Part shown: positions 1-64,000 of the stretch, piece after piece
Layout of the letters: each line of letters starts with the position of its first letter
Position numbering within the stretch: the stretch's first letter is position 1
Source: Meiothermus cerbereus DSM 11376
GTDB taxonomy: Bacteria > Deinococcota > Deinococci > Deinococcales > Thermaceae
Length of the DNA: 64,000 nt
NCBI RefSeq assembly: GCF_000620065.1
Contig: NZ_JHVI01000008.1
Location: 62,001 to 126,000 of the forward strand
Direction of reading: 5' to 3'
The notes under the pieces: model-generated
The model's input: the letters and a program-made list of their open reading frames with translations, nothing else
Told to the model about the DNA's origin: nothing
Databases searched by the model: none
Translations under genes and position numbers: made by a program

Positions 1-181
1 GCCGGTGGCCAGCCTCGAGATTCCCGGTGGGGCCATATCGGGCTATCTGGGCCTGGGCGTTGAAGGGGGCTTCAACCTGGCTTATGGCCTGGGGGGCCGG
101 CTCTACCTCGACCCGGTGGCCCTCGAGGTCGGCATTTCCGACCGCTACAATTTCAAGGTTGCGTTGCTGTACCTCTGGTAG
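1..181 (+). CDS. C-terminal end of a probable outer-membrane beta-barrel or exported protein (partial)
   Basis: An open frame runs from the window edge to a TAG at 179-181, giving about 59 residues. The visible part alternates glycine, hydrophobic and aromatic residues (for example GYLGLGVEGGFN and GGRLYLDPVALEVGIS) and ends in ...ALLYLW. Short amphipathic strands with a terminal aromatic residue are typical of outer-membrane barrel C-termini in diderm bacteria. The N-terminus lies outside the window, so no family can be named. Confidence 0.55.
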   Translation, partial: PVASLEIPGGAISGYLGLGVEGGFNLAYGLGGRLYLDPVALEVGISDRYNFKVALLYLW

Positions 182-193
182 CGTGTGTAGCTC

Positions 194-215
194 AGAAGGC
201 TGAGGTAAGCCTTCT
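194..215 (+). terminator. Hairpin after the partial gene
   Basis: A perfect 8-bp stem (AGAAGGCT / AGCCTTCT) with a 6-base loop lies 12 bases after the stop codon. No T-run follows, so it may be a weak terminator or an mRNA 3' end stabiliser. Confidence 0.4.
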
Positions 216-325
216 GGCACTTAGAGGCTGCCAAGCCTGCTCTTGAACCCGAGCTTCCCGGCAAGCCCCCTGCTTTGGGCTCTAGCACACAGGCAAAAAT
301 CCTTTAGCTGCGCCACACTACACCT

Positions 326-1852
326 ATGCGCTGGATGCTGGTTCTGGCGGTTCTGCTGGGAATTGCTCACGGGCATGCGGTTTTTGTGCTCACCCCCCAG
401 GGACGCTTGCAGGGAGGCCTCAACCAAAAAGCCCAGGTGGCCTATTTTCTGGGCATTCCATATGCCCAGGCCGGGCGCTGGAAAGCGCCACATCCGGTGT
501 TGCGCCTGCAGGGCGTATTCAAGGCCACGCAGCCAGGGTACGCCTGTCCCCAGCGCGGCGTCTTTACCACCCGGCTGGGTGGCTATATTCCTCCGCAGAG
601 CGAAGACTGCCTGAACCTGGGGGTTTGGATGCCGCTGGCCCCGCCCCCACCGGAGGGCTACCCGGTAATGGTCTGGGTTCACGGGGGCAGCTACACCGGG
701 GGGAGCTGGGCCGAGCCGCTCTACGATGGCACCGCGCTGGCCTCCCAGGGCGTGGTGGTGGTGGGCTTCAACTACCGCCTGGGCTCGCTGGGCTGGCTGG
801 CCTTGCCCGGGCTGCAAAGGGAAGACCCCCGCGGTTCCACAGGCAACTACGGGCTTTTGGATATGCTCGAGGCCCTGCGCTGGGTAGCGCGAAACATTGC
901 TGCCTTTGGTGGTAACCCGGACAACGTAACCCTCTTTGGACACTCGGCGGGGGGGATGGCGGTTTGTACCCTGCTGGCTGTTCCTGAGGCCCGGGAACTC
1001 TTCCACAAGGCCATCATCCAGTCGGGAGGTTGCGAATATGTGCGAACCCTGCAACAGGGCTTTGCCTGGGGTGAGCGTTGGGCCACCCAGATGGGCTGCC
1101 CTGCGGGGGATCTGGCCTGCTTACGCCAGATTCCCCTCGAGCGGCTCTTTCCTCCCGAAGACCGCAGTATCGGGGCGCTGCTGCAGCGGGTCGAAGCTGG
1201 GGAGTTCGCCGAGGAGCCCTGGAAACCTCACCTGGATGGGGTTTGGCTCCACAAAACACCCTTGCAGGCCCTGCGGGAAGGTGTAGCAGCGGGGATTCCC
1301 CTCATCGTGGGCGCCGCCACCCAGGAGACCTGGGGCGATCGCCTGTCAGGCCCTTCCGACTGGGCGGGCTTTGCCAGGCTGGTCGAGACCAGACTGCCCG
1401 GGCGGGGGGTGCGGGCCCGCCAGCTTTACCAGGCCCGCTATGCTTCCCCTGCCGAAGCCTGGGCCTACTTTCAGACCGACCGTACTCTGCTGTGTCCCAC
1501 GCTGGCTGCTGGGGCGGCCCAGGCCGAACACGCCCCCACCTACAGCTACCTGGTGGGCTGGGTATCGCCGGTGCTGGAAGTGCTGGGCAGTTTTCATGGA
1601 ATCGAGCTGCCCCTCCTGTTTGGCACCGAGCTAAGCTGGCCCTCGCTGGTGCTGTTCCTGAGTGCAGAGGCCATGGACACCTCCCGGCCCCTGGCCCGGG
1701 CGCTCCAGTCGCAGTGGATCAACTTTGCCCGCACCGGCGAGCCATTTTTGCAGGGCTGGCCCGAAACCAGAAGCGGCTATGCGATGGGTTTTGAGGCCCG
1801 GCCCGGCCTGATACCCGACCCCTACCGGGAGCGCTGCGGGTTGTTTCGCTAA
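326..1852 (+). CDS. Exported type B carboxylesterase
   Basis: A 508-residue alpha/beta-hydrolase of the carboxylesterase type B (para-nitrobenzyl esterase) family, which hydrolyses carboxylic esters. Residues 1-16 form a signal peptide, so the enzyme probably acts in the periplasm or outside. The oxyanion region [12 protein letters not shown] and the nucleophile elbow GHSAGG, with Ser207, are clear. The histidine of the triad is probably that in [12 protein letters not shown]. Length matches the family. It opens a plus-strand run followed at 24 and 28 bases by the next two genes, which may be co-transcribed. The natural substrate cannot be told from sequence. Confidence 0.9.
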
Positions 1853-1875
1853 ACCGGACTGAATAGCATAGAAGG

Positions 1876-2526
1876 GTGCCGGTTCTCAAGGTTTCCGCTG
1901 CCGACCAGTACCTCATAGCTACCGGCGATACGTCGTTGCTCGAGGTTTGGGAGGCCCTTCCCGATGGGCTTTTTCCGCCATTTCCTCCGGTCGAACTACC
2001 AGGGGGCCTGGATGGCCTGCTCAAGCGGGGGGGCTTCGCCCAGACCTTTTTTGTGGGGAGCGAGGTGCTGGGGCTTACCTTTCGCTCGCCCAAAGGCCAC
2101 ACCATCCGGGCCGGGGGCCTCACGGTGAAAAACGTGCAGGGCTACGACCTGGTGCGCCCCTTTGTGGGCAGCTTTGGGGCTATGGGCGATGTGCAGGAGG
2201 CCACCCTTCGCTTGCGCCCAGGGCGGGCCTGGCTTTTTTTGCGACGCAGAGGTGAGCTGGCCCAGGCCCCTTTCAAGCCGCGCTTTTTGTGGCAGGAGCT
2301 GGCCCATACCTATGCCTTTCATTTTGGACACCCGCTCGAGGTCAGGCGCTTTGCGGAAACCTTTGGCGGCGAGGAAGTCCAAGAGCCGCCCGACTACACC
2401 GGGTTTTTCCCGAACGGCATGGGGGTAGGGCCGGGCAACCTGATCGACATGCGCTTTAGCTGGGCCGATGGAGGCAACAGGCCCCAGATGCCGGAGGCCT
2501 ACCGGCGCCTGGCGGATGCGCTTTGA
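1876..2526 (+). CDS. GlcE-like FAD-binding oxidoreductase, short form
   Basis: A 216-residue protein with the segment [22 protein letters not shown], which matches the flavin-binding core of the FAD_binding_4 family as found in glycolate oxidase subunit GlcE. Usual GlcE proteins are around 350 residues, so this one is short at both ends. The start is GTG at 1876. A -10 box TAGCAT (1864-1869) lies 6 bases before it, suggesting a leaderless mRNA as well as read-through from the esterase. No glcD or glcF is adjacent. It may assist a glycolate or lactate dehydrogenase encoded elsewhere, but that is inference. Confidence 0.7.
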
Positions 2527-2553
2527 GCGGTACAGTGGAGCGATAACCCACCG

Positions 2554-3423
2554 ATGAAACCCAGATTTACTGTTCCCGACCATTTGAAGCCCTACCAGCG
2601 CAGGCTGACCGCGAACGGGGTCAGCCTCCACCTCTACGACTCGGGCGCCGCCCCGGCCCAGGATCCTACCTTTTTGCTCATACATGGTTTGGGCGACGAC
2701 GCCGATAGCTGGCGCAAGGTGTTTCCCATCCTGATGGGGCGGGGGCGGGTGGTGGCGCTCGACCTGCCGGGGTTTGGCCGCTCGGATCACCCCCGGCGGG
2801 CTTATACCCTCAACTTTTTTGCCGATACTGTTGCGGCCCTGCTGGAAGGCCTGAGGGTTTCGCAGGCCACCCTGGTCGGAAACTCCATCGGCGCTGCGGT
2901 GGCCCTGCGGCTGACACAACGGCGTGCCGACCTGGTGGAGCGGCTGGTGCTGGTGGATGGCCCACCGCTGCGGAGCAAGCTTAGCAGGGTACAGCTTATG
3001 CTTTTGCTTCCGGGCCAGGGCGAAAAGCTGTACAACGGCTTCCGTAGCTCGCAGGAGGCCGCCTTTGAGAGCCTGCGGCCTTATTACCATAACCTTGACG
3101 ACCTGCCCCCGGAAGACCGGCAGTTTTTGCGGGAGCGGGTCTGGGACAGGGTTTGGAGTGACGACCAGCGGCGGGCCTACTTTTCTACCTTTCGCTGGAT
3201 GGCCCTCGAGGGTTTACTGGGTCAGCCCAGCCCGACCCGCCTTAGCCAGATAAAGATCCCCACGCTGCTGGTATGGGGTGAGCAGGATGCCGTAATTTCC
3301 CTCGAGGCGGCCAGGGTTCTACAGCGCTTTATACCTGGCGCGAAGCTGCATGTGATTCCTGGCTGCGGGCATCTGCCACAGCAGGAAAAACCTTTAGAGC
3401 TGGCCCGGCTTATTTTGCAGTAG
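2554..3423 (+). CDS. Alpha/beta-fold hydrolase
   Basis: A 289-residue cytoplasmic hydrolase with a full catalytic triad: oxyanion motif LLIHGLGDDADSW, nucleophile Ser111 in GNSIG, Asp245 in GEQDAV and His273 in GCGHLP. The fold resembles esterases, C-C bond hydrolases and haloperoxidase-like enzymes. The substrate is unknown. A possible -10 box TACAGT lies at 2531-2536. The last 14 bases overlap the 3' end of the convergent Fur-family gene, so both mRNAs share complementary ends. Confidence 0.85.
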   Translation: MKPRFTVPDHLKPYQRRLTANGVSLHLYDSGAAPAQDPTFLLIHGLGDDADSWRKVFPILMGRGRVVALDLPGFGRSDHPRRAYTLNFFADTVAALLEGLRVSQATLVGNSIGAAVALRLTQRRADLVERLVLVDGPPLRSKLSRVQLMLLLPGQGEKLYNGFRSSQEAAFESLRPYYHNLDDLPPEDRQFLRERVWDRVWSDDQRRAYFSTFRWMALEGLLGQPSPTRLSQIKIPTLLVWGEQDAVISLEAARVLQRFIPGAKLHVIPGCGHLPQQEKPLELARLILQ

Positions 3424-3820
3424 CAGCTTCCTGCTTGGCCTGACATGATGGGCAGATGCCGTGGTATTCCACCTGAACGTCTTCAAACGCAAAGGTGGGG
3501 TACCTGGCCTGAACCTCGCTGAGCAGATCGGGCAGCGGATGCATGATGTCGAAGAACTGGTTGCATTTGCGACAGACCATGTGCAGGTGCCCGTCGAGGT
3601 TGGCCTCGTAGCGCAGGGCCTCCCCAGGGCGGGAGAGGGGTACCAGGTAGCCTTCTTCGGTGAGCGTGTCCAGGGTACGGTAGACGGTGCCCAGGCTAAT
3701 GCTGGGTACTTTCTTGCGTACTTCTGCGTACACCCAAGCAGCATCGGGGTGGTGATTTTTGGCGCTGCGAACCACCTCGAGCACAGCCTTACGCTGCTTG
3801 GTTAGGCGCTTCATTCCCAT
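3410..3820 (-). CDS. Fur-family metal- or peroxide-responsive repressor
   Basis: A 136-residue Fur-superfamily protein. The N-terminal winged helix (LTKQRKAVLEVV...SLGTVYRTLDTLTEEGYL) is followed by the dimer domain with the HLHMVCRKC metal site. Two CxxC pairs (CRKC and CPSC) can form the structural zinc site. The spacing and the short N-terminus resemble PerR/Fur; which metal it senses cannot be decided by eye. The start at 3820 has AAGGA about 6 bases upstream; a second ATG at 3814 is possible. The gene ends inside the 3' end of the convergent hydrolase gene. Confidence 0.88.
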   Translation of the reverse strand: MGMKRLTKQRKAVLEVVRSAKNHHPDAAWVYAEVRKKVPSISLGTVYRTLDTLTEEGYLVPLSRPGEALRYEANLDGHLHMVCRKCNQFFDIMHPLPDLLSEVQARYPTFAFEDVQVEYHGICPSCQAKQEAATAK

Positions 3821-3933
3821 GGTTATCCTTCAAACATAGCCTGTCGGAACAAACAACTAATCCCGACCGGTTACCTCGAGTTTACCGCAAAAGCGCAGCC
3901 CGAAAGTGTGTTGGTGGGCAAAACACCCTAAGA

Positions 3934-4827
3934 CTAGCGGGTCGGTACCGCGCCCAGCAGCTCCCGCCCGCCTTCGGCCAGCAAATCCTGGGCCAGATCG
4001 TGGCCCAGCTCGGCGGCTTCTTCGGCGTCGCCTTCGATCTCGGCCCGGATGAGCTCGCGGCCATCGGGCCTGGCCACCACGCCCTGCAAGAGCAAGGTGT
4101 CGTCGCTTTCCAGGGTGGCCAGCGCGGCAGCGGCGCATTCATCACCTGCCCCCAAGGCCCGCAAGAAGGCCCGCTCGGCTGTAACCCGCACAAAGGAGGC
4201 CCGGTGGTTGAGGCTGTAGGCCAGTTCCTCGGCCCAGTCGTCGCCCTGACGCACCTCGAGGCCCAGGGCACCCTGGCCGGGCGCGGGCAGCACGATCTCA
4301 GGGTCTATTAGCTGGTCGATGCGGTTTCTCAAGTCCAGCCGCATCAGGCTGGCCGCACCGATAATGACCGCATCGTACTCGCCTGTTCCAAGCGCACTCA
4401 GGCGGTCGTCTACGTCGCCCTCGAGGTCGCGCAGGTTCAGGTCAGGGCGGTAGGCCAGTAGCTGGGCTTTACGGCGCAGGCTATTGACCCCTACCACGGC
4501 CCCTTTGCCCAGATCCTCCAGCCGCTTGGCCGTGCGTCCTACCAGGGCCTCACGGGGTTCAACGCGTTTTGGAACTGCAACCAGATTGATTCCAGGCACC
4601 CCCTGGGTGGGTAGGTGCTTGAGCGAATACACGGCAATATCTACTTCCCGTGTGGTCAGCGCCTGCCGCAAAGCTTCTGCCGCGCTGCTTTCAGAGGTGT
4701 TTTTGGACTGCACGGTGCGTATTTTGAACTCGGTTTCGGGCCAGTTTTCCTTCAGGCGCTCCACCACCCAGCGGGTCTGGGCTTGCGCCAGCAAGCTGGC
4801 CCTGGCCCCAATTACAATGACGCGCAT
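3934..4827 (-). CDS. hemC: Hydroxymethylbilane synthase (porphobilinogen deaminase) homologue with altered active site
   Basis: A 297-residue HemC-family protein; the family joins four porphobilinogen units in haem synthesis. Family landmarks are NSLRRKAQ (porphobilinogen-binding arginines), [12 protein letters not shown] and [11 protein letters not shown]. Two key sites differ. The motif normally reading SLKDVPT is SLKHLPT, so the catalytic Asp is His71. The dipyrromethane-cofactor cysteine sits in [12 protein letters not shown] rather than GGGCxxPxxA (Cys231). ATG 4827 is preferred over TTG 4836 because a -10 box TATATT (plus-strand 4835-4840) lies 7 bases before it. It may be a lineage variant or a protein with a changed role. 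Confidence 0.8.
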
Positions 4828-4907
4828 AACGCCCAATATATTAGCCGGAAATCGCCCAATGTGAAACGCAGGTTAACGCACTCCTCGCAGACGTGGCCTA
4901 CCATCGG

Positions 4908-4944
4908 CTGTGCAGAACACAGCAATTCAAGTTGTGGGCGGCTC
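4908..4944 (+). repeat. Copy A of a 37-bp dispersed repeat
   Basis: Bases 4908-4944 match 11289-11325 at 34 of 37 positions, including an unbroken run centred on CAGCAATTCAAGTTGTGGG. It lies in the 219-base gap between hemC and the gene upstream of it. The 5' half contains the interrupted palindrome TGTG..CACA. Origin unknown. Confidence 0.7.
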
Positions 4945-5046
4945 ATATGAACCCCGCCTAAATCGTTCCATGAGGGACAGGCTGGAGCACCATCGTTTTT
5001 CAGGCTGCTGCCCGCGCTTCAGGCGGGGGCTCCAGAAAAGAACAAA

Positions 5047-5304
5047 TCAATGGCCAGCCTGTTTGCGGTAGGGAAGAGGGATGAGATCGGGCTCGAGTTC
5101 AAAGTCTTCGTTTACCTGCCTGGCTTTTCCCTGGCGCACCAGCAGGTGCAGGGTCTGGCTCACGTACTGCTGCACCCGCCGCAACGGCAGGGTATCGGGG
5201 GTGAGTTCGGGCCGGTGGAGCCTTAAGAAAGCCCGGTGAAACGCGGGTAGCTCCGGTAGGGGTATCCGGGCCTCGAGCTCTGACCACCGCAGACGCTGGT
5301 TCAT
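5047..5304 (-). CDS. Small hypothetical protein (85 aa)
   Basis: I do not recognise this protein. It is predicted to be soluble, Leu/Arg/Pro-rich and mostly helical (LPAFHRAFLRLHRPEL...VQQYVSQTLHLLVRQGKARQVNED). The middle part could be a winged-helix-like segment, but this is only an impression. The ATG at 5304 was chosen because it lies 7 bases after the stop of the preceding exported-protein gene, so the two are probably co-transcribed. Longer in-frame starts would run into that gene. Confidence 0.6.
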   Translation of the reverse strand: MNQRLRWSELEARIPLPELPAFHRAFLRLHRPELTPDTLPLRRVQQYVSQTLHLLVRQGKARQVNEDFELEPDLIPLPYRKQAGH

Positions 5305-5311
5305 CGGGGCC

Positions 5312-5740
5312 TTATTTTGCCTTACCAAAGACAAAGACCAGCTCGTCGCCCTTGCGCACCACGAACAGGATAGCCGCCCTGCCCGCGCTGTCGGTGAGGT
5401 CGTAGCGGGTGCGCACCTCGCCTGCAACCTGGGTTTCCTGCTGATTCCCCACAAAGTAACCCGAGGCCGCGAAGCCGGTCAGAATCTGCTGGACAAAACC
5501 GGCTTGCAGCCGTGCGGCCAGGCCTTTGGCGGCGTAGACTTCCAGATTGAACCGGCTGGCATCAGGGATCCGGGCCACAATGGATTCGCTACCGCGCCCG
5601 GCCCTGAACGAACCCGATGGAAAGCGGACGCTAGCGTCCAGGCTGGAGACAATAGCGGCTACGGTGGTTACCTCGACGAGGGCCTGGGCCAGGGCTGGCG
5701 CACCCCACAAAACCAGCAGGCTAAGGAAGAGGGTCTTCAT
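5312..5740 (-). CDS. Exported hypothetical protein
   Basis: A 142-residue protein with a clear signal peptide (MKTLFLSLLVLWGAPALAQA, cleavage after about residue 20). The mature part is small, alternates charged and hydrophobic residues, and ends in a beta-rich stretch (AAILFVVRKGDELVFVFGKAK). Family unknown. It is followed at 7 bases by the 85-residue gene and lies 45 bases after the ubiD stop, so it may belong to the same transcription unit. No catalytic motif is visible. Confidence 0.7.
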   Translation of the reverse strand: MKTLFLSLLVLWGAPALAQALVEVTTVAAIVSSLDASVRFPSGSFRAGRGSESIVARIPDASRFNLEVYAAKGLAARLQAGFVQQILTGFAASGYFVGNQQETQVAGEVRTRYDLTDSAGRAAILFVVRKGDELVFVFGKAK

Positions 5741-5785
5741 ACGACGAAATTAGCGGTTGGCGGGCGGGTTGGCGGGTTATTTGAG

Positions 5786-7606
5786 TCAGGACTGGGGTAC
5801 AGGTGTGCCTTTAGGGGGCAGGAAGGGTAGTCCCAGACGACCCCAGCGTTCGTTTACTCGACGCACAATTTCGGGCGACATCACAATTTTGGGCGGCCAG
5901 CGGCGGCTAAAGCCTTCCTCGGCCAGCTTGCGGGTGCCGTCCAGCACCAGCACCGGGCCTTCCACGCCCGGCAGCACCCAGGCGTCGCGTTCGGGGTCGA
6001 TGTTGTTGAGCACCGCCCACATGACCTCGTCGAACTCGAGGGCGGTGTCGCTATCGGTCAGGAGCAGCAAGCGGATACCGGTACTCTGGGGGGCTGCCAG
6101 GAGCGCCTGGGCCACCTCCCGTGCTTGGTGGGGACGGGTTTTCTCCAAAGTGGCCATCCAGATGCCGGGCAGTTGCTTCTGCTGTACCCCCGGAATGACC
6201 GGCAGGCTGGGGTGGGCCCTGAGGGTAAAGGGCAGGGGGCCGCCTTCTTCGTCTAGCTTGGTGGTGCCATCGATGATCAGCTTCCCGCCGTAGCCCATGG
6301 CGCGGGAGGAGTGATCGAGCACATCGATGGGGCCGCGCGAGACCAGGGTGTCGCGCCCCGGCACGGCCCTGAGTAAAGCGGCCTGCAGGGCCTGGGGGCC
6401 TTTGAGCGGGGCCCCGGCGTCCAGCACCACGATCACCTTGGCGAACATCATCTGGCCCAGACCAAACAGGCCGTTGGCCACCTTGTAACCCTGGCCGGGA
6501 TAGCGCTTCTCGATGCTCACGTTGACCCAGTTGTGGGCTACCCCGGCGGGCGGCATGTGGTAGTCGCAGATCTCAGGCAGGATAAGCTGGGCTGCGGGTA
6601 GAAAAAGCCGTTCGGAGGCCTCGATCAGGTAGGCGTCCTCCATTGGGGGCCGGCCCACGATGGTGGCGGGGTAGATGGCGTTTTTACGGTGGGTAATGGC
6701 GGTAAGGTGGAAGCGGGGGTAGAGGTCTTCTAAGGTATAGAAGCCGGTATGGTCGCCAAAGGGCCCCTCCACCACCAGGTCTTCGGCGGGGTCTATGTAG
6801 CCTTCCAGGATGAACTCGGCCTCGGCAGGAACCGGCAGATCCACGGTTATACCGCGGGCCAGCTCGACCGGCTGCCCCCGCAGAAAGCCGGCCAGGTTGA
6901 ACTCGTTCACGCCCGGGATGGGGGGTACGGGGGCGGTGGCGGCGTAGGTCAGAATGGGGTCGCCGCCCAGGGCCACCGCCACCTCCAGCCGCTTCCCCAG
7001 CTTTTTGGCCTTGTCGTAGTGTCGCCGCCCGACCTTGTGCAGTTGCCAGTGCATGGCGGTGGACTGCTTATCCAGTACCTGTATCCGGTACATGCCAAGG
7101 TTGAGCTCCCCGTTTTCTGGGTCTTTAGATATCACCAGCGGCAGCGTGATGTAGGGGCCACCGTCCAGGGGCCAGCACTTGAGGATGGGTAGCCGGGAGA
7201 GGTCTACCTGGTCGCCTCGCCAGACCACCTCCTGTACCGGCCCGCCGCGCACTTTTTTGGGGAAGAAGCCCTTAAGCTCCCGAAGCTTGGGCAGCATAGC
7301 GAAAGCCGCCTTGAGGCCGCCCTTACCGGGGTTGAGGTTCATCAGGTTGGCCACCCTTGCAGCTAGGTCGTCCAGGCTTTTTACACCCATAGCCCGCGCG
7401 GTGCGCTCGGCAGTGCCAAACCCCCCGATGAAGACCGGGAAGTCGCGGCCCTCCACGTTTTCGAAGAGCAAGGCCGGGCCGCCCGACTTGACCATGCGGT
7501 CGGCTATTTCGGTGATTTCTAGCTCGCAGGAGACCGGCTCTTTGATACGAATGAGCTCCTGGCGGCGCTCGAGGTCGGCGATGAAGGCCTGAAGGTTCTT
7601 ATACAT
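5786..7606 (-). CDS. UbiD-family prenylated-FMN decarboxylase, probably menaquinone pathway
   Basis: A 606-residue UbiD/MenD-like decarboxylase. UbiD enzymes use prenylated FMN to decarboxylate aromatic acids. The signature EGPFGDHTGFY, which carries a catalytic Glu, is intact, and the order of family blocks (PITLPLVIS..., NLGMYRIQVLD, ...PPMEDAYLIEA) is complete. Length exceeds E. coli UbiD (497) but agrees with long UbiD forms annotated as menaquinone-biosynthesis decarboxylases in bacteria using the futalosine route; the link to menaquinone is inference, as no mqn gene is nearby. It starts 10 bases after the preceding gene's stop. Confidence 0.88.
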   Translation of the reverse strand: MYKNLQAFIADLERRQELIRIKEPVSCELEITEIADRMVKSGGPALLFENVEGRDFPVFIGGFGTAERTARAMGVKSLDDLAARVANLMNLNPGKGGLKAAFAMLPKLRELKGFFPKKVRGGPVQEVVWRGDQVDLSRLPILKCWPLDGGPYITLPLVISKDPENGELNLGMYRIQVLDKQSTAMHWQLHKVGRRHYDKAKKLGKRLEVAVALGGDPILTYAATAPVPPIPGVNEFNLAGFLRGQPVELARGITVDLPVPAEAEFILEGYIDPAEDLVVEGPFGDHTGFYTLEDLYPRFHLTAITHRKNAIYPATIVGRPPMEDAYLIEASERLFLPAAQLILPEICDYHMPPAGVAHNWVNVSIEKRYPGQGYKVANGLFGLGQMMFAKVIVVLDAGAPLKGPQALQAALLRAVPGRDTLVSRGPIDVLDHSSRAMGYGGKLIIDGTTKLDEEGGPLPFTLRAHPSLPVIPGVQQKQLPGIWMATLEKTRPHQAREVAQALLAAPQSTGIRLLLLTDSDTALEFDEVMWAVLNNIDPERDAWVLPGVEGPVLVLDGTRKLAEEGFSRRWPPKIVMSPEIVRRVNERWGRLGLPFLPPKGTPVPQS

Positions 7607-7616
7607 CTGCTTTAGA

Positions 7617-8141
7617 TTACGTCCTGAAGCGGCCGCTGACTGTAGGTTCGCCCAGGGGTCGGGCCTGGCCCTTTAGGTTTTTGGGCCTGGGTTTGATGGG
7701 GACGGCCACCGCACGCAGCTCGGCCTCGAAGACGAAGGGCTGTTCGTAGAAGAGCAGGCCCTGGGCGGTGCGCACGTAGGGCGCCAGCGCCTCGCCGTAG
7801 CCCAGGCGTGAGGCCAGCTCGAGGCCGCTGTACCGCAGGGTAAGGGTCTGGCCGGGGCCAAGGGGGCCGGGGTGGGCCAGCACCAGGGCCTTGCGATCGC
7901 GCAGGCGCAGAAACCCCACCTCGAGCAGGTGCAGGGGGCGGGTGTCCTGGCACTGCAAGAAGAGCTCGAGGGTGGTGCGGGCCACCAGCGGGAGGGGCCG
8001 AACCAGCAGGGGGCGTTGCAGGCGGGTGGGGTGCAGGTACAGCCAGAAGCGATGGATCCGAATGGCCTGTTGGGGCAGCGGCTTGGGCAGCGCCAGGCCC
8101 CGGCGCAGCGCCCGCAGCTTTCCGATGAGCCAGCCCAGCAT
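7617..8141 (-). CDS. Hypothetical protein, basic and beta-rich
   Basis: A 174-residue protein I do not recognise. The N-terminus (MLGWLIGKLRALRRGLALPKPLPQ) is amphipathic and basic and could associate with membrane. The centre is predicted beta-rich (LLEVGFLRLRDRKALVLAHPG...LTLRYSGLELA) and the C-terminus is basic. It lies between yraN and ubiD on the same strand, 10 bases before ubiD, suggesting co-transcription. No catalytic residues stand out. Confidence 0.65.
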   Translation of the reverse strand: MLGWLIGKLRALRRGLALPKPLPQQAIRIHRFWLYLHPTRLQRPLLVRPLPLVARTTLELFLQCQDTRPLHLLEVGFLRLRDRKALVLAHPGPLGPGQTLTLRYSGLELASRLGYGEALAPYVRTAQGLLFYEQPFVFEAELRAVAVPIKPRPKNLKGQARPLGEPTVSGRFRT

Positions 8142-8180
8142 AGATAAAAGCCAGTATAGCCCGAGCCCAAAAGCGATGTC

Positions 8181-8507
8181 TTAATCCAGGCGAAGGTGCT
8201 CGAGGCGAAACTGCTGGGGCGTACCATATACCAAGACCGCCTCGAGCCGCACCGGCAGATCATCCCGCCCCAGCAAATAGAGAACCGACTGGTAGATGCG
8301 CCGGTACTTGGTGGGCGTGAGGGCCTCGAGGGGTGTGCCGAAGGTGGCTCCCCGCCGTTGCTTGACCTCAACGGCCACATAAACCGGCCCATCCCGCATC
8401 CAGAGGTCTATTTCGCCAAAGGGCGTGCGCTTATTCTGCCCTAGCAGAACATACCCTTTGGCCTGCAGGTACGTGCAGGCCCGTGCTTCAGCCCAAGCAC
8501 CCTTCAC
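8181..8507 (-). CDS. YraN/UPF0102-family endonuclease-like protein
   Basis: A 108-residue protein of the UPF0102 (YraN) family, which has a Holliday-junction-resolvase-like PD-(D/E)xK fold. Visible landmarks are [14 protein letters not shown] at the N-terminus and the motif GEIDLWMRD...[10 protein letters not shown], giving the Asp and ExK residues of the nuclease core. No biological role is firmly known for the family. The ATG overlaps the stop of the PASTA gene by 4 bases (8504-8507), so translation is probably coupled. Confidence 0.85.
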
Positions 8508-10105
8508 AGCGGGGTTTCCAGTACCTGCTCTCCGTTGACCACTACCCGCAGCACCGCACTGCCGCGCACCACAATCTCCTGGCTAAAGCTCCAGGGTTGC
8601 TGTACCGGCCCTTCAAACACGGTATTGACCAAAACCTCGTCCTGTACGGTGATGACTACCACGGCACTCGGTATATTTTCCGGCAGGGTATAGCTCACGT
8701 TGACCCTGCGTTCTTGCGGCCCTGTGGGTGCAGGGGAGGGGGTGGGCGGGTTGGCATTGGGGTTGGTGGGTTCGGGGATGGGGGTGGGTTCAGGTGGCCG
8801 CGGCGGTTCCAGCCGGGGCGGTGCGAAGGGGGAGGCCTTGGGGACGGAGGCCATGGGCTGGGCCGCCACCAGGACGCGCACGACTGTTTCGCGGGGCAAG
8901 ACCACGCCCGGGCCGGGTTCCTGGCCGATCACCAGCCCATCGGGTGCGCCCGAGGCTACCTGCACAGTCTGGGCCTGGAGTTCGGCTACGGTCAGGATGT
9001 AGCGGGCTTCCTCTTCGGTGAGGCCGGTGAGGTCGGGCACCAGGGTCTCGCGCGCTGGGGGCCGGGCTCCGCTAGAGACCAGCAGGCGCACCCCCTGGCC
9101 AGGGGGGAGGGGCTGGCCTTCGCGGGGAATGCTGGACAGAACGGTGTCGGCGGTATCGCCCGAGGCGATGCGGGTGATGCCAGCAAGGCGATAGCCCGCA
9201 GCCTCGAGGGCCTGGCGGGCATCCTCGAGCGAGCGACCGCTCACGGTGGGCACGCTGCCAAAACGGGGTTTGTTGACGACCAGCTCGAGCCGACGCCCGG
9301 GTTTGACGCGGGTGCCGGGGTCGGGGGTCTGTTCCAGAATCTGATCCTTGGGCAACGAGACATCGCTGCCCTCGACAAACTCCACCTTGAGGCCATAGGC
9401 CCGCACCGCCTCGAGGGCCTGCCGGGGGGTCTTGCCCACCAGGTCAGGCAGGACGTACTCCGGCGGGTTCAGATAGCTGTTCGCGGCCTGCCAGAGGGCC
9501 ATGCTTCCTAACGCCAGCATGAGCAGGCCTGGAAGCCAGCCGGGCCAGTTTGCACGGTGGACGGGCTTTGGAAGGCGGGATCTGGTTTCGCCGATGCGGG
9601 GGGGTGGGCTGGGTTTGCGGGGCATCTCGACCTTGGCTGGGGGTGGTTCAGTGGGAAGGGTGGGAAGACTGGGGCTCAGGTCGGTGCGGCTTGATCCTTT
9701 GGGAGATGAGCTGACCTGGGGGCGCAACTTCCCAACCAGGGGCCGCCCACCGACTTCGCTGACCTCGAGGTCGCTTTCCTGGTAGCCAAAAGGCTCGAGT
9801 ACTTCCAGCAGAGGCTTGAGCCGCCGGGCCTTGAGCGCTGCTTTGGCCTGTTCGGGCCAGAACACATAGTAGCGCCCAGGGTTGGCCGAGACCAGCACCC
9901 CCGGGGGCAAAAAACCCTGGGCCTCGAGCCGGCGAATGGCGTTTTTGTAGCGGTGAAAGGCGGTGCGGGCCTCAGGCGTATGCACTTCGAACCAGTACAA
10001 CTGCCCCTTGATTCCCTCCGGTGTTTGCACCCAGTACGGGCGCAAAAAACCCTGAGCGGGCTCTTCGCTCAGAATAGTGAACTTATCGTCCAGTAGCGAC
10101 ACCAC
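8504..10105 (-). CDS. PASTA-domain membrane protein with a non-catalytic N-terminal domain
   Basis: A 533-residue single-pass protein. Residues 1 to about 130 form a cytoplasmic domain with no kinase motifs (no glycine loop, HRD or DFG). A Pro/Ser-rich linker precedes one membrane segment ([20 protein letters not shown]). Outside follow three PASTA repeats (starting [20 protein letters not shown] and [10 protein letters not shown]), a Pro-rich linker and a small beta-rich C-terminal domain. PASTA repeats bind peptidoglycan fragments in PknB-type kinases. It starts at GTG 10105, 5 bases after a perfect TATAAT. It could be a pseudokinase-type wall sensor; this is inference. Confidence 0.8.
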
Positions 10106-10110
10106 AAGCG

Positions 10111-10116
10111 ATTATA
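10111..10116 (-). promoter_or_regulatory. -10 box of a probable leaderless promoter
   Basis: Perfect TATAAT on the minus strand, 5 bases before the GTG start of the PASTA gene. No good -35 is seen. The short distance implies that transcription begins at or next to the start codon. Confidence 0.6.
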
Positions 10117-10336
10117 CAGACCACCTCGAGGGCTTTATGAGCGGCTGACTTTTTGTGTGCTGCGCGAGGGGAGATCGCCCGCTTTTTTGCTGCGGACAGA
10201 GGCGCGGCCAGGGGATGCGATGCCAGAGCGGCTTTTGTTGTGCTGTACGCATCAAGCATAAAATAGCTTGCAAAAATGCTTTTCTATACGCCCAGGCTCA
10301 GGCGTCACACTCGTGCTGGGCGCTTGGCGGTATCAT

Positions 10337-10364
10337 TTGCAATTTAACACGCCATTGTTATCAT
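10337..10364 (+). promoter_or_regulatory. Promoter of the methyltransferase gene
   Basis: TTGCAA at 10337-10342, a 16-base spacer and TATCAT at 10359-10364. The -10 box ends 11 bases before the ATG at 10376, leaving a leader of only a few bases. The preceding stretch 10106-10336 holds no gene; I see only an AT-rich inverted repeat CAAGC..GCTTG near 10256-10273. Confidence 0.5.
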
Positions 10365-10375
10365 AAAAACCGAAC

Positions 10376-11167
10376 ATGACTTCTCATTTTAGTCGGGTAG
10401 CTTTTACCTACGACCGGACGCGGTATCATCCGCCGGAGGTTTCCGGGCGTATCGCGACCGCCATCACCGCACCCGTCGAGAAGCTGTTCCGCGACCCCTT
10501 GTTTTTGGAAATCGGTGCTGGAACAGGGCGAATTTCGGTGCCGATTATCGCTCGAGGGTATCGCTACATTGCCCTGGACGACAACCCGGCTATGCTCGAG
10601 GTTCTGCGGCAAAAAGTGGCCGGGGTGGCCCGCAAGGCCCGCCTGGTCGAGGCCGATGCCCGCGAGCTGCCCTTTGAACGCGATAGCCTGCATGCCGTAA
10701 TTGCCGTACACTTCTGGCACCTGCTGGACAACTGGCAGCAGGCGCTGCAAGAAAGCCTGCGGGTACTGCGCCCAGGCGGTTTTTTATTTGAGGGCTGGGA
10801 TCAGTCCAACGATGAAAGCGAGGACTGGCGCATCCAGCAAAAGTGGAAGGAAATTCTGGCTGGTATGGGCTATCAGCTGGCGCGGGGCCGCCACCAGGCC
10901 CGCCTGGCCGAGGTGGAAAAAGAGCTGATCCGGCGCGGCCTCGAGCCTAAATCCCGGACGATAGCCGACTGGGTCGAGCTACGCAGTCCTCGGACGAGTC
11001 TCGAAATGCTTATGGAGCGCATATATTCTTTTACCTGGGAGGTTCCAGAGGAGGTTTTCAGACCCTCGGTGGCCGAGCTGGCCCAGTGGGTGGCCGCGAC
11101 CTACCCCGACCCGGACGTGGAATACCCGATCCACTGGAAGTTTGTGTTGCGCACCAGCCGGGTTTAA
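10376..11167 (+). CDS. Class I SAM-dependent methyltransferase
   Basis: A 263-residue Rossmann-fold methyltransferase. Motif I is LEIGAGTGRISVP, the acidic end of strand 2 is ALDDNPAML, motif II lies around LVEADARELPF, and LRVLRPGGFLFEGW follows as the post-motif block. This matches the UbiE/type-11 methyltransferase group. The C-terminal 100 residues resemble no subfamily I can name, so the acceptor is unknown. It is a single-gene unit with its own promoter; the 240 bases after it hold a dispersed repeat and no gene. Confidence 0.85.
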   Translation: MTSHFSRVAFTYDRTRYHPPEVSGRIATAITAPVEKLFRDPLFLEIGAGTGRISVPIIARGYRYIALDDNPAMLEVLRQKVAGVARKARLVEADARELPFERDSLHAVIAVHFWHLLDNWQQALQESLRVLRPGGFLFEGWDQSNDESEDWRIQQKWKEILAGMGYQLARGRHQARLAEVEKELIRRGLEPKSRTIADWVELRSPRTSLEMLMERIYSFTWEVPEEVFRPSVAELAQWVAATYPDPDVEYPIHWKFVLRTSRV

Positions 11168-11288
11168 CCTGCCGCAAACACATGGTGTTTGTATCAAGTG
11201 TGCTGCGCTATTGGCGTTTTTGCCCCTACTGGAAGCACTGGTTGTATCCACCTGTAGATCCAGAAGGTTTTGCATCCGGGAAGCAACT

Positions 11289-11325
11289 CTGTGCTGAACA
11301 CAGCAATTCAAGTTGTGGGTGGTTC
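11289..11325 (+). repeat. Copy B of the 37-bp dispersed repeat
   Basis: Matches 4908-4944 at 34 of 37 bases in the same orientation. It lies in the 240-base gap between the methyltransferase and the convergent kinase gene. The flanks of the two copies do not resemble each other. Confidence 0.7.
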
Positions 11326-11407
11326 GGAAATTACGAAGAGCGCTATAGCTGCTGCGTCCCGAACAGCGGTAGAAACTTTTTCCCAGTTGGGATTGTACCG
11401 TTCGCAC

Positions 11408-12370
11408 CTAAGGCTGCTCTAACCTGGTAAAGCCAAACTGCTCGATGCGCCGCTTAATCTCTGCGTCCATGGGTGGGCGGGCCCCAAACCGCCCAATCAC
11501 CCAACCCGCTACCTGCACGGCTAATTGACCGGCTGCCTGGGCGTCTTTGGAGCGTAGGTAATGCCCCAGGAAGGCCCCTCCAAACGAATCGCCTGCACCA
11601 GTAGCATCTACTGGCTGGTCGCGGGTGGCCTGAAGTTCGATCAGGCTGCCCCGGTCGAGAATTAGGGCGCCATCGGCAGCCAGTTTGAGCAAAATCATGG
11701 CTTCGGGATAGAGCTTTTGCAGGATCTCGAGAATCTCCCTGGGGTTCTGAGCCCCGGTAAGGGCCTGGCCTTCATCGAGGTTGGGAAACACAAAGTCCAG
11801 GGAAAGCCCTCGAGTCATGCGGCGAAACTCCTCCCGTCCGATTTCCCGAATCATCTGAAACGAGGCCGGGTCGAAGGAGATGGTGATGCCGGCATCGCGT
11901 GCTACCTGCACGGCCTTGAGCGCGGCCTGACGAGGGGGGTCGGTAAAGAGCGACCAGGCCGTCACGTGCAGATGCCCGGCCTGCTGAATGACTTCTACCG
12001 GCACTTCCTCGGGGTGCAATTCAAAGTCGGCGCCTTGTGAGGTGAGCATCGAGCGTTGCCCTGCGGCGTCTATAAGTACCAGAATTACCCCGGTGGGGGT
12101 GCTGCTGTTCCAGATGATGTGGGGCATTACACCCTCTGCAGCCAGCTCCTGCACGGCAAACTCGCCGAAGCGGTCGCGCCCTACTTCCCCGATAAATCCA
12201 GCCGGATACCCCACCCGGGATGCCCAAACTGCCACATTGGCCGCGCTTCCACCGCCCATCAACAAAACCCTTCCAGTGGTATCGCCGCCGGGCAGCAGCA
12301 GGGTATTGGGTTTGGCCAGCACATCCCAGGTGAGGTCGCCAAGAGCAATGAGAGGTTTGAGGTTCGCCAT
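11408..12370 (-). CDS. PfkB-family carbohydrate or nucleoside kinase
   Basis: A 320-residue ribokinase-fold kinase. Both PfkB signatures are present: the substrate motif GGGSAANVAVWASRVG and the ATP/anion-hole motif DATGAGDSFGGAFLG, whose Asp is the catalytic base. Such enzymes phosphorylate sugars such as ribose, fructose or KDG, or nucleosides. The substrate cannot be assigned. ATG 12370 is the first in-frame start. The gene stands alone, convergent with the methyltransferase and divergent from tRNA-Trp. Confidence 0.88.
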   Translation of the reverse strand: MANLKPLIALGDLTWDVLAKPNTLLLPGGDTTGRVLLMGGGSAANVAVWASRVGYPAGFIGEVGRDRFGEFAVQELAAEGVMPHIIWNSSTPTGVILVLIDAAGQRSMLTSQGADFELHPEEVPVEVIQQAGHLHVTAWSLFTDPPRQAALKAVQVARDAGITISFDPASFQMIREIGREEFRRMTRGLSLDFVFPNLDEGQALTGAQNPREILEILQKLYPEAMILLKLAADGALILDRGSLIELQATRDQPVDATGAGDSFGGAFLGHYLRSKDAQAAGQLAVQVAGWVIGRFGARPPMDAEIKRRIEQFGFTRLEQP

Positions 12371-12517
12371 TGGGCCGATTGTACCCTGCTAAACCCTATG
12401 CCTTGTGTTGTCACGGGGCTTTTTGCTGCCGCGCTAATGGAATGCTGGGGATCGCGCATCGGGTTTTTTGTTGCCAGCAGCACACACAGGCCAAAAGCCA
12501 GGGCGGTTCCCGGTAGG

Positions 12518-12546
12518 TTGTCGGTTCTGTGTCCCTATGCTAAAAT
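12518..12546 (+). promoter_or_regulatory. Promoter of tRNA-Trp
   Basis: TTGTCG at 12518-12523, a 17-base spacer and TAAAAT at 12541-12546. Initiation would fall near 12553, about 25 bases before the mature 5' end of the tRNA. Confidence 0.6.
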
Positions 12547-12577
12547 CCGATGCGCCAGCGATGAGCTGGAACAATGG

Positions 12578-12654
12578 GGGCCGTTAGCTCAGCCCGGTAG
12601 AGCACTCGTCTCCAAAACGAGGTGTCGGAGGTTCGAATCCTTCACGGCCCGCCA
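12578..12654 (+). tRNA. tRNA-Trp (CCA anticodon)
   Basis: A complete 77-base cloverleaf: acceptor GGGCCGT/ACGGCCC, D-arm GCTC/GAGC, anticodon stem CTCGT/ACGAG with loop CTCCAAA (anticodon CCA), T-arm GGAGG/CCTTC with TTCGAAT, discriminator G and an encoded CCA end. The part from base 33 of the gene onward (12610-12654) is repeated at 22366-22410. The tRNA itself remains intact on the left side of the inserted element. Confidence 0.97.
12610..12654 (+). repeat. attL, 45-bp direct repeat in the tRNA-Trp 3' end
   Basis: Identical over 45 bases to 22366-22410. The flanking bases differ on both sides (T versus G before, G versus A after), which defines the core limits. Confidence 0.92.
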
Positions 12655-12736
12655 GAACGTCCAGGACACAAGAGTTTGAAAAATAAAGTTTATCGGCCTG
12701 CTGCCCTAGTCTAGACGTCAAACCCTGGAGGGCAGC

Positions 12737-13591
12737 ATGACCATTTCTGAGGCTATCGAATACTTCCTCTCGGACCACCGTAGGCTCGGTTCGCGCCCGG
12801 CCACCATCCAGTGGCACCGCACCATCCTTAACCTCCTGCTGAAGGACCACCTCGAGGCCCCGGTTACCGCCTTGAACAAGCCCCTCATGGTCAAGGTGCT
12901 GGACCGGGAGGTTTCTACCAACACCAAGGCCAACTACGAGAAGTCCTTGAGGGCTTTCACCCGGGCACTATACCGCGATGGGCTCATTGCCAGGTTCCCC
13001 TTCGAAGGCATGAAGCGCCCTCGGGAGGAGTACAAGCCCAAGAAGACCTTGACCCAAGAGGAGATAAACCGGCTCTTCGCTGTGGCCTCGTCTGACCCAC
13101 GCTACCGGCTTCGTAACCGGGCCATGCTGTTCGTCCTGCTCCAGGCTGGCCTGCGGGCTTCAGAAGTAGCCCGGATGCAGGTTGAGGATGTGGACTGGGA
13201 GAACGCCGCCATCATCGTGCGGGGCAAGACCGGGGATGCCTTCGTGCCGATGAGCCGTGACGTGTACCAGGCCATGAGGGCTTACCTGACCAAGGAGCGG
13301 AGGGGCCAGAGCCGCTACTTCTTCGTCACCGGCAAGCAGGGGGTCACCGGACGCTCGGTGAGCCGCTGGGTCCAGCGACTTGCGGAGCGGGCCAAACTCA
13401 CCAGACCTATCGGCCCCCACCTGTTGCGCCATACCTTCGCCACGAGCTACCTGAAGGCCGGGGGTGACGCTTTCCGGTTACAGCGGCTGATGCGCCACAA
13501 AACAGCCTCTATGACCCAGCGGTACTTGAATCTGGTGCTGGACGACATCGCAGTAGACCTCAACCGCAAGGTCTCTCGACCGGAGCCGTGA
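12737..13591 (+). CDS. Tyrosine recombinase (element integrase)
   Basis: A 284-residue phage-integrase/XerC-type recombinase. The N-terminal core-binding domain spans about residues 1-95 and the catalytic domain about 100-280. Catalytic residues can be placed: Arg140 (AGLRASEVAR), Lys164 (VRGKTGD), His228 and Arg231 (HLLRHTFA), His254 (LMRHKTAS) and nucleophile Tyr263 (QRYLNLV). It has a good ribosome binding site (GGAGGG about 7 bases before the ATG). It lies 82 bases inside the left repeat and reads away from the tRNA, so it may receive read-through from the tRNA promoter. Its role is integration and excision at tRNA-Trp. Confidence 0.95.
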   Translation: MTISEAIEYFLSDHRRLGSRPATIQWHRTILNLLLKDHLEAPVTALNKPLMVKVLDREVSTNTKANYEKSLRAFTRALYRDGLIARFPFEGMKRPREEYKPKKTLTQEEINRLFAVASSDPRYRLRNRAMLFVLLQAGLRASEVARMQVEDVDWENAAIIVRGKTGDAFVPMSRDVYQAMRAYLTKERRGQSRYFFVTGKQGVTGRSVSRWVQRLAERAKLTRPIGPHLLRHTFATSYLKAGGDAFRLQRLMRHKTASMTQRYLNLVLDDIAVDLNRKVSRPEP

Positions 13592-13640
13592 CAGGGTGCT
13601 GAAACCACGGTGTGAGACCTCATTTTGCTAAGACGGTCCT

Positions 13641-13660
13641 AGGTGCCCTCCGGGGCACCA
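13641..13660 (+). terminator. GC-rich hairpin after the integrase
   Basis: GGTGCCC and GGGCACC around a 4-base loop, without a T-run. A second imperfect stem lies at 13700-13732 (GGGGGA / TCCCCC). The 249 bases between integrase and serine recombinase (13592-13840) hold no convincing gene. Confidence 0.35.
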
Positions 13661-13807
13661 TTGCCTTTAATGCAGCGAGACCCCATAACGCCGAGAGAGC
13701 AGGTGGGGGAATGAAAACAGTCCCCCTGCTGTGTCCTAGCATGTACGCCCGACAGGCCACACGCTGGGTCAGTCTACCGAGGTTTGAGGCTTTGGGGGAC
13801 CATGAAT

Positions 13808-13831
13808 GTACACGCACGGACCCGCGTGTAC
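13808..13831 (+). promoter_or_regulatory. Perfect 8-bp inverted repeat upstream of the serine recombinase
   Basis: GTACACGC and GCGTGTAC are separated by 8 bases and end 9 bases before the ATG at 13841, next to the ribosome binding site GAGGAAG. This could be an operator for autoregulation or a recombinase-binding site. Confidence 0.5.
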
Positions 13832-13840
13832 GAGGAAGCC

Positions 13841-14521
13841 ATGAAGACTGTCGCCTACATCCGAGTTAGCACCGCCGAACAAGCCGACCAGGGGGTATCC
13901 CTCGAGGCCCAAGCTGCTCGACTAAGCGCTTATTGCATCGCCCAAGGCTGGCCCCAGCCCGAAATCGTGGAGGATGCCGGGGTAAGCGCTAAGAGCTTGG
14001 ACCGTCCAGGTCTGGGGCGAATCCTCGAGGCCATCCGACGTAAGCAGGTAGGCCGCTTGCTGGTGCTCAAGCTGGACCGGCTCACCCGCTCGGTGGCCGA
14101 CCTCTCGCCCTTGCTCAAGGCCCTGGACCGGGGTAACTGCCAGCTAGTGTCCTTGGGCGAGTCCCTGGATACCTCCACGGCAGCCGGAAGACTGATGCTC
14201 AACCTGCTGGTCTCGGTTAGCCAGTGGGAACGGGAGGCCATCGCAGAGCGCACCCGCATAGCCTTGAGGCACAAGCGCAGTACTAAAGCGGTTTACAACC
14301 ATGACCCGCTGGGCTTCAGGCGGGTCGGGGAGACCCTGCAACGGGTGGAGGAGGAATTCGCCACGGCGGTGCGGGTGCTCGAGCTTTATCGGCAAGGCCA
14401 CGGGCTCAACGCCATCGCCCGGAGGTTGAACGCTGAGGCCATCCCCACCAAGACCGGAGGACAGTGGTACGCTAGCACGGTCAAGCGGATTGTCGAGCGG
14501 CCTGAGCTCTATGGGCTCTAG
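13841..14521 (+). CDS. Serine recombinase (resolvase/invertase family)
   Basis: A 226-residue serine recombinase. Catalytic Ser10 lies in YIRVSTAEQ, followed by QADQGVSLEAQ, LLVLKLDRLTRS and the helix-E region SVSQWEREAIAERTR. The C-terminal 70 residues have a helix-turn-helix form (LNAIARRLNAEAIPT) with a short recombinase-domain remnant, so it is resolvase-sized rather than a large serine integrase. ATG 13841 was chosen because it has GAGGAAG at proper distance; the longer TTG start has no support. Having both tyrosine and serine recombinases suggests a second function such as dimer resolution or inversion. Confidence 0.9.
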   Translation: MKTVAYIRVSTAEQADQGVSLEAQAARLSAYCIAQGWPQPEIVEDAGVSAKSLDRPGLGRILEAIRRKQVGRLLVLKLDRLTRSVADLSPLLKALDRGNCQLVSLGESLDTSTAAGRLMLNLLVSVSQWEREAIAERTRIALRHKRSTKAVYNHDPLGFRRVGETLQRVEEEFATAVRVLELYRQGHGLNAIARRLNAEAIPTKTGGQWYASTVKRIVERPELYGL

Positions 14522-14604
14522 ACTCCGGGTTTGGAGCTTTCAGCAGGGCCTCGTTAATTTGTTGCTGCGCGTACCCGCACCCCCCGATAGAATTAGCGCA
14601 ATCT

Positions 14605-17334
14605 ATGACGCCTGAGGAGAAAGCCAGGCAAGCGATTGACCGGCAGCTCGAGGCTGCGGGATGGGTTGTCCAGGACATGGAGGAGTTCGACCGCTACGCT
14701 GGCTTAGGCGTGGCCGTGCGGGAGTTCCCCCTGCTAAGCGGCGAGGCCGATTACCTGCTGTTCGTGGACGGCAGGGCGGTAGGGGTGCTCGAGGCCAAGC
14801 CGCAGGGCACCACCTTGAGCGGAGTGGCCGAGCAGACCAAGAAGTACCTCGAGGGCCTGCCGCCCCATGTGGCGCACCACCACAGCCCCCTGCCCTTCGG
14901 CTACGAGAGCACCGGGGTGGAGACCTACTTCCTCGACCGACGCGACCCCGAACCCCGCAGCCGCCGGGTGTTCAGCATCCACCGGCCTGAAACCCTGCTC
15001 GAGTGGGTCCGGCAGCCCGACACCCTGCGCTCGCGGCTCCAGCAGATGCCGCCCCTCCCCACCGCCAACCTGCGGGATTGCCAGGTGGAAGCCGTACAGG
15101 GCCTCGAGGCTTCCCTCGCCCAGAACCGGCCCCGCGCCCTCATTCAGATGGCGACGGGTTCCGGCAAGACCTTTACCGCCGTCACCGCCTGTTACCGCCT
15201 CATCAAGTTCGCGGGGGCCAAGCGCATCCTCTTCCTGGTGGACCGCAAGAACCTGGGCAAGCAGACCTTGGGGGAGTTCCAGCAGTACGTGACCCCCGAC
15301 GACGGGCGCAAGTTTGGCGAGCTTTACAACGTGCAACTCCTGGGCGGTACGCGCATTGACCCCGTCGCCAAGGTGACCATCGGGACCATCCAGCGGTTGT
15401 ATTCGATGCTACGGGGCGAGGAGCTCGACGAGGAAGCTGAGGAAGTCTCGCTCAACGAGCTCAACCTCCAGAACCAGCGGCCCAAGGAAGTGGCCTACAA
15501 CCCCGACATTCCCCCCGAGACCTTCGACTTCATCATCACCGACGAATGCCACCGCAGCATCTACAACCTGTGGCGGCAGGTGCTGGAATACTTCGACGGC
15601 TTCCTGATTGGCCTCACCGCCACCCCCTCCAAGCAGACCCTGGGCTTCTTCAACCAGAACCTAGTCACCGAGTATAGTTTTGACCGTGCCGTAGCCGATA
15701 ACGTCAACGTGGATTACGACGTGTACCGCATCAAGACCCAGGTCACCGAGCAGGGGGCCAGGGTGGAGGCCGGGCAGTACGTGGACAAGCGGGACAAGCT
15801 GAGCCGCAGCCGTCGCTGGGAAGCCCTGGACGATGACCTCGAGTACCGCCCCAACGAACTTGACCGCAGCGTGGTGGCGACTGACCAGATACGCACCGTC
15901 ATCCGCACCTTCAAGGAAAAGCTCTTCACCGAGCTATTCCCCGGACGCATCCACGTGCCCAAGACCCTTATCTTCGCCAAGGACGACTCCCATGCCGAGG
16001 ACATCGTGGAGATTGTGCGCGAGGAGTTCGGCAAGGGCAACGAGTTTTGCAAGAAAATCACCTACCGCACCACCGAGGACCCTGAGACCCTCATCAAGGA
16101 GTTTCGCAACAGCTATAACCCGCGCATCGCGGTGACAGTAGATATGATTTCCACCGGAACCGACATCAAGCCCTTGGAGTGCCTGCTGTTCATGCGGGAC
16201 GTGAAGAGCCAGGTCTACTTCGAGCAGATGAAGGGCCGGGCCACCCGCACCATTGACCCCTCTGACCTGAGGGCGGTGACCCCCGATGCCCTGGGCAAGA
16301 CCCACTTCGTGCTGGTGGACGCGGTGGGCGTCACCGAGTCGGACAAGACCGATAGCCGCCCCCTCGAGCGCAGCCCCAGCGTGCCCTTCAAGAAGCTCAT
16401 CGAGCGGGTCATGGTGGGCGACCGCAGCCCCGACACCCTCTCGAGCCTGGCCTCCCGCCTCAGCCGCCTGGAGCGCAAGCTCGACCCCAAGAGCCGCCAG
16501 TCCTTCCAGGAGCAGACCGGCCACACCCTGCCCGACCTCGCCAACCGGCTGCTCGACGCCCTGGACCCGGACAAGGCCGAGGCGCTGGCCAGGGCCACCA
16601 CCGGACAGACCGAGCCGCCCCCAGAGGCCATCCAGCAGGCCCGAGAAACCCTGACCGAGGCCGCCTGCCGTCCCTTCAACGGCAAGCTCAAAGACGCCCT
16701 CGTGAGCCTCCAGCAGCAGGCCGAGCAGGTCATTGACACCGTCACCAAGGACCAGGTGACCTATGCCGGTTACGACTTCGAGAAGGCTACCCGCCTGGTG
16801 CAGAGCTGGCGGGAGTTCATCGAGGCCAACAAGGACGAACTCACCGCCCTGCAAATCCTCTACAGTCGCCCCTACGCTCAGCGTAGGCTGACCTTCGAGG
16901 CCATCCAGCAACTGGCCCAGGCGGTGGAGCGCCCCCCCTACCACCTGACCCCAGAGAGCCTCTGGAATGCCTACGAGCGCCTCGAGCAGGGCCGGGTGCG
17001 CGGGGCAGGCCCCAAGCGCCTGCTGACCGACCTGGTGGCCCTGGTGCGCTTTGCCACGGGGCAGGCCGAGGTGCTGGAGCCTTTCGCCCTCACCGTGGAG
17101 GAGCGCTTCAAGGGCTGGCTCGAGCGCCAGCAGGCCAGCGGCAGGCAGTTCACCGAGGAGCAGATGGAGTGGCTGACCATGATTCGAGACCACATCGCCG
17201 CATCCGCCGCCATCACCGTGCAGGACTTGGAACTCTCGCCCTTTAGCCAGCGGGGAGGCCAGTACAGGGCGGTTATGCTGTTCCCCAACGTGAAGCAGCT
17301 ACTGGACGAACTCAACGAGGTGCTGGCCGCATGA
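14605..17334 (+). CDS. hsdR: Type I restriction enzyme R subunit (nuclease-translocase)
   Basis: A 909-residue HsdR. The N-terminal nuclease domain has Asp49 and the ExK pair Glu63/Lys65 (GEADYLLFVDGRAVGVLEAK), the PD-(D/E)xK core. The SF2 motor follows with Walker A ATGSGKT (183-189), the DEAH-type box DECH (313-316), and the motif VI-like GRATRTIDP. The C-terminal 250 residues would contact the methylase. With HsdS and HsdM it cuts DNA lacking the host methyl pattern after ATP-driven translocation. The stop overlaps the hsdS start by 4 bases. A -10-like TAGAAT lies at about 14587. Confidence 0.95.
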   Translation: MTPEEKARQAIDRQLEAAGWVVQDMEEFDRYAGLGVAVREFPLLSGEADYLLFVDGRAVGVLEAKPQGTTLSGVAEQTKKYLEGLPPHVAHHHSPLPFGYESTGVETYFLDRRDPEPRSRRVFSIHRPETLLEWVRQPDTLRSRLQQMPPLPTANLRDCQVEAVQGLEASLAQNRPRALIQMATGSGKTFTAVTACYRLIKFAGAKRILFLVDRKNLGKQTLGEFQQYVTPDDGRKFGELYNVQLLGGTRIDPVAKVTIGTIQRLYSMLRGEELDEEAEEVSLNELNLQNQRPKEVAYNPDIPPETFDFIITDECHRSIYNLWRQVLEYFDGFLIGLTATPSKQTLGFFNQNLVTEYSFDRAVADNVNVDYDVYRIKTQVTEQGARVEAGQYVDKRDKLSRSRRWEALDDDLEYRPNELDRSVVATDQIRTVIRTFKEKLFTELFPGRIHVPKTLIFAKDDSHAEDIVEIVREEFGKGNEFCKKITYRTTEDPETLIKEFRNSYNPRIAVTVDMISTGTDIKPLECLLFMRDVKSQVYFEQMKGRATRTIDPSDLRAVTPDALGKTHFVLVDAVGVTESDKTDSRPLERSPSVPFKKLIERVMVGDRSPDTLSSLASRLSRLERKLDPKSRQSFQEQTGHTLPDLANRLLDALDPDKAEALARATTGQTEPPPEAIQQARETLTEAACRPFNGKLKDALVSLQQQAEQVIDTVTKDQVTYAGYDFEKATRLVQSWREFIEANKDELTALQILYSRPYAQRRLTFEAIQQLAQAVERPPYHLTPESLWNAYERLEQGRVRGAGPKRLLTDLVALVRFATGQAEVLEPFALTVEERFKGWLERQQASGRQFTEEQMEWLTMIRDHIAASAAITVQDLELSPFSQRGGQYRAVMLFPNVKQLLDELNEVLAA

Positions 17335-18860
17335 GCGAGGTACAAGCTGCTCTATTCGGCACCGAGGCCGAACCGAAGACCCAAGAACTGCCGGAGTTGC
17401 CGATGGGATGGGCGTGGGCGAGACTGAACGAAGTCTCACGCATTAACCCTGGGCTCGAAATACCACCGGAGCAGCTTCCTGACGACCTCGAAGTCTCATT
17501 CGTCCCGATGAAAGCCATTGAGGAGGAGTCCGGTCGTATTTATACGGGTGATGTGCGTCCTATAAGACAAGTCCGCAAAGGTTACACAGCTTTTGTCGAG
17601 GGTGATATCCTCTTCGCCAAAATTACTCCGTGCATGGAGAACGGCAAAATTGCTGTCGCAAGGAACCTCCACAATGGCATCGGCTTTGGAACCACGGAGC
17701 TGCACGTAGTCCGCCCAGAGAGCGGCATTGATGCCCAATACCTGTTCTACTTTTTAGTACGCCAGGACTACCGTACACAGGCTGCGCACAGCATGACTGG
17801 CACGGCAGGCCAATTACGTGTACCGGCAGACTTCCTTAGGAGCAGCTTTTTACCTCTTCCCCCCCTTAACGAGCAACGCCGCATCGTGGAGAAGCTCGAG
17901 GAGCTTCTAAGCGACCTCGATGCCGGGGTTGCCACACTCCGCCAAGCCCTTGCCAAGCTGAAGCGTTACCGCCAAGCGGTGCTGAAGGCGGCGGTGGAGG
18001 GCGAGCTTAGCCGGGAGTGGCGCGAGGCGAACAAGGACAGGCTCGAGCCTGCAAGTAAGCTGCTCGAGCGCATCTTGGCTGAACGCCGGGACCGTAGTTC
18101 AGGCAGCAAGAAGTATAGGGAGCTCGAGCCCCCGAACACCAGCGAACTCCCGGAGCTGCCGGAAGGATGGGTATGGGCCAGTGTCGAGCAAGTGGGACAC
18201 GTCCAGCTTGGCCGCCAGCGCTCACCTAAGAATCGCTCAAAAGACTATCCGACACCCTATATTCGCGCCGCTAACATTACAGAGAAGGGGCTTGACCTAA
18301 GCGACGTTTTAGATATGGAATTTACCCCGCAAGAATTAGAGGTCTACCGCCTATTACCCGGTGACATTGTTCTTTCGGAGGCGTCAGGAAGTCCAGACCA
18401 AGTGGGGAAGCCAGCAATTTGGGGAGGCGAAATTGAAAACTGTTGCTTCCAAAACACAGTTATTCGGCTTAGACCTGCACTTATCAGCAGTCAGTATCTC
18501 TTGGCTGTGTTCCGAAGCTACTACGTAACTGGTGTATTCGCACGCATAGCAGGAGGAGTTGGCATAAACCATCTCAGCGCGGGAAAATTCGCCCGCATTG
18601 CTATTCCTATTGCGCCCTATGAGGAGCAAGCCTACATCGTAGCTGAAGTAGACCGCCGCCTCTCCGAGGCCGACCGCCTCGAGGCCACCCTCCAAGCCAA
18701 CCTCAAGCGGGCCGAGCGGTTGCGCCAGGCCATCCTCAAGAAAGCCTTTAGCGGCGAGCTTGTACCACAAGACCCCAATGACGAACCGGCTTCGGTGCTG
18801 CTCGAGCGCATCCGGGCCAGCCGTGCTCAGGCTCCCAAGAAGGGCAAACGCAAACAGTAG
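17331..18860 (+). CDS. hsdS: Type I restriction-modification specificity subunit
   Basis: A 509-residue HsdS with the usual two-half layout. Each half has a target recognition domain introduced by ELPELPxGWxWA (near residues 19 and 275) and followed by a conserved helical spacer (LEELLSDLDAGVATLRQALAKLKRYR and VDRRLSEADRLEATLQANLKRA). The two TRDs read two parts of a split DNA site; the site itself cannot be predicted by eye. Stretches within both TRDs are visibly richer in A and T than the flanking genes, consistent with domain swapping. The start lies within the hsdR stop (ATGA) and hsdM follows at 8 bases. Confidence 0.93.
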   Translation: MSEVQAALFGTEAEPKTQELPELPMGWAWARLNEVSRINPGLEIPPEQLPDDLEVSFVPMKAIEEESGRIYTGDVRPIRQVRKGYTAFVEGDILFAKITPCMENGKIAVARNLHNGIGFGTTELHVVRPESGIDAQYLFYFLVRQDYRTQAAHSMTGTAGQLRVPADFLRSSFLPLPPLNEQRRIVEKLEELLSDLDAGVATLRQALAKLKRYRQAVLKAAVEGELSREWREANKDRLEPASKLLERILAERRDRSSGSKKYRELEPPNTSELPELPEGWVWASVEQVGHVQLGRQRSPKNRSKDYPTPYIRAANITEKGLDLSDVLDMEFTPQELEVYRLLPGDIVLSEASGSPDQVGKPAIWGGEIENCCFQNTVIRLRPALISSQYLLAVFRSYYVTGVFARIAGGVGINHLSAGKFARIAIPIAPYEEQAYIVAEVDRRLSEADRLEATLQANLKRAERLRQAILKKAFSGELVPQDPNDEPASVLLERIRASRAQAPKKGKRKQ

Positions 18861-18868
18861 GAGTCTCT

Positions 18869-20341
18869 ATGTCCGCAGCCGCAAGTGTACTGGTGCAGAA
18901 AGTTTGGAACTATGCCCACGTCCTCCGCGACGACGGCGTGAGCTATGGCGATTACCTCGAGCAAATTACCCTGCTGGTGTTCCTCAAGATGGCTCAGGAG
19001 CGCCTGGAAATCAACCAGGCATTGGGCGAGGAAGTGCGGCCCATCGTGCCCGAGGAGTATTCCTGGCCCGTGCTGGTGAAGCTGGACGGGGCGGCGCTCG
19101 AGAGCTACTACCGCTCGGTGCTGGAGAGCCTGGGGCGGGGCGGCGGGATGCTGGGCACCATCTTCAAGAAGGCCCAGAACAAAATCCAGGACCCGGCCAA
19201 GCTCAAGCGGCTCATCAGCCTGATTGACGGCGAGCGCTGGATGGCCCTGGACGTGGACGTGAAAGGCGAGATTTACGAGGGGCTCTTGGAGCGCAACGCC
19301 CGCGACATCAAGAGCGGGGCAGGGCAGTACTTCACCCCCAGGCCGCTCATCCGGGCCATGGTCGAGGTCACCCGGCCCAGGCTGGGTTGGAAGATTGCCG
19401 ACCCCGCCTGTGGCACGGCGGGTTTCCTGGTGGCGGCCTTCGAGTACATCGCGAAACACAACCCCCTGATGAACCGGGAGGAGCGCCGCATCCTGCGCGA
19501 GGAGATGTTCTATGGGGCCGACATCGTGGATGGCGTGGTGCGCCTGGCCGCGATGAACATGTACCTCCACGGCATCGGCACCGACGAGAAGGCCCTGGTG
19601 GAGGCCAGGGACTCGCTGGCCTCAGAGCCCAGCGAGCGCTATGACCTGGTGCTGACCAACCCTCCCTTCGGCAAGAAGTCGAGCATCCGCGTCATCAACG
19701 AGCGGGGCGAGGAGGAGCGTGAAGCCCTTACCTACGAGCGCCAGGACTTCTGGGCCACCACCTCCAACAAGCAACTCAACTTCGTCCAGCACATTCACTC
19801 GATGCTCAAGGTGGGCGGCACGGCGGCCATCGTAGTGCCCGACAACGTGCTGTTCGAGGGCGGGGCGGGGGAGACCGTGCGGCGCAAGCTGCTCCAGACC
19901 TGTGACGTGCATACGCTGTTGCGATTGCCCACGGGCATCTTCTACGCCCAGGGGGTCAAGGCCAACGTGCTCTTCCTGGAGAAGAAACCCGGCAGCGAGA
20001 AGCCCTGGACCAAGCAACTCTGGGTTTACGACCTGCGTACCAACCAGCACTTCACGCTCAAGGAGAACCCCCTCGAGTACCACCACCTTCTGGACTTCAT
20101 CGCCTGCTACAAGCCCGGTGAAATCCACAAGCGCGAGCCCACCGAGCGCTTCCGCTGCTTCAGCTACGAGGAGCTCATGCAGCGGGACAAGGTCAATCTC
20201 GACATCTTCTGGCTCAAGGACGAGAGCTTGGAGGAATCGGAGAACCTGCCCGCGCCCGAGGTCTTGGCTCAGGAGATAGTGGAGGACTTACAAAGCGCCC
20301 TTGAGGCTTTCTCAGGGATTGCCGAGGCGCTCGAGCCGTGA
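18869..20341 (+). CDS. hsdM: Type I restriction-modification methyltransferase subunit
   Basis: A 490-residue adenine-N6 methyltransferase. The N-terminal HsdM helical domain (VWNYAHVLRDDGVSYGDYLEQITLLVFLK) is followed by SAM motif I DPACGTAGF (from Asp178) and catalytic motif IV NPPF (264-267). With HsdS it methylates the recognition site and protects it. Length agrees with family members. The gene order R-S-M places the protective enzyme last; the order hsdR-hsdM-hsdS is more usual. A good ribosome binding site (TAGGAG) lies before the ATG. Confidence 0.95.
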   Translation: MSAAASVLVQKVWNYAHVLRDDGVSYGDYLEQITLLVFLKMAQERLEINQALGEEVRPIVPEEYSWPVLVKLDGAALESYYRSVLESLGRGGGMLGTIFKKAQNKIQDPAKLKRLISLIDGERWMALDVDVKGEIYEGLLERNARDIKSGAGQYFTPRPLIRAMVEVTRPRLGWKIADPACGTAGFLVAAFEYIAKHNPLMNREERRILREEMFYGADIVDGVVRLAAMNMYLHGIGTDEKALVEARDSLASEPSERYDLVLTNPPFGKKSSIRVINERGEEEREALTYERQDFWATTSNKQLNFVQHIHSMLKVGGTAAIVVPDNVLFEGGAGETVRRKLLQTCDVHTLLRLPTGIFYAQGVKANVLFLEKKPGSEKPWTKQLWVYDLRTNQHFTLKENPLEYHHLLDFIACYKPGEIHKREPTERFRCFSYEELMQRDKVNLDIFWLKDESLEESENLPAPEVLAQEIVEDLQSALEAFSGIAEALEP

Positions 20342-20505
20342 GGGAGGCTGAGGCCCATTCCGTTTGCTTTGGGTGACGAAGGACCAGTACCGCCTTACGA
20401 GATGCATTAGTGTGGTTAAAAACCGCAGGTGATATCATAAGAGTAGCCCCAAAACAACTTGGGCAGCTTATAGTCCTCACCGAGGCTGGTGGGGGGAGGA
20501 GGTTT

Positions 20506-20694
20506 ATGTATTACACCACGGGACAGGCCGCGAAGCTCTTGGGCGTGCCTCGAGAAACCGTGCAGGCTTGGGTCAAGTCTGGGAAGGTGCCGCATATACG
20601 GTGGGGTAATCGGAGGCTTGTGGACCACGAGAGCCTGCAGTTGCTCGAGCGCATCGTACAAGGCAAGCGGCAGGCAGAGAGCATCGCCAACTAA
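20506..20694 (+). CDS. Small helix-turn-helix protein, AlpA/excisionase-like
   Basis: A 62-residue protein that is almost entirely a MerR-like helix-turn-helix (YYTTGQAAKLLGVPRETVQAWVKSGKVPHIRWGNRRLV), the form called HTH_17 in excisionases and AlpA-type regulators. The start at 20506 has the strong site GGAGGAGG. In an integrative element such a protein usually bends DNA for excision or activates the integrase gene; which it does here is unknown. A rho-independent terminator follows the stop at 20 bases. Confidence 0.8.
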   Translation: MYYTTGQAAKLLGVPRETVQAWVKSGKVPHIRWGNRRLVDHESLQLLERIVQGKRQAESIAN

Positions 20695-20713
20695 AACAAG
20701 AAAGTTCGCACAC

Positions 20714-20750
20714 AAGGGCGGGAGTCAATCAGACCCCGCCCTTCTTCTTT
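20714..20750 (+). terminator. Intrinsic terminator after the HTH gene
   Basis: A 9-bp stem AAGGGCGGG / CCCGCCCTT with a 12-base loop, followed by CTTCTTT. Confidence 0.75.
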
Positions 20751-20816
20751 GGCCGTCGGGATGAACCATCAAGCTAGGATGCCCTTCTGAGCCTCTGTAA
20801 CCCCCCTAGAATCGCT

Positions 20817-20852
20817 TGCCCCTCTAGGTCAGGAAAGTGAGGCATAGGGGCA
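20817..20852 (+). promoter_or_regulatory. Inverted repeat upstream of the HUH-type gene
   Basis: TGCCCCT and AGGGGCA flank 22 bases and end 30 bases before the start of the putative initiator gene. It may be an operator, or part of a replication origin placed in front of the initiator gene. Confidence 0.35.
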
Positions 20853-20882
20853 TGCGGCTTCGCCCGACCGTAGGAGGAAGGT

Positions 20883-21485
20883 ATGCCCATGGAGCGTAAG
20901 AGACCGGTCTTGGTGCCCAAGGCATGGAGGTATTCGAGACTGCGCAAGCGAATGCATGCGAGGACCTACCGCAGATGGGTGGGCAGAATGCATCAACTAA
21001 TCGGAAAGGACCAGGCTGGACATCTGCCGCCGGGTGCCGTCACCATGACGTTCAAGGGGGACACCCGGCTGTTGTATGACCTCAGGGTTCGTGGTGCCTT
21101 TGAGAGAAGGCTCAAGGACCTTCTGCCCAACACCCCGCACGTCATCAAGTACGAGATGGATGAGGACGGGATGGGAGCGCATGCTCACGTTACGGCAAAG
21201 CCGACTATGGAAGCCTGGAGGCTAGCGAATACTGCTCATCGGCGAGACAGTCTGGTCAAGGCATGGGAAGCTGTAGAGAGCTTTCGGAGGGAAGTGCACA
21301 GTGCCAAGTATAGGGACCAGCCTCAATGGTCTGGGTATGTCGAAGAAGAGGATGCTAGCGAATGGGCTGGGTATATGGCTAAGCAGACCTACGACGGTGG
21401 GTTACGAGACACCCACGATGTAGGGAGTAGAAGCACTTGGAGGAGACAGGAAGAGCATAGGGACTGGGCTAGACGAACAGGTTGA
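20883..21485 (+). CDS. Probable HUH-endonuclease replication initiator (Rep-like)
   Basis: A 200-residue protein with the three landmarks of HUH single-strand endonucleases in the right order: motif 1 AVTMTF (52-57), motif 2 with Glu91 and the histidine pair His100/His102 in EMDEDGMGAHAHVTAKP, and motif 3 Tyr164-M-A-Lys167 (EWAGYMAKQ). In rolling-circle Rep proteins the histidines bind a metal and the tyrosine nicks the origin. The N-terminus is very basic. The ribosome binding site TAGGAGGAAGG is strong. It lies upstream of the repeats at 21615-21648. It could be a relaxase-like or transposase-like HUH protein instead; assignment is by motif only. Confidence 0.6.
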   Translation: MPMERKRPVLVPKAWRYSRLRKRMHARTYRRWVGRMHQLIGKDQAGHLPPGAVTMTFKGDTRLLYDLRVRGAFERRLKDLLPNTPHVIKYEMDEDGMGAHAHVTAKPTMEAWRLANTAHRRDSLVKAWEAVESFRREVHSAKYRDQPQWSGYVEEEDASEWAGYMAKQTYDGGLRDTHDVGSRSTWRRQEEHRDWARRTG

Positions 21486-21614
21486 CAGTAACCATGGACG
21501 GGTGGAATAGCAAGAATAGAGGAGAAGGGAATAGCGTCAGGGAGAGAGGAGAGAGAGGGTGGAAACGAAGACGGCAACAAGAATGTAGGCCATGGACCGG
21601 CGACTACCGGCCAT

Positions 21615-21648
21615 AGGCTAAAGGCTAGAGGCTAACGGCCTGTAGCCT
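21615..21648 (+). repeat. Three 7-bp tandem repeats with an inverted partner, possible origin
   Basis: AGGCTAA, AGGCTAG and AGGCTAA follow each other at 21615-21635, and the complement TAGCCT lies at 21643-21648. A small stem CCGG..CCGG precedes them. Short direct repeats beside an HUH initiator gene recall rolling-circle double-strand origins. The flanking 21486-21600 is purine-rich on the plus strand and holds no gene. Confidence 0.4.
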
Positions 21649-21657
21649 GCACAACGC

Positions 21658-21686
21658 AAACCCCCTCGCTGCCAGCGAGGGGGTTT
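21658..21686 (+). terminator. Strong 13-bp hairpin between the initiator and the last gene
   Basis: AAACCCCCTCGCT and AGCGAGGGGGTTT pair perfectly around GCC; GGCTTCTTT follows. It probably terminates the Rep-like transcript. A role as a single-strand origin hairpin is also possible. Confidence 0.65.
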
Positions 21687-21708
21687 GGCTTCTTTATCAG
21701 GTACGTTG

Positions 21709-22362
21709 ATGAAAACATACTACAGTAAGTACGACCAGAACAGCAAAGGCTCTGAGGAACTGGCTATGCGAGCGATGGTGCGCGCGCTAATTGCGGGAGG
21801 GTGGATTGGCGGTCTTGAGGACCAGGTGACCATCGAGCTCACCGAGGGCGTGGCCCCCTACGACGGCATTATCCGGGGTGGCGGTAAGAAGCTCAAGGTC
21901 GAGGTGGTGCGTGCATACGCCAACAGGTATGACCCCGTGACGGGCAGGCTTGTGCCCGAGGAGAACGTGCGCTTTAGCCGAGGCAAGGTGGAGCGCTGCT
22001 ACAAGCACGGCACGGCTCTGCTGGTCGTCCTGTACGAGTCCGACGCCAAAGGTGCGCGAGCGCTCGAGGTCTACGCTTTCCTGCCCGGTGAGCGAGGCTA
22101 TGAGGTCCTGAGGGACAAGGAGATTGAACGCACACACCGCCCAGGCTGGGTACATCAGGGAAGCAGTGCTGGAGACCGGCAGTATACCAGCCACAAGCGA
22201 AGCTTTATCCACGGAATAGCCGACCGGATAATCCGCGTAGAACAGGGCCAGCTTACCGAGCTTGAAAGCGTAGACAGACAGTCGTATACTGCATCTCGGA
22301 TTAGGGTACGGGCTGATTCTTGTGTCCAGGACAACAGAATCTGGGGTGTCGGTGAAACTTAA
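21709..22362 (+). CDS. Unknown protein at the right end of the element, possible nuclease fold
   Basis: A 217-residue protein I do not recognise. The segment TIELTEGVAPYDGIIRGGGKKLKVEVVRAYA has the order (Tyr)-Asp, strand, Glu-x-x seen in PD-(D/E)xK folds, but the usual lysine is valine, so activity is doubtful. The C-terminal third is polar. ATG 21709 is preferred; TTG 21706 directly before it is possible. It lies alone after a terminator and stops 4 bases before the right attachment repeat, a position often held by cargo such as defence or toxin genes. Function unknown. Confidence 0.6.
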   Translation: MKTYYSKYDQNSKGSEELAMRAMVRALIAGGWIGGLEDQVTIELTEGVAPYDGIIRGGGKKLKVEVVRAYANRYDPVTGRLVPEENVRFSRGKVERCYKHGTALLVVLYESDAKGARALEVYAFLPGERGYEVLRDKEIERTHRPGWVHQGSSAGDRQYTSHKRSFIHGIADRIIRVEQGQLTELESVDRQSYTASRIRVRADSCVQDNRIWGVGET

Positions 22363-22365
22363 GGG

Positions 22366-22410
22366 CTCCAAAACGAGGTGTCGGAGGTTCGAATCCTTCA
22401 CGGCCCGCCA
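22366..22410 (+). repeat. attR, 45-bp direct repeat of the tRNA-Trp 3' part
   Basis: Identical to 12610-12654. Without the 5' half it cannot form a tRNA. The bases following it (AAAATTT..., then a terminator at 22428) are presumably the original downstream flank of tRNA-Trp. Confidence 0.92.
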
Positions 22411-22427
22411 AAAATTTAATGGGTGTT

Positions 22428-22458
22428 CTCCAGAGGGTCATAACCTCTGGAGCTTTTT
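22428..22458 (+). terminator. Intrinsic terminator, presumably of the original tRNA-Trp unit
   Basis: CTCCAGAGG and CCTCTGGAG pair around 7 bases and are followed by C and five T. It lies 17 bases after the CCA of the right repeat, the natural place for the tRNA's terminator before the element inserted. Confidence 0.8.
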
Positions 22459-23725
22459 ATGTGGGGTTCCCTTTGCGTTTGTGGGAAAAACGCGCCCGCA
22501 AGGCCTTCAAGCGCTCGCGCACCTTATCTTCCCAGCCCTCTCCGGTAGCCTGGTAGAGCTTTAGGCCCTCCAGTGCTTCGGGCAGGTACTGTTGGGCAAA
22601 GCTGCCCTCAGGGTCGTCGTGGTAGTAGGCGTAGCCCTTGCCGTAACCCAGCCGCTCCATGAGCGCAGTGGGGGCGTTGCGTAAGTGCAGGGGGATGGGT
22701 GCGTCGGGGTGCTTGCGGGCTGCGTTTTGGGCGTTTTTCCAGGCCACGTAGACGCTGTTGGACTTGGGAGCCAGGGCCAGGTAAACCACCAGTTCGGTCA
22801 GGGCCAGCTCGCCTTCGGGGGAACCCAGAAAATCGTAGGCGTCCTTGGCGGCCATCGCCAGGCGCAGGGCGTTGGGGTCGGCCAGGCCCACGTCCTCCAG
22901 GGCCATGCGGGCCAGTCGGCGGGCCAGGTACAACGGGTCGGCGCCGCCTTCAACCATGCGGGCCAGGTAGTAGAGGGCCGCGTCCACATGGTTGCCGCGC
23001 ACCGACTTGTGCAGGGCCGAGATCAGGTCGTAGAAGTATTCGCCGCCCTTGTCGAAGTTGAGCGTGCCGCTGCCCAGAGCTTCGCGGGCCGTGGCCAGGG
23101 TAATGCGGCCTTCGCCCAGGCTGGCGGCGAGTTCCAGCGCCGACAGGGCCCGCCGTGCGTCGCCCATGGCGGCCTGGGCAATCAGGTTCAGGGCTTCTGG
23201 GTCGGCTCGGGCTTGCAGGCCTTCGGGGTGTTGCAGTGCGCGCTCCAGGAGCCTGCGGGTGGTTTCCTCGTCCAGGGGTTTGAGCAGGTAAACCCGGGCG
23301 CGGGAGCGCAGCGCCGGGTTCACCTCGAAGGAAGGGTTCTCGGTGGTGGCCCCAATCAGGGTCAGAAGACCCGACTCGACGTAGGGCAACAGCGCGTCCT
23401 GTTGCGACTTGTTGAAGCGGTGTATCTCGTCGAGGAAAAGCACCAGGCTGCCATTTGTCTGGGCTTTGGCCACCACTTCCTTGATGTCCTTGACTCCGGC
23501 GTTCACCGCCGAAAGCGCCACTATTTCCTGTCCTGCCCCCTGGGCCATCAGCCGGGCCAGGGTGGTTTTGCCGGTACCGGGCGGCCCCCACAGAATAAAG
23601 GAAGAAAGACGACGGGTCTCGGTCATCCGCCGCAAAGGTTTTCCTGGCCCGGTCAGGTGTTCCTGCCCCACCACTTCATCCAGGTTTGTTGGGCGTATCC
23701 GTTCGGCCAGAGGCGATATGCTCAC
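22457..23725 (-). CDS. rarA: Replication-associated recombination protein A (AAA+ ATPase)
   Basis: A 422-residue RarA/MgsA/WRNIP1-family ATPase acting at stalled replication forks. Walker A is GPPGTGKTT, Walker B is LFLDEIHRF, sensor 1 is IGATTENPS, and the C-terminal MgsA tetramerisation domain ([33 protein letters not shown]) is intact. Length is normal. The start is GTG 23725; a -10 box TACAAT lies 6 bases before it (plus-strand 23732-23737), suggesting a leaderless mRNA. Its stop lies within the T-run of the tRNA terminator on the other strand. Confidence 0.95.
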
Positions 23726-23859
23726 AGCGTAATTGTACTAGAGCAGGGGGATAGCTGGTTGTGCTTGTTCAAAATCGATCCCCCAATACAGCGTCGCATT
23801 GCAGATGGCCGAACGTTGCGGAGAACACTTATGACACGGATCCCAAAACCGAGCGGGAA

Positions 23860-23897
23860 CCCCTCTACCCCTGGGAGAGGGGCTGGGGCGAGGGAAG
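23860..23897 (+). repeat. GC-rich palindromic repeat of REP type
   Basis: CCCCTCT and AGAGGGG form a hairpin, followed by GCTGGGGCGAGGG. Repeats of the form CCCTCTCCC..GGGAGAGGG..GGGGTGAGGG are widespread intergenic palindromes in bacteria. It lies in the 242-base gap between rarA and the next gene. Confidence 0.45.
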
Positions 23898-23967
23898 AAA
23901 TGCGGCCTCTAGAGCATTGCCCTTCTCCGATGGTCATTCTTGGTAGGCCACCTGGGGCCATAGCCGT

Positions 23968-24711
23968 ATGCTATGGGCTATGTGGTTATCACTGCTGCCC
24001 TGGGGTTTTGTCCTGTTGGGCCTGTTGCCTTTGTGGTTATTCCCCCGGCAAGAGAGCATTTATCCCGGTTTGGTGTTTTTGCTGGCCGCCCTGATTCTAG
24101 CTGCGGCTGCCAGCTTGTATGCCCGGGTGCCGCTGGGCCCACAGGTGCGCTTGTTTTGGGTGCTGGGCCTGGGCCTTATGAGCAATGTGCTGGCGGTGGC
24201 TGCCAGCCGCGACCTGGCCCAGGTACCCGAGGACGTGGTGGCGGTGGCGGCGGTGGCAAGCCTGATGGGGGGGGTGATGTTTTTGCTGGGGCTGTTTTTT
24301 TTGCTCAGGCGTGAGGTGCCGGGGTTGCCTTCTCCTATGCAGATGGGTTTTCGGCATGATGGGGGGGTTCTGCCTTATTCAGCTCTGCAAGTCTTGGCCC
24401 CAAGCCTCGAGACCCTCTCGGCGGTGCGACCGGTTACGCTCTTGTTGCTGCACACCCGCAGCGAGCAGCCTGGCACGGAACTGTTGCAGTTTCTGCGCCA
24501 GCCGGATATGGTGTTTGAGCTTAAGCCGGGTCAGTTCCTGATTGTGCTACAGGGCAGCAGCCTCGAGGGTGCCCAGGCGGTCTTCCGCCGTATCCGGCAG
24601 AACCTGGTGATACGGGCTTATGGCGTGCTACCCCTTCAAGGTAGGAGCCTCCAACAGGCGCTGGTGCAGCTCGAGGGGGAACTCGCACACTACTACCTGA
24701 CCCAGCACTGA
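23968..24711 (+). CDS. Membrane protein with a degenerate GGDEF-like domain
   Basis: A 247-residue protein. Four hydrophobic segments lie within residues 1-117 (LLPWGFVLLGLLPLWLF, YPGLVFLLAALILAAAASLY, VRLFWVLGLGLMSNVLAVAA, VAAVASLMGGVMFLLGLFFLL). The C-terminal 100 residues follow the secondary-structure rhythm of GGDEF domains (VFELKPGQFLIVLQGSSLEGAQAVFRRIRQNL...LQQALVQLEGELAHYY), but the GGDEF signature is absent (PGQFL in its place). It is unlikely to make cyclic-di-GMP and may be a binding or structural relic. Single-gene unit. Confidence 0.65.
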   Translation: MLWAMWLSLLPWGFVLLGLLPLWLFPRQESIYPGLVFLLAALILAAAASLYARVPLGPQVRLFWVLGLGLMSNVLAVAASRDLAQVPEDVVAVAAVASLMGGVMFLLGLFFLLRREVPGLPSPMQMGFRHDGGVLPYSALQVLAPSLETLSAVRPVTLLLLHTRSEQPGTELLQFLRQPDMVFELKPGQFLIVLQGSSLEGAQAVFRRIRQNLVIRAYGVLPLQGRSLQQALVQLEGELAHYYLTQH

Positions 24712-24759
24712 TGCTTCAAACCCCATGCGCTGCGCTGGTTTACGCAGGGACACCGCGCG

Positions 24760-25875
24760 CTAGAAGGCCACCAGGCCCACCCGCTCCTCGAAGGCCCGCT
24801 CGAGGCCGCTCTTGCCCAAAACCTCGCCCAGCGCCCTGAAGAACACCTGGTAGTGTTCAATCCGTGCACTTTCGCCCATTAATCCCAGACGCAGCACCTT
24901 TCCGGCAGTGGGGCCAATGCCCCCGGCCACCGAGACCCCGCGGGCATAGAGCCCCTTGCGAATTTCGGCTTCGTGCAGGCCCTGGGGCGGGCGCACCACC
25001 AGCACCGTGGGCAGGCGGGCACCCTGGGCGGCGTAGGCGCTGAAACCCAGCTCTTCCAGCAGCGACAACACCGTGGCGTACATGGTTTCGGCGCGCTTTT
25101 GCCGCTCTTCCAGGCCTTCTTCCAGGGCCAGCTTGAGGGCCTCCTCGAGGGCGTAGTGCAGCAGCACCGGCGAGGTGCAGAAGTAGCCTTCCTGCTCCCA
25201 GTACACCGCTACCCGCGACAGGTCGGAGTACCAGCCCCGCACCTGGCCCAAGCACTCACGCCCGCGCTGTGAAAGGGCAAAAGGCGCCAGCCCAGGCGGG
25301 GCCGAGAGGCATTTCTGGCTGCCGGTAAAGGCATAGTCTATGCCGAGTTTTTGCATCGAAAGCGGCATCATGCCGGCGGTGGTGACCGCATCCAGCATAA
25401 AAAGCGCCCCGTGGGCCTGTACCAGAGCAGCAATCTCTTCGACCGGGTTGAGCACACCGGTGCTGGTCTCGCCGTGTACCAGGGCCACCAGCTTGTAGGG
25501 GCGGTGGTTTAGTTCCTCAGCTACAGCCTGGGGGTCAATGGGGTGGCCCGGCTCGGAGCGCAGCACCTTGTAGTCGAACTGATAGGCGTGGGCAATTTCC
25601 ACCATGCGCTCGCCGAAGGTGCCGCTAACCAGCAGCAAAACCGCGTCCCCTTCGTCGGCCAGGTTGGTCAGGCCGGCTTCCATGCCCAGGCTGCCCGAAC
25701 CGGGCATGGCAGCCAGCAGCGCACCCTGGCCCGGGTCGAACAAAACGTTAAGATACTCGCGGATGCGGCGGTTGGTGGCCAGCACCTCGGGGTCGAGGTG
25801 GCCGCGCATCTCTTTGGCCAGGGCGGTTTGCACCCTGGGGTGAATGGGGGTGGGGCCGGGCGTCAAGAGAACCAT
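24760..25875 (-). CDS. Class V PLP aminotransferase (serine/alanine-glyoxylate type)
   Basis: A 371-residue fold-type I aminotransferase. The PLP lysine is Lys188 in TGSQKCLSAPPG; LDAVTTAG supplies the cofactor-binding Asp, and the N-terminal TPGPTPIHPRV and MPGSGSLGMEA blocks are typical of the alanine/serine-glyoxylate and SgaA-like group. Members move amino groups from serine or alanine to glyoxylate, or act on (S)-ureidoglycine or phosphonates; the substrate here is not decided. It has a ribosome binding site GGAGGA and a strongly structured 5' leader (25896-25970). Confidence 0.9.
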   Translation of the reverse strand: MVLLTPGPTPIHPRVQTALAKEMRGHLDPEVLATNRRIREYLNVLFDPGQGALLAAMPGSGSLGMEAGLTNLADEGDAVLLLVSGTFGERMVEIAHAYQFDYKVLRSEPGHPIDPQAVAEELNHRPYKLVALVHGETSTGVLNPVEEIAALVQAHGALFMLDAVTTAGMMPLSMQKLGIDYAFTGSQKCLSAPPGLAPFALSQRGRECLGQVRGWYSDLSRVAVYWEQEGYFCTSPVLLHYALEEALKLALEEGLEERQKRAETMYATVLSLLEELGFSAYAAQGARLPTVLVVRPPQGLHEAEIRKGLYARGVSVAGGIGPTAGKVLRLGLMGESARIEHYQVFFRALGEVLGKSGLERAFEERVGLVAF

Positions 25876-25895
25876 GCGTTTCCTCCAAACAAAAA

Positions 25896-25970
25896 GATTC
25901 TCCGCTGGGCAAACCCCTACGGCCTCTTCCGAAGAAGAGCGCCGTTAGAGGGTAGCTCGAGCGGAGAATC
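25896..25970 (-). ncRNA. Structured 5' leader of the aminotransferase gene
   Basis: On the minus strand GATTCTCCGCT pairs perfectly with AGCGGAGAATC (11 bp), enclosing about 53 bases. Inside is a long hairpin, CCCT-ACGGC-CTCTTC, loop TTCG, GAAGAG-GCCGT-AGGG. The closing stem is followed by five T and, 4 bases on, by the ribosome binding site. This could be a riboswitch, an attenuator or a protein-binding leader. I matched it to no known riboswitch class. Confidence 0.6.
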
Positions 25971-25998
25971 GCATCTGGCCTGAATATACAGGGGCATA

Positions 25999-26017
25999 TG
26001 CGCTTTGTCAAAGCGCA
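25999..26017 (+). promoter_or_regulatory. Perfect 9-bp palindrome upstream of dnaJ
   Basis: TGCGCTTTG, one base, CAAAGCGCA. It lies 97 bases before the dnaJ -10 box and 25 bases beyond the leader of the divergent aminotransferase gene, so it may be an operator for either. Confidence 0.45.
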
Positions 26018-26127
26018 CGGCCCGAAGCCCTATAAAACTGTGGCCCTGGGCAAATCCAGGCGGTTTTTGGGTTTGCTGGTGTCCAAAGCCACAAGAAAAA
26101 TACCTAAGCTTGGTAGACTAAACTTCG

Positions 26128-27204
26128 ATGAACGATTACTACGCAACCCTGGGTGTCGACCGGAACGCGAGCGCCGATGAGATCAAACGGGCCTATCGCA
26201 AACTGGCGCTCCAGTACCACCCCGACAAAAACCCCGGCAACAAGGAAGCCGAGGAGAAGTTTAAGCAAATTAACGAGGCTTACGCGGTGCTTTCCGACCC
26301 CGAGAAAAGGGCCAACTACGACCGCTACGGTACTGCTACGCCGGGTGGACTGGGGGGCGCTGGGGGCAACTTTGGCGATATCTTCGATTTGTTCGAGCAG
26401 GTATTTGGTTTTCGCACGCCGGGGGGGCCGGGCCGTGCGCCCCGTGGTGAAGACCTCGAGGTCGAGGTCGAGATGGAACTGGTGGACGTGCTGTACGGCG
26501 CCGAGAAGCAAATTGAGTACGACCGCCTGGTACCCTGCGAAACCTGCCACGGGCAGGGGGGTAAGCGCCAGACCTGCCGCTCCTGTGGGGGCCGGGGCAC
26601 GCTCGAGCAGGTTCAGCGCACTTTTTTTGGCAACATGGTGGCCCAGGTTCCCTGTACGGCCTGCCGGGGCCGGGGCTACACCCTATCCGAGACCTGCACG
26701 AGCTGCAAAGGTCAGGGCCGGGTGCGGCGTAAAGAGAAGATTCAGGTCAACATGCCAGCCGGCATAGACGAAAACCAGCTCCTGCGGGTTTCGGGCATGG
26801 GCAACCTGGGGCCGGGTGGGCCCGGTGACCTGTTCGTCCGCCCGCAGATTCAGCCCCACCCCCACCTCAGGCGCGAAGGCTCCAACCTGATTTACCAACT
26901 CAAGCTGGGGCTGGCCCAGGCTGCGCTGGGGGCCAAAGTGCATATACCGGGGCTGGAAGGGGAGCTCGAGCTCAGCGTACCCCCCGGCACCCACGACGGC
27001 GAAGTGTTCGAGCTCGAGGGCCAGGGTTTGCCCCACCCGGGCAGCCGCAGCCGGGGCAAGCTGCAGGTGATTACCCAGATTGCCGTGCCCACCCACCTGT
27101 CCAAAAAAGCCCGCGAGTTGCTGCGCCAATATGCCCATGAGGTGGGCGAAGAAGTTGCGCCCGAGGGCTTCTGGGACAAGGTGAAGCGGGTGTTTAGGGG
27201 GTAG
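26128..27204 (+). CDS. dnaJ: Chaperone DnaJ
   Basis: A 358-residue type I J-protein that stimulates DnaK. The J domain (1-70) has the HPD motif in YHPDKNPG. A Gly/Phe-rich linker ([14 protein letters not shown]) follows, then four zinc-binding CxxCxGxG repeats ([32 protein letters not shown]) and the C-terminal substrate domains. No dnaK or grpE is adjacent, so this is probably a second DnaJ outside the main heat-shock operon. A -10 box TAGACT (26114-26119) lies 8 bases before the ATG, making the mRNA nearly leaderless. Confidence 0.97.
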
Positions 27205-27210
27205 TCCTGG

Positions 27211-27951
27211 TCACAACCCGATTGAGTTTTCGCGATCTTTGCTCCAGCGCCGAGGATTTTGTGCAATGTAATGGCGGCGGATGTTCAGTTCGTGTTCGTC
27301 TCGCAGGATGCGCTCGTAGTAGTTGGGTTGCCAGAAGTGGCCGTCGAACGGAGGCCAGCCCAGTTCCTTCACGCCCGTGATGTAGCGCCGTGTTGTCAGA
27401 GATTTGAACCGCCCCACAATGTCTGCCAACCGTAACCCCGTAGGGGCAGGCTCCCGTGCCTGCCCCATTGCTTGCCCCCGTGCCTGCTCCCGTGCTTGCC
27501 CCAATGCCTGCCCACCATCCCCCGGCAGCGATAGCGGGTTAACGGGGCAGGGTTGATTTGCCAGCGGGGGTTCGGGGTCAGGGCGGTCACGGGGGTCAGG
27601 GCGGTCACGGGGGTCAGGGCGGCCACAGGGGTCAGGGCGGCCACAGGGGTCAGGGCGGCCACAGGGGGCCGCCCTTACGGGGGTTTTTAGCACGATAATT
27701 CCGTGTATGTGATTTGGCATCACTACGAAGGCATCCACCTCTACGCCTGGGTAATGCGAGGGAATGGCCTCCCATAGGGCCAAAACCATCTTCCCAGCCG
27801 GGCTGAGGTAGACTTTCCCATCCGCCACCTCGCCCAATAAGCAGCGTCTTTGGTGGATGTTGATGGTCACGAAATAGGCCCCGGCCTGCGAATAGTCGTA
27901 ACCCTTCAGTCGAATAGAACGGCGATGGTGTCTGTCGGGGTCGTAGGGCAT
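27211..27951 (-). CDS. REP-associated tyrosine transposase (RAYT) with a repeat-derived insertion
   Basis: A 246-residue Y1 transposase of the IS200-like TnpA_REP group. The HUH motif is MPNHIHGIIV and the catalytic Tyr lies in the YYERILRDEHELNIRRHYIAQNP region. RAYTs process palindromic REP sequences. The insert between HIHGIIVLKTPV and APTGLRLADIVGRF is low-complexity: five CGRPDP/RDRPDP units and five GQAR/EQAR-type units, encoded by repeats that end in REP-like palindromes (27435-27683). ATG 27951 is preferred because a longer frame would start inside the terminator of the upstream gene. It converges on dnaJ. Confidence 0.88.
   Translation of the reverse strand: MPYDPDRHHRRSIRLKGYDYSQAGAYFVTINIHQRRCLLGEVADGKVYLSPAGKMVLALWEAIPSHYPGVEVDAFVVMPNHIHGIIVLKTPVRAAPCGRPDPCGRPDPCGRPDPRDRPDPRDRPDPEPPLANQPCPVNPLSLPGDGGQALGQAREQARGQAMGQAREPAPTGLRLADIVGRFKSLTTRRYITGVKELGWPPFDGHFWQPNYYERILRDEHELNIRRHYIAQNPRRWSKDRENSIGL
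27435..27683 (-). repeat. Pair of inverted REP-like palindromes with tandem repeats, inside the RAYT gene
   Basis: Left palindrome GGGGCAGGC / GCCTGCCCC (27442-27465) is preceded by CCCCGTA. Right palindrome AGGGCGGCC / GGCCGCCCT (27652-27675) is followed by TACGGGG. The ends are thus inverted copies of CCCCGTARGGGC. Between lie five 12-bp units GCYTGCYCC.. (27457-27516) and five 18-bp units of the type GGGGTCAGGGCGGYCACR (27574-27663). All unit lengths are multiples of three and keep the reading frame. Confidence 0.8.
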
Positions 27952-27965
27952 TGCTTGGATAATAC

Positions 27966-27992
27966 AAAAACCCTCCCCAGTAGCGGGGAGGG
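27966..27992 (-). terminator. Intrinsic terminator of mmsA
   Basis: On the minus strand CCCTCCCC and GGGGAGGG pair around GCTACT, followed by five T. It lies 18 bases after the mmsA stop and 15 bases before the RAYT start. Confidence 0.85.
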
Positions 27993-28009
27993 TCTGCACA
28001 TTCTGTATC

Positions 28010-29530
<1,521 letters not shown>

Positions 29531-29630
29531 GTGCTGCCTCCTTGTGGGCTAGGAATAAAGAGTGGGTTTGGGCCCAGATAGGTTTATGGTAGGAGCCAGG
29601 GCCCTGGATAGCAATGGACAGTCTGTCTAA

Positions 29631-31406
29631 TTACTTCGCGTACTCCACCGCCCGGCTCTCCCGCACCACCGTGACCTGTACCTGGCCGGGGTAGTTCATG
29701 TCGCGCTCGATGCGCCCGGCAATCTCGCGGGCCAGCAGGGTGGCTTTGGCATCGCTGATGCGGTCGGGCTTGACGATGACCCGTACCTCGCGCCCGGCCT
29801 GCACCGCGAAGGCGTTGTCCACACCGGGGAAGGAAAGGGCGATGCGCTCGAGCTGCTCCAGGCGCTGGATGTACTCTTCCAGGCTCTCGCGCCGCGCGCC
29901 AGGCCGGGCCGCGCTGATGGCGTCGGCAGCGGCGGCCAGCACCGAGTAGAGGGTCTCGCCGTTTTCGGGGTCGTGGTGGTGGGCGATGGCGTCGATGACC
30001 TCTTTGGGTTCGCCAAAGCGCGAGGCCAGGGTGATGCCAATCTCCACGTGGGTGCCCTCGATCTCGCGGTCTACCGACTTGCCCAGGTCGTGCAGCAGCC
30101 CGGCCCGGCGGCCCAAAGCAGCGTCCAGGCCCAGCTCGGCGGCCATGATGCCGGTCAGGTGGGCCACCTGTACCGAGTGCTTGAGCACGTTCTGACCATA
30201 CGAGGAGCGGAAGTGCAGCCGGCCCAGAAGCTGCACCAGCCCCGGCTTGAGGCCCACCACCCCGGCCTCGAGGGCGGCTTCCTCGCCGCGCTCGTAGATG
30301 AAGGTTTTCATCTCGTTTTTGGCCTTCTCCACCACCTCCTCGATGCGGCTGGGGTGGATGCGGCCATCGGCCACGAGCTGCTCGAGGGCCATTTTGGCAA
30401 TCTCGCGGCGCATGGGGTTGAAGCTGGACAAAAGCACCGCTTCGGGGGTGTCGTCAATGATCAAGTCTACCCCGGTGAGGGCCTCGAAGGTGCGGATATT
30501 GCGGCCTTCGCGCCCGATGATGCGGCCCTTCATGGCATCGGAGGGGATGGGCACCACCGAGACGGCCAGCGCAGCGGCGGTCTCGGAGGCCTGGCGCTGG
30601 GCGGCCTGGGCCAGCAGCTTCTGGGCTTCGCGCTTGACCTCGAGCCGGATGCGCTCGAGGTTGGCCTTAACCCGCAAGGCCTTTTCTTCTTCCAGCTCGG
30701 CGTCCAGCCGCGACAAGAGCAGGCGCTGGGCCTCCTCCCGGCTCATCCCGGCTACCTCCTGGAGCCTGAGGTCAATCTGCCGTTCGCGCTGGGCCAGCTC
30801 GGCCTGGCGGGCCTCGAGGGCCTTTTCCAGAGCGTCGAGCTTTTCTTCCTGCTCGTCAAGTTTGGCGGCTCGGGCATCGAGCTGTTCGCCCCGCCTTGCC
30901 AGCCGCTCGGTCTCGCGTTTGAGCTCCTCGCGTTCGGCCCGGCTGGCCTGTAGATCGGCTTGCAGGCGTTCGCGCTCGGCCTGGATGGAGGCGCGCTCGC
31001 TCGTCAGGGCCTCACGCTCGGCCTGCAGACTGGCTTGCAGGCGCTCGCGCTCTTCCCGGAGCTGCTGACGCAGGCGTTCTTCACCTTGCTGACGCAGGCG
31101 CTCGAGCTCGGCCTGGGTGCTCTGCCGCAGGCTATACACCTCACTCTGGGCGCTTTGCCGTAGGCTCTGGGCCTCGGCACGGGCGGTCTCGAGCAGGGCC
31201 TGGGCCTGGGTCTGGGCCTGCTCGAGGGCAGCCTGGGCCTGGCGACGGGCGGCTTCCAGGGTTTTCTGGGCTTCGTGGCGGGCGGCCTCGAGCTCGCTTT
31301 TGCTAACGTCGGTCTGGCGGTTGATGCGCTGCAACAGCACCACCACCACCACCGCCAGCACAATCACGATTAGTGTGAGAATCAAGTCCAGGGGATTAAA
31401 AACCAT
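29631..31406 (-). CDS. rny: Ribonuclease Y
   Basis: A 591-residue RNase Y, a membrane-anchored endoribonuclease that starts mRNA decay. Residues 7-25 (LDLILTLIVIVLAVVVVVLL) are the membrane anchor. A long Ala/Glu/Arg-rich coiled coil (about 30-270) leads to a KH domain (VVPIPSDAMKGRIIGREGRNIRTFEALTGV seen as blocks) and an HD domain with LLHDLGKSVD and AHHHDPE. ATG 31406 has GGAGGT at proper distance; the longer upstream frame is not supported. It follows recA after a 345-base gap on the same strand. Confidence 0.95.
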   Translation of the reverse strand: MVFNPLDLILTLIVIVLAVVVVVLLQRINRQTDVSKSELEAARHEAQKTLEAARRQAQAALEQAQTQAQALLETARAEAQSLRQSAQSEVYSLRQSTQAELERLRQQGEERLRQQLREERERLQASLQAEREALTSERASIQAERERLQADLQASRAEREELKRETERLARRGEQLDARAAKLDEQEEKLDALEKALEARQAELAQRERQIDLRLQEVAGMSREEAQRLLLSRLDAELEEEKALRVKANLERIRLEVKREAQKLLAQAAQRQASETAAALAVSVVPIPSDAMKGRIIGREGRNIRTFEALTGVDLIIDDTPEAVLLSSFNPMRREIAKMALEQLVADGRIHPSRIEEVVEKAKNEMKTFIYERGEEAALEAGVVGLKPGLVQLLGRLHFRSSYGQNVLKHSVQVAHLTGIMAAELGLDAALGRRAGLLHDLGKSVDREIEGTHVEIGITLASRFGEPKEVIDAIAHHHDPENGETLYSVLAAAADAISAARPGARRESLEEYIQRLEQLERIALSFPGVDNAFAVQAGREVRVIVKPDRISDAKATLLAREIAGRIERDMNYPGQVQVTVVRESRAVEYAK

Positions 31407-31751
31407 CAGTACCTCCAGGGGTTGCAAGGAGGTTCCCACAGTTTCAGGTCTGATTGGCGATTGGCTAAATACGTTTGTTGACTTTCTTAGGCACACCCCT
31501 GCGCTGAACGGTTCCTGCTCCCCGCCGGTATACCAGGCTGGGTTGTTTTGTATAACCTGCCCCGCACACCCAGTGCAGCAGAGATAAGAACCGTGACCAG
31601 ATTTGCCCAAGTCCCACGCCAAACCAGAGGTAGACCATTACCAAGCTCTACACCAAGCTGCCCCTTGACCCGGTGAGATACCACCGGGCATATTCTCAGA
31701 ACAATGGCTTCCTGGCCCTTCATACTGGGAGAACCCCACCTAGCAAGCAGT
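31407..31751 (-). other. 345-base gap between recA and rny without a gene
   Basis: I see no credible reading frame. A perfect 7-bp hairpin CCCGGTG / CACCGGG lies at 31669-31688, about 80 bases after the recA stop, without a T-run; it may mark the recA mRNA end. The rny promoter is presumably in the lower-numbered half, but I could not place a convincing -10/-35 pair. Confidence 0.4.
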
Positions 31752-32801
31752 TTATGCCTCGGCAACTACCTCAGAAGACGCCTCGTCCTCTGCGGGGGCT
31801 GCCAATACCGATAGCTTACCAGCTTGGGCCAAAACTTTCTCGCGTATCTCCTGAACCAGCCGCGGCTCGCCCTTAAGGAACTCGGCGGCTTTCTCCTTGC
31901 CCTGGCCCAGCCGGGTTTCGCCATAGGAAAGCCAGGACCCCGATTTATCAATCACCTCAGTGGCGATGGCCACCGTTACCAGGTCGGCCAGCGGGTCAAT
32001 GCCCTTGCCGAAGTACAGCTCGATCTCGTGCTCGCGGAAGGGCGGGGCCAGTTTGTTCTTGGTTACCTTGACCCGCACCCGGTTGCCCACCGCATCGTTG
32101 CCCGACTTGATAGGCTGGCCCTGCTTACGCACATCCAGCCGCACCGAGGCATAAAACTTGAGGGCCCGCCCGCCGGGGGTGGTCTCGGGGTTGCCGTACA
32201 TAACCCCTACCTTTTCCCGAATTTGGTTGATGAAGATGGCGGCAGTGTTGCTTTTGGAAAGCGCCGCCGTGAGCTTGCGCAGGGCCTGGCTCATCAAGCG
32301 GGCCTGGATACCCACAAAGGCGTCGCCCATCTGCCCCTCGATCTCGGCCTGGGGTACCAGCGCCGCTACTGAGTCAATCACGATCACGTCGATGGCGCCC
32401 GAGCGGGTCAGAAGCTCCACAATTTCCAGGGCCTGCTCGCCGGTGTCGGGCTGGGAGACCAAGAGGTCGTCGATGTTGACCCCCAGGCTTTTGGCATAGG
32501 TGGGGTCGAGGGCGTGCTCGGCGTCCACAAAGGCTGCTACCCCTCCCGCCTGCTGGGCCTGGGCGATGATGGAGAGGGCCAGGGTAGTCTTGCCGCCCGA
32601 CTCCGGCCCATAAATTTCGATAATCCGCCCTTTGGGAATTCCCCCGATGCCCAGGGCCATGTCCAGGCCCAGGCTTCCGGTGGAAATCACGTCCACTTGC
32701 TGCCGTGGGGCCTCGCCCAGGCGCATCACGGCCCCTTTGCCGAACTGCTTCTCGATGGATTTCAGGGCCCCTTCCAACGCTTTTTGCTTTTCTTTATCCA
32801 T
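31752..32801 (-). CDS. recA: Recombinase RecA
   Basis: A 349-residue RecA, the strand-exchange protein of homologous recombination and repair. Walker [10 protein letters not shown], Walker [11 protein letters not shown], loop L1/L2 regions and the [26 protein letters not shown] block are all intact. Length is normal. It follows thpR by 26 bases in the unit cinA-thpR-recA, an arrangement known in Thermus-group and other bacteria that links competence and recombination. No LexA-type palindrome was noted before it. Confidence 0.98.
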
Positions 32802-32826
32802 ATATGCTCCTACTGCTAGATACCGT

Positions 32827-33339
32827 TCAACCTAACGGAAACTGCTCTAAAACGCGGTATTGCGAACCCGAGCGCTCCAGCTTTGACTCTACCAAGCATA
32901 CTGCTTTGGCATGGAACCGAATATTCATCAGCAGGGGCCCCACGCGGGGGGCGGGGCCTTTTTTGCGGGCCAGGGTTAGGTGGGGCTTGAAAGGTGCGGC
33001 CTTTAGGTCGGGCAGGGCCTGCTGCAAGGCGGCAGCGAGGAGCTCGAGGCCTTCGCCACTGGCCTTGACAAACCAGACCCGGGGGGAGCCGCTGGGTGGG
33101 AAGTAGCCGGTGCCGCCCAGCTCCACCTCAAACGCCCTGACTCTGGCCGCGACTTCGCGCCCGATGCGGCGGAACTCCGGCAGGCGCTCGGGTGGCTGCT
33201 CGCCCAAAAAAAGCAGGGTGATGTGGAGCTGGTGGGGCGGGCTTGGCTTCCAGCCCCTGTAGCCCCGCAGCTTTTCCTGGGCTTGACTGAGGGCTGCTTG
33301 TACCTCGCGTGGGGGGAAGATGGCGTAAAAGAGCCTCAC
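32827..33339 (-). CDS. thpR: RNA 2',3'-cyclic phosphodiesterase (LigT family)
   Basis: A 170-residue 2H phosphoesterase. The two catalytic HxTx motifs are His39-I-T-L ([11 protein letters not shown]) and His120-L-T-L ([12 protein letters not shown]). Family members open 2',3'-cyclic phosphate ends of RNA and can ligate tRNA halves in the test tube. Length is normal. The start overlaps the cinA stop by 4 bases, so translation is coupled. Its place in a recA unit is conserved, though the reason is not known. Confidence 0.93.
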
Positions 33340-34538
33340 CTGAGCTCACCTACCAGAAAGGCCAGAGCGGCATGGGCTGCGCGCTGGCGCAACATCTCGC
33401 GGCTCGCTCCCGGCAAGCGGAAGTGCCTGGACTTCACGCCTTCCGGGCTGGCCAGGCCCACAAACAGGGTACCCACCGGCTGGCCCTCGAGCTCTTGGGG
33501 CCCGGCCACGCCGGTGGTCGAGAGGGCATAGCTCGCACCGAGCATATCGCGGGCGGCAGCGGCCATGGCCTCGGCAAAGGCCGACGAAACCACGCCGTGC
33601 TGGGCTGCGACCTCCGGGGGAATGGGGAGTTGCGACTTGGCCGCCGGGCTATAAAGCACCAGGCCCCCTAGGTAGTGTTGGGAGGCCCCCGAGACCCCCG
33701 TTAATAACGCACTCAAGACCCCCCCGGTCATGGACTCGAGGGTCGCCAGGGTGGCTTTTTGGCGCTCCAGCAGCTTTAAGGCCAGCGCAGGCAGGGTATC
33801 GCCGTCCTGTCCCCAGACCGCCTCACCCAGCAGGGGCCGAATCTGCGCGACGAGCGCTTCTACCTGGCCTGGCTCACCCCGCACCACCACCGCCACCCCG
33901 TCCATCTTGGCGTAGGTGCCCACCTGGGCTTGCCCATTGCGCCTGAACAAGTCGCCCAGCAGCTCCACAATGCGCGACTCGCCCAGGCCAAAGGTTTTGA
34001 AGGTGAGCTGCCGGTAGGGTTTTTGCGGCAGCCCCAGCTTTGGCAGGACTTCGGCCCACATGGGCCGCCACTCGGCGGGTGGGCCGGGCAGGCAGATCAG
34101 GTCTTTGTCCTTTTGGTGCACCCACCAGCCGGGTGCAGTGCCCCTGGGGTTGGCAATCCAGCGGGCCGAGGGAATCTTCATGGCCTGTTTGCGGTTGACC
34201 TCGGGCATCTTCCAGCCCCTGGCTTCAAACAACTTTTCCAGCCACTCCAGCACCTCTTGGTCGAGCAAAAGCTCCTCGCCCAAAGCAGCGGCGATAGCTT
34301 CGCGGGTGATGTCGTCGGGGGTAGGGCCGAGGCCCCCCGAAAGCACCACCAGACGCGCCTTTCCCCAGGCCTGACGCACTTCCTGGGCCAGGGTTTCCAG
34401 GTTGTCGGCTACCCGCAGGGTGCGGTGTATCTCCACAGCATAGGGCTGAAGGCTGACGGCAATCTCCGAGGTGTTGGTGTCTACGGTTTCGCCGTACAGC
34501 AGTTCATCCCCCACGCCGATTATTTCTGCTATAGACAT
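33336..34538 (-). CDS. cinA: CinA-family protein (nicotinamide-nucleotide amidase, competence-associated)
   Basis: A 400-residue two-domain CinA. The N-terminal MoCF-like pyrophosphatase domain shows GDELLYGETVDTN and SGGLGPTPDDITREAIA; the C-terminal PncC-type amidase domain shows ESMTGGVLSALLTGV and STTGVAGPQELEGQPVGTLFVG. Together they recycle NMN and ADP-ribose products; the name reflects induction with competence in some bacteria. It is the first gene of the cinA-thpR-recA unit, with AGGAG 8 bases before the ATG and a clear promoter at 34551-34579. Confidence 0.95.
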   Translation of the reverse strand: MSIAEIIGVGDELLYGETVDTNTSEIAVSLQPYAVEIHRTLRVADNLETLAQEVRQAWGKARLVVLSGGLGPTPDDITREAIAAALGEELLLDQEVLEWLEKLFEARGWKMPEVNRKQAMKIPSARWIANPRGTAPGWWVHQKDKDLICLPGPPAEWRPMWAEVLPKLGLPQKPYRQLTFKTFGLGESRIVELLGDLFRRNGQAQVGTYAKMDGVAVVVRGEPGQVEALVAQIRPLLGEAVWGQDGDTLPALALKLLERQKATLATLESMTGGVLSALLTGVSGASQHYLGGLVLYSPAAKSQLPIPPEVAAQHGVVSSAFAEAMAAAARDMLGASYALSTTGVAGPQELEGQPVGTLFVGLASPEGVKSRHFRLPGASREMLRQRAAHAALAFLVGELR

Positions 34539-34550
34539 AATAACTCCTAT

Positions 34551-34579
34551 ACATTACAACATTTTTTGAAAAAGGTCAA
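34551..34579 (-). promoter_or_regulatory. Promoter of the cinA-thpR-recA unit
   Basis: On the minus strand TTGACC, a 17-base spacer (T/A-rich) and TAATGT. The -10 box ends 12 bases before the cinA start, leaving only the ribosome binding site in the leader. This is one of the best -35/-10 pairs in the window. Confidence 0.7.
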
Positions 34580-34628
34580 AGGCCTGCCCTTCCATCATAC
34601 GAGCCGGTAGCGGGGCAGGGAAATCTTT

Positions 34629-35606
34629 TTAGCGCATGGGTAAGCCTGAAACTGTAGCCGACCAGCCCTCAATTTGCACCTGATCCCCCGGAGCCAGCTC
34701 TTTGCGCAGCAACGCCAGCGCGATGGCCCCGTGGGTAGGCGATTCGACCGAGGTACCGACCCGACCGACGGGCCGGCCCTCACGGAAGACCTCGGCCCCA
34801 CTGGGGATTTCTTTCTGGCCCAGCAAGCCCATTAGCTGGTAGCGGGTGTTGCCCCGGGCCTCGAGCCGGGCCATAATCTCCTGCCCCAGGTAGCAGCCTT
34901 TCTTATAGCTGACCCGGCCCGCCAGGCCCACCTCCTGCGGCAGCTCGCCCAGGGCTTCCGGCAGATCGGCTACCCCGCGTTCGACCCGCCAGATGTGCCA
35001 GGCCTCGCGGCCCACCGGGGTGGCTCCAGCCTCCAGCAGCCGCTGGGCTAGCCGGGAGGCCTCGTAGGTGGGCACTAAAAGCCACAGGCCAAACTCGTCG
35101 CGGGCCAGTGCCAGCTCTGGGTCTTTGCGCAGGCTCCAGCGTGGGGGGAGGGAAACAAGCTTTTGGGCTATGGCTTCGGCTTCTGGGCCTTGCAGACGCA
35201 GCAGCGACCAGGGCAGCTCTTCAATCTCTACCTGATCGAAGACGATGTATTTGCGGAAGCGGTTGGCCAGGGCTTGGGCGGTGGGCGAGCTAATCCAGAA
35301 GGATTCGCCTAAGTGCAGCACCAGGCCCAGGTGTTCAATCTGGCCCTTGGCGTTGAGGAAGAGGGTCTCGAGCCAGCCATCCCGCAGCATCGAGCGGATG
35401 TCGGAGGTGCACTGGTTGTGTAGAAAGCTGGTGCGGTCGGGGCCTTTGAGTTCCAGCAGACCGTACTCGCAGAAGTCCAGCAGCGCCGCACCGTGCTGGA
35501 GGGCCTCGAGCTCCGCTTCCACCTCGCCGTAGTTCCACGGGACTCTAAACCCGCCCTGGGTATGCCAGGTAACGTTCAACGACTCGTGTAAGTCTTGCAG
35601 CAGCAC
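34629..35606 (-). CDS. ygfZ: YgfZ/GcvT-family folate-binding protein
   Basis: A 325-residue homologue of YgfZ, a tetrahydrofolate-dependent protein needed for some iron-sulfur enzymes. The YgfZ signature KKGCYLGQEIMARLEARG, with its conserved Cys, is intact, and the N-terminal GcvT-like fold is recognisable (DRTSFLHNQCTSDI). Length matches the family. The gene stands between cinA and the surface-protein block; it is transcribed in the same direction, but both neighbours have their own signals. Confidence 0.9.
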   Translation of the reverse strand: MLLQDLHESLNVTWHTQGGFRVPWNYGEVEAELEALQHGAALLDFCEYGLLELKGPDRTSFLHNQCTSDIRSMLRDGWLETLFLNAKGQIEHLGLVLHLGESFWISSPTAQALANRFRKYIVFDQVEIEELPWSLLRLQGPEAEAIAQKLVSLPPRWSLRKDPELALARDEFGLWLLVPTYEASRLAQRLLEAGATPVGREAWHIWRVERGVADLPEALGELPQEVGLAGRVSYKKGCYLGQEIMARLEARGNTRYQLMGLLGQKEIPSGAEVFREGRPVGRVGTSVESPTHGAIALALLRKELAPGDQVQIEGWSATVSGLPMR

Positions 35607-35657
35607 GCTACCAGTTTAAGGCCAAACCCGCTCAGGCTTCTGGAATGGGATTGGTTT

Positions 35658-38600
35658 TTAGTTCACCTGCACCCGGTACACAAAGAAGCCCCCCTGTCCC
35701 GGCAGCAGCGCGGGCGCACTGCCACCCCCCGGGAGGGGCGCGGTACTCAGGGTGCAGAGCGCAGCCAGGTTCAGGCTGAGGTTGCTCACGGGGCCCAAGT
35801 CGGGCCGCACCACCGTGCCATTGGGGCAGACCAACTCCACCTCGCCGCTGCCGCCGTAGGCGTTTTGCACCAGGGTGGTGAAGAAGGGCACCGGGTCGAA
35901 GAGGATCACGTTGAAGATGGGCTGGCTGCCGATGTTCTGGTACTCGATGCGATACTCCAATACCTCGCCGGGACGGCCCTGGGCGCTGCTGGCGAAGGGG
36001 GTGTTCTTGGTGTGGTTGCGTGCTTGCTTGGTAAGCCGCAGCTCGCCCCCGCGGATGACCGTGGTGGTGTCGGTAAGGCTGCGAGACTCCACCACAGCGG
36101 GGTTGCTGGCCCAGGTTAGGCTGAGGGCAAAGGGAGCCAGATCCACCTGCCCCGCACTGACGCCGGCGGGTACGATCACCTGCACTTCAAGGCCACACCC
36201 CCGCAGGCTACCATCCGGCTGCCGGGGCCAGGTGGCGTCTACGCTGAAGGAAAGGGGTAGCCCCTGGAAACCCTCGCCTGCGTCATCGAAATCGCCGTCA
36301 CAGTTTACATCGCGGCGCACCTGGTAGCCGAACTGGGTGGGTGCGAGCGAGAGGGTGACATTGCCCAGGGTGCCCGGCCTGAACTGGTGGGCATAGGTAA
36401 TCACCCCTGGACTGGTGGCCTGCCCGGACTGGTCAGGGGAGAGCAGGGAGGGCCGCACCACCCCAAAGTTGCGCACATAGGTGGCACCGGCCAGGGTAGC
36501 CGCGGAACCCAGACTGACCACCGCGCCGGAGGAGGTGAGGCTGGTAGCATCGGCCCAGGAAGCAACCTGGCTGGCGACGCTGCCGTCGTTACGCCCGGTG
36601 GCCGGACGTATGGGGTGGGAAAGGGTCACGCTGCCAAAGCTGGCGGGGATGTAAAGCCGGTAAAAACCGCTGCCGTCGGTGGTGGCGGTGCGGGTGGAAG
36701 AGCCATCACCGGCGGTGAGGGATACGCTGCCCACCCCACGCTCGCCGCCATCCTGCAGGGCATTGTTTGCGTTACCCCCGCCTTCCCCATCGTCGTAGAA
36801 GACCCGGCCTTCCACCCGGAACCCGTGGAAGAGGCCAAAGTCCTGACTTAGAACGTTTGTGCTGGAGACGGTCACGCTCCGGCTGCCGCCTGCGGGGTTG
36901 ATAAAGAGCCAACCCGAGGGCGGAGTGGGGGTGGTGTCGGCGGTGGAGGCGTTGTTGTCCAAAACCAGGGTGTAGCTGCCGGGGGCCACCCCGCTGAAGC
37001 TGTAGGCCCCACTGCCCGCGCTTACGGTCTGCACGGCCAGTACGGTGGTTCCCTGGACCAGCTTCACGTAGACCGTGGCCCCGTCCGACCAGTCCTCGGC
37101 GTCCTTGGCCCCGTTGGGCTGGCGGTCGTGGTAGACCTGGCCGGAAATGGTGTAGCTCACTAAGACCGAGTCGGTGACGGTTCCTTGGGAAGGCGGGTAG
37201 GAACGATTCAGAAGGTCTGTGTAGGTCACTGTGGCAGTATTCGTAACCGCAGGGCCAGCACCCACCTGTACCCGGAACCGTATTATCGCGCTCTGCCCAG
37301 GGGGAAAGCTTGCCCAAGAGGCCTCTACCCTATTGGCCGTGCTGTTGTAGGTCAGGCTGCTAGGAGCGAGCCCACTTACCAACTGGAGGGAGCCAGAGAC
37401 AAAGGTGGTGCCAGGAGGAATAGGATCTTGTAGCTGAACGTTGACCCCATAGCCGCTTCCTGTGTTATTCACGGTTAAGGTGTACTCCAGTATGTCCCCT
37501 AGCTGTAGGGGCGAGCCATTCACATCCGTAGAAGCTTTGGCTAAGGCCAGCGTCGGAGTAGCGCACCTATACCCTGCATTCTGTCCCGGAGAGTCGTCGG
37601 TATAGGAAGCGAAAGAGATATTTTGACCTAAGCTACCAGCACGCGCCCCGTGGGGACCAATGGTAGTAGTACTAGGATGCTCAGGGTGGGTGCCCGCATC
37701 CCTCGGATTTTGGTCAACACCACTGGTGTTGTTTCTCGTAGCCCCAGGCAATCCCCCGCTCACATCTACTGTAGCGGGCACGTTCCGCACGACCACACCT
37801 CCCCCTCCGCCACCACCAGGTCCATGAGGGACTACGCCAGATGCCGTGCTCCACCAGGCGTTACCGCCCCGCCCCCCCTGGGCATTGATGGTGAGGGAGA
37901 GGCTGTCGTGGCTTCCAGCGAAGACCAAGACGCTTCCCCCAGCACCGCCTCCCCCAGCTCCATCGTTAAGCGGGTTGTCGGGAGCTCGAGCCCCGCGGGC
38001 GGAAAGCGTTCCCGCGCCGGTTAGCCTTCCTGCTCGAAGGAGGATAATGCCGCCACCTGCTCCACCGCTGGACAAACCGGGGTCTGAGTTGTTGTTGTTG
38101 TCCCCTGCGCCACCGCCGCCACCCATCACCAGTCTCGCAATACTGGCTTCAGCGAAGCGGCTTCCTCCGAAGCCCCATTTCTTCTCTGTAAGGTTGCCGT
38201 AATCCGGATTTATCCCGGTATACCCTGCTGCCCTCCAGCCCGCGCCTCCCCGACCGCCGGGACCCCCGTTGCCACCACCTCCACCACCTCCGTTATCGGA
38301 GGTGCTATTCCAGTAAGTCCCCCCACCTCCGGCGTTGCCTGGTGCCCCCCGCGCAAAGTCCCCGCCCGGGTAACCGGCCCAGGTGGAGCCGAGGTCGGTG
38401 ACTGTGGTCCCTCCTGAACCTAAATCCCGCTTCTCACTGACAAACCTGGGAGTCCCAGCAATGCCTTCTCCCTTAGTGCCATGCCTGTTGTCTGTAGCCC
38501 AAGCGAAGCGCTCCCGGGGGTCATCGGAAGCCCGTGCCCTAGCTCCTCCTCCCCGGAAACCGAGGCCGTCTACGTTTACGCTTTGCCCATTCAGATTCAG

Positions 38601-39191
38601 CCTCCCCGCCACGTCCAGCACAACTACCCCGCCCGTGAACCCATCCCATGGGGCTGCGGTAACAGTACCCGTCAGCGTGGCATCCAGGTACTGGGGCACG
38701 CGGATGACCTGCATGGTGCGGCGGAGGTTCTGGTTTGGCCGGTGGGCGTACGAATATTGTAAAGGAGAGGCTACCACAAGCTGGCTGTCCGTGCTTCCGG
38801 GGCCGGCGCGGACAAACTCGTAACGGCCCGCCTGGCACTCCCCAGGCGCGGAGGTGGTATAGCCGCTACCGCCCACGATTTGATCATTATTGCCGCCAGG
38901 CCCATCGCCGTAGTTGAGGCTGTCGGAGCTGTCAATGTCGGCACACTGCATCTGGATGATGAGGACCAGGTCTCCTGGGACCAAGCTCGGGGTCAGGTTC
39001 CCACGCTTGCCGGTTAGAGGGATGGTAGGAGTTGTGCCCGCCGAGTAGGTGGCGTTCGTGGCGTTAATCCGGTAGTAGGTGTTCACTGTGCCCGAGATGT
39101 TGGCGCTCCCGTCTCTGCCAGGAGAGGCACAGGCTCCCTGGGCTGAGGCACTGCCAAAGAGCAGCACAAGGGCTAGAAGGGCAAAAATCAT
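35658..39191 (-). CDS. Large exported glycine-rich protein with DUF11 and SdrD-B type repeats
   Basis: A 1177-residue secreted protein, last in the surface operon. Residues 1-17 are a signal peptide ending in ASAQ. An extended Gly-rich region follows (about 280-500). A DUF11 repeat starts near 547 (ALAKASTDVNGSPLQLGDILEYTLTVNN). Two SdrD-B type units follow (about 670-860; GQVYHDRQPNGAKDAEDW and GRVFYDDGEGGGNANNALQD). A last DUF11 unit lies near 1057-1177. No LPxTG or SLH anchor is seen. The start overlaps the preceding gene's stop (ATGA). Probably cell-surface associated; its role is unknown. Confidence 0.75.
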   Translation of the reverse strand: MIFALLALVLLFGSASAQGACASPGRDGSANISGTVNTYYRINATNATYSAGTTPTIPLTGKRGNLTPSLVPGDLVLIIQMQCADIDSSDSLNYGDGPGGNNDQIVGGSGYTTSAPGECQAGRYEFVRAGPGSTDSQLVVASPLQYSYAHRPNQNLRRTMQVIRVPQYLDATLTGTVTAAPWDGFTGGVVVLDVAGRLNLNGQSVNVDGLGFRGGGARARASDDPRERFAWATDNRHGTKGEGIAGTPRFVSEKRDLGSGGTTVTDLGSTWAGYPGGDFARGAPGNAGGGGTYWNSTSDNGGGGGGGNGGPGGRGGAGWRAAGYTGINPDYGNLTEKKWGFGGSRFAEASIARLVMGGGGGAGDNNNNSDPGLSSGGAGGGIILLRAGRLTGAGTLSARGARAPDNPLNDGAGGGGAGGSVLVFAGSHDSLSLTINAQGGRGGNAWWSTASGVVPHGPGGGGGGGVVVRNVPATVDVSGGLPGATRNNTSGVDQNPRDAGTHPEHPSTTTIGPHGARAGSLGQNISFASYTDDSPGQNAGYRCATPTLALAKASTDVNGSPLQLGDILEYTLTVNNTGSGYGVNVQLQDPIPPGTTFVSGSLQLVSGLAPSSLTYNSTANRVEASWASFPPGQSAIIRFRVQVGAGPAVTNTATVTYTDLLNRSYPPSQGTVTDSVLVSYTISGQVYHDRQPNGAKDAEDWSDGATVYVKLVQGTTVLAVQTVSAGSGAYSFSGVAPGSYTLVLDNNASTADTTPTPPSGWLFINPAGGSRSVTVSSTNVLSQDFGLFHGFRVEGRVFYDDGEGGGNANNALQDGGERGVGSVSLTAGDGSSTRTATTDGSGFYRLYIPASFGSVTLSHPIRPATGRNDGSVASQVASWADATSLTSSGAVVSLGSAATLAGATYVRNFGVVRPSLLSPDQSGQATSPGVITYAHQFRPGTLGNVTLSLAPTQFGYQVRRDVNCDGDFDDAGEGFQGLPLSFSVDATWPRQPDGSLRGCGLEVQVIVPAGVSAGQVDLAPFALSLTWASNPAVVESRSLTDTTTVIRGGELRLTKQARNHTKNTPFASSAQGRPGEVLEYRIEYQNIGSQPIFNVILFDPVPFFTTLVQNAYGGSGEVELVCPNGTVVRPDLGPVSNLSLNLAALCTLSTAPLPGGGSAPALLPGQGGFFVYRVQVN

Positions 39192-42100
39192 CGGCTACCT
39201 CCGAAGATGTCCAGGCGCAGGTAGAGGCCGGGGGCGGTGTCGGGGGTGAGGCCCACGAAGCCGCCGAAGGTGTAGCCCAGGTTGAACCACAGCCCTTCCA
39301 CCACCCGCAGACTGGCTTCCAGCGAGAAGGCCGTGGCGCTGCTGTTGGTGCCGGGTTGGAGCTGGTGGTAGGCGGCGGCCCCCAGGCCCAGCCAGTCGGT
39401 GAAGTAGTAGTTGGCGCCCAGGCCTAGCTGGTAGGTGTGGCCGGCGGGGTCGCTTAGCTTGAGGCGGTAGGCCAGGCTGGGGCGAAGCTGGAAGGCGAGG
39501 CCCGGGTGGTAGCTGGTGGCCAGGGCGCCCTCGAGGGTGGCCTCAGGCCCGCTCTGCAGACGGTGGTAGGTCAGGAGCGATACCTCGCGCCCGCGCAGGG
39601 CGTAGGCCAGGGTAAAGCGGCCCTCGAGGGTGGGGGCCACCTGGTAGTTGGCGTCCAGCGAGAGGGTTTGCTGCTCGTCGAGCTGCCCGGTAGCCCCGGC
39701 CCGCAGCACCAGCTTGGGCTGGCTGCCCAGGGCGGTCTCGGCCCCCAGGGTGGCGCTGAAGGCTTCGGTCTGGTAGCGCAGGGCCAGCCCAAAGGCGGCC
39801 TGGCTGCTGCCGGTGGCGAAGCTCTGCTCTAAGCCGGCGCTGGCGTTCAGGCTCCAGCGCTCGTCGAGGGGCAGGGGGGCCTCGAGGCCAAAGCGGGCCC
39901 GGTTGCCCTCGCCCGCTGCGCCCGGCAGTTGATAGGAAAGGGCCAGGTTGGCCCCGCCCAGCTTTTGCTTCAGCCCCAGGCTGCCCGAGAAGCCTAGACC
40001 CCAGGTCTGGACCAGGTCGGCCTCGGCGGAGAGGTTGGCGTCGAAGGCCAAGGTGGCCCGCAGGCGGGTGGAGGCCATCTGGGTCAGGCTGAAGGGCTGG
40101 GCGTGGGTCAGCTCGCTGTTGAGGGCGCCGCTACTGAGGCCCAGGCGCCCCAGGGCCGCCAGCGAGGCGGTCTCCCAGGTGTAGCCCAGCCCGCCCCCTA
40201 CCGAGAAGGCGGGGACGATCCCCCTCGGGACAGAGCCCTCACGGGCCTGTTCACCCGGGAGGAAGAGACGGCGGGTGTAGAGCAGGCCGGTACGGTTGGC
40301 CTCGCCGGTCTGGTGTTCCAGGGAGATGCGGTCGGCTTCGCTGAGGCTGTAGGCCACCTGGGCCTGGCCCTGGAGCTTGCCCTCGTAGGTCAGGTTGGCG
40401 CTGGACTCGAGCGGGCCGTTTTTGCCGGAGAGCTCGAGGCCCAGCCGCTCGGCCGTCCCTCGGCTGTAGGTGGCCCGCAGGCCAAAGCCGGGCTGCTGAT
40501 AGAGGGCCTCGGCCCCATAGCGCCAGCCACTGCCCGGCAGGTAGGCCGCTCCGGCGCCAATGCTGAAGTAGCCCAGCTTAAAGCGGGCCCCCGCCCCATA
40601 ACCCAGGTCGCGGGTTCCGCCCAGGGGGGCGTAGGTGACCTCGAGGCGCACCGGCTGGAAGTCGGGGGCGCTGGGCCAGAGGGGCCGGGAGAGGGTCAGG
40701 GTGCCGCTGGCAGCGTCCAGCACGTAGTCCTTAAGGCGCTCGAGGCGGGTTTGGCTGGCCCCAACCAGGAGCAGTACCTGCTCGCTGCCGGGTTCGGCAG
40801 GCCCGGAGAGCTTATAGAAGCGGGTGCCGTCGGGCACGATCACTTCGGTTTTGCTGCTGGCAGGCAGCCAGCCCGCAAAGCCTTGCAGGGTCAGGTCGCC
40901 GCGGGTTTCCAGGCGCAAAGCCGTGCCCTGGGGCAGTCCACTTAGGCCAAAGACGCCGAGCTGGTCGGCAAAGTAGCCGATGCTGAAGCCTTCCTGGTCG
41001 TAGCGCAGGGCCAGCGGGTCATCCGAGCGGAGGGGCAGCGTGGCTTCCCGGCCCGAGCCCGTTAGGGGGAAGCGTCCGGTGGGGTCGGGCAGCTCGCGCA
41101 GGCCGGTTTCTACCTGGGGCTGGCCCTGGTTGAAGCGGAGCGAGCCGTCCAGCGCCGCCCGCAAGGTTCCGCTGGCAAAGGGGCTTTCCAGGTAGCCCCG
41201 TCCCAGGCCAAACACCTGGAGGCTCTCGCCCAACTGCAGGCCCACGCTGCCCTGGAACTGCCATAGCTGGGTCTGGCGGCCCAGCACGAAGAACTCGGCC
41301 TGTTCCTTTATCTCCCCAAAGGTCAGCCGCAGGCGCAGTGGGGTGGGGGTGGCGGTGGGCTTGAAGCGCAGCCGGGCTACACCGTCTTGTAGGAGCACCT
41401 GATACCCCGACAACAGCGGGAAAGCGTCCGGTTCCAGGGGTTCGCCGGAGGTTTCTACCGTGAGCGGGCCGAAGCCCGAGGCCAGGCCCAGCCCGTCCAC
41501 CGCCCGCACCTCTAGCTCCAGCGGGGTGCGGCCATCGGCCAGGAGGCGCACCGGGCGTACCTCCAGGAGGGTGGGGTTACCGGCCAGGAAGACCTCCACC
41601 CGATCCGAGCCCAGCGCGGTCTGTACTTCGATCAGGTTGCGGCCCGGCTGCAAGGGCAGGCCGTAGTACTCCAGGCGCTGAAAGCCGGCCTGGGTGTCGT
41701 AGGTGGCCTGACCAAGGTTTTTGGAGTCTACTTCCTGGCCGTTCAGGGTGAGGCGAACCTCGAGGCCGTAGGGGGCCTGCAGCACCACCCGCGCCTTGTC
41801 CGCGCGGAAAAGGGTGCCGGGCAGGGGCTCCTGGATAAAGCCATCGCGCTGCTGGCTGATGATCGGTCGGGCTTTCTCCAGATCGGCAAAGCGTTGCTGG
41901 CCTTGCAGATAGACTTCCCGGTCGCCCACCTGGAGGGTCAGGGTGGGCTGGGCCAGCGGGCCCAGGGCCTCGCGGTGGCGCAGCTGGTAGGTGAGCTGCC
42001 CAGAGAAACCCTTGCTGCCTGGGCGATCCGCCACAAGCCGCACGGGAGGATGCCGCTCCTCCAACGCCACCCGCGCGCCTGGTAGCTCGAAGAAGAGGCG

Positions 42101-44800
42101 GCCCTGGTCGTCAATGCGCGGGTCGGGCAGGGGGCGGCCATCCAGCTGGGCTGAACCAGGCTCATAGGTCGCGCCTTCGGGGGGTAGGTGGGTAAGCAGC
42201 AGGCGGTCGTACTGGGCAATGTTTTCAACGGAAAAATCCAGGGTGACGGTGGAAAGCCGGTAGGGCTCCAGCACGGGCAGGGCCAGCAGGGTGGCTTTGG
42301 CGGGGAAGGCGGCAGGGGTGCCGTTCACAAAGACGGTGATCTGGTTGTCGAGTGCCCCCGCCCGCAGGGCCTCGGCCTCGAGCCGCAGCTCGCGCACCTC
42401 CCCGGCCTGCAGGGTGAGGCGCAGCCGCTCGGTGGTCTGCATCTGGAGGCCCTCGCCGGGCGACTCTTGTAGCTCAAGGGTTACCGGGTGGTCGGTGGGG
42501 TTACCCACCCGGATGATAAACACCGCTGGGTTGCCCACCACCACCCGCGCTGGCTCAGCGGTTTTTTCCAGGCGCAGCAGGGTGCGCCTTAGGGTATCGG
42601 GCGCGCTAGGACTGCCTCCGTTGGACACCACCTGAGCCAGGAAAGCCCCCTCGGCAGGGGCGCCAAAGCGTACTTTGGCCCGGTAGGTGTGGGTGAGGCT
42701 TTCGCCCGGGGGCAGCGTGCCGCTGAACGCTGGGGTCTGGGCCACCTCGAGCCACTCGGGGTAGGTGTCCTGCAGGGTGTAGCTCAGGGGGGCCTGGCCG
42801 CTGTTGCGTACCACCAGGCGCACCTCCACCTCCTCCCCGGGCACCACCATGCGCTTGTCCAGCGAGCGCGAGAGCTCGGCCACCGGACGCAGCACCGCTA
42901 CCTGGGCCTGGGCCTCGCGCAGGGTCTGGCCGCCCTCGCCCAAGAGGCGGGCGGTGTTGACCAGCACCGAGGGGGCCTCGAAGCTCACCCGGGCCCGCAC
43001 TTCGAAGGTTTGCGCTGCACCTGCCGCCAGCTCAACAACCTGATCCAGCGCCTGCCCTTGCAGTCCGGGGGCCAGGTTGTCCTGGAGGCGCACCCGGCCC
43101 GGTTCGTCGCCGGTGTTTGCTACCCGCAGGCGCCAGACGGCCTCGCTGCCCACCGCGGCGCTTGGGGTGAGGGCTTCTTTGTGCAGGGTGAAGGTGGCGG
43201 GCTGGACAATCTTCAGTAGGGCTTGAGCTTGCTGTGCCCAGGGGCTCAGGGTGGCGGTGACCAGGGGCTCGGCCTTGCACAGGGCCCTGGCCCGCACCTG
43301 CAACACCGCCTCGCGGCCCTGGGCGATGGGCGAAACCAGGCGGGGGGCCTCGAGGGCTTCCAAACAAGGGGGTAGATCAAGCTCCAGATCGGCGGGCAGC
43401 AGGCGGGTAAAATCGGTGCTGGCCCGGGCCACCAGGGTGGTTTCCTCCCCTACCCGCAGGGTGTTGGGGCTGGCTGCCAGGGTGAGCTTGACCTCGGGAT
43501 AAACCCTGAAACGCACCTTCTGGGTCTTGCCTTCTTGTAGCACCACCGACCCCGGCCCTTCCACACGGGCCCCGCTAAGCACCGGTGCAAGGCTATAGGA
43601 GCCTGCCTCCAGGCTCACTCGAGCCTGTCCCTGGCTTAGCGAAATGGCCTGCTCACCTACCCGTATAGGTAAATCAATGGGCCGCTCGCCGTCCGGCAGC
43701 ACCAGCACGGCCTCCAGTTCCAGTTGGGCGGGCAGGACGGTGACGGGCGGAGACGCCAGCCGCTCCAGAATGTACCGGGCGCTACCCCCGCCGCAGCCGA
43801 AACGGGCTGAGATTTCATCTAGGTACTCGCCGCCCTCTACCTCCAGCCGCACCAGGCGGTAGCCCTCCGGCAGGGTGGATAGCCGCACAATGCGGACTTT
43901 GTCGCCCTCGAGGGCGATGGGCACTTCCAGGGGCCGGCCCTCTACATCCACCGCGCTTGCGCTAACGGGCCGGGGGGCCACCACCCGGAAGGCCTCTCGC
44001 CCGACCTCCATACAGGCGTCCACGCGAAAGCCGATGGTGTTGGAGTACTGGCGGGCGGTTTTGGGCTGGCGGAAGCCAAAGGTAATCTGCCCTGGCTGGC
44101 GAATGTCGTAGTAGGCCCATTCGCGGTCGCCAGAGACATTGCGCGATTTGATGCGCCCGTCCGGGAGGCGCACCCGGCCTTCCATTTCCTGGGCTCCGTC
44201 CTCGTCGTAGAAGCCTACGCGTAGGGGCAGCGCCTCGGGGCTCACATTGAGCAAAAAGGGCTCCTGCCAGTCCTTGCCGCGGATGTTGCTGTACGAGGCC
44301 GAGCGCACATCATAAATCTGCAAAGTGGGGTCTATCAGCAGTTCGGCAGCCTGGGGCACGCTGGTCTGGATGCGGTAGAGGAAAGCATTTTTGCCCAACC
44401 CCAGCAGGCGGCTCTTGATCAGGTAAATGCCAGGCTGAACCTCGCCCCGAAAGAAGAGCACCCAGCGGTGGGGCTCTACCCCGAAGCGCTCTTCGGCCAG
44501 TACCCGACCATCCCGCAGCAGCGCGAACTCCGCGACGAGTTCGCCTTTTCCCTTGTCGTAGCGCTCGTCGCCCAGCTCTTCCTTTCCCTTGAGGGCGCTG
44601 CGGTAATCGTTGGGGTCGAAGCCAGGGGAGTAGATTTGCAGGTTCAGGAGGGTGGGTTTGTGTACTACAATGCTGGCCTGCAACTCCTGAATTTCCCAGC
44701 CGAGCTGGTCTCCGGGCACAATACCTTTCAGATCTGTGCGGGCCTGGCCCAGTGCCAGGCCAGCCAGTAGGCAGATCCAAAACCAGAGTGGGCGCATCAC
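39188..44800 (-). CDS. Very large DUF11-repeat protein with a C-terminal outer-membrane beta-barrel
   Basis: An 1870-residue exported protein. Signal peptide 1-20; N-terminal beta domains to about 500; DUF11-type units near 537, 647 and 743 (for example SLDKRMVVPGEEVEVRLVVR); an Ig/invasin-like part near 1120-1240; the motif YVLDAASGTLTLSRPL near 1360; then about 480 residues (1390-1870) of short alternating amphipathic strands rich in Gly, Tyr and Leu, as in outer-membrane barrels. It would sit in the outer membrane with its long N-terminal part on one face. Overlaps both neighbours by 4 bases. Whether it exports the other proteins of the operon is unknown. Confidence 0.75.
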   Translation of the reverse strand: MMRPLWFWICLLAGLALGQARTDLKGIVPGDQLGWEIQELQASIVVHKPTLLNLQIYSPGFDPNDYRSALKGKEELGDERYDKGKGELVAEFALLRDGRVLAEERFGVEPHRWVLFFRGEVQPGIYLIKSRLLGLGKNAFLYRIQTSVPQAAELLIDPTLQIYDVRSASYSNIRGKDWQEPFLLNVSPEALPLRVGFYDEDGAQEMEGRVRLPDGRIKSRNVSGDREWAYYDIRQPGQITFGFRQPKTARQYSNTIGFRVDACMEVGREAFRVVAPRPVSASAVDVEGRPLEVPIALEGDKVRIVRLSTLPEGYRLVRLEVEGGEYLDEISARFGCGGGSARYILERLASPPVTVLPAQLELEAVLVLPDGERPIDLPIRVGEQAISLSQGQARVSLEAGSYSLAPVLSGARVEGPGSVVLQEGKTQKVRFRVYPEVKLTLAASPNTLRVGEETTLVARASTDFTRLLPADLELDLPPCLEALEAPRLVSPIAQGREAVLQVRARALCKAEPLVTATLSPWAQQAQALLKIVQPATFTLHKEALTPSAAVGSEAVWRLRVANTGDEPGRVRLQDNLAPGLQGQALDQVVELAAGAAQTFEVRARVSFEAPSVLVNTARLLGEGGQTLREAQAQVAVLRPVAELSRSLDKRMVVPGEEVEVRLVVRNSGQAPLSYTLQDTYPEWLEVAQTPAFSGTLPPGESLTHTYRAKVRFGAPAEGAFLAQVVSNGGSPSAPDTLRRTLLRLEKTAEPARVVVGNPAVFIIRVGNPTDHPVTLELQESPGEGLQMQTTERLRLTLQAGEVRELRLEAEALRAGALDNQITVFVNGTPAAFPAKATLLALPVLEPYRLSTVTLDFSVENIAQYDRLLLTHLPPEGATYEPGSAQLDGRPLPDPRIDDQGRLFFELPGARVALEERHPPVRLVADRPGSKGFSGQLTYQLRHREALGPLAQPTLTLQVGDREVYLQGQQRFADLEKARPIISQQRDGFIQEPLPGTLFRADKARVVLQAPYGLEVRLTLNGQEVDSKNLGQATYDTQAGFQRLEYYGLPLQPGRNLIEVQTALGSDRVEVFLAGNPTLLEVRPVRLLADGRTPLELEVRAVDGLGLASGFGPLTVETSGEPLEPDAFPLLSGYQVLLQDGVARLRFKPTATPTPLRLRLTFGEIKEQAEFFVLGRQTQLWQFQGSVGLQLGESLQVFGLGRGYLESPFASGTLRAALDGSLRFNQGQPQVETGLRELPDPTGRFPLTGSGREATLPLRSDDPLALRYDQEGFSIGYFADQLGVFGLSGLPQGTALRLETRGDLTLQGFAGWLPASSKTEVIVPDGTRFYKLSGPAEPGSEQVLLLVGASQTRLERLKDYVLDAASGTLTLSRPLWPSAPDFQPVRLEVTYAPLGGTRDLGYGAGARFKLGYFSIGAGAAYLPGSGWRYGAEALYQQPGFGLRATYSRGTAERLGLELSGKNGPLESSANLTYEGKLQGQAQVAYSLSEADRISLEHQTGEANRTGLLYTRRLFLPGEQAREGSVPRGIVPAFSVGGGLGYTWETASLAALGRLGLSSGALNSELTHAQPFSLTQMASTRLRATLAFDANLSAEADLVQTWGLGFSGSLGLKQKLGGANLALSYQLPGAAGEGNRARFGLEAPLPLDERWSLNASAGLEQSFATGSSQAAFGLALRYQTEAFSATLGAETALGSQPKLVLRAGATGQLDEQQTLSLDANYQVAPTLEGRFTLAYALRGREVSLLTYHRLQSGPEATLEGALATSYHPGLAFQLRPSLAYRLKLSDPAGHTYQLGLGANYYFTDWLGLGAAAYHQLQPGTNSSATAFSLEASLRVVEGLWFNLGYTFGGFVGLTPDTAPGLYLRLDIFGGSR

Positions 44801-47442
44801 GGGTACCTCCAGCGCACCTGCGGGTCGGTCAGGTGGCCACCCGGCAGGTCGTAGGTGAGGGTCTCGCGACCCTGGAAGCGCTCAAACCGGAAAACCCGTT
44901 CGCCCCCGCCGGGCAGGGGATCGGTCAGGGTCAGCTCGGGCAGGGCTTCGCTCGAGCTGAGCGTCAGCACCACCCGTATCCCGCCCGGCAGTGGCAGCAG
45001 TTTTTTCTCGACCCGCAAGGGGCCAAACTCCAGGGTGGTCTCGCGTACGGCCTGGGCCAGGCCTCTAGGGTGCTCGAGGGGGAAGTCGCTTACGGTCAGG
45101 CCCTCCACCCGCACCCGGTGCCGGTAGCCATCCCCCTGAGCTTCGGGGTGGGGGAGGGGCGGGAAGGGGGCCGAGGCCGGATCCAGCATCACCTCAAACA
45201 ATCCTCCGGCCAGGTTGCGGAAGCTGTAGCGGCCTTCGGCATCGGTCAGGGTCTGCAGGCCGTTGCTCAGCACCACCCGCGCGCCCGGCAGCGGCAGGTC
45301 GAGGCCAGCGGTATAGCGGCCATCGCGGTCGGTGTCCAGGAAGACCCGGCCCAAGAGGCTATGGGGCGGGGTGAAGACCCCCTGCTGCAACTGCACCACC
45401 GCTGAGGCCACCGCACTGGCTACCGCGGCGTTGCCACCACTGCTGCCAGTGGCCTGGGCGGTATTTCGCAGCTCACGGCCTGCCCCGGCCCCAATGCGCA
45501 TCTTGTAGCTAAACACTGCGCGACTACCGGGAGCAAGGGTCACGTTTTCCCAGGTAAGCTGGTTTCCTTGTAAAACCGGCTCGCTGGGGCTGGCGCTGCC
45601 CGGCACATAGATCAGGCCGGCCCCGGGGGTGTCCTCGAGGCGCACCGTGAGGGCCACCTGGCCCACGTTCACCAACGTCAGGGTGTAGGTCAGCAGATCG
45701 CCCACGCTGGCCCGTGCGGGCTGCACCTGCTTTTCCAGGAGCAGCATGGTGGCCTGTACGCGCAGGGTTACTGTATTGGAAAACAGCGGGTTGCTGAAGT
45801 CGCTGCCGCGCAGGCTAAAGCGGTTTGCGATGATGGCTGTGTTGATAGCGCCAGCAGCTACGCGGGCCTCCAGGGTCAGGGTGCGGGTGCTGCTCGCAGC
45901 CAGGATCAGGTTCCAGCGCACCGTGCGGCTCGAGGGGGTATAGCTACCGCCATCCGAAGCTGAGACGAACTCGAGGTTGGCGTCCAGCACATCCTCCACC
46001 ACGACGTTGCTAAATGAGACAGGCAGGGGGTTTTCGATTTCCAGGGTGTAGACTACCCGCTCACCAGGGGTTACCTCGGGACCTACGCGGCTGCTCTTGC
46101 GCAGGGTAATCAAGGAAGGATTCAGAATCTGCGTCACCTGGTCGAGGGTGGGGTCGGTGCTGCCGGTAGCGCCTGAGCGGGCCAGCAGGGTAACGGTGAA
46201 GGGAGTGGTGCTTGCAGCTATCCCGGACAGGCAGGCCTGAAAGTTAAGGTCTGCCCCTGGGGGAAGGCTGGCAGGAAGGGAGAGGATGCCACCACCCAGC
46301 GAACGGAAGTTCAGGCTGACCCCGCTGGGCAGCCCTGTTGCCTCCAAAGTGTAGGCATCGGGGGCGTTGCCTGTATTGCGCAGGGTGTGGCTAAAGCAGT
46401 ATATCTGTCCGGCCAGCACCTGGGCGCTCTGCTGGTCGTCTGGGCCCACCGCCTGGGGGTTGTTCAGGGGCCCCAGGGCGTGGGCATACTGGGCTGCAAG
46501 TCGGATCTCGACGGTTGCTTGCGCGTCGTTGCTGGCCGACGAGACCGTCACCAGGTTGCGCCGGGGGCCCGGCGTGGTGCCTGTACCCACCCGCATCCGG
46601 AAGCTCAAAAGCGCCTCCTCGCCGGACTCGAGGCCATCCAACACCAGCCGGATGCCCCGCACCTGGGCCTGGCTGCTGCTCCAGGTGCTGCCGTCGCTGT
46701 ACTCGAGGCGGCCCTTGGCTGCGCTGGCCGAGCCCACCACATAGCTCAGGTCGCGCAGTTCGGGGGTGTCCAGCATGTCGGTTACGTAAATGGGCCCTTC
46801 GGCCCGGGCGTTGCCCAGGTTCCACACCCGGATGCTAAAGCCCACTTCCTGGCCTTCGCGAACCAGGGAGGTGTCCGCCGACTTCACCACGTTCAGCGCA
46901 GCTCCGCTGCCAATACTGATCCGACTAAAGTTGTCGTCGTCTCGTCTTCCATCGGGACAGGTGGCCACCGGGCTGATATACAGGTCGCCAGAAGCCGAGG
47001 GCGGGGTTTGCAGGGCTAAAATCAGCCGGATTTCCTGATCGGCTGCCAGCGTTACGCTGTTCAGCTCGGCTTCACCCGGATCCAGCCTGCCGTTGGCGTT
47101 GACATCGTGATAAAACCGCACCGCGCTCGGTGCCCAGGGCGCACTGTTTTGCACCCAGCCCAGCGTGAAGGGAAAGCTCTGGTTGCCGCTATTGCGCAGC
47201 AAGTAGGCAAAGTAAACAAACCCACCCGCCGGTACAACCGCGTACTGGGCGGGGCTGCCAACGCTGCCGTTGGGGGTTAGGGCGGGCACACACACCGCCT
47301 GTACCACCGTTTCAACCACATTAGATAGATATGTCTCTCCATTTACAAATGCCAGGGCCTGGTTGCGAATGACCGTGCCGGCAGGAGCGGCGAAAGCTAG
47401 GTTTAGTAACAGCGCCAATGCCAGGCTCCACCCGATTCGCAT
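44797..47442 (-). CDS. Exported DUF11-repeat surface protein
   Basis: An 881-residue protein from the chosen start. MRIGWSLALALLLNLAFAAPAG is a signal peptide, which decides for ATG 47442; earlier in-frame starts (47493, 47502, 47583) would put 17-47 residues before it. DUF11 units lie near residues 184, 447 and 567 (NVVKSADTSLVREGQEVGFSI, LRKSSRVGPEVTPGERVVYTL, LEKQVQPARASVGDLLTYTL) and an SdrD-B unit near 697 (GRVFLDTDRDGRYTAGLDLP). It follows the 898-residue gene after a 192-base gap that contains a hairpin, and overlaps the barrel gene by 4 bases. Confidence 0.75.
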   Translation of the reverse strand: MRIGWSLALALLLNLAFAAPAGTVIRNQALAFVNGETYLSNVVETVVQAVCVPALTPNGSVGSPAQYAVVPAGGFVYFAYLLRNSGNQSFPFTLGWVQNSAPWAPSAVRFYHDVNANGRLDPGEAELNSVTLAADQEIRLILALQTPPSASGDLYISPVATCPDGRRDDDNFSRISIGSGAALNVVKSADTSLVREGQEVGFSIRVWNLGNARAEGPIYVTDMLDTPELRDLSYVVGSASAAKGRLEYSDGSTWSSSQAQVRGIRLVLDGLESGEEALLSFRMRVGTGTTPGPRRNLVTVSSASNDAQATVEIRLAAQYAHALGPLNNPQAVGPDDQQSAQVLAGQIYCFSHTLRNTGNAPDAYTLEATGLPSGVSLNFRSLGGGILSLPASLPPGADLNFQACLSGIAASTTPFTVTLLARSGATGSTDPTLDQVTQILNPSLITLRKSSRVGPEVTPGERVVYTLEIENPLPVSFSNVVVEDVLDANLEFVSASDGGSYTPSSRTVRWNLILAASSTRTLTLEARVAAGAINTAIIANRFSLRGSDFSNPLFSNTVTLRVQATMLLLEKQVQPARASVGDLLTYTLTLVNVGQVALTVRLEDTPGAGLIYVPGSASPSEPVLQGNQLTWENVTLAPGSRAVFSYKMRIGAGAGRELRNTAQATGSSGGNAAVASAVASAVVQLQQGVFTPPHSLLGRVFLDTDRDGRYTAGLDLPLPGARVVLSNGLQTLTDAEGRYSFRNLAGGLFEVMLDPASAPFPPLPHPEAQGDGYRHRVRVEGLTVSDFPLEHPRGLAQAVRETTLEFGPLRVEKKLLPLPGGIRVVLTLSSSEALPELTLTDPLPGGGERVFRFERFQGRETLTYDLPGGHLTDPQVRWRYP

Positions 47443-47601
47443 TCCGACATACAGCTGTGCAGCTAATTTAGATTGAAATGGTAAGACTGGCATACGCTTC
47501 ATCCGATGTTGTAGCAAGGTTGTGAAAAATTTGTGCGAGAGCCTACGCTTGTCCCGTACAGGCCTAATCGTAAACTCTCGCACAGCGTTTTATAGGTTAT
47601 T

Positions 47602-47626
47602 TCCCACCCCCCAAATGGGGGTGGGA
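47602..47626 (-). terminator. Hairpin between the first and second large surface-protein genes
   Basis: TCCCACCCCC and GGGGGTGGGA pair (10 bp) around a 5-base loop, 9 bases after the stop codon at 47635. There is no T-run on either strand, so it may be a partial terminator or a processing/stability hairpin that lowers expression of downstream genes. Confidence 0.5.
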
Positions 47627-47634
47627 TTAGGAAC

Positions 47635-50331
47635 TTACTGAACCTGCACGCGGAAGGTGATGGTGATGGTCGCCGAGGGCGGCATCACATCAGCGCTGGT
47701 GATGTTGGTGTCGCCGTTGGTGTCCACCGCCACGTAAATCGAGCTGCCCGCGCTCAAGGTGGTGGGGGCGGTGGCGCTCCAGGTGGTGCCGTTGGTGGAG
47801 TACAGCACCGTGCCGCCGGTAAAGCCGCTGATGGTGGCGCTGACGCTCACAAAGTTGGTGTACGACGGCAGCGGGTCGGTGATCACCACCTGCGTCAGGT
47901 TACCCGTCCCGATGTTGCTGGCCACCACGATGTACTCGATCACATCGCCGGGGAGGGCAGTGGCGGCGTTGGCATCGCGCACGGTGGTGCTGCTGCCCAC
48001 GTAGCTCACGCCGCTCTTGGTCAGGCGCAGGTCGCCGCCCACCACGGTGGTGGTTTCCGAGGCGGTGTCGGTTGCGGTGGCGCTGCCCACGGTGCAGGTG
48101 GCCGTGACGGTGTTAACATCGGTGCGCCCGATGGGTTGTCCGGCGGGGGTCAGCACCCGCACGTAAATGGTCTGACTACCGCCGTTGGCCGCTACCGAGA
48201 CCCCGCTCAGGCTGGCGCTCCAGGTGCTGCCGTCCAGCGAGTACTGGTAGGTCCAGCCGTGGCTACCACCATCTCCACTGATGTTGCAGGTGGCACCAGT
48301 GTTGGAGTTGTTGGTCAGGGTGTGGGTGTACTGGATGGTGCCCGGGCTGGTCACGGTGCCCGAGAGATCGGGATCCAAAGCGATCTGTGCCACCAGGTTC
48401 ACGTCCACTGCGCCCAAAATGGTGTCGCTCACACTGCCCAGGGTGGTGCTGGTTACGATGAACTGCACGTTGTCGCTGGTACCCGCCGTTACATCCACTG
48501 GCGCAGCACCAGTGGGCACCTGCACGGCAGCGATGAAGCAGGCGGTGGCACTTGCGCTAATGAGACCGGTGTTGGTAACCGGTGAGGGGGTGGGGGTGTC
48601 CATTACGCCGTTGCAGTCCGCGTCGGGGTAGAAGACCACTGTCCAGCCAGCGGGCAACGAGGCCGAAAGGGTGTAGCTATCCGGGTTAGCCCCGGTGTTG
48701 CTGACCTCGAAGGGGAAGTAGGCCACACCGCCGGGGTTGACCGCGGGGTTGTAGCCAGGGCGGGTGTCGTTGGCGGGGTCGGCCCCCTCGCCGCCGGATG
48801 CACCGTTGGTGTTGTGGGCAGCATCTACGCTATAGCCCGAGACCACTGTGGTAACAGCCAAGGTAGTGGCGTCTACCCCGTCGAGCAAGGTGGCTACGCT
48901 ACCGCTGGGGTTGTTCACCGAGGTGGCGGTCAGGGTCACGCTGCCGCCAGTGGTCTGGCTGGCCGGGATAGCGCAGCGCACCACCACATTGTAGGTCGCG
49001 CCAGCAGCCAGTGGGCCCACCGGGCCAGAGAGCGGGGTCACACCGTCGGACTGGTAGACGCTGCAGGTACCGATGGTGCTGGGGCCCAGGCTCAGGGTGA
49101 AGCTATCCGGAGCATTGCCGGTGTTTTGCAGGGTGGAGTTGAAGGTTACGGTGCTGCCCGAGAAAGCCGAGGCCAGGGTCTGGGTATCGGCCCCATCCAC
49201 CGCGCTGGCGCCGGTGCCGCCGATGGCCACGCTGTAGCGGCTGGCGGTGGTGTTGGTGGTGGTATTGGAGGTGACGCTCTGGTTTGCGGTGCCGTTGTTG
49301 AACAGCACAGTTGCGCTGTTGGAGTAGGTGGTGCCGGCAGGCGAGGCAGCCGGTACGGTGGCCTGGAAGCTAAAGGTATAGGAGGCGGTCTGGGGGAAGA
49401 AGGCGCCGCTTCCGCTGATGAACATACCCACCGCAATGGTGCCGTTGCCGGTGAGGGGCAGGTTACCGGAGGCCAGGGGGGCCCAGGTGGTGCCGTCGGT
49501 ACTGAAGACCATCTGCACAGTGCCCGCACCCGCGCTGCCGGTGGGCATGGTGCTCACTACCAGGCCGCTCGGGATGGTGTCACGGATCAAAATCCCGCTG
49601 CCCGTAAGCCCGCTCACGCTCACGCCACTGGCCGCGCTGCCGCCCACATTCGAGCCGCTGATGGTGTAGGTGATGGCGCTGCCAGGGTTCACGCTACCGG
49701 CGGGGCTGGCCGACTTGGTGGCAGTGAGGGCAGCGGCGGTGGTGGCGATGGCCCGGGCCCAGTTGTTGGTGTCGGTTACGCTGGGGTTGCCTGCCGAGGT
49801 GCCGCTCAGGTTGAGGTTGCCAAACTGGCCGTTGGTGGCCGAGGCCGGGATGGTTCCGGTCACAATCACGCAGGCGCTGGCTCCAGGGGTGCCCTGGCGG
49901 GTCAGGGTGACGCTGGTGATGGGAGCGGTCTCGCCAGGGTCGAGGGTGCCGTTGCAGTTGGCATCGAGGTAAATGGCCGTGCTGCTCAGGTCGAAGTTGT
50001 CCCCAGTGTCCTGGACGGTGGTCAGGTTGATGGTATCTGTGCCGTTACCGGTATTGCTGACCGTGTAGGTGAAATAGACGGGGGCGCCAGCGAGGGCGCT
50101 GCGGGTCTGGCCTGGGGCGGCCTGGGTGCCATCGGGCGTGATGCTGAAGCTGTAGACCTGTTGCACCACGGTGATGACCTGGTTGGAAGTGGTGGTGCGG
50201 GCCTGACCGGCGGAGTCGATGTAGCTGGCCGAGGCCTGGTTGGAGATGTTGGTGCCAGCGGGGGTCTGCTGAGCCATCACGGCTCCGAACAGGATCAGCG
50301 CTGCAACCAACAGGGCGAAGAGTTTATTCAT
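47635..50331 (-). CDS. Exported Thr/Ser/Gly-rich DUF11-repeat surface protein
   Basis: An 898-residue protein with a signal peptide (MNKLFALLVAALILFGAVMAQ). Composition is strikingly rich in Thr, Ser, Gly, Ala and Asn, with few charged residues, as in abundant surface-layer or fibre proteins. DUF11-like units occur near 207 (TATKSASPAGSVNPGSAITYTI) and 767 (LRLTKSGVSYVGSSTT), with related NTGNGTDTINL and NTGNAPDSFTL segments between. It starts 16 bases after the small first gene and has GGAGG before the ATG. The following hairpin may make it the main product of the operon. Confidence 0.78.
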   Translation of the reverse strand: MNKLFALLVAALILFGAVMAQQTPAGTNISNQASASYIDSAGQARTTTSNQVITVVQQVYSFSITPDGTQAAPGQTRSALAGAPVYFTYTVSNTGNGTDTINLTTVQDTGDNFDLSSTAIYLDANCNGTLDPGETAPITSVTLTRQGTPGASACVIVTGTIPASATNGQFGNLNLSGTSAGNPSVTDTNNWARAIATTAAALTATKSASPAGSVNPGSAITYTISGSNVGGSAASGVSVSGLTGSGILIRDTIPSGLVVSTMPTGSAGAGTVQMVFSTDGTTWAPLASGNLPLTGNGTIAVGMFISGSGAFFPQTASYTFSFQATVPAASPAGTTYSNSATVLFNNGTANQSVTSNTTTNTTASRYSVAIGGTGASAVDGADTQTLASAFSGSTVTFNSTLQNTGNAPDSFTLSLGPSTIGTCSVYQSDGVTPLSGPVGPLAAGATYNVVVRCAIPASQTTGGSVTLTATSVNNPSGSVATLLDGVDATTLAVTTVVSGYSVDAAHNTNGASGGEGADPANDTRPGYNPAVNPGGVAYFPFEVSNTGANPDSYTLSASLPAGWTVVFYPDADCNGVMDTPTPSPVTNTGLISASATACFIAAVQVPTGAAPVDVTAGTSDNVQFIVTSTTLGSVSDTILGAVDVNLVAQIALDPDLSGTVTSPGTIQYTHTLTNNSNTGATCNISGDGGSHGWTYQYSLDGSTWSASLSGVSVAANGGSQTIYVRVLTPAGQPIGRTDVNTVTATCTVGSATATDTASETTTVVGGDLRLTKSGVSYVGSSTTVRDANAATALPGDVIEYIVVASNIGTGNLTQVVITDPLPSYTNFVSVSATISGFTGGTVLYSTNGTTWSATAPTTLSAGSSIYVAVDTNGDTNITSADVMPPSATITITFRVQVQ

Positions 50332-50347
50332 TACTTATTTCCTCCTT

Positions 50348-50866
50348 TTATCGAACGATGGTACGAAGTTTGAGCATGACGGTTTGCCTAGCACCCATCT
50401 GGGGCAGAACCCAGCGGGCGTGGGTGAATTCTTCGGGTTTTACTTCCACTTCCTTCTCGACCTCCTTGCCGTTTTCCATGACCTTGACCTTGCGCTTCAG
50501 GGGGAGTTTGCCGTAGGTGCGTCCCCCATCGAAGCTGAACTCTGCAATAACCAGGGTGTCGCCCAGCTGTAGGGGCTGAGCGCTCGAGGGCTGATAGGCC
50601 GTGCTGGCAGGAATGGGGATGACCAGCGCGACCTGACGAAGCACTGTATCTGTGGTGTTCTGCGCGGTGAGCTGGTACTCGACCACCTCTCCTGGCTTGG
50701 CCTCTATGGCGGGCTCGAGCCGCTCGATGGTGCGATTCTGCTCCTGTACGCTAACCACCCGAAAAGCCTTCAGGTCCAGCTTGATGCTGCCTGTCTGGGC
50801 CAGCGCCCACCCGGCCAGGAAGATCCCTAGCAGAAGCAGCATTTTTGGCCTCATGTGTTTTTGCAT
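50348..50866 (-). CDS. Small exported DUF11-like protein, first gene of the surface operon
   Basis: A 172-residue protein. The signal peptide (MRPKMLLLLGIFLAGWALAQ, preceded by MQKH) is followed by one DUF11-type beta domain (ERLEPAIEAKPGEVVEYQLTAQNTTDTVLRQVALVIPIP) and a charged segment (KRKVKVMENGKEVEKEVEVKPEE). ATG 50866 has GAGGAG 7 bases upstream, directly after the T-run of a terminator hairpin; the longer upstream frame has no signal. Being first and short, it could be a chaperone or anchoring subunit for the large proteins; that is inference. Confidence 0.75.
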   Translation of the reverse strand: MQKHMRPKMLLLLGIFLAGWALAQTGSIKLDLKAFRVVSVQEQNRTIERLEPAIEAKPGEVVEYQLTAQNTTDTVLRQVALVIPIPASTAYQPSSAQPLQLGDTLVIAEFSFDGGRTYGKLPLKRKVKVMENGKEVEKEVEVKPEEFTHARWVLPQMGARQTVMLKLRTIVR

Positions 50867-50879
50867 TCCCAATCTCCTC

Positions 50880-50958
50880 AAAAAAAATGACCGGCCCATA
50901 GAGCCGGTCGCGCCACTGACTCCCTCCCGACCCCTGGCGCCCGTATTGGGTCTGGGAG
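50880..50958 (-). promoter_or_regulatory. Attenuator-like leader of the surface-protein operon
   Basis: On the minus strand GACCGGC / GCCGGTC (50889-50909) is followed by A and eight T, an intrinsic terminator that abuts the GAGGAG ribosome binding site. Upstream, CTCCC(A)GACCC can pair with GGGTCGGGAG (50924-50933 with 50948-50958), and GCGCCA with TGGCGC (50910-50915 with 50935-50940). The last two pairings overlap and cannot form together. A further hairpin lies at 50962-50985. Confidence 0.6.
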
Positions 50959-51147
50959 TTCTAAGTCTCTCAAGGTGAGAGCTTAACCTAAACTTTTGCA
51001 GAGGCTGTGCAAAATAAACATCATCTATTCCGTGAAACCATCCCGCGACCTTTAGAAGCACCGTACCAGACTTTATCCATGCACGTAACGCCCCCTCCAT
51101 ATACCCCAGGGGGGTAGGATGGCCCGCTGGGTACGGCGGGTGAGCGC

Positions 51148-51822
51148 TCAGGTGTGTTGAACAAACCGATAGCCCTGTCCAAAAACGGTTTCGATATAGC
51201 GCGGGGTTTTGGGGTCGTCGCCTAGTTTACGCCGCAGCAGGGCCACATAGCTGTCCACCACCCGCTCGTCTACTGTACTGCCGCGCTCGGCCCCCCAGAC
51301 CCGCTGAAGCAGGCGTTCGCGGCTCCAGACCTCGCCAGGGTTCTGGGCCAGGGTCAGCAATAAATCGAGTTCGGTAGGGGACAGATCCAGGGGCTGTTGG
51401 GCCCGGAAGGCCTGGCGTTGCTTGAGCAAAATGCGCAGATCGCCAATCTGGATTTCCTGTGTGGGTCGGCTGCGCCGCAGGAGGGCCCGCACCCGCGCGA
51501 CCATCTCCCGCACGCTCATGGGCTTGGTGAGGTAGTCGTCTGCTCCCAGCTCTAAGGCCCGCACCCGAATTTCCTCGCTGCCCTGAGCGCTCAGCACCAG
51601 GATGGGCAGGTTCCAATCGGCCTCGCGCAGCTCACGTATCACCTCGAGGCCACCCAGCCCCGGCAAGCCCAGGTCAAGCACCATCAGGTCGGCCTGGGGC
51701 GCCATCTCTACCGCATCCAGGCCGTTGATTGCCAGTAAGATGGTATAACCTTGGTGCTGTAGCGCAGCCGTTACCAGGTGGGCCAGCTGCGGATCGTCTT
51801 CGACAACCAGGATACGCTCCAT
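51148..51822 (-). CDS. OmpR/PhoB-family response regulator, no adjacent kinase
   Basis: A 224-residue regulator. The receiver domain has the acidic pocket Glu8/Asp9, phospho-acceptor Asp50 (LMVLDLGLPG) and the conserved Lys in DDYLTKP. The winged-helix domain (LSPTELDLLLTLAQNPGEVWSRERLLQRVWG...VDSYVALLRRKLGDD) binds DNA. ATG 51822 is set by the receiver's first strand MERILVVEDD; a -10 box TATACT lies at 51836-51841. No histidine kinase is adjacent. It lies directly upstream of the surface operon on the same strand, 281 bases before its first gene, and is a candidate regulator of it. Confidence 0.93.
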   Translation of the reverse strand: MERILVVEDDPQLAHLVTAALQHQGYTILLAINGLDAVEMAPQADLMVLDLGLPGLGGLEVIRELREADWNLPILVLSAQGSEEIRVRALELGADDYLTKPMSVREMVARVRALLRRSRPTQEIQIGDLRILLKQRQAFRAQQPLDLSPTELDLLLTLAQNPGEVWSRERLLQRVWGAERGSTVDERVVDSYVALLRRKLGDDPKTPRYIETVFGQGYRFVQHT

Positions 51823-51876
51823 AAGAATGCTCCAACAAAGTATAACCAGGCCCCATCCAGCGGTTGGGAGCTGCAT

Positions 51877-51890
51877 GGTTTGGGCAAACC
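51877..51890 (-). promoter_or_regulatory. Short palindrome upstream of the response regulator
   Basis: GGTTTG, two bases, CAAACC. It lies about 36 bases upstream of the -10 box and could be an operator, possibly for autoregulation. Confidence 0.35.
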
Positions 51891-51935
51891 CCACGCCAGG
51901 ATGCCGATGCTGCAATAACCCGCTGGGTGGTGCGG

Positions 51936-52409
51936 CTAGGGTAGAAGCGAGACTCTGGCGACCAGGTTGCGAAATTGTAAGGTTCCGGCAGTGGCGATGC
52001 CGCTCTCGAGCTTGACTCCAATCCACAGGTTGCCGCTGTTGATGCCGCTGGTGAGCTTGCTTCCGGAGAACCGTAGGGGTTGGGTTGAGCCCGACTGGAA
52101 ATCCGCGCTTCCGATTGATTCGAAGCTGGGGTTCTCCCCACATAGATAAACACCGTTGCTCTGGTTGCTGCAAGGCTCGCTGTCGGTGGCGTAAAAGCTA
52201 AAGGCAAACCCGGTTTGGTAGGTCAGGTTGCCCTCGAGGTCGGCCTTCCTCAGCGCGAAGGGGGGCTTGGCGAAGTCTTGCTTCACAAAAACAATCCTGT
52301 TGTTTTGGAAAGCCACCACATCCACATCAAAGTCGCGCAGGGGCACGCTTAGCGGCGCGTTGCTACAGCCAAACAGCAGACCGACCAGTAGTAGCACAAT
52401 CGAACGCAT
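51936..52409 (-). CDS. Putative lipoprotein of unknown function
   Basis: A 157-residue protein with a lipobox (VLLLVGLLFGCSN; Cys15 is the lipidated residue). The mature part is beta-rich and polar, with two further cysteines (SEPCSNQS and VYLCGEN) that could form a disulfide. The family is not recognised. It starts 39 bases after the pyrC stop and may be the last gene of the pyr transcript by read-through, but no functional link is evident. Confidence 0.7.
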   Translation of the reverse strand: MRSIVLLLVGLLFGCSNAPLSVPLRDFDVDVVAFQNNRIVFVKQDFAKPPFALRKADLEGNLTYQTGFAFSFYATDSEPCSNQSNGVYLCGENPSFESIGSADFQSGSTQPLRFSGSKLTSGINSGNLWIGVKLESGIATAGTLQFRNLVARVSLLP

Positions 52410-52448
52410 AGCTCCTCGAGTCTAAACCACCTGGCATGAGCGCGGTGT

Positions 52449-53768
52449 TTAGATGGGCCTGGGCTCTTTGCCCAGCGTGTGGGCCGACTCAAACACCACC
52501 CGCCCCTCCACCAGGGTGAGGGTGGGCCAGCCCCGCAGTACCCAGCCCGCCCAGGGGCTGAATCTGGCCTTGGAAGCAAAACACTTGGGATCAACCGGGC
52601 GTTCTTCATCGGGACTCCACAGCACCAGGCTGGCCTCGGCCCCTTCTTCCAGGTGAATGGGGGCAAGGCCCAGGATGCGCCGGGGGCCGTCGGTGAAGCG
52701 CTCGAGCAGGACGGCCAGCGGAAAGCTCCGCTTTTCCACCAGCTCGGTATACAGAAGCGGCCAGCAGACCTCGAGGCTGGGGATACCAAAAGGCGCCCGC
52801 AGCAAGTCCAGCTCTTTTTCATCGGCGGTGTGGGGGGCGTGGTCGGTGCCGATGCACTCGATGCTGCCATCCAAAAGCCCCTCCACAAGCGCCTCCACAT
52901 CGGCCTGTGTGCGCAGGGGTGGGGCCACTTTGTAGAGGGGGTTCAGGCTTTCCAAGCGCTCGTGGGTGAGGGTCAGGTGGTGGGGGGTGACCTCGGTGCT
53001 GACCCTAAGCCCGTCGCGCCGGGCCTGGCGGACGAGCTCGAGGCCCCGCTTGGTGCTCAGGTGCTGGATGTGCAGGTGGGGTTGGGCGGCCAGCCCCTCG
53101 TTCACGTAGCGCAGCACTTCCAGGTCCCGTGCGATGCGGGCGCTCTCGGCATACCCGGGGTTGCCCGGCAGCCCCAGGCGGTACGAGACCTCCCCCTCGT
53201 GCATTACCCCACCCCGTCTAAGGCCCGCGTCTTCGGCATGTACCGCGACCACAAGCCCCCAGGAGGCTGCGTAGCGCAGGCCCAAGGCCAATACCCCGGC
53301 ATCCTCGTTGGTGCGTCCGTCGTCGGTAAGCATGGCCGCGCCAGCTTCCTGGAGCAGCTTGGCCTCACTCAGGGTTTTGCCTTCTTGTCCCTGGGTCAGG
53401 GCCGCCGCGGGGTGAAGCCGCGCTTGCCCAATTTGGGCCGCCTTCTTTTTGAGTGCGCGCACCATCTCGGCGCTGTCAACCACCGGGCTGGTGTTGGGCA
53501 TCGAGACCACATCGGTGTAGCCACCTCGAGCTGCCGCCGTAAGGCCGCTTCGCAGGTCTTCCTTCACTTCCTGCCCTGGTTCGCGCAGGTGGGCGTGGGG
53601 GTCCAAAAACCCAGGCGACAAGACCATCCCGGCCACATCCAGCACCTTCTGAGCCTCGCCCCCCGACAACGAAAGAATGCGCCCCTCACCAATCAACACA
53701 TCGGCGTGGCCGTGTTCTCCTCGTCCATCTACCAGCTTTGCATTTTTGAGTAGAATTTCGCCCTTCAT
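52449..53768 (-). CDS. pyrC: Dihydroorotase
   Basis: A 439-residue class I dihydroorotase (third step of pyrimidine synthesis, carbamoyl-aspartate to dihydroorotate). The zinc motif is [11 protein letters not shown] near residue 57, with the later metal residues in [22 protein letters not shown] and [10 protein letters not shown], so it is expected to be active rather than an inactive PyrC' form. It follows pyrB at 23 bases in the pyrR-pyrB-pyrC operon and shares its regulation. Confidence 0.95.
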
Positions 53769-53791
53769 ATGGCTCCTTGCTCCGCACGTCT

Positions 53792-55370
<1,579 letters not shown>

Positions 55371-55377
55371 TTGGTCT

Positions 55378-55408
55378 CCTTTCCGACCTCGCAGGATCGG
55401 GTTAAAGG
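55378..55408 (-). promoter_or_regulatory. PyrR-binding loop in the pyr leader
   Basis: CCTTT, bulge AAC, CCGA, loop TCCTGCGAGG, TCGG, AAAGG. The loop fits the PyrR consensus UCCnGnGAGG, and the bulged lower stem is typical. The stem contains the leader peptide's Shine-Dalgarno. A further small hairpin (GCGGGA / TCCCGC, 55410-55425) lies at the mRNA 5' end. Confidence 0.8.
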
Positions 55409-55430
55409 TGCGGGATGACTCCCGCCCGCC

Positions 55431-55460
55431 ATGCTACGCCCTGGGGGTGGGGTGGGTCAA
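55431..55460 (-). promoter_or_regulatory. pyr operon promoter
   Basis: On the minus strand TTGACC (55455-55460), an 18-base spacer and TAGCAT (55431-55436). Initiation near 55424 gives a leader of about 155 bases before pyrR. The -35 lies 19 bases from the start of the divergent Uma2-family gene, so the two promoters overlap. Confidence 0.7.
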
Positions 55461-55478
55461 CTGCGCTACACTAAACAT

Positions 55479-56054
55479 ATGGCCAGAACCAAGGCAGCCA
55501 CCCTGGAGGAACTCAAAAAAGAGCCGGGTAAGGCCGAGCTGGTGGACGGGGAGATTGTGCGTATGCCTCCGACTGGATTTTTACCTGGATATGCTGCGAT
55601 GCGCATTTTGTTTAGCTTGCACGAGTACGCCCAAACCCAAAAAAATGGTTATGCCGTAGGCGATAACGTGGGTTTTGTGGTAGACCTACCCCGGCGCAAA
55701 AGCTTTAGTCCGGATGCAGCCTATTATGTGGGCCCCCACTCCGGTATGAAGTTTCTGGAAGGGGCTCCGGTATTTGCGGTAGAGGTGCGCAGTGAAGGGG
55801 ATTATGGTCCAAAGGCCGAGCAAGCCCTGGCAAAGAAGCGGGCCGACTACTTTGCCGCCGGAACGCTGGTGGTCTGGGATGTAGATATGCTGGCGGCAGA
55901 TGTGGTGCGGGTCTACCGGGCAGAAGACCCCAGCCACCCCACCCTGTACCGCAGGGGGCAGCTGGCCGAAGCCGAGCCGGCCCTGCCCGGCTGGCGGATG
56001 CCGGTAGAGGATTTGTTTCCCTACTTTGTGCAGGGCTCTGACGGCTCGAGTTGA
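55479..56054 (+). CDS. Uma2-family putative endonuclease
   Basis: A 191-residue protein of the Uma2/DUF820 family, a PD-(D/E)xK-fold group greatly expanded in some phyla and of unknown biological role. Landmarks are ELVDGEIVRMPPTG near the N-terminus, the Asp in SFSPDAAYYVG, and FAVEVRSEGDYG followed by KKRADYFAAGTLVVWDVD. A TACACT -10 box (55467-55472) ends 6 bases before the ATG, so the mRNA should be leaderless. It is divergent from the pyr operon. Confidence 0.85.
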   Translation: MARTKAATLEELKKEPGKAELVDGEIVRMPPTGFLPGYAAMRILFSLHEYAQTQKNGYAVGDNVGFVVDLPRRKSFSPDAAYYVGPHSGMKFLEGAPVFAVEVRSEGDYGPKAEQALAKKRADYFAAGTLVVWDVDMLAADVVRVYRAEDPSHPTLYRRGQLAEAEPALPGWRMPVEDLFPYFVQGSDGSS

Positions 56055-56153
56055 ATAGTACCTCCCACACATAGCCGGGGAAGTGTGCCCTGGCTCCTAA
56101 AAGCATCGGGTACACTTAATCTCTGGGAGCCATTAGGCTTCGCCGGGGTTGCT

Positions 56154-57257
<1,104 letters not shown>

Positions 57258-57346
57258 ATGCCTACGGTATCGGCCTGCCGCAAGCAACTGCCTTTACCGG
57301 CCAGGTGAGATTGCGCCTGCTCGAGGTTTTTGGGTATGGTGCTTCC

Positions 57347-58276
57347 ATGCTGCTATTGTTTCTGGCTTTTGTGGGCAGCCTGGCCGTGCTGCTGGTGTCG
57401 GCGCGCTTGTTTACCAGGGCTGCCGAGCGCATTGGGCTGGCTTTGGGCCTGTCCAGCTTTATGGTGGGCGTGATTATCGTGGGGGTGGGCACCTCGTTGC
57501 CGGAGCTCATCACCGGGCTCTTTTCGGTCAGCCAGGGGGTTTCCCAGATCGTCAGCGGCAACGTACTGGGCGCCAACGTCTCTAACCTGCTCCTGATTCT
57601 GGGTGTCAGCACAGTTTTCTCGATATTGCGCCCGGTATACCTAGGCGAGGCCTATATCGCCATTGACCTGCACTTTCTGGTGGGCTCAGCCTTTGTGCTG
57701 GGGGTGGTGATGTTCGATGGGGTGGTGGGCCGTGTGGAGGGGCTTTTTTTGCTGGCTGCCTATGGGGTCTATGTGGCGTATCTGCTCAAGGAGGGCAGCA
57801 GCGGGCAAAGCGGCGGAACCCGCCCCCCTGTCGCCCCACGCGACCTGCTTGTGGTGGCCATGAGTGCGGTAGGCATCTATTTTGGCGCCGAATGGACGGT
57901 GGGTAGCTTGCAGGGGCTTGCGGGCGGGCTGGGTGTGCCGACTGCCATTGTGGCGGTCACGGTCTTGGCCCTGGGTACCACCCTGCCCGAGCTGGTGGTG
58001 AGCATCACCGCGGCCCGGCAGGGCAAAGCCTCTTTGGCGGTGGGGAATATTCTGGGCTCCTGTGTGTTCAATGCGCTGGTGGTGGTGGGTGCGGGAGCCG
58101 TCTACGGTACCGTCCGGGTGCCGCCCGAACTGACCGGGTTTGCCCTGCCCTTTGTGGTGGGGGCCTCGCTTTTGTTTTATTTGCTGGTACAGGATCGGCG
58201 CATCTCAAGTTGGGAGGGGATGCTGTTTTTGGTGATGTATGCGCTGTTTATCCTCAAGGTGAGCGGTCTGGCCTGA
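57347..58276 (+). CDS. Calcium/sodium exchanger family membrane protein (YrbG type)
   Basis: A 309-residue cation:Ca2+ exchanger with about ten membrane segments in two inverted halves. Each half carries an alpha repeat: VGVGTSLPELITG and LGTTLPELVVSITAARQG, with the conserved acidic residues that bind the cations. GNVLGANVSNLLLILG and GNILGSCVFNALVVVG are the paired second motifs. ATG 57347 was chosen because TATGGT (57335-57340) lies 6 bases before it; GTG 57305 is less likely. Ion specificity is not certain. A terminator shared with sdhB follows. Confidence 0.92.
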   Translation: MLLLFLAFVGSLAVLLVSARLFTRAAERIGLALGLSSFMVGVIIVGVGTSLPELITGLFSVSQGVSQIVSGNVLGANVSNLLLILGVSTVFSILRPVYLGEAYIAIDLHFLVGSAFVLGVVMFDGVVGRVEGLFLLAAYGVYVAYLLKEGSSGQSGGTRPPVAPRDLLVVAMSAVGIYFGAEWTVGSLQGLAGGLGVPTAIVAVTVLALGTTLPELVVSITAARQGKASLAVGNILGSCVFNALVVVGAGAVYGTVRVPPELTGFALPFVVGASLLFYLLVQDRRISSWEGMLFLVMYALFILKVSGLA

Positions 58277-58308
58277 TTGAAAGCTGCTAATCCAGCGTCG
58301 CTAAAAAA

Positions 58309-58334
58309 AACACTTGCCAGACATGGCAAGTGTT
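58309..58334. terminator. Bidirectional terminator between the exchanger gene and sdhB
   Basis: AACACTTGCC and GGCAAGTGTT pair perfectly around AGACAT. Eight A lie on the left (a T-run for the minus strand) and TTTG follows on the right, so it serves both convergent units. Confidence 0.88.
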
Positions 58335-58363
58335 TGTGGGGGCTATATTCTGTTCGTTTTATC

Positions 58364-59134
58364 CTAGTCGTCGGCTGCCTGACCGGTAGGCTGAGCCTGC
58401 TTCTTGCTACCGAACAAACGCCGGAAGAAGCCCAGAATTGGGTCGTAGTACTCATCTACAACCCGTTCCTTAAGTGGGATGATGGCGTTGTCGGTAATGT
58501 GGATATGCTCGGGGCAGACTTCGGTGCAGCACTTGGTGATGTTGCAGTAGCCGATGCCGCCTTCGTTTTTAAGCATATCCAGGCGGTTTTCCACATCGAG
58601 GGGATGCATCTCGAGGCTTGCGGTGCGTACCAGTAAGCGAGGCCCGATAAAGCCGGTTTTTTCGTCGTGCTCACGCAGCACGTGGCAGACGTTCTGGCAC
58701 AAGAAACACTCGATGCACTTTCTGAACTCCTGTACCCGATCCACATCCTCCTGGAACATAATCCAGTCGGTGCCAGGGGCTGGGGTGAAGGGCTTGATTT
58801 TTTTGTTGGCCTCGTAGTTCCACTTCACATCGGTGGCCAGGTCGCGGATCACCGGGAAGGTTTTCATAGGCCGTATTGTGACGGGCTTGCTGGTGTCGAT
58901 GGTATCCAGCCGGGTCATGCACATCAAAGTTGGCTTCCCATTGACCTCAGCTCCACACGAGCCGCACTTGCCGGCCTTGCAGTTCCAGCGACAGGCCAGA
59001 TCGGGGGCCTGTTCGGCTTGGATCTGGTGGATGGCATCCAACACCACCATGCCTTCTTGCACCTCGACGGTGTAGTCTTTTAGCTCACCGCCGCTGCGAT
59101 CCCCACGAAAAACTCTGAAGGTGACAGTTGACAT
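58364..59134 (-). CDS. sdhB: Succinate dehydrogenase/fumarate reductase iron-sulfur subunit
   Basis: A 256-residue SdhB/FrdB. The N-terminal ferredoxin domain binds [2Fe-2S] through CRWNCKAGKCGSCG...C; the C-terminal part has CIECFLCQNVC and CNITKCCTEVCPEH for the other clusters. It passes electrons from SdhA to the membrane quinone site. ATG 59134 lies within 4 bases of the sdhA stop; an alternative GTG at 59143 is possible. It is the last gene of sdhC-sdhA-sdhB. Confidence 0.93.
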   Translation of the reverse strand: MSTVTFRVFRGDRSGGELKDYTVEVQEGMVVLDAIHQIQAEQAPDLACRWNCKAGKCGSCGAEVNGKPTLMCMTRLDTIDTSKPVTIRPMKTFPVIRDLATDVKWNYEANKKIKPFTPAPGTDWIMFQEDVDRVQEFRKCIECFLCQNVCHVLREHDEKTGFIGPRLLVRTASLEMHPLDVENRLDMLKNEGGIGYCNITKCCTEVCPEHIHITDNAIIPLKERVVDEYYDPILGFFRRLFGSKKQAQPTGQAADD

Positions 59135-59135
59135 C

Positions 59136-60965
59136 TCAGGCACCTACCTTTTCGCTCAGCTCTTTGAGATCTTTGGCTTCAGCTACTTTGCGCAACTCAT
59201 CAGGCATCTCGGGCAGTGGTTCGGCCACCACTGTAAGGGTTCCATCGCTGCTGCGGCGGATGATGTGGTTGATTCTGGCAAAACTGGGGTCGGGGTCGGG
59301 GTAATCGAGGCGAGCGTGGCCGCCCCGGCTTTCCTTGCGGGCCAGGGCGGCAAGCACCACTGCCTCGGAAATCTCGACCATCAAGCGCATATCCAGGGCG
59401 GTGTGCCAGCCTGGGTTATAGGCCCGACTGCCCGAGACCGAGGTGTTCCAGGCCCGTTTTCTGAGATTGGCCAGAATCTCGAGCTGCGCTTTTAGCTCGC
59501 TTTCTTCGCGCATAATGCCCGCGTTTTTCTGCATAGTGGCGCGAAGCTCCTTCATGAGCGCAAAGGGGTTTTCACCGTGGGGGTTGTTGAAGGGCTCCAG
59601 GGCTTCGGCAATGTAGGCCCGCACCTGGGCTTCGTCCACCTGATAAGGGGCCGTTTGTTTTGCCGCAAACTCGGCTGCGGCCATGCCAGCCCGACGTCCA
59701 AAAACCACCAGGTCGGACAGCGAGTTGCCGCCAAGGCGGTTGGCCCCGTGGAGCCCACCGGCCACCTCACCCGCAGCGTACAGCCCTGGCACATTGGTGG
59801 CCTGGGTATCGGGGTCCACCCGTACCCCGCCCATCACGTAATGGCAGGTTGGGCCTACCTCCATGGGCTCTTTGGTGATGTCCAGGTTGCCCAGTTTCAT
59901 GAACTGGTGGTACATGCTGGGAAGCTTCTTTTTGATGTAGTCGGCAGGGCGGCGGCTGGCGATATCCAGGTAGGCACCGCCGTGGGGGCTTCCCCGCCCT
60001 TCGTTGACTTCCTTTCGAATGGCCCTCGCGACCACATCGCGGGTTAGCAGTTCCGGTGGGCGGCGGGCGCTGCGGTCGCCCTGGAGCCAGCGCTCGGCCT
60101 CTTCCTCGGTCTCGGCGAACTCGCCCTTATAGCGTTCGGGCACGTTGTCGAACATAAAGCGCTTGCCCTCGCTGTTCTTGAGTACGCCGCCCTCACCCCG
60201 CACGCCTTCGGTAACCAGGATACCCATCACGCTGGGAGGCCAAACCATGCCGGTGGGGTGGAACTGGATAAACTCCATGTCGATCAGATCGGCACCCACC
60301 ATACTGGCCAGCGAGAAGCCGTCGCCGGTGCACTCCCAGGAGTTAGAGGTGATCTGGTAGATGCGGCCCAAACCGCCGGTGGCCAGCACCACAGCTTTGG
60401 CCCGGAAAACCAGGAATTCGCCCGTCTGGCGGTTGAAACCCAGGGCCCCTACCACCCGGCCCGCATCGGTCAGGAGGCGGTAGATGGTGGTTTCCATGTG
60501 GGCATGGATGCCCATCTTTACGGCATGGTCCTGCAGGGTGCGGATGAGCTCGAGGCCGGTGCGGTCGCCCACGTGGGCCAGGCGGGGGTAGGAGTGCCCC
60601 CCAAAGTTGCGCTGATTGATTCTGCCATCGGGGGTACGGTCGAAGACGGCGCCCCACTGCTCGAGCTCGCGCACCCGGTCGGGGGCTTCCTTGGTGTAGT
60701 TCTCCACCATCTTCCAGTTGTTGAGCATCCCGCCGCCCTTGAGGGTGTCGCGGAAGTGTACCTTCCAGTTGTCCTCGGGACGCACATTGCCCATTGCGGC
60801 GGCCATACCGCCTTCGGCCATTACGGTGTGGGCTTTGCCCAGCAGGCTCTTGGTGACCACCCCCACCCTGGCTCCTTGCTCGATGGCTGCGATGGCAGCC
60901 CGTAGGCCGGCGCCACCCGCGCCAATTACCAGTACGTCGTAGTCATGTATTGTGTAGGATTCCAT
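59136..60965 (-). CDS. sdhA: Succinate dehydrogenase/fumarate reductase flavoprotein subunit
   Basis: A 609-residue flavoprotein. The N-terminal dinucleotide fold VLVIGAGGAGLRAAIAA, the FAD-attachment region SLLGKAHTVMAEGG (histidine for the covalent flavin), the HPTG active-site segment (FIQFHPTGMVWP) and the catalytic Arg in GEGGVLKNSEGKRFM are present. It oxidises succinate to fumarate, or the reverse. ATG 60965 has GAGGAG upstream; the longer frame would run through the sdhC gene. It starts 11 bases after the sdhC stop. Confidence 0.95.
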   Translation of the reverse strand: MESYTIHDYDVLVIGAGGAGLRAAIAAIEQGARVGVVTKSLLGKAHTVMAEGGMAAAMGNVRPEDNWKVHFRDTLKGGGMLNNWKMVENYTKEAPDRVRELEQWGAVFDRTPDGRINQRNFGGHSYPRLAHVGDRTGLELIRTLQDHAVKMGIHAHMETTIYRLLTDAGRVVGALGFNRQTGEFLVFRAKAVVLATGGLGRIYQITSNSWECTGDGFSLASMVGADLIDMEFIQFHPTGMVWPPSVMGILVTEGVRGEGGVLKNSEGKRFMFDNVPERYKGEFAETEEEAERWLQGDRSARRPPELLTRDVVARAIRKEVNEGRGSPHGGAYLDIASRRPADYIKKKLPSMYHQFMKLGNLDITKEPMEVGPTCHYVMGGVRVDPDTQATNVPGLYAAGEVAGGLHGANRLGGNSLSDLVVFGRRAGMAAAEFAAKQTAPYQVDEAQVRAYIAEALEPFNNPHGENPFALMKELRATMQKNAGIMREESELKAQLEILANLRKRAWNTSVSGSRAYNPGWHTALDMRLMVEISEAVVLAALARKESRGGHARLDYPDPDPSFARINHIIRRSSDGTLTVVAEPLPEMPDELRKVAEAKDLKELSEKVGA

Positions 60966-60976
60966 AATCGGCTCCT

Positions 60977-61729
60977 CTAGAACAGGCGAATGTCGGTGAT
61001 GGTGCCCATTGAGCACAGGCGGATGTAGACGTCGGTGAACCACACCGAGAGCATGCTGGTTACACCCCAGAAGCCATGGCTCTCGTTGATGCGGGTGATG
61101 CGCTGCCACAGCGTGTAACGGGTTTTGTGCTTGGACATGCAGTTGAGGCAGCCGCCAGCCAGGTGCCGCCAGGCATGGCAGGAGAAGGTGTAGTAAGACA
61201 GCAAAATCACGTTGCCCAGCATGACTAGACTGCCAACACCTACCCCAAAGCCATCCTCAAAGAAAAAGGCCCGGATGGCGTCGTACCACAAGAAGGCCAC
61301 CACCGGCACCGAGAGATACCAGAAGTAGCGGTGCAGGTTGTTGAGCACAAAGGGGAAAGCCCGTTCGCCTTTGTATGCTTTGCGCAGCTCGGGTACGGCG
61401 CAAGCTGGAGGATCCCAGAAGAAGGCCCGGTAGTAGGCTTTGCGGTAGTAGTAGCAAGTGGCGCGGAAGCCCAGGGGGATCCACAGTACCAGGAAGGCCG
61501 GCGAGATGGCCATCCAGTCCAGGTCTTTGGCGTGAACTCCGGGAATGGGTATGGAGTAGAACGGCGATAGGTAGGGCCCGAACTCATAGTGCTGACGGTT
61601 CAAGGCCACCCAAAAAGCGTATACCCCAAACAAGCCCAGGCTCAGCACCGTGAAAAGGGGCTCGATCCACCAGGCGTCCTGCCGATCGTATTGCCGAGAT
61701 TCTGTACCTGAAACAGGTTTCGTGCTCAT
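60977..61729 (-). CDS. sdhC: Succinate dehydrogenase membrane-anchor subunit, single-subunit type
   Basis: A 250-residue membrane protein with about five hydrophobic segments (WIEPLFTVLSLGLFGVYAFW, FLVLWIPLGFRATCYY, YFWYLSVPVVAFLW, LVMLGNVILLSYYTF, MLSVWFTDVYIRL). The block FRATCYYYRKAYYRAFFWDPPACAV resembles, from memory, anchors of actinobacterial Sdh1-type complexes. Several His lie in or near membrane segments (FSCHAWRHLAGG), possible haem ligands. ATG 61729 fits best; GGGGAA precedes it. There is no separate sdhD, so this one protein would hold the quinone site. Confidence 0.85.
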   Translation of the reverse strand: MSTKPVSGTESRQYDRQDAWWIEPLFTVLSLGLFGVYAFWVALNRQHYEFGPYLSPFYSIPIPGVHAKDLDWMAISPAFLVLWIPLGFRATCYYYRKAYYRAFFWDPPACAVPELRKAYKGERAFPFVLNNLHRYFWYLSVPVVAFLWYDAIRAFFFEDGFGVGVGSLVMLGNVILLSYYTFSCHAWRHLAGGCLNCMSKHKTRYTLWQRITRINESHGFWGVTSMLSVWFTDVYIRLCSMGTITDIRLF

Positions 61730-61923
61730 TTCCCCTAAACTATACTTGTTTGTGTGCAAGTGTGGAAACCTCGACAGGCCACATTGACCCTGGAACAGCA
61801 CTGGTGTAATTAATAACATTTATTCCAATCTATACAGGGCCAACCTGCCCGGTAGCCTGTTGGAGGCAGGGTTTGTGGCCCAACGATTGACACACCGGGC
61901 CTTCGACCCCATAATTGTTGGCT

Positions 61924-61953
61924 GTTAAGACGACCCTTGGGTGGCCGTCTAAC
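61924..61953 (+). promoter_or_regulatory. Stem-loop upstream of the AdoMet decarboxylase gene
   Basis: GTTAAGACGACC and GGCCGTCTAAC form an 11-bp stem with one bulge and one mismatch around CTTGGGT, 71 bases before the TTG start. The 294-base gap 61730-62023 holds no gene. The hairpin could be an operator or part of a regulatory leader. Confidence 0.4.
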
Positions 61954-62023
61954 AAAGAGCTGCGGACAAGGCAAAAGGCAGGGCCTGCTGCTTGAAAGCC
62001 GCAAGCTTCTGGAGGATACGAGG

Positions 62024-62464
62024 TTGGAACTGTTCGGTTTTGGCCCGCACCTGATGATTGACGGCTACCACGCAAACGCTGAGAAACTCGCCGACTTTGA
62101 GCTTATTCGGCAGGTGCTGGATCAGCTTCCTGAAGAGATGGAGATGACCAAGGTGCTGCCGCCGGTGGTGCAGCGGTACCCGGCTTTGCCAGGCCACGCG
62201 GAAGGAATTACCGGGGTGGTGATTATCGCCGAAAGCCACATCGCTATACACACCTTCCCCAGCGAGCGCTTCATAAGCGTAGACATCTTTTCCTGCAAGG
62301 AATTTGACCTTGGGAAGGCCCTCAAGCGCGTGGTGGAGCACTTCGAGATTGGCCGCTACGAGACCTACCTCATCAACCGGGGCAAGGAATATCCCAAGGA
62401 TATCGAGCTGGCCCGGCGAATTGCAGCAGGGGAGCGGGAGTACGTCGAAGCCCGTATTGGATAG
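62024..62464 (+). CDS. speD: S-adenosylmethionine decarboxylase proenzyme
   Basis: A 146-residue prokaryotic class 1B AdoMet decarboxylase, which supplies aminopropyl groups for polyamines; long polyamines matter for Thermus-group growth at high temperature. The self-cleavage site is Glu70-Ser71 in IIAESHIAIHTFP, Ser71 becoming the pyruvoyl group. The family start MELFGFGPHLMIDGY indicates the TTG codon at 62024, with GGAGG 8 bases upstream. A strong terminator follows. No spermidine synthase is adjacent. Confidence 0.93.
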   Translation: MELFGFGPHLMIDGYHANAEKLADFELIRQVLDQLPEEMEMTKVLPPVVQRYPALPGHAEGITGVVIIAESHIAIHTFPSERFISVDIFSCKEFDLGKALKRVVEHFEIGRYETYLINRGKEYPKDIELARRIAAGEREYVEARIG

Positions 62465-62493
62465 CTGCAGATTTCCAGAGTGGGTAAGCTAAG

Positions 62494-62518
62494 GCCGGGA
62501 GGATTCCCGGCTTTTTTT
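62494..62518 (+). terminator. Terminator of the AdoMet decarboxylase gene
   Basis: GCCGGGA and TCCCGGC pair around GGAT, followed by seven T. Confidence 0.9.
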
Positions 62519-62554
62519 GGGCATATGGGAACAGTTATTTTGCTGGTTGGGGCG

Positions 62555-63352
62555 CTACCCCGGCCAACCCAGCCGCGCCGAGACCGCATCGGCAGCCTGA
62601 CGAACCCGTGCGCCAAGCTCGGGCAGCCGTTCGTCGGGAACCCGTGTCGCAGGGGCCGAAAGCGACATGGAGGCCACTACCTTGCCCCGGTTGTCGTGGA
62701 TGGGGGCCGCGATGCAGCGCACCCCATCCTCCCGCTCTTCGTCATCCAGCACGTACCGACGCTGGCGGGCTTCTTGCAGGGTTCGCAAGAAACCATCCAG
62801 GGTGGTGATGGTCTTGGCGGTGTAGGGTTTGAAAGGCCCTGTACCTACAATTCGGCGCACCTCCGACTCGCTGTGCTCCAGCAATAGGGCTTTGCCAACT
62901 CCGGTGCAGTAGATGGGCGCCCGGGCTCCGATGCGGGTAAACATGCGGATGAGCTGCCGCCCCTCCACCTGGGCGATGTAGATTACCTCGTTGCCGTCCA
63001 GCACGGCCAGGTTGACGGTTTCGTTGAGCTCGTCTACCAGCTTTTCCATCTCCGGGGTAGCAGCCTCGATCAGCCCCCCCCGCGTAAGAAAGGCTGAACC
63101 CACCTGATAGGCCCTGAGCCCCACCTTCCAGAGGCCTTTGGTTTCGTCCCAGTCGGTAAAACCCCGTCGGCGAAGGGTTTCCAGGAGTCGGTAGGCGGTA
63201 CTGGGCGAGAGGTCGGTTTTGCGGGCCAGTTCCGAGAGGGAGAGGGATTCGGCTTCAGATAGCACCTCCAGCAGGTGCAGGCCGCGCTCGAGGGTCCGCA
63301 CCTCACCCACCTCGGCAGAACGGCTGCGCCCTGGGCGACGTTTGGTGTCCAT
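62555..63352 (-). CDS. IclR-family transcriptional regulator
   Basis: A 265-residue IclR-type regulator. The N-terminal winged helix (TLERGLHLLEVLSEAESLSLSELARKTDLSPSTAYRLLETLRRRG) is followed by the effector-binding GAF-like domain (IYIAQVEG...IYCTGVGKALLLE...RCIAAPIHDNRGKVVASMSLSAP). The divergent neighbour is malate synthase, as expected for a glyoxylate-bypass regulator, and a palindrome overlaps that gene's promoter. The effector could be glyoxylate or pyruvate by analogy with E. coli IclR; inference only. Confidence 0.93.
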   Translation of the reverse strand: MDTKRRPGRSRSAEVGEVRTLERGLHLLEVLSEAESLSLSELARKTDLSPSTAYRLLETLRRRGFTDWDETKGLWKVGLRAYQVGSAFLTRGGLIEAATPEMEKLVDELNETVNLAVLDGNEVIYIAQVEGRQLIRMFTRIGARAPIYCTGVGKALLLEHSESEVRRIVGTGPFKPYTAKTITTLDGFLRTLQEARQRRYVLDDEEREDGVRCIAAPIHDNRGKVVASMSLSAPATRVPDERLPELGARVRQAADAVSARLGWPG

Positions 63353-63391
63353 GGCTTTAGCATAGGGGGCCTCGAGTATTTTTTCAACAAA

Positions 63392-63423
63392 TGGAAAACA
63401 ATCTCATAGATTGACAAATCTAT
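63392..63423 (+). promoter_or_regulatory. Candidate IclR-type operator between iclR-like gene and aceB
   Basis: ATAGATT, GACA, AATCTAT (63406-63423) is a perfect interrupted palindrome covering the aceB -35 box. Directly before it TGGAAAACAATCTCA (63392-63406) matches the E. coli IclR box TGGAAATNATTTCCA at 10 of 14 defined positions. Confidence 0.55.
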
Positions 63424-63440
63424 TTTGCGGGGGCTAGGCT
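63411..63440 (+). promoter_or_regulatory. aceB promoter
   Basis: Perfect -35 TTGACA (63411-63416), an 18-base spacer and TAGGCT (63435-63440). The -35 lies inside the palindrome, so a bound regulator would block polymerase. Confidence 0.65.
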
Positions 63441-63496
63441 TTGTCCTGGTAGTGGGGCCAGCAGCCTGGGCCCCAGCCATCCCACAGGAGACTGCT

Positions 63497-64000
63497 ATGA
63501 GCGAGATGCCCAAAGGCGTGCAGATAACTGGCCCCAAATTACCCGCTTCCGCTACGGTGCTCACCCCTGAGGCCCTGGCTTTTCTGGCTGGCTTGCAGCG
63601 CGAATTTAACGCCGTGCGCAAGGGCTTGTTGCAGCGTCGGGCGGAGGTGGCCCAGCGTATCCAGGCTGGCGAAAAGCCCGATTTTCTGGAGCACACACAG
63701 TTTGTCCGCCAGGGCGACTGGAAGGTGGCCCCAGCTCCGCCTGACCTCAACGACCGCCGGGTCGAGATTACCGGCCCTACCGAGCGCAAAATGATGATCA
63801 ACGCCCTCAACTCCGGGGCCAGGGTCTTCATGGCCGACTGCGAAGATTCCCTGTCGCCTACCTGGGAGAACGTGGTGCAGGGCCAGCAAAACCTGATGGA
63901 CGCGGTGCGCCGTACCATTAGCCTGAGCACCCCCGAGAAGGAGTACAGGCTGGGCGAGAAGATCGCCACGCTGGTGGTGCGCCCTCGAGGCTGGCACCTT
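63497..64000 (+). CDS. aceB: Malate synthase A, N-terminal part (runs off the window)
   Basis: 168 residues are visible. The frame starts at ATG 63497 with AGGAG 6 bases upstream and is open to the window end. [34 protein letters not shown] and ITGPTERKM (seen as adjoining blocks) are hallmarks of malate synthase A, which condenses glyoxylate and acetyl-CoA into malate. The catalytic Arg, Glu and Asp residues lie further on. The promoter carries a candidate IclR operator. Isocitrate lyase is not in view. Confidence 0.93.

Follow-up and report, generated by a model that had tools for sequence, protein, structure and literature searches.

The window, a 64,000-nucleotide stretch of the Meiothermus cerbereus DSM 11376 genome, carries an element at a tRNA-Trp gene whose repeat unit of 9,756 bp is bounded by direct repeats of 48 bp (Table 1). 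The predicted empty-site junction matches sister species at 85 to 91% through the att site, and in several of these species tRNA-Trp directly adjoins the ATPase gene that follows attR in the window; the site therefore exists in an empty state. An att-like 45-bp match (L041:1379-1423) adjoins the same ATPase gene in another species of the genus (G005:C201), and on that contig two adjacent genes before the att-like match (L053:2659-5070) resemble, by reading, an AbiE-type toxin-antitoxin pair. The tRNA-Trp of the window may be a hotspot for defense genes.

Between the repeats lie genes for two recombinases, a type I restriction-modification system, an excisionase-family protein, an HUH-like protein of 200 residues, and a 217-aa protein that matches no family in Pfam, PHROGs, NCBIfam, or PADLOC. 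The serine recombinase, at only 245 aa, ends within the Recombinase domain and may be truncated. The HUH-like open reading frame, which the first-pass annotation had described as an unannotated-looking HUH endonuclease, is present as described; it starts with ATG behind a good ribosome-binding site (AGGAGG), and no curated family matches its product.

Table 1. Features of the element at tRNA-Trp, in window coordinates
Feature	Position	Strand	Remarks
attL, 48-bp repeat	12610-12657	+	3′ part of tRNA-Trp (12578-12654)
Tyrosine integrase, 284 aa	12737-13591	+	Pfam PF00589, E 1e-31; 84% identical to G020 integrase
Short serine recombinase	13784-14521	+	resolvase domain and part of Recombinase domain
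Type I restriction subunit R (cargo)	14605-17334	+	
Type I specificity subunit S (cargo)	17331-18860	+	
Type I methyltransferase subunit M (cargo)	18869-20341	+	
Excisionase-family HTH protein, 62 aa	20506-20694	+	TIGR01764 above cut-off; PF12728; 54% identical to G020 HTH protein
HUH-like protein, 200 aa	20883-21485	+	basic N terminus 1-42; motif I 52-57; E91; H100-A-H102; Y164-x-x-K167
Pair of DNA hairpins, candidate origin	21588-21648	+	~100 nt downstream of HUH-like gene
217-aa protein	21709-22362	+	weakly related to G020 175-aa protein; ORF enters conserved right-end block
Right-end 72-bp block, conserved with G020 element	22261-22332		inverted copy of left-end GTCCxGGACACAAGA
attR, 48-bp repeat	22366-22413	+	98% identical to attL

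The related element in G020 and the shared core

Among 111 genomes of the phylum, one clear relative of the HUH-like protein was found, in a genome of another genus of the same family (G020). The match covers 190 residues at 47% identity (E 3e-47) and was confirmed by profile; identity in the alignment is 45%. The relative lies in a 3,440-bp element at tRNA-Met that is flanked by perfect 47-bp repeats and has only four genes, encoding an integrase, an excisionase-like HTH protein, a 175-aa protein, and the HUH-like protein. Three genes common to both elements, for the integrase, the HTH protein, and the HUH-like product, therefore make up the shared core. The 175/217-aa protein may belong to it as well (25% identity across 152 alignment columns); the restriction system of the window element is cargo. 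The integrases of the two elements are far more alike (84% identity) than their HUH-like proteins (45%), which suggests modular exchange. The 175-aa protein (L004:10139-10666) has no family match; by eye, its IEVKQ stretch could be a PD-(D/E)xK nuclease motif. A still smaller unit (1,165 bp; L015:8303-9512 in G037, and the same in L016 of G047) is flanked by perfect 45-bp repeats of tRNA-Lys and contains only an integrase, 47% identical to that of the window, and is either a one-gene integrated element or a remnant.

Between the two HUH-like genes, the nonsynonymous rate is about half the synonymous one (pN 0.40 versus pS 0.76, the latter saturated). Both genes are therefore judged to be coding and under purifying selection, and the open reading frame in the window is, on this comparison, a real gene. 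No further homologs were found in a collection of genome contigs, nor among phages and plasmids searched with both homologs. Viral contigs searched with the HUH-like protein, the alignment, the homolog, the HTH protein, and the integrase yielded no HUH-like homolog and a single weak match, to the HTH protein only. A match in G008 (E 0.009, 51 residues) was lost with the two-sequence profile, and the weak tblastn matches were attributed to chance: one is antisense to a microvirus gene (H4), one lies inside a peptidoglycan-binding-type ORF (H5), and one inside an unrelated Escherichia coli ORF (H1).

The ends of both elements carry inverted repeats. The right end of the G020 element bears a short inverted copy of the left-end ACCGGTCTA(C)TGCCCTARTC, and the corresponding copy in the window lies in the conserved right-end block; each alone is modest, since shuffled sequence does as well in 6/300 (window) and 1/300 (G020) cases. 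Inverted copies of this kind would be expected at integrase arm sites, and the right-end block of the window element is probably one. Downstream of the HUH-like gene, the stretch at 21575-21660 folds with a z of −4.4, and none of 200 shuffles folds as well; the hairpin pair within it is a candidate origin. In the G020 element, hairpins lie upstream of the gene pair for the 175-aa and HUH-like proteins. Some hairpins in the non-coding DNA of both elements are terminator-like, folding of this DNA revealed no origin common to the two, and a scan for known nick-site words near the HUH-like gene returned nothing useful.

Motifs and predicted fold of the HUH-like protein

HUH endonucleases are defined by a set of motifs in which, in Rep proteins, the HxH pair precedes the catalytic Tyr, an order that is permuted in Mob relaxases (PMC6668415). 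The first-pass annotation had read the Rep order from the window protein, and every element of it lies where it was placed: residues 52 to 57 (AVTMTF) fit motif I, UUTU, and are followed by the Glu, the HxH pair, and, as motif III, Y164-M-A-K167. The spacing between HxH and Tyr164, given there as about 60 residues, is 62 counted from H102, and the very basic N terminus is borne out by 14 K/R against 1 D/E in residues 1 to 42. The proposed catalytic residues are thus T54, T56, E91, H100, H102, Y164, and K167. Among 100,000 shuffled versions of the protein, 28 matched a regular expression for the motif order, a figure that is suggestive only, because the motif was chosen after reading and a window holds many ORFs.

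The G020 homolog adds independent weight to the motif assignment, and the conservation seen in it raises the assignment beyond the shuffle figure. All seven proposed catalytic residues are identical in the two proteins, an outcome with a chance of 0.4% at the average rate of a pair 45% identical; loss of the motifs among homologs, which had been named in advance as evidence against the HUH reading, was thus not seen in the one homolog available. The most conserved stretch is the Glu-HxH block, TPHVIKYExDxDGMGAHAHVTA (20 of 22 positions). H100-A-H102 is identical in the homolog, with Ala rather than a bulky residue in the middle, as is Y164-M-A-K167. Motif I of the homolog reads VITSTY; its fourth position, expected to be hydrophobic, is Ser, and for this reason the regular expression misses the homolog.

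Profile searches, which the first-pass annotation had proposed against HUH Rep and relaxase families, gave no match to a known HUH family. The HUH-like protein had no match in Pfam, PHROGs, NCBIfam, PADLOC, or the PDB; within these, no match was found to the Y1_Tnp profile or RepSA (Pfam) or to a relaxase profile (Pfam, NCBIfam). Two marginal matches, to Pfam HVO_0513_N (E 0.046) and to an ephrin receptor chain in the PDB (E 0.41), were set aside as chance. Comparison of the HUH-like family by hhalign with seven microvirus VP4 proteins and three Rep_1-type proteins of the same phylum was not significant; the Rep_1 comparison aligns the Glu-to-HxH region, and 11 of 60 column shuffles score equally high. 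Judged by its sequences, the family is new to the libraries searched.

The structure was predicted from the single sequence of the window protein. The full-length model has a pLDDT of 47 and was uninformative in a structure search, whereas residues 49 to 184 modeled alone reached 62, with 73 to 84 in the core. In this model, strand 53-60 (motif I) is followed by helix 67-80, strand 86-92 (E91), strand 98-105 (H100, H102), helices, strand 150-153, and helix 155-172 (Y164, K167). Motif I, Glu, HxH, and Tyr/Lys therefore occur in the HUH order, although at moderate confidence and on four strands instead of the five-strand sheet that the first-pass annotation had named as supporting evidence. The top PDB match by Foldseek is an HUH Y1 transposase, IS200/IS605-type or REP-associated HUH transposases make up 14 of the 50 best PDB chains, and parvovirus NS1, a mastrevirus Rep domain, and a rudivirus replication protein are among the viral matches. 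No Foldseek match reaches significance (E < 0.001), and the TM-scores are low. Proteins of ferredoxin-like and PII-like fold rank high as well, some with a higher probability than the HUH enzymes. The topology is therefore supported but family membership is not proven; an HUH-like fold is probable. The first-pass reading as an HUH endonuclease is partly supported: it agrees with the motif order, with conservation in the one homolog, with the predicted topology, and with the place of the gene in the core of two elements, and it falls short of a significant structural match.

Known systems and the proposed role

Rep-type HUH proteins such as microvirus VP4 and pC194-like Rep_1 show motif I, Glu, and HxH in the same order, followed by YxxK on a late helix, and the spacing from E91 to H100 equals that of several VP4 proteins (GEYG...HYH). 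However, sequence homology to VP4 or Rep_1 is not detectable, and the HUH-like protein differs from them in being a stand-alone protein of 200 aa with a basic N terminus and with Ala in place of a bulky residue between the histidines. At the level of the element, a parallel is found in pSAM2-type actinobacterial integrative elements (AICEs), whose core combines an integrase with a rolling-circle initiator and which likewise have the integrase at a tRNA-type site, an excisionase-family protein, and, in RepSA, a putative rolling-circle initiator (PMC3218068). The tyrosine integrase, the tRNA site with direct repeats, and the empty site in relatives by which AICEs are recognized are all found for the window element. 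Unlike these AICEs, it has no gene for an FtsK-type Tra protein (all of its genes were assigned or scanned), and the G020 element measures only 3.4 kb. AICEs replicate through RepSA, RepAM, or Prim-Pol proteins, whereas the HUH-like protein matches none of these in Pfam, which includes RepSA; a search of the phylum for RepSA (PF20199), run without a positive control, gave no match. Rep-Arvir initiators, which belong to archaeal integrated viruses and plasmids (SNJ2), have a YxxK motif, are unrecognizable by sequence, and use as origin a hairpin located downstream of their gene (PMC13107129). The HUH-like protein resembles them as a sequence-unrecognizable initiator candidate with YxxK and downstream hairpins, but Rep-Arvir has been described as separate from HUH and as a relative of Rep_trans (PMC13107129), and the HUH-like protein has a conserved HxH pair.

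Three other readings of the protein were weighed. Instead of an HUH nuclease, it could be a ferredoxin-like protein that binds DNA or RNA, perhaps as a regulator, and in which HxH and YxxK are coincidental. The Foldseek ranking of ferredoxin-like and PII-like proteins and the lack of any sequence family behind an HUH assignment speak for this, but coincidence would not yield a homolog in which all motif residues are kept and the motif blocks are the most conserved, and we consider this reading unlikely. A Y1 HUH transposase that moves the element or part of it would fit the best, though not significant, structural matches. We regard this as highly improbable, given that the protein has no Y1_Tnp match and that a tyrosine integrase acting at tRNA genes with direct repeats explains integration.

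The first-pass annotation had left open whether the protein would serve replication after excision or nicking for mobilization. If it were mainly a relaxase, it would nick an oriT, for which the hairpins near its gene could serve, and the element would leave as single-stranded DNA by way of another element's machinery, a helper being needed because the window element has no recognized transfer genes. The Tyr precedes the His cluster in MOB relaxases and follows HxH here, however; no relaxase profile of Pfam or NCBIfam matches the protein, and a coupling protein gene was recognized in neither element. A principal role as relaxase is accordingly quite improbable. Replication is likelier than mobilization, because HxH precedes Tyr, as in Rep proteins, and neither the window element nor the G020 element has a recognized gene for coupling or transfer.

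The reading that we favor, and consider likely, is that the protein belongs to an undescribed family of Rep-type HUH initiators and replicates the excised circle of a small integrated element. A role in rolling-circle initiation appears likeliest because the protein has the Rep motif order, is encoded by a core gene of two elements, and has a precedent in pSAM2-type elements. We infer excision, nicking, origin position, replication, and spread as follows. Excision of the element as a circle would fall to the integrase together with the excisionase-like HTH protein, after which the initiator would bind an origin close to the gene that encodes it. By the rolling-circle mechanism (PMC5714925), Tyr164 would nick one strand with a metal held by H100, H102, and E91 and with assistance from Lys167; the protein would stay attached to the 5′ end while the host polymerase copied the circle. 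The element could thereby persist or multiply before reintegration. A broader proposal, which we regard as possible but somewhat short of an even chance, is that this initiator family drives a family of minimal integrated elements in the bacterial family concerned. Four genes in 3.4 kb (integrase, excisionase-like protein, initiator, and one accessory protein) would suffice, larger versions would add defense genes such as type I restriction-modification, and spread would depend on foreign machinery or DNA uptake. If confirmed, the HUH initiators would gain a sequence family unrecognized by the libraries used, and the elements would show how small a gene set may suffice for an element that integrates and replicates. 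A group with little-described mobile elements could then provide a small enzyme for nicking as well as a natural vector that integrates.

On one contig of another genome (G031:C4), six Rep_1 matches (L022, L024, L026-L029), mostly about 3.3 kb apart, suggest tandem copies of a small rolling-circle plasmid, whether genuine or produced by the assembly. Outside the element, the window encodes a second HUH protein at 27211-27999 (− strand), a REP-associated/Y1-type transposase (PF01797) with in-frame CGRPDP/RDRPDP repeats inside.

Follow-up and report, generated by a model that had tools for sequence, protein, structure and literature searches.

A probable transcription-terminating ON riboswitch of the c-di-GMP-II superfamily ahead of a DUF11 surface-protein operon in Meiothermus cerbereus

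The window, which is the whole stretch of 64,000 nucleotides from Meiothermus cerbereus DSM 11376 that was analyzed (contig NZ_JHVI01000008.1, positions 62,001 to 126,000), carries an operon for surface proteins on its minus strand. The genes are the following.

50348..50866, minus strand: first gene, 172 aa, secreted as judged by eye; no Pfam family, and a DUF11-type repeat just below the NCBIfam cut-off
47635..50331, minus strand: gene for an 898-aa DUF11-repeat surface protein
44797..47583, minus strand: gene for a 928-aa DUF11/DUF7507 surface protein
39188..44800, minus strand: gene for an 1870-aa DUF11-type surface protein

The leader of this operon, read from 50979 to 50864 on the minus strand, consists in order of an aptamer, a terminator hairpin, eight T residues, GAGGAG, and ATG. 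The aptamer was identified by a cmscan search of the whole window, which matched RF03169 (the c-di-GMP-II-GAG riboswitch aptamer) at 57.1 bits (E 1.1e-8) against a curated cut-off of 40; the only other match above its cut-off was a tRNA. The original prediction, made from the letters alone, had recognized no known riboswitch consensus here, and this match overturns it on that point. RF03169 was found in none of 14 control genomes, and a search for the leader in plasmids returned nothing. An anti-hemB reading of the leader was rejected, scoring 17.0 bits against a cut-off of 49.5. The minimum free energy of the leader gave a z score of −2.96, with none of 200 shuffles as low. The elements of the leader, all on the minus strand, are as follows.

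50980..50985, minus strand: candidate −10 element TAAGCT (TANNNT, in the same place in 4/4 orthologous leaders by eye; a lead only)
50893..50979, minus strand: c-di-GMP-II-type riboswitch aptamer (RF03169 match)
50969..50975, minus strand: P1 5' strand CCTTGAG, partner 50903-50897 (Rfam alignment; weak in the window copy)
50965..50967, minus strand: P2 5' strand, partner 50920-50918 (Rfam alignment and covariation)
50924..50958, minus strand: P3 hairpin, 10-bp stem with arms 50958-50954/50928-50924 and 50952-50948/50933-50929 and one bulged A
50947-50934, minus strand: P3 loop, containing GCGCCA
50943, minus strand: ligand-contact position 37, C and not U (alignment; contact list for 3Q3Z in PMC7288161)
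50935..50940, minus strand: P4 pseudoknot 5' strand GCGCCA, within the P3 loop (Rfam alignment and covariation)
50910..50915, minus strand: P4 pseudoknot 3' strand TGGCGC (Rfam alignment and covariation)
50909, minus strand: ligand-contact position 69, G and not A (alignment; same contact list)
50889..50909, minus strand: intrinsic terminator hairpin, its 5' arm being the ligand-binding/P1 3' strand (−16.7 kcal/mol)
50880..50887, minus strand: U-tract of the terminator, 8 T
50874..50879, minus strand: ribosome binding site GAGGAG, invariant in four orthologous leaders
50866-50864, minus strand: start codon ATG of the first gene

Helices P1, P2, and P3 and the pseudoknot of the c-di-GMP-II class are all present. 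The 10-bp stem that the original prediction had drawn at 50958-50924 proved to be P3, interrupted by one bulged A, and its complementarity between GCGCCA (50940-50935) and TGGCGC (50915-50910) corresponds to the pseudoknot P4, in which, from the Rfam alignment read on the window, the P3 loop pairs with the strand preceding the conserved GACCG. The two pairings had been proposed to compete for overlapping bases. This was rejected because they have no base in common and are compatible within one fold.

The conservation of these stems, suggested earlier as a check, was borne out by an alignment (A1) of 91 of 152 distinct aptamers. Of its cells, 91.2% were paired, and double changes were observed in 17 of 24 pairs; sliding the partners by 1 to 3 columns reduced the pairing to 33 to 40%. 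P3 (helix 3) was paired in 98.0% of cells, with double changes in all 5 counted pairs, P2 in 97.1%, and the P4 pseudoknot (helix 6) in 89.2%, with double changes in two pairs. P1 (helix 1) covaries and, among the helices counted, was paired least (81.8%). In the window copy, the conserved core letters are present and P3 and the pseudoknot are intact, while the outer pairs of P1 fail in the Rfam alignment.

An intrinsic terminator whose eight T residues directly abut the first ribosome binding site was confirmed (stem 50909-50889, T 50887-50880, GAGGAG 50879-50874). The stem has nine pairs, seven of them G-C, and a TAT loop. The pattern alone was not above chance, with 1 found and 1.9 expected from shuffled sequence; the evidence for the terminator is its conservation in the orthologues. 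The genus provided four orthologous leaders (that of the window, G000, and those of G030, G038, and G043), in all of which the T run is followed at once by GAGGAG. The strand CGACCGGCTC, which serves both the aptamer and the terminator, is invariant in the four, and changes in the opposite (3') arm of the terminator preserve the pairing (folded pieces, −16.7 to −20.0 kcal/mol).

Position 69, which doubles as the first base of the stem, lies in the 5' terminator arm, GACCGGCUC (50909-50901), together with C71, C72, G73, and the greater part of the P1 3' strand. Since this arm is shared, the bound aptamer and the terminator would be mutually exclusive. The true exclusive pair is thus the terminator on one side and the pseudoknot with the P1 3' strand on the other, which would make the leader a transcription switch turned on by ligand. 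The terminator arm is part of the predicted ligand-bound aptamer and lies ahead of the first gene, an arrangement expected of an ON riboswitch with an intrinsic terminator. The earlier proposal of a riboswitch or attenuator before the surface operon was accordingly retained as to the riboswitch, supported by the Rfam match, the covariation, and the aptamer-terminator overlap; the exclusive stems that it had named were not.

The following mechanism is proposed. When no ligand is present, the nascent GACCGGCUC would pair with GGGCCGGUC to form the terminator, and RNA polymerase would stop at the U-tract just ahead of the ribosome binding site. When ligand is present, the pseudoknot (P4 with G38/G39-C72/C71) and P1 would hold the same strand, no terminator would form, and the DUF11 surface-protein operon would be transcribed. 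The ligand is most likely c-di-GMP, for whose sensing C37 and G69 would take the place of U37 and A69; a high c-di-GMP level would then turn on the surface proteins. We consider it probable that the leader is such a transcription-terminating ON riboswitch, a C37/G69 form of the c-di-GMP-II superfamily with c-di-GMP as its most likely ligand.

Should TAAGCT be the −10 element, which is offered as a lead only, transcription would start at the 5' end of the aptamer. A −35 element was not recognized beside it, and a sigma-70 scan reported neither TAAGCT nor any other promoter upstream of the aptamer on the minus strand. An additional hairpin, AAGCTCTC...GAGAGACTT at 50984-50961 (minus strand), occurs in the window copy only and, if transcribed, could sequester the 5' strands of P1 and P2; with TAAGCT as the −10 element, its 5' arm (50984-50977) would stay untranscribed. 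About 30 nt before the aptamer, at 51020-51006 (minus strand), lies a motif like TGTTTATTTTGCACA, a possible activator site; by eye, the remaining three orthologous leaders have a similar motif, as do some leaders that lack a riboswitch.

Homologues of the 172-aa protein were found in 37 of the 50 genomes of the bacterial family, and from these matches 30 family loci were read. The aptamer was present upstream in 4 of the 30, always in the C37/G69 (C/G) form, and outside the family in 1 of 8 (G021), in the U37/A69 (U/A) form. It was absent from 33 of the 38 upstream regions read (30 within the family and 8 outside), and the operon therefore does not need it. The leader of G021, from another family, has the same order of aptamer, terminator, and Shine-Dalgarno sequence and the same terminator overlap (−20.2 kcal/mol). 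It precedes a gene pair (168 aa and 898 aa) whose products are 41% and 47% identical to those of the window. The same aptamer-terminator anatomy hence recurs in the four leaders of the genus and in one homologous leader of another family. This distribution would fit loss of the aptamer from most copies of the operon as well as two separate gains.

The two letters that set the window copy apart are positions 37 and 69. U37 and A69 are listed among the c-di-GMP contacts of 3Q3Z in PMC7288161; in the window copy these letters are C and G. Both forms occur in the genome, once each, the second copy being canonical (U37/A69; G000:C25:25458-25543, equal to L003:5459-5544). This second copy lies before a gene for an S8 subtilase lipoprotein, after which come an open reading frame matching Cas7 and a GAF-GGDEF protein. 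RF03169 was matched in at least 74 of the 111 genomes of the phylum. Among the matches listed, 161 aptamers of the phylum (149 best matches of the phylum-wide RF03169 search, the 2 own copies, and 10 further ones, all read from one alignment) divided into 112 U/A and 49 C/G with no mixed case, and columns 37 and 69 were the only ones that fully separated the two groups. The missing G-U at pair 37/69 was tried as a sign of ligand constraint and was dropped, as two ordinary pseudoknot pairs likewise show no G-U. For the 152 distinct aptamers among the matches listed, a tree built without columns 37 and 69 required at least 8 changes of form, compared with a mean of 38 and a minimum of 31 for shuffled labels (200 draws), although an RNA so short resolves little.

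Rfam already contains the aptamer family together with its variants, and the window copy was compared with three of these entries. It shares with RF03169 the P1-P2-P3-pseudoknot architecture, C37, G69, and a score over the cut-off (the second copy scored 49.7 bits). The Rfam names GAG and GCG presumably refer to positions 67-69. On that understanding, the signature of RF03169 would be GAG with U40-A68, whereas the window has G67, C68, and G69 with G40-C68. By score the window copy thus passes as RF03169, while its letters 67-69 are GCG and fit the name of RF03170 (c-di-GMP-II-GCG), for which it falls below the cut-off (40.3 bits, and 35.6 for the second copy, against 47.9). With the canonical family RF01786 (PDB 3Q3Z) it shares the fold and most core letters, differing in C37/G69 for U37/A69, and it scored 45.3 bits against a cut-off of 53.5, which the second copy, a member, exceeded (64.0). 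The c-di-GMP-II variants were reportedly defined by Weinberg et al. (2017, PNAS). The open-access literature searched yielded no data on ligand binding by the C37/G69 form.

A scan of named genomes, whose pattern demands G69 and so says nothing about A69, was read for 80 of at least 120 stretches and gave 85 matches (70 with the 5' half found and 15 without). At least 45 copies combined GAG with CGGT; these came chiefly from Actinomycetota, and two from an Anaerolinea record. At least 18 copies, chiefly from Deinococcota and Rubrobacter, combined GCG with CGGG. Among the matches listed, L206 and L243 combine T37 with G69 and look like real exceptions outside Deinococcota. Other off-pattern loci were L200 (CGGC), L224 (AGGT), and L262 (TGGA); L246 reads CGGT by eye, and L248 looks like chance.

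The ligand was approached through the genes for its synthesis. The genome gave 15 GGDEF matches, 13 of which have Asp at the candidate key site (11 by script and 2 by eye), the other two being too divergent to read there. We take this site to be the equivalent of PleD D344, where a Ser would suggest a c-AMP-GMP maker. No DAC or SMODS match was found in the genome. c-di-GMP is therefore the only cyclic dinucleotide for which a maker was found in it. c-di-AMP was set aside as unlikely in this genome, since DAC went unmatched there but was matched in 11 of the 14 control genomes. The presence of GGDEF was dropped as a discriminator, being found in 111 of 111 genomes.

The main alternative keeps the same switch and changes its ligand: the C37/G69 form would sense another (cyclic or linear) dinucleotide, so that two RNA-sensed signals run in parallel. 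The strict division of the 161 aptamers listed and the coexistence of both forms in this and other genomes speak for it. Divergent clusters, found in 7 genomes of family f4, each combine both forms, whereas all 19 one-strand clusters are U/A. The expression platforms also differ, and the first start codon lay within 40 nt in 28 of 38 C/G leaders and 14 of 81 U/A leaders (of 49 and 112, respectively; crude gene calls of our own). The divergent pairs and different platforms favor a second ligand or another affinity, but the aptamer copies are related by descent, so the cluster and distance counts are not independent, and the divergent pairs all fall within one family. Some gene families follow one form only, and those confined to C/G, among them DUF4388 together with GTPase and Roadblock proteins, favor another ligand; several other families follow both forms (for example, 31 U/A and 8 C/G, or 10 U/A and 11 C/G). 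Variants of c-di-GMP-I riboswitches that sense c-AMP-GMP exist and offer a precedent, as a few contact letters are altered in a c-di-GMP aptamer and the variants occur mixed with the parent class (PMC7266159). They belong to an unrelated aptamer class, for which the change of ligand, hypothetical here, was shown. Homologous operons, that of the window included, stand behind either form, which favors c-di-GMP for both, and DAC, SMODS, or a Ser-type GGDEF was not found in the genome. Another ligand was therefore considered rather unlikely, and c-di-GMP distinctly the more probable for the C37/G69 form.

Two further readings would dispense with ligand sensing. A ligand-free attenuator or plain terminator, with the aptamer a decayed, nonbinding relic, would agree with the lack of an aptamer ahead of 33 of the 38 homologues whose upstream regions were read, with the weak P1, and with the window-only hairpin that could sequester the 5' strands of P1 and P2. 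We consider it very unlikely given the retained core letters, the intact P3 and pseudoknot, and, in the four orthologues, the invariant overlap strand and the co-changing terminator arm. Chance palindromes, with an ordinary terminator at the 3' end of the regulator gene upstream and an operon promoter inside the leader, would accord with the chance-level count of terminator-like sites and with the empty sigma-70 scan upstream of the aptamer. The Rfam E value, the covariation of the aptamer helices, and the terminator conserved directly before the Shine-Dalgarno sequence in four orthologues make this the least credible explanation. Against the c-di-GMP-responsive ON switch stand its two contact letters, unlike those of the c-di-GMP-binding form, and its score below the canonical Rfam cut-off. 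It would be strange for interchangeable sensors to coexist in one genome, to stand divergently in 7 family-f4 genomes, and to use different platforms. The window copy has a weak P1, and the scan recognized no promoter.

Other observations concern the surroundings of these riboswitches. In G009, G010, G011, G012, G016, G017, and G021, divergent operons share an upstream region with back-to-back C/G and U/A riboswitches. Of 37 f4 leaders, both forms included, 34 have a palindrome, CCCC-N1..8-GGGG (often CCCCCAAATGGGGG), in the 200 bp upstream (shuffled mean, 2.7); examples are G010, G011, G012, G016, G017, and G021, and in the C/G leaders it lies mostly 41 to 66 nt before the aptamer. Its tight form was present at only 8 places in genome G011, compared with 1 for a control pattern, and was not above control in other genomes. 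The palindrome resembles an operator for a shared transcription factor. A looser form lies in the window at approximately 51104-51114, and CCCCCAAATGGGGG is found at 47608-47621, between genes two and three of the surface operon. At L044 and L039 (f4 genomes), C/G riboswitches precede genes for DUF4388, GTPase, and Roadblock/LC7 proteins, a combination reminiscent of motility or polarity modules.

The analysis puts a name to the sensor by which a large surface-protein operon of this genome is probably controlled. With one copy of each form, the genome offers a natural test of swapping two ligand-contact letters, and the same operon is found behind each form in two bacterial families. Such pairs bear on whether the Rfam variants GAG and GCG still read c-di-GMP or another messenger. 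It is conceivable, if doubtful, that positions 37 and 69 are a two-letter specificity code in which C37/G69 reads a second signal molecule; in Deinococcota, both signals would then feed into genes for the surface and possibly for motility, and in some genomes they would do so from a single divergent promoter region with both kinds of aptamer.
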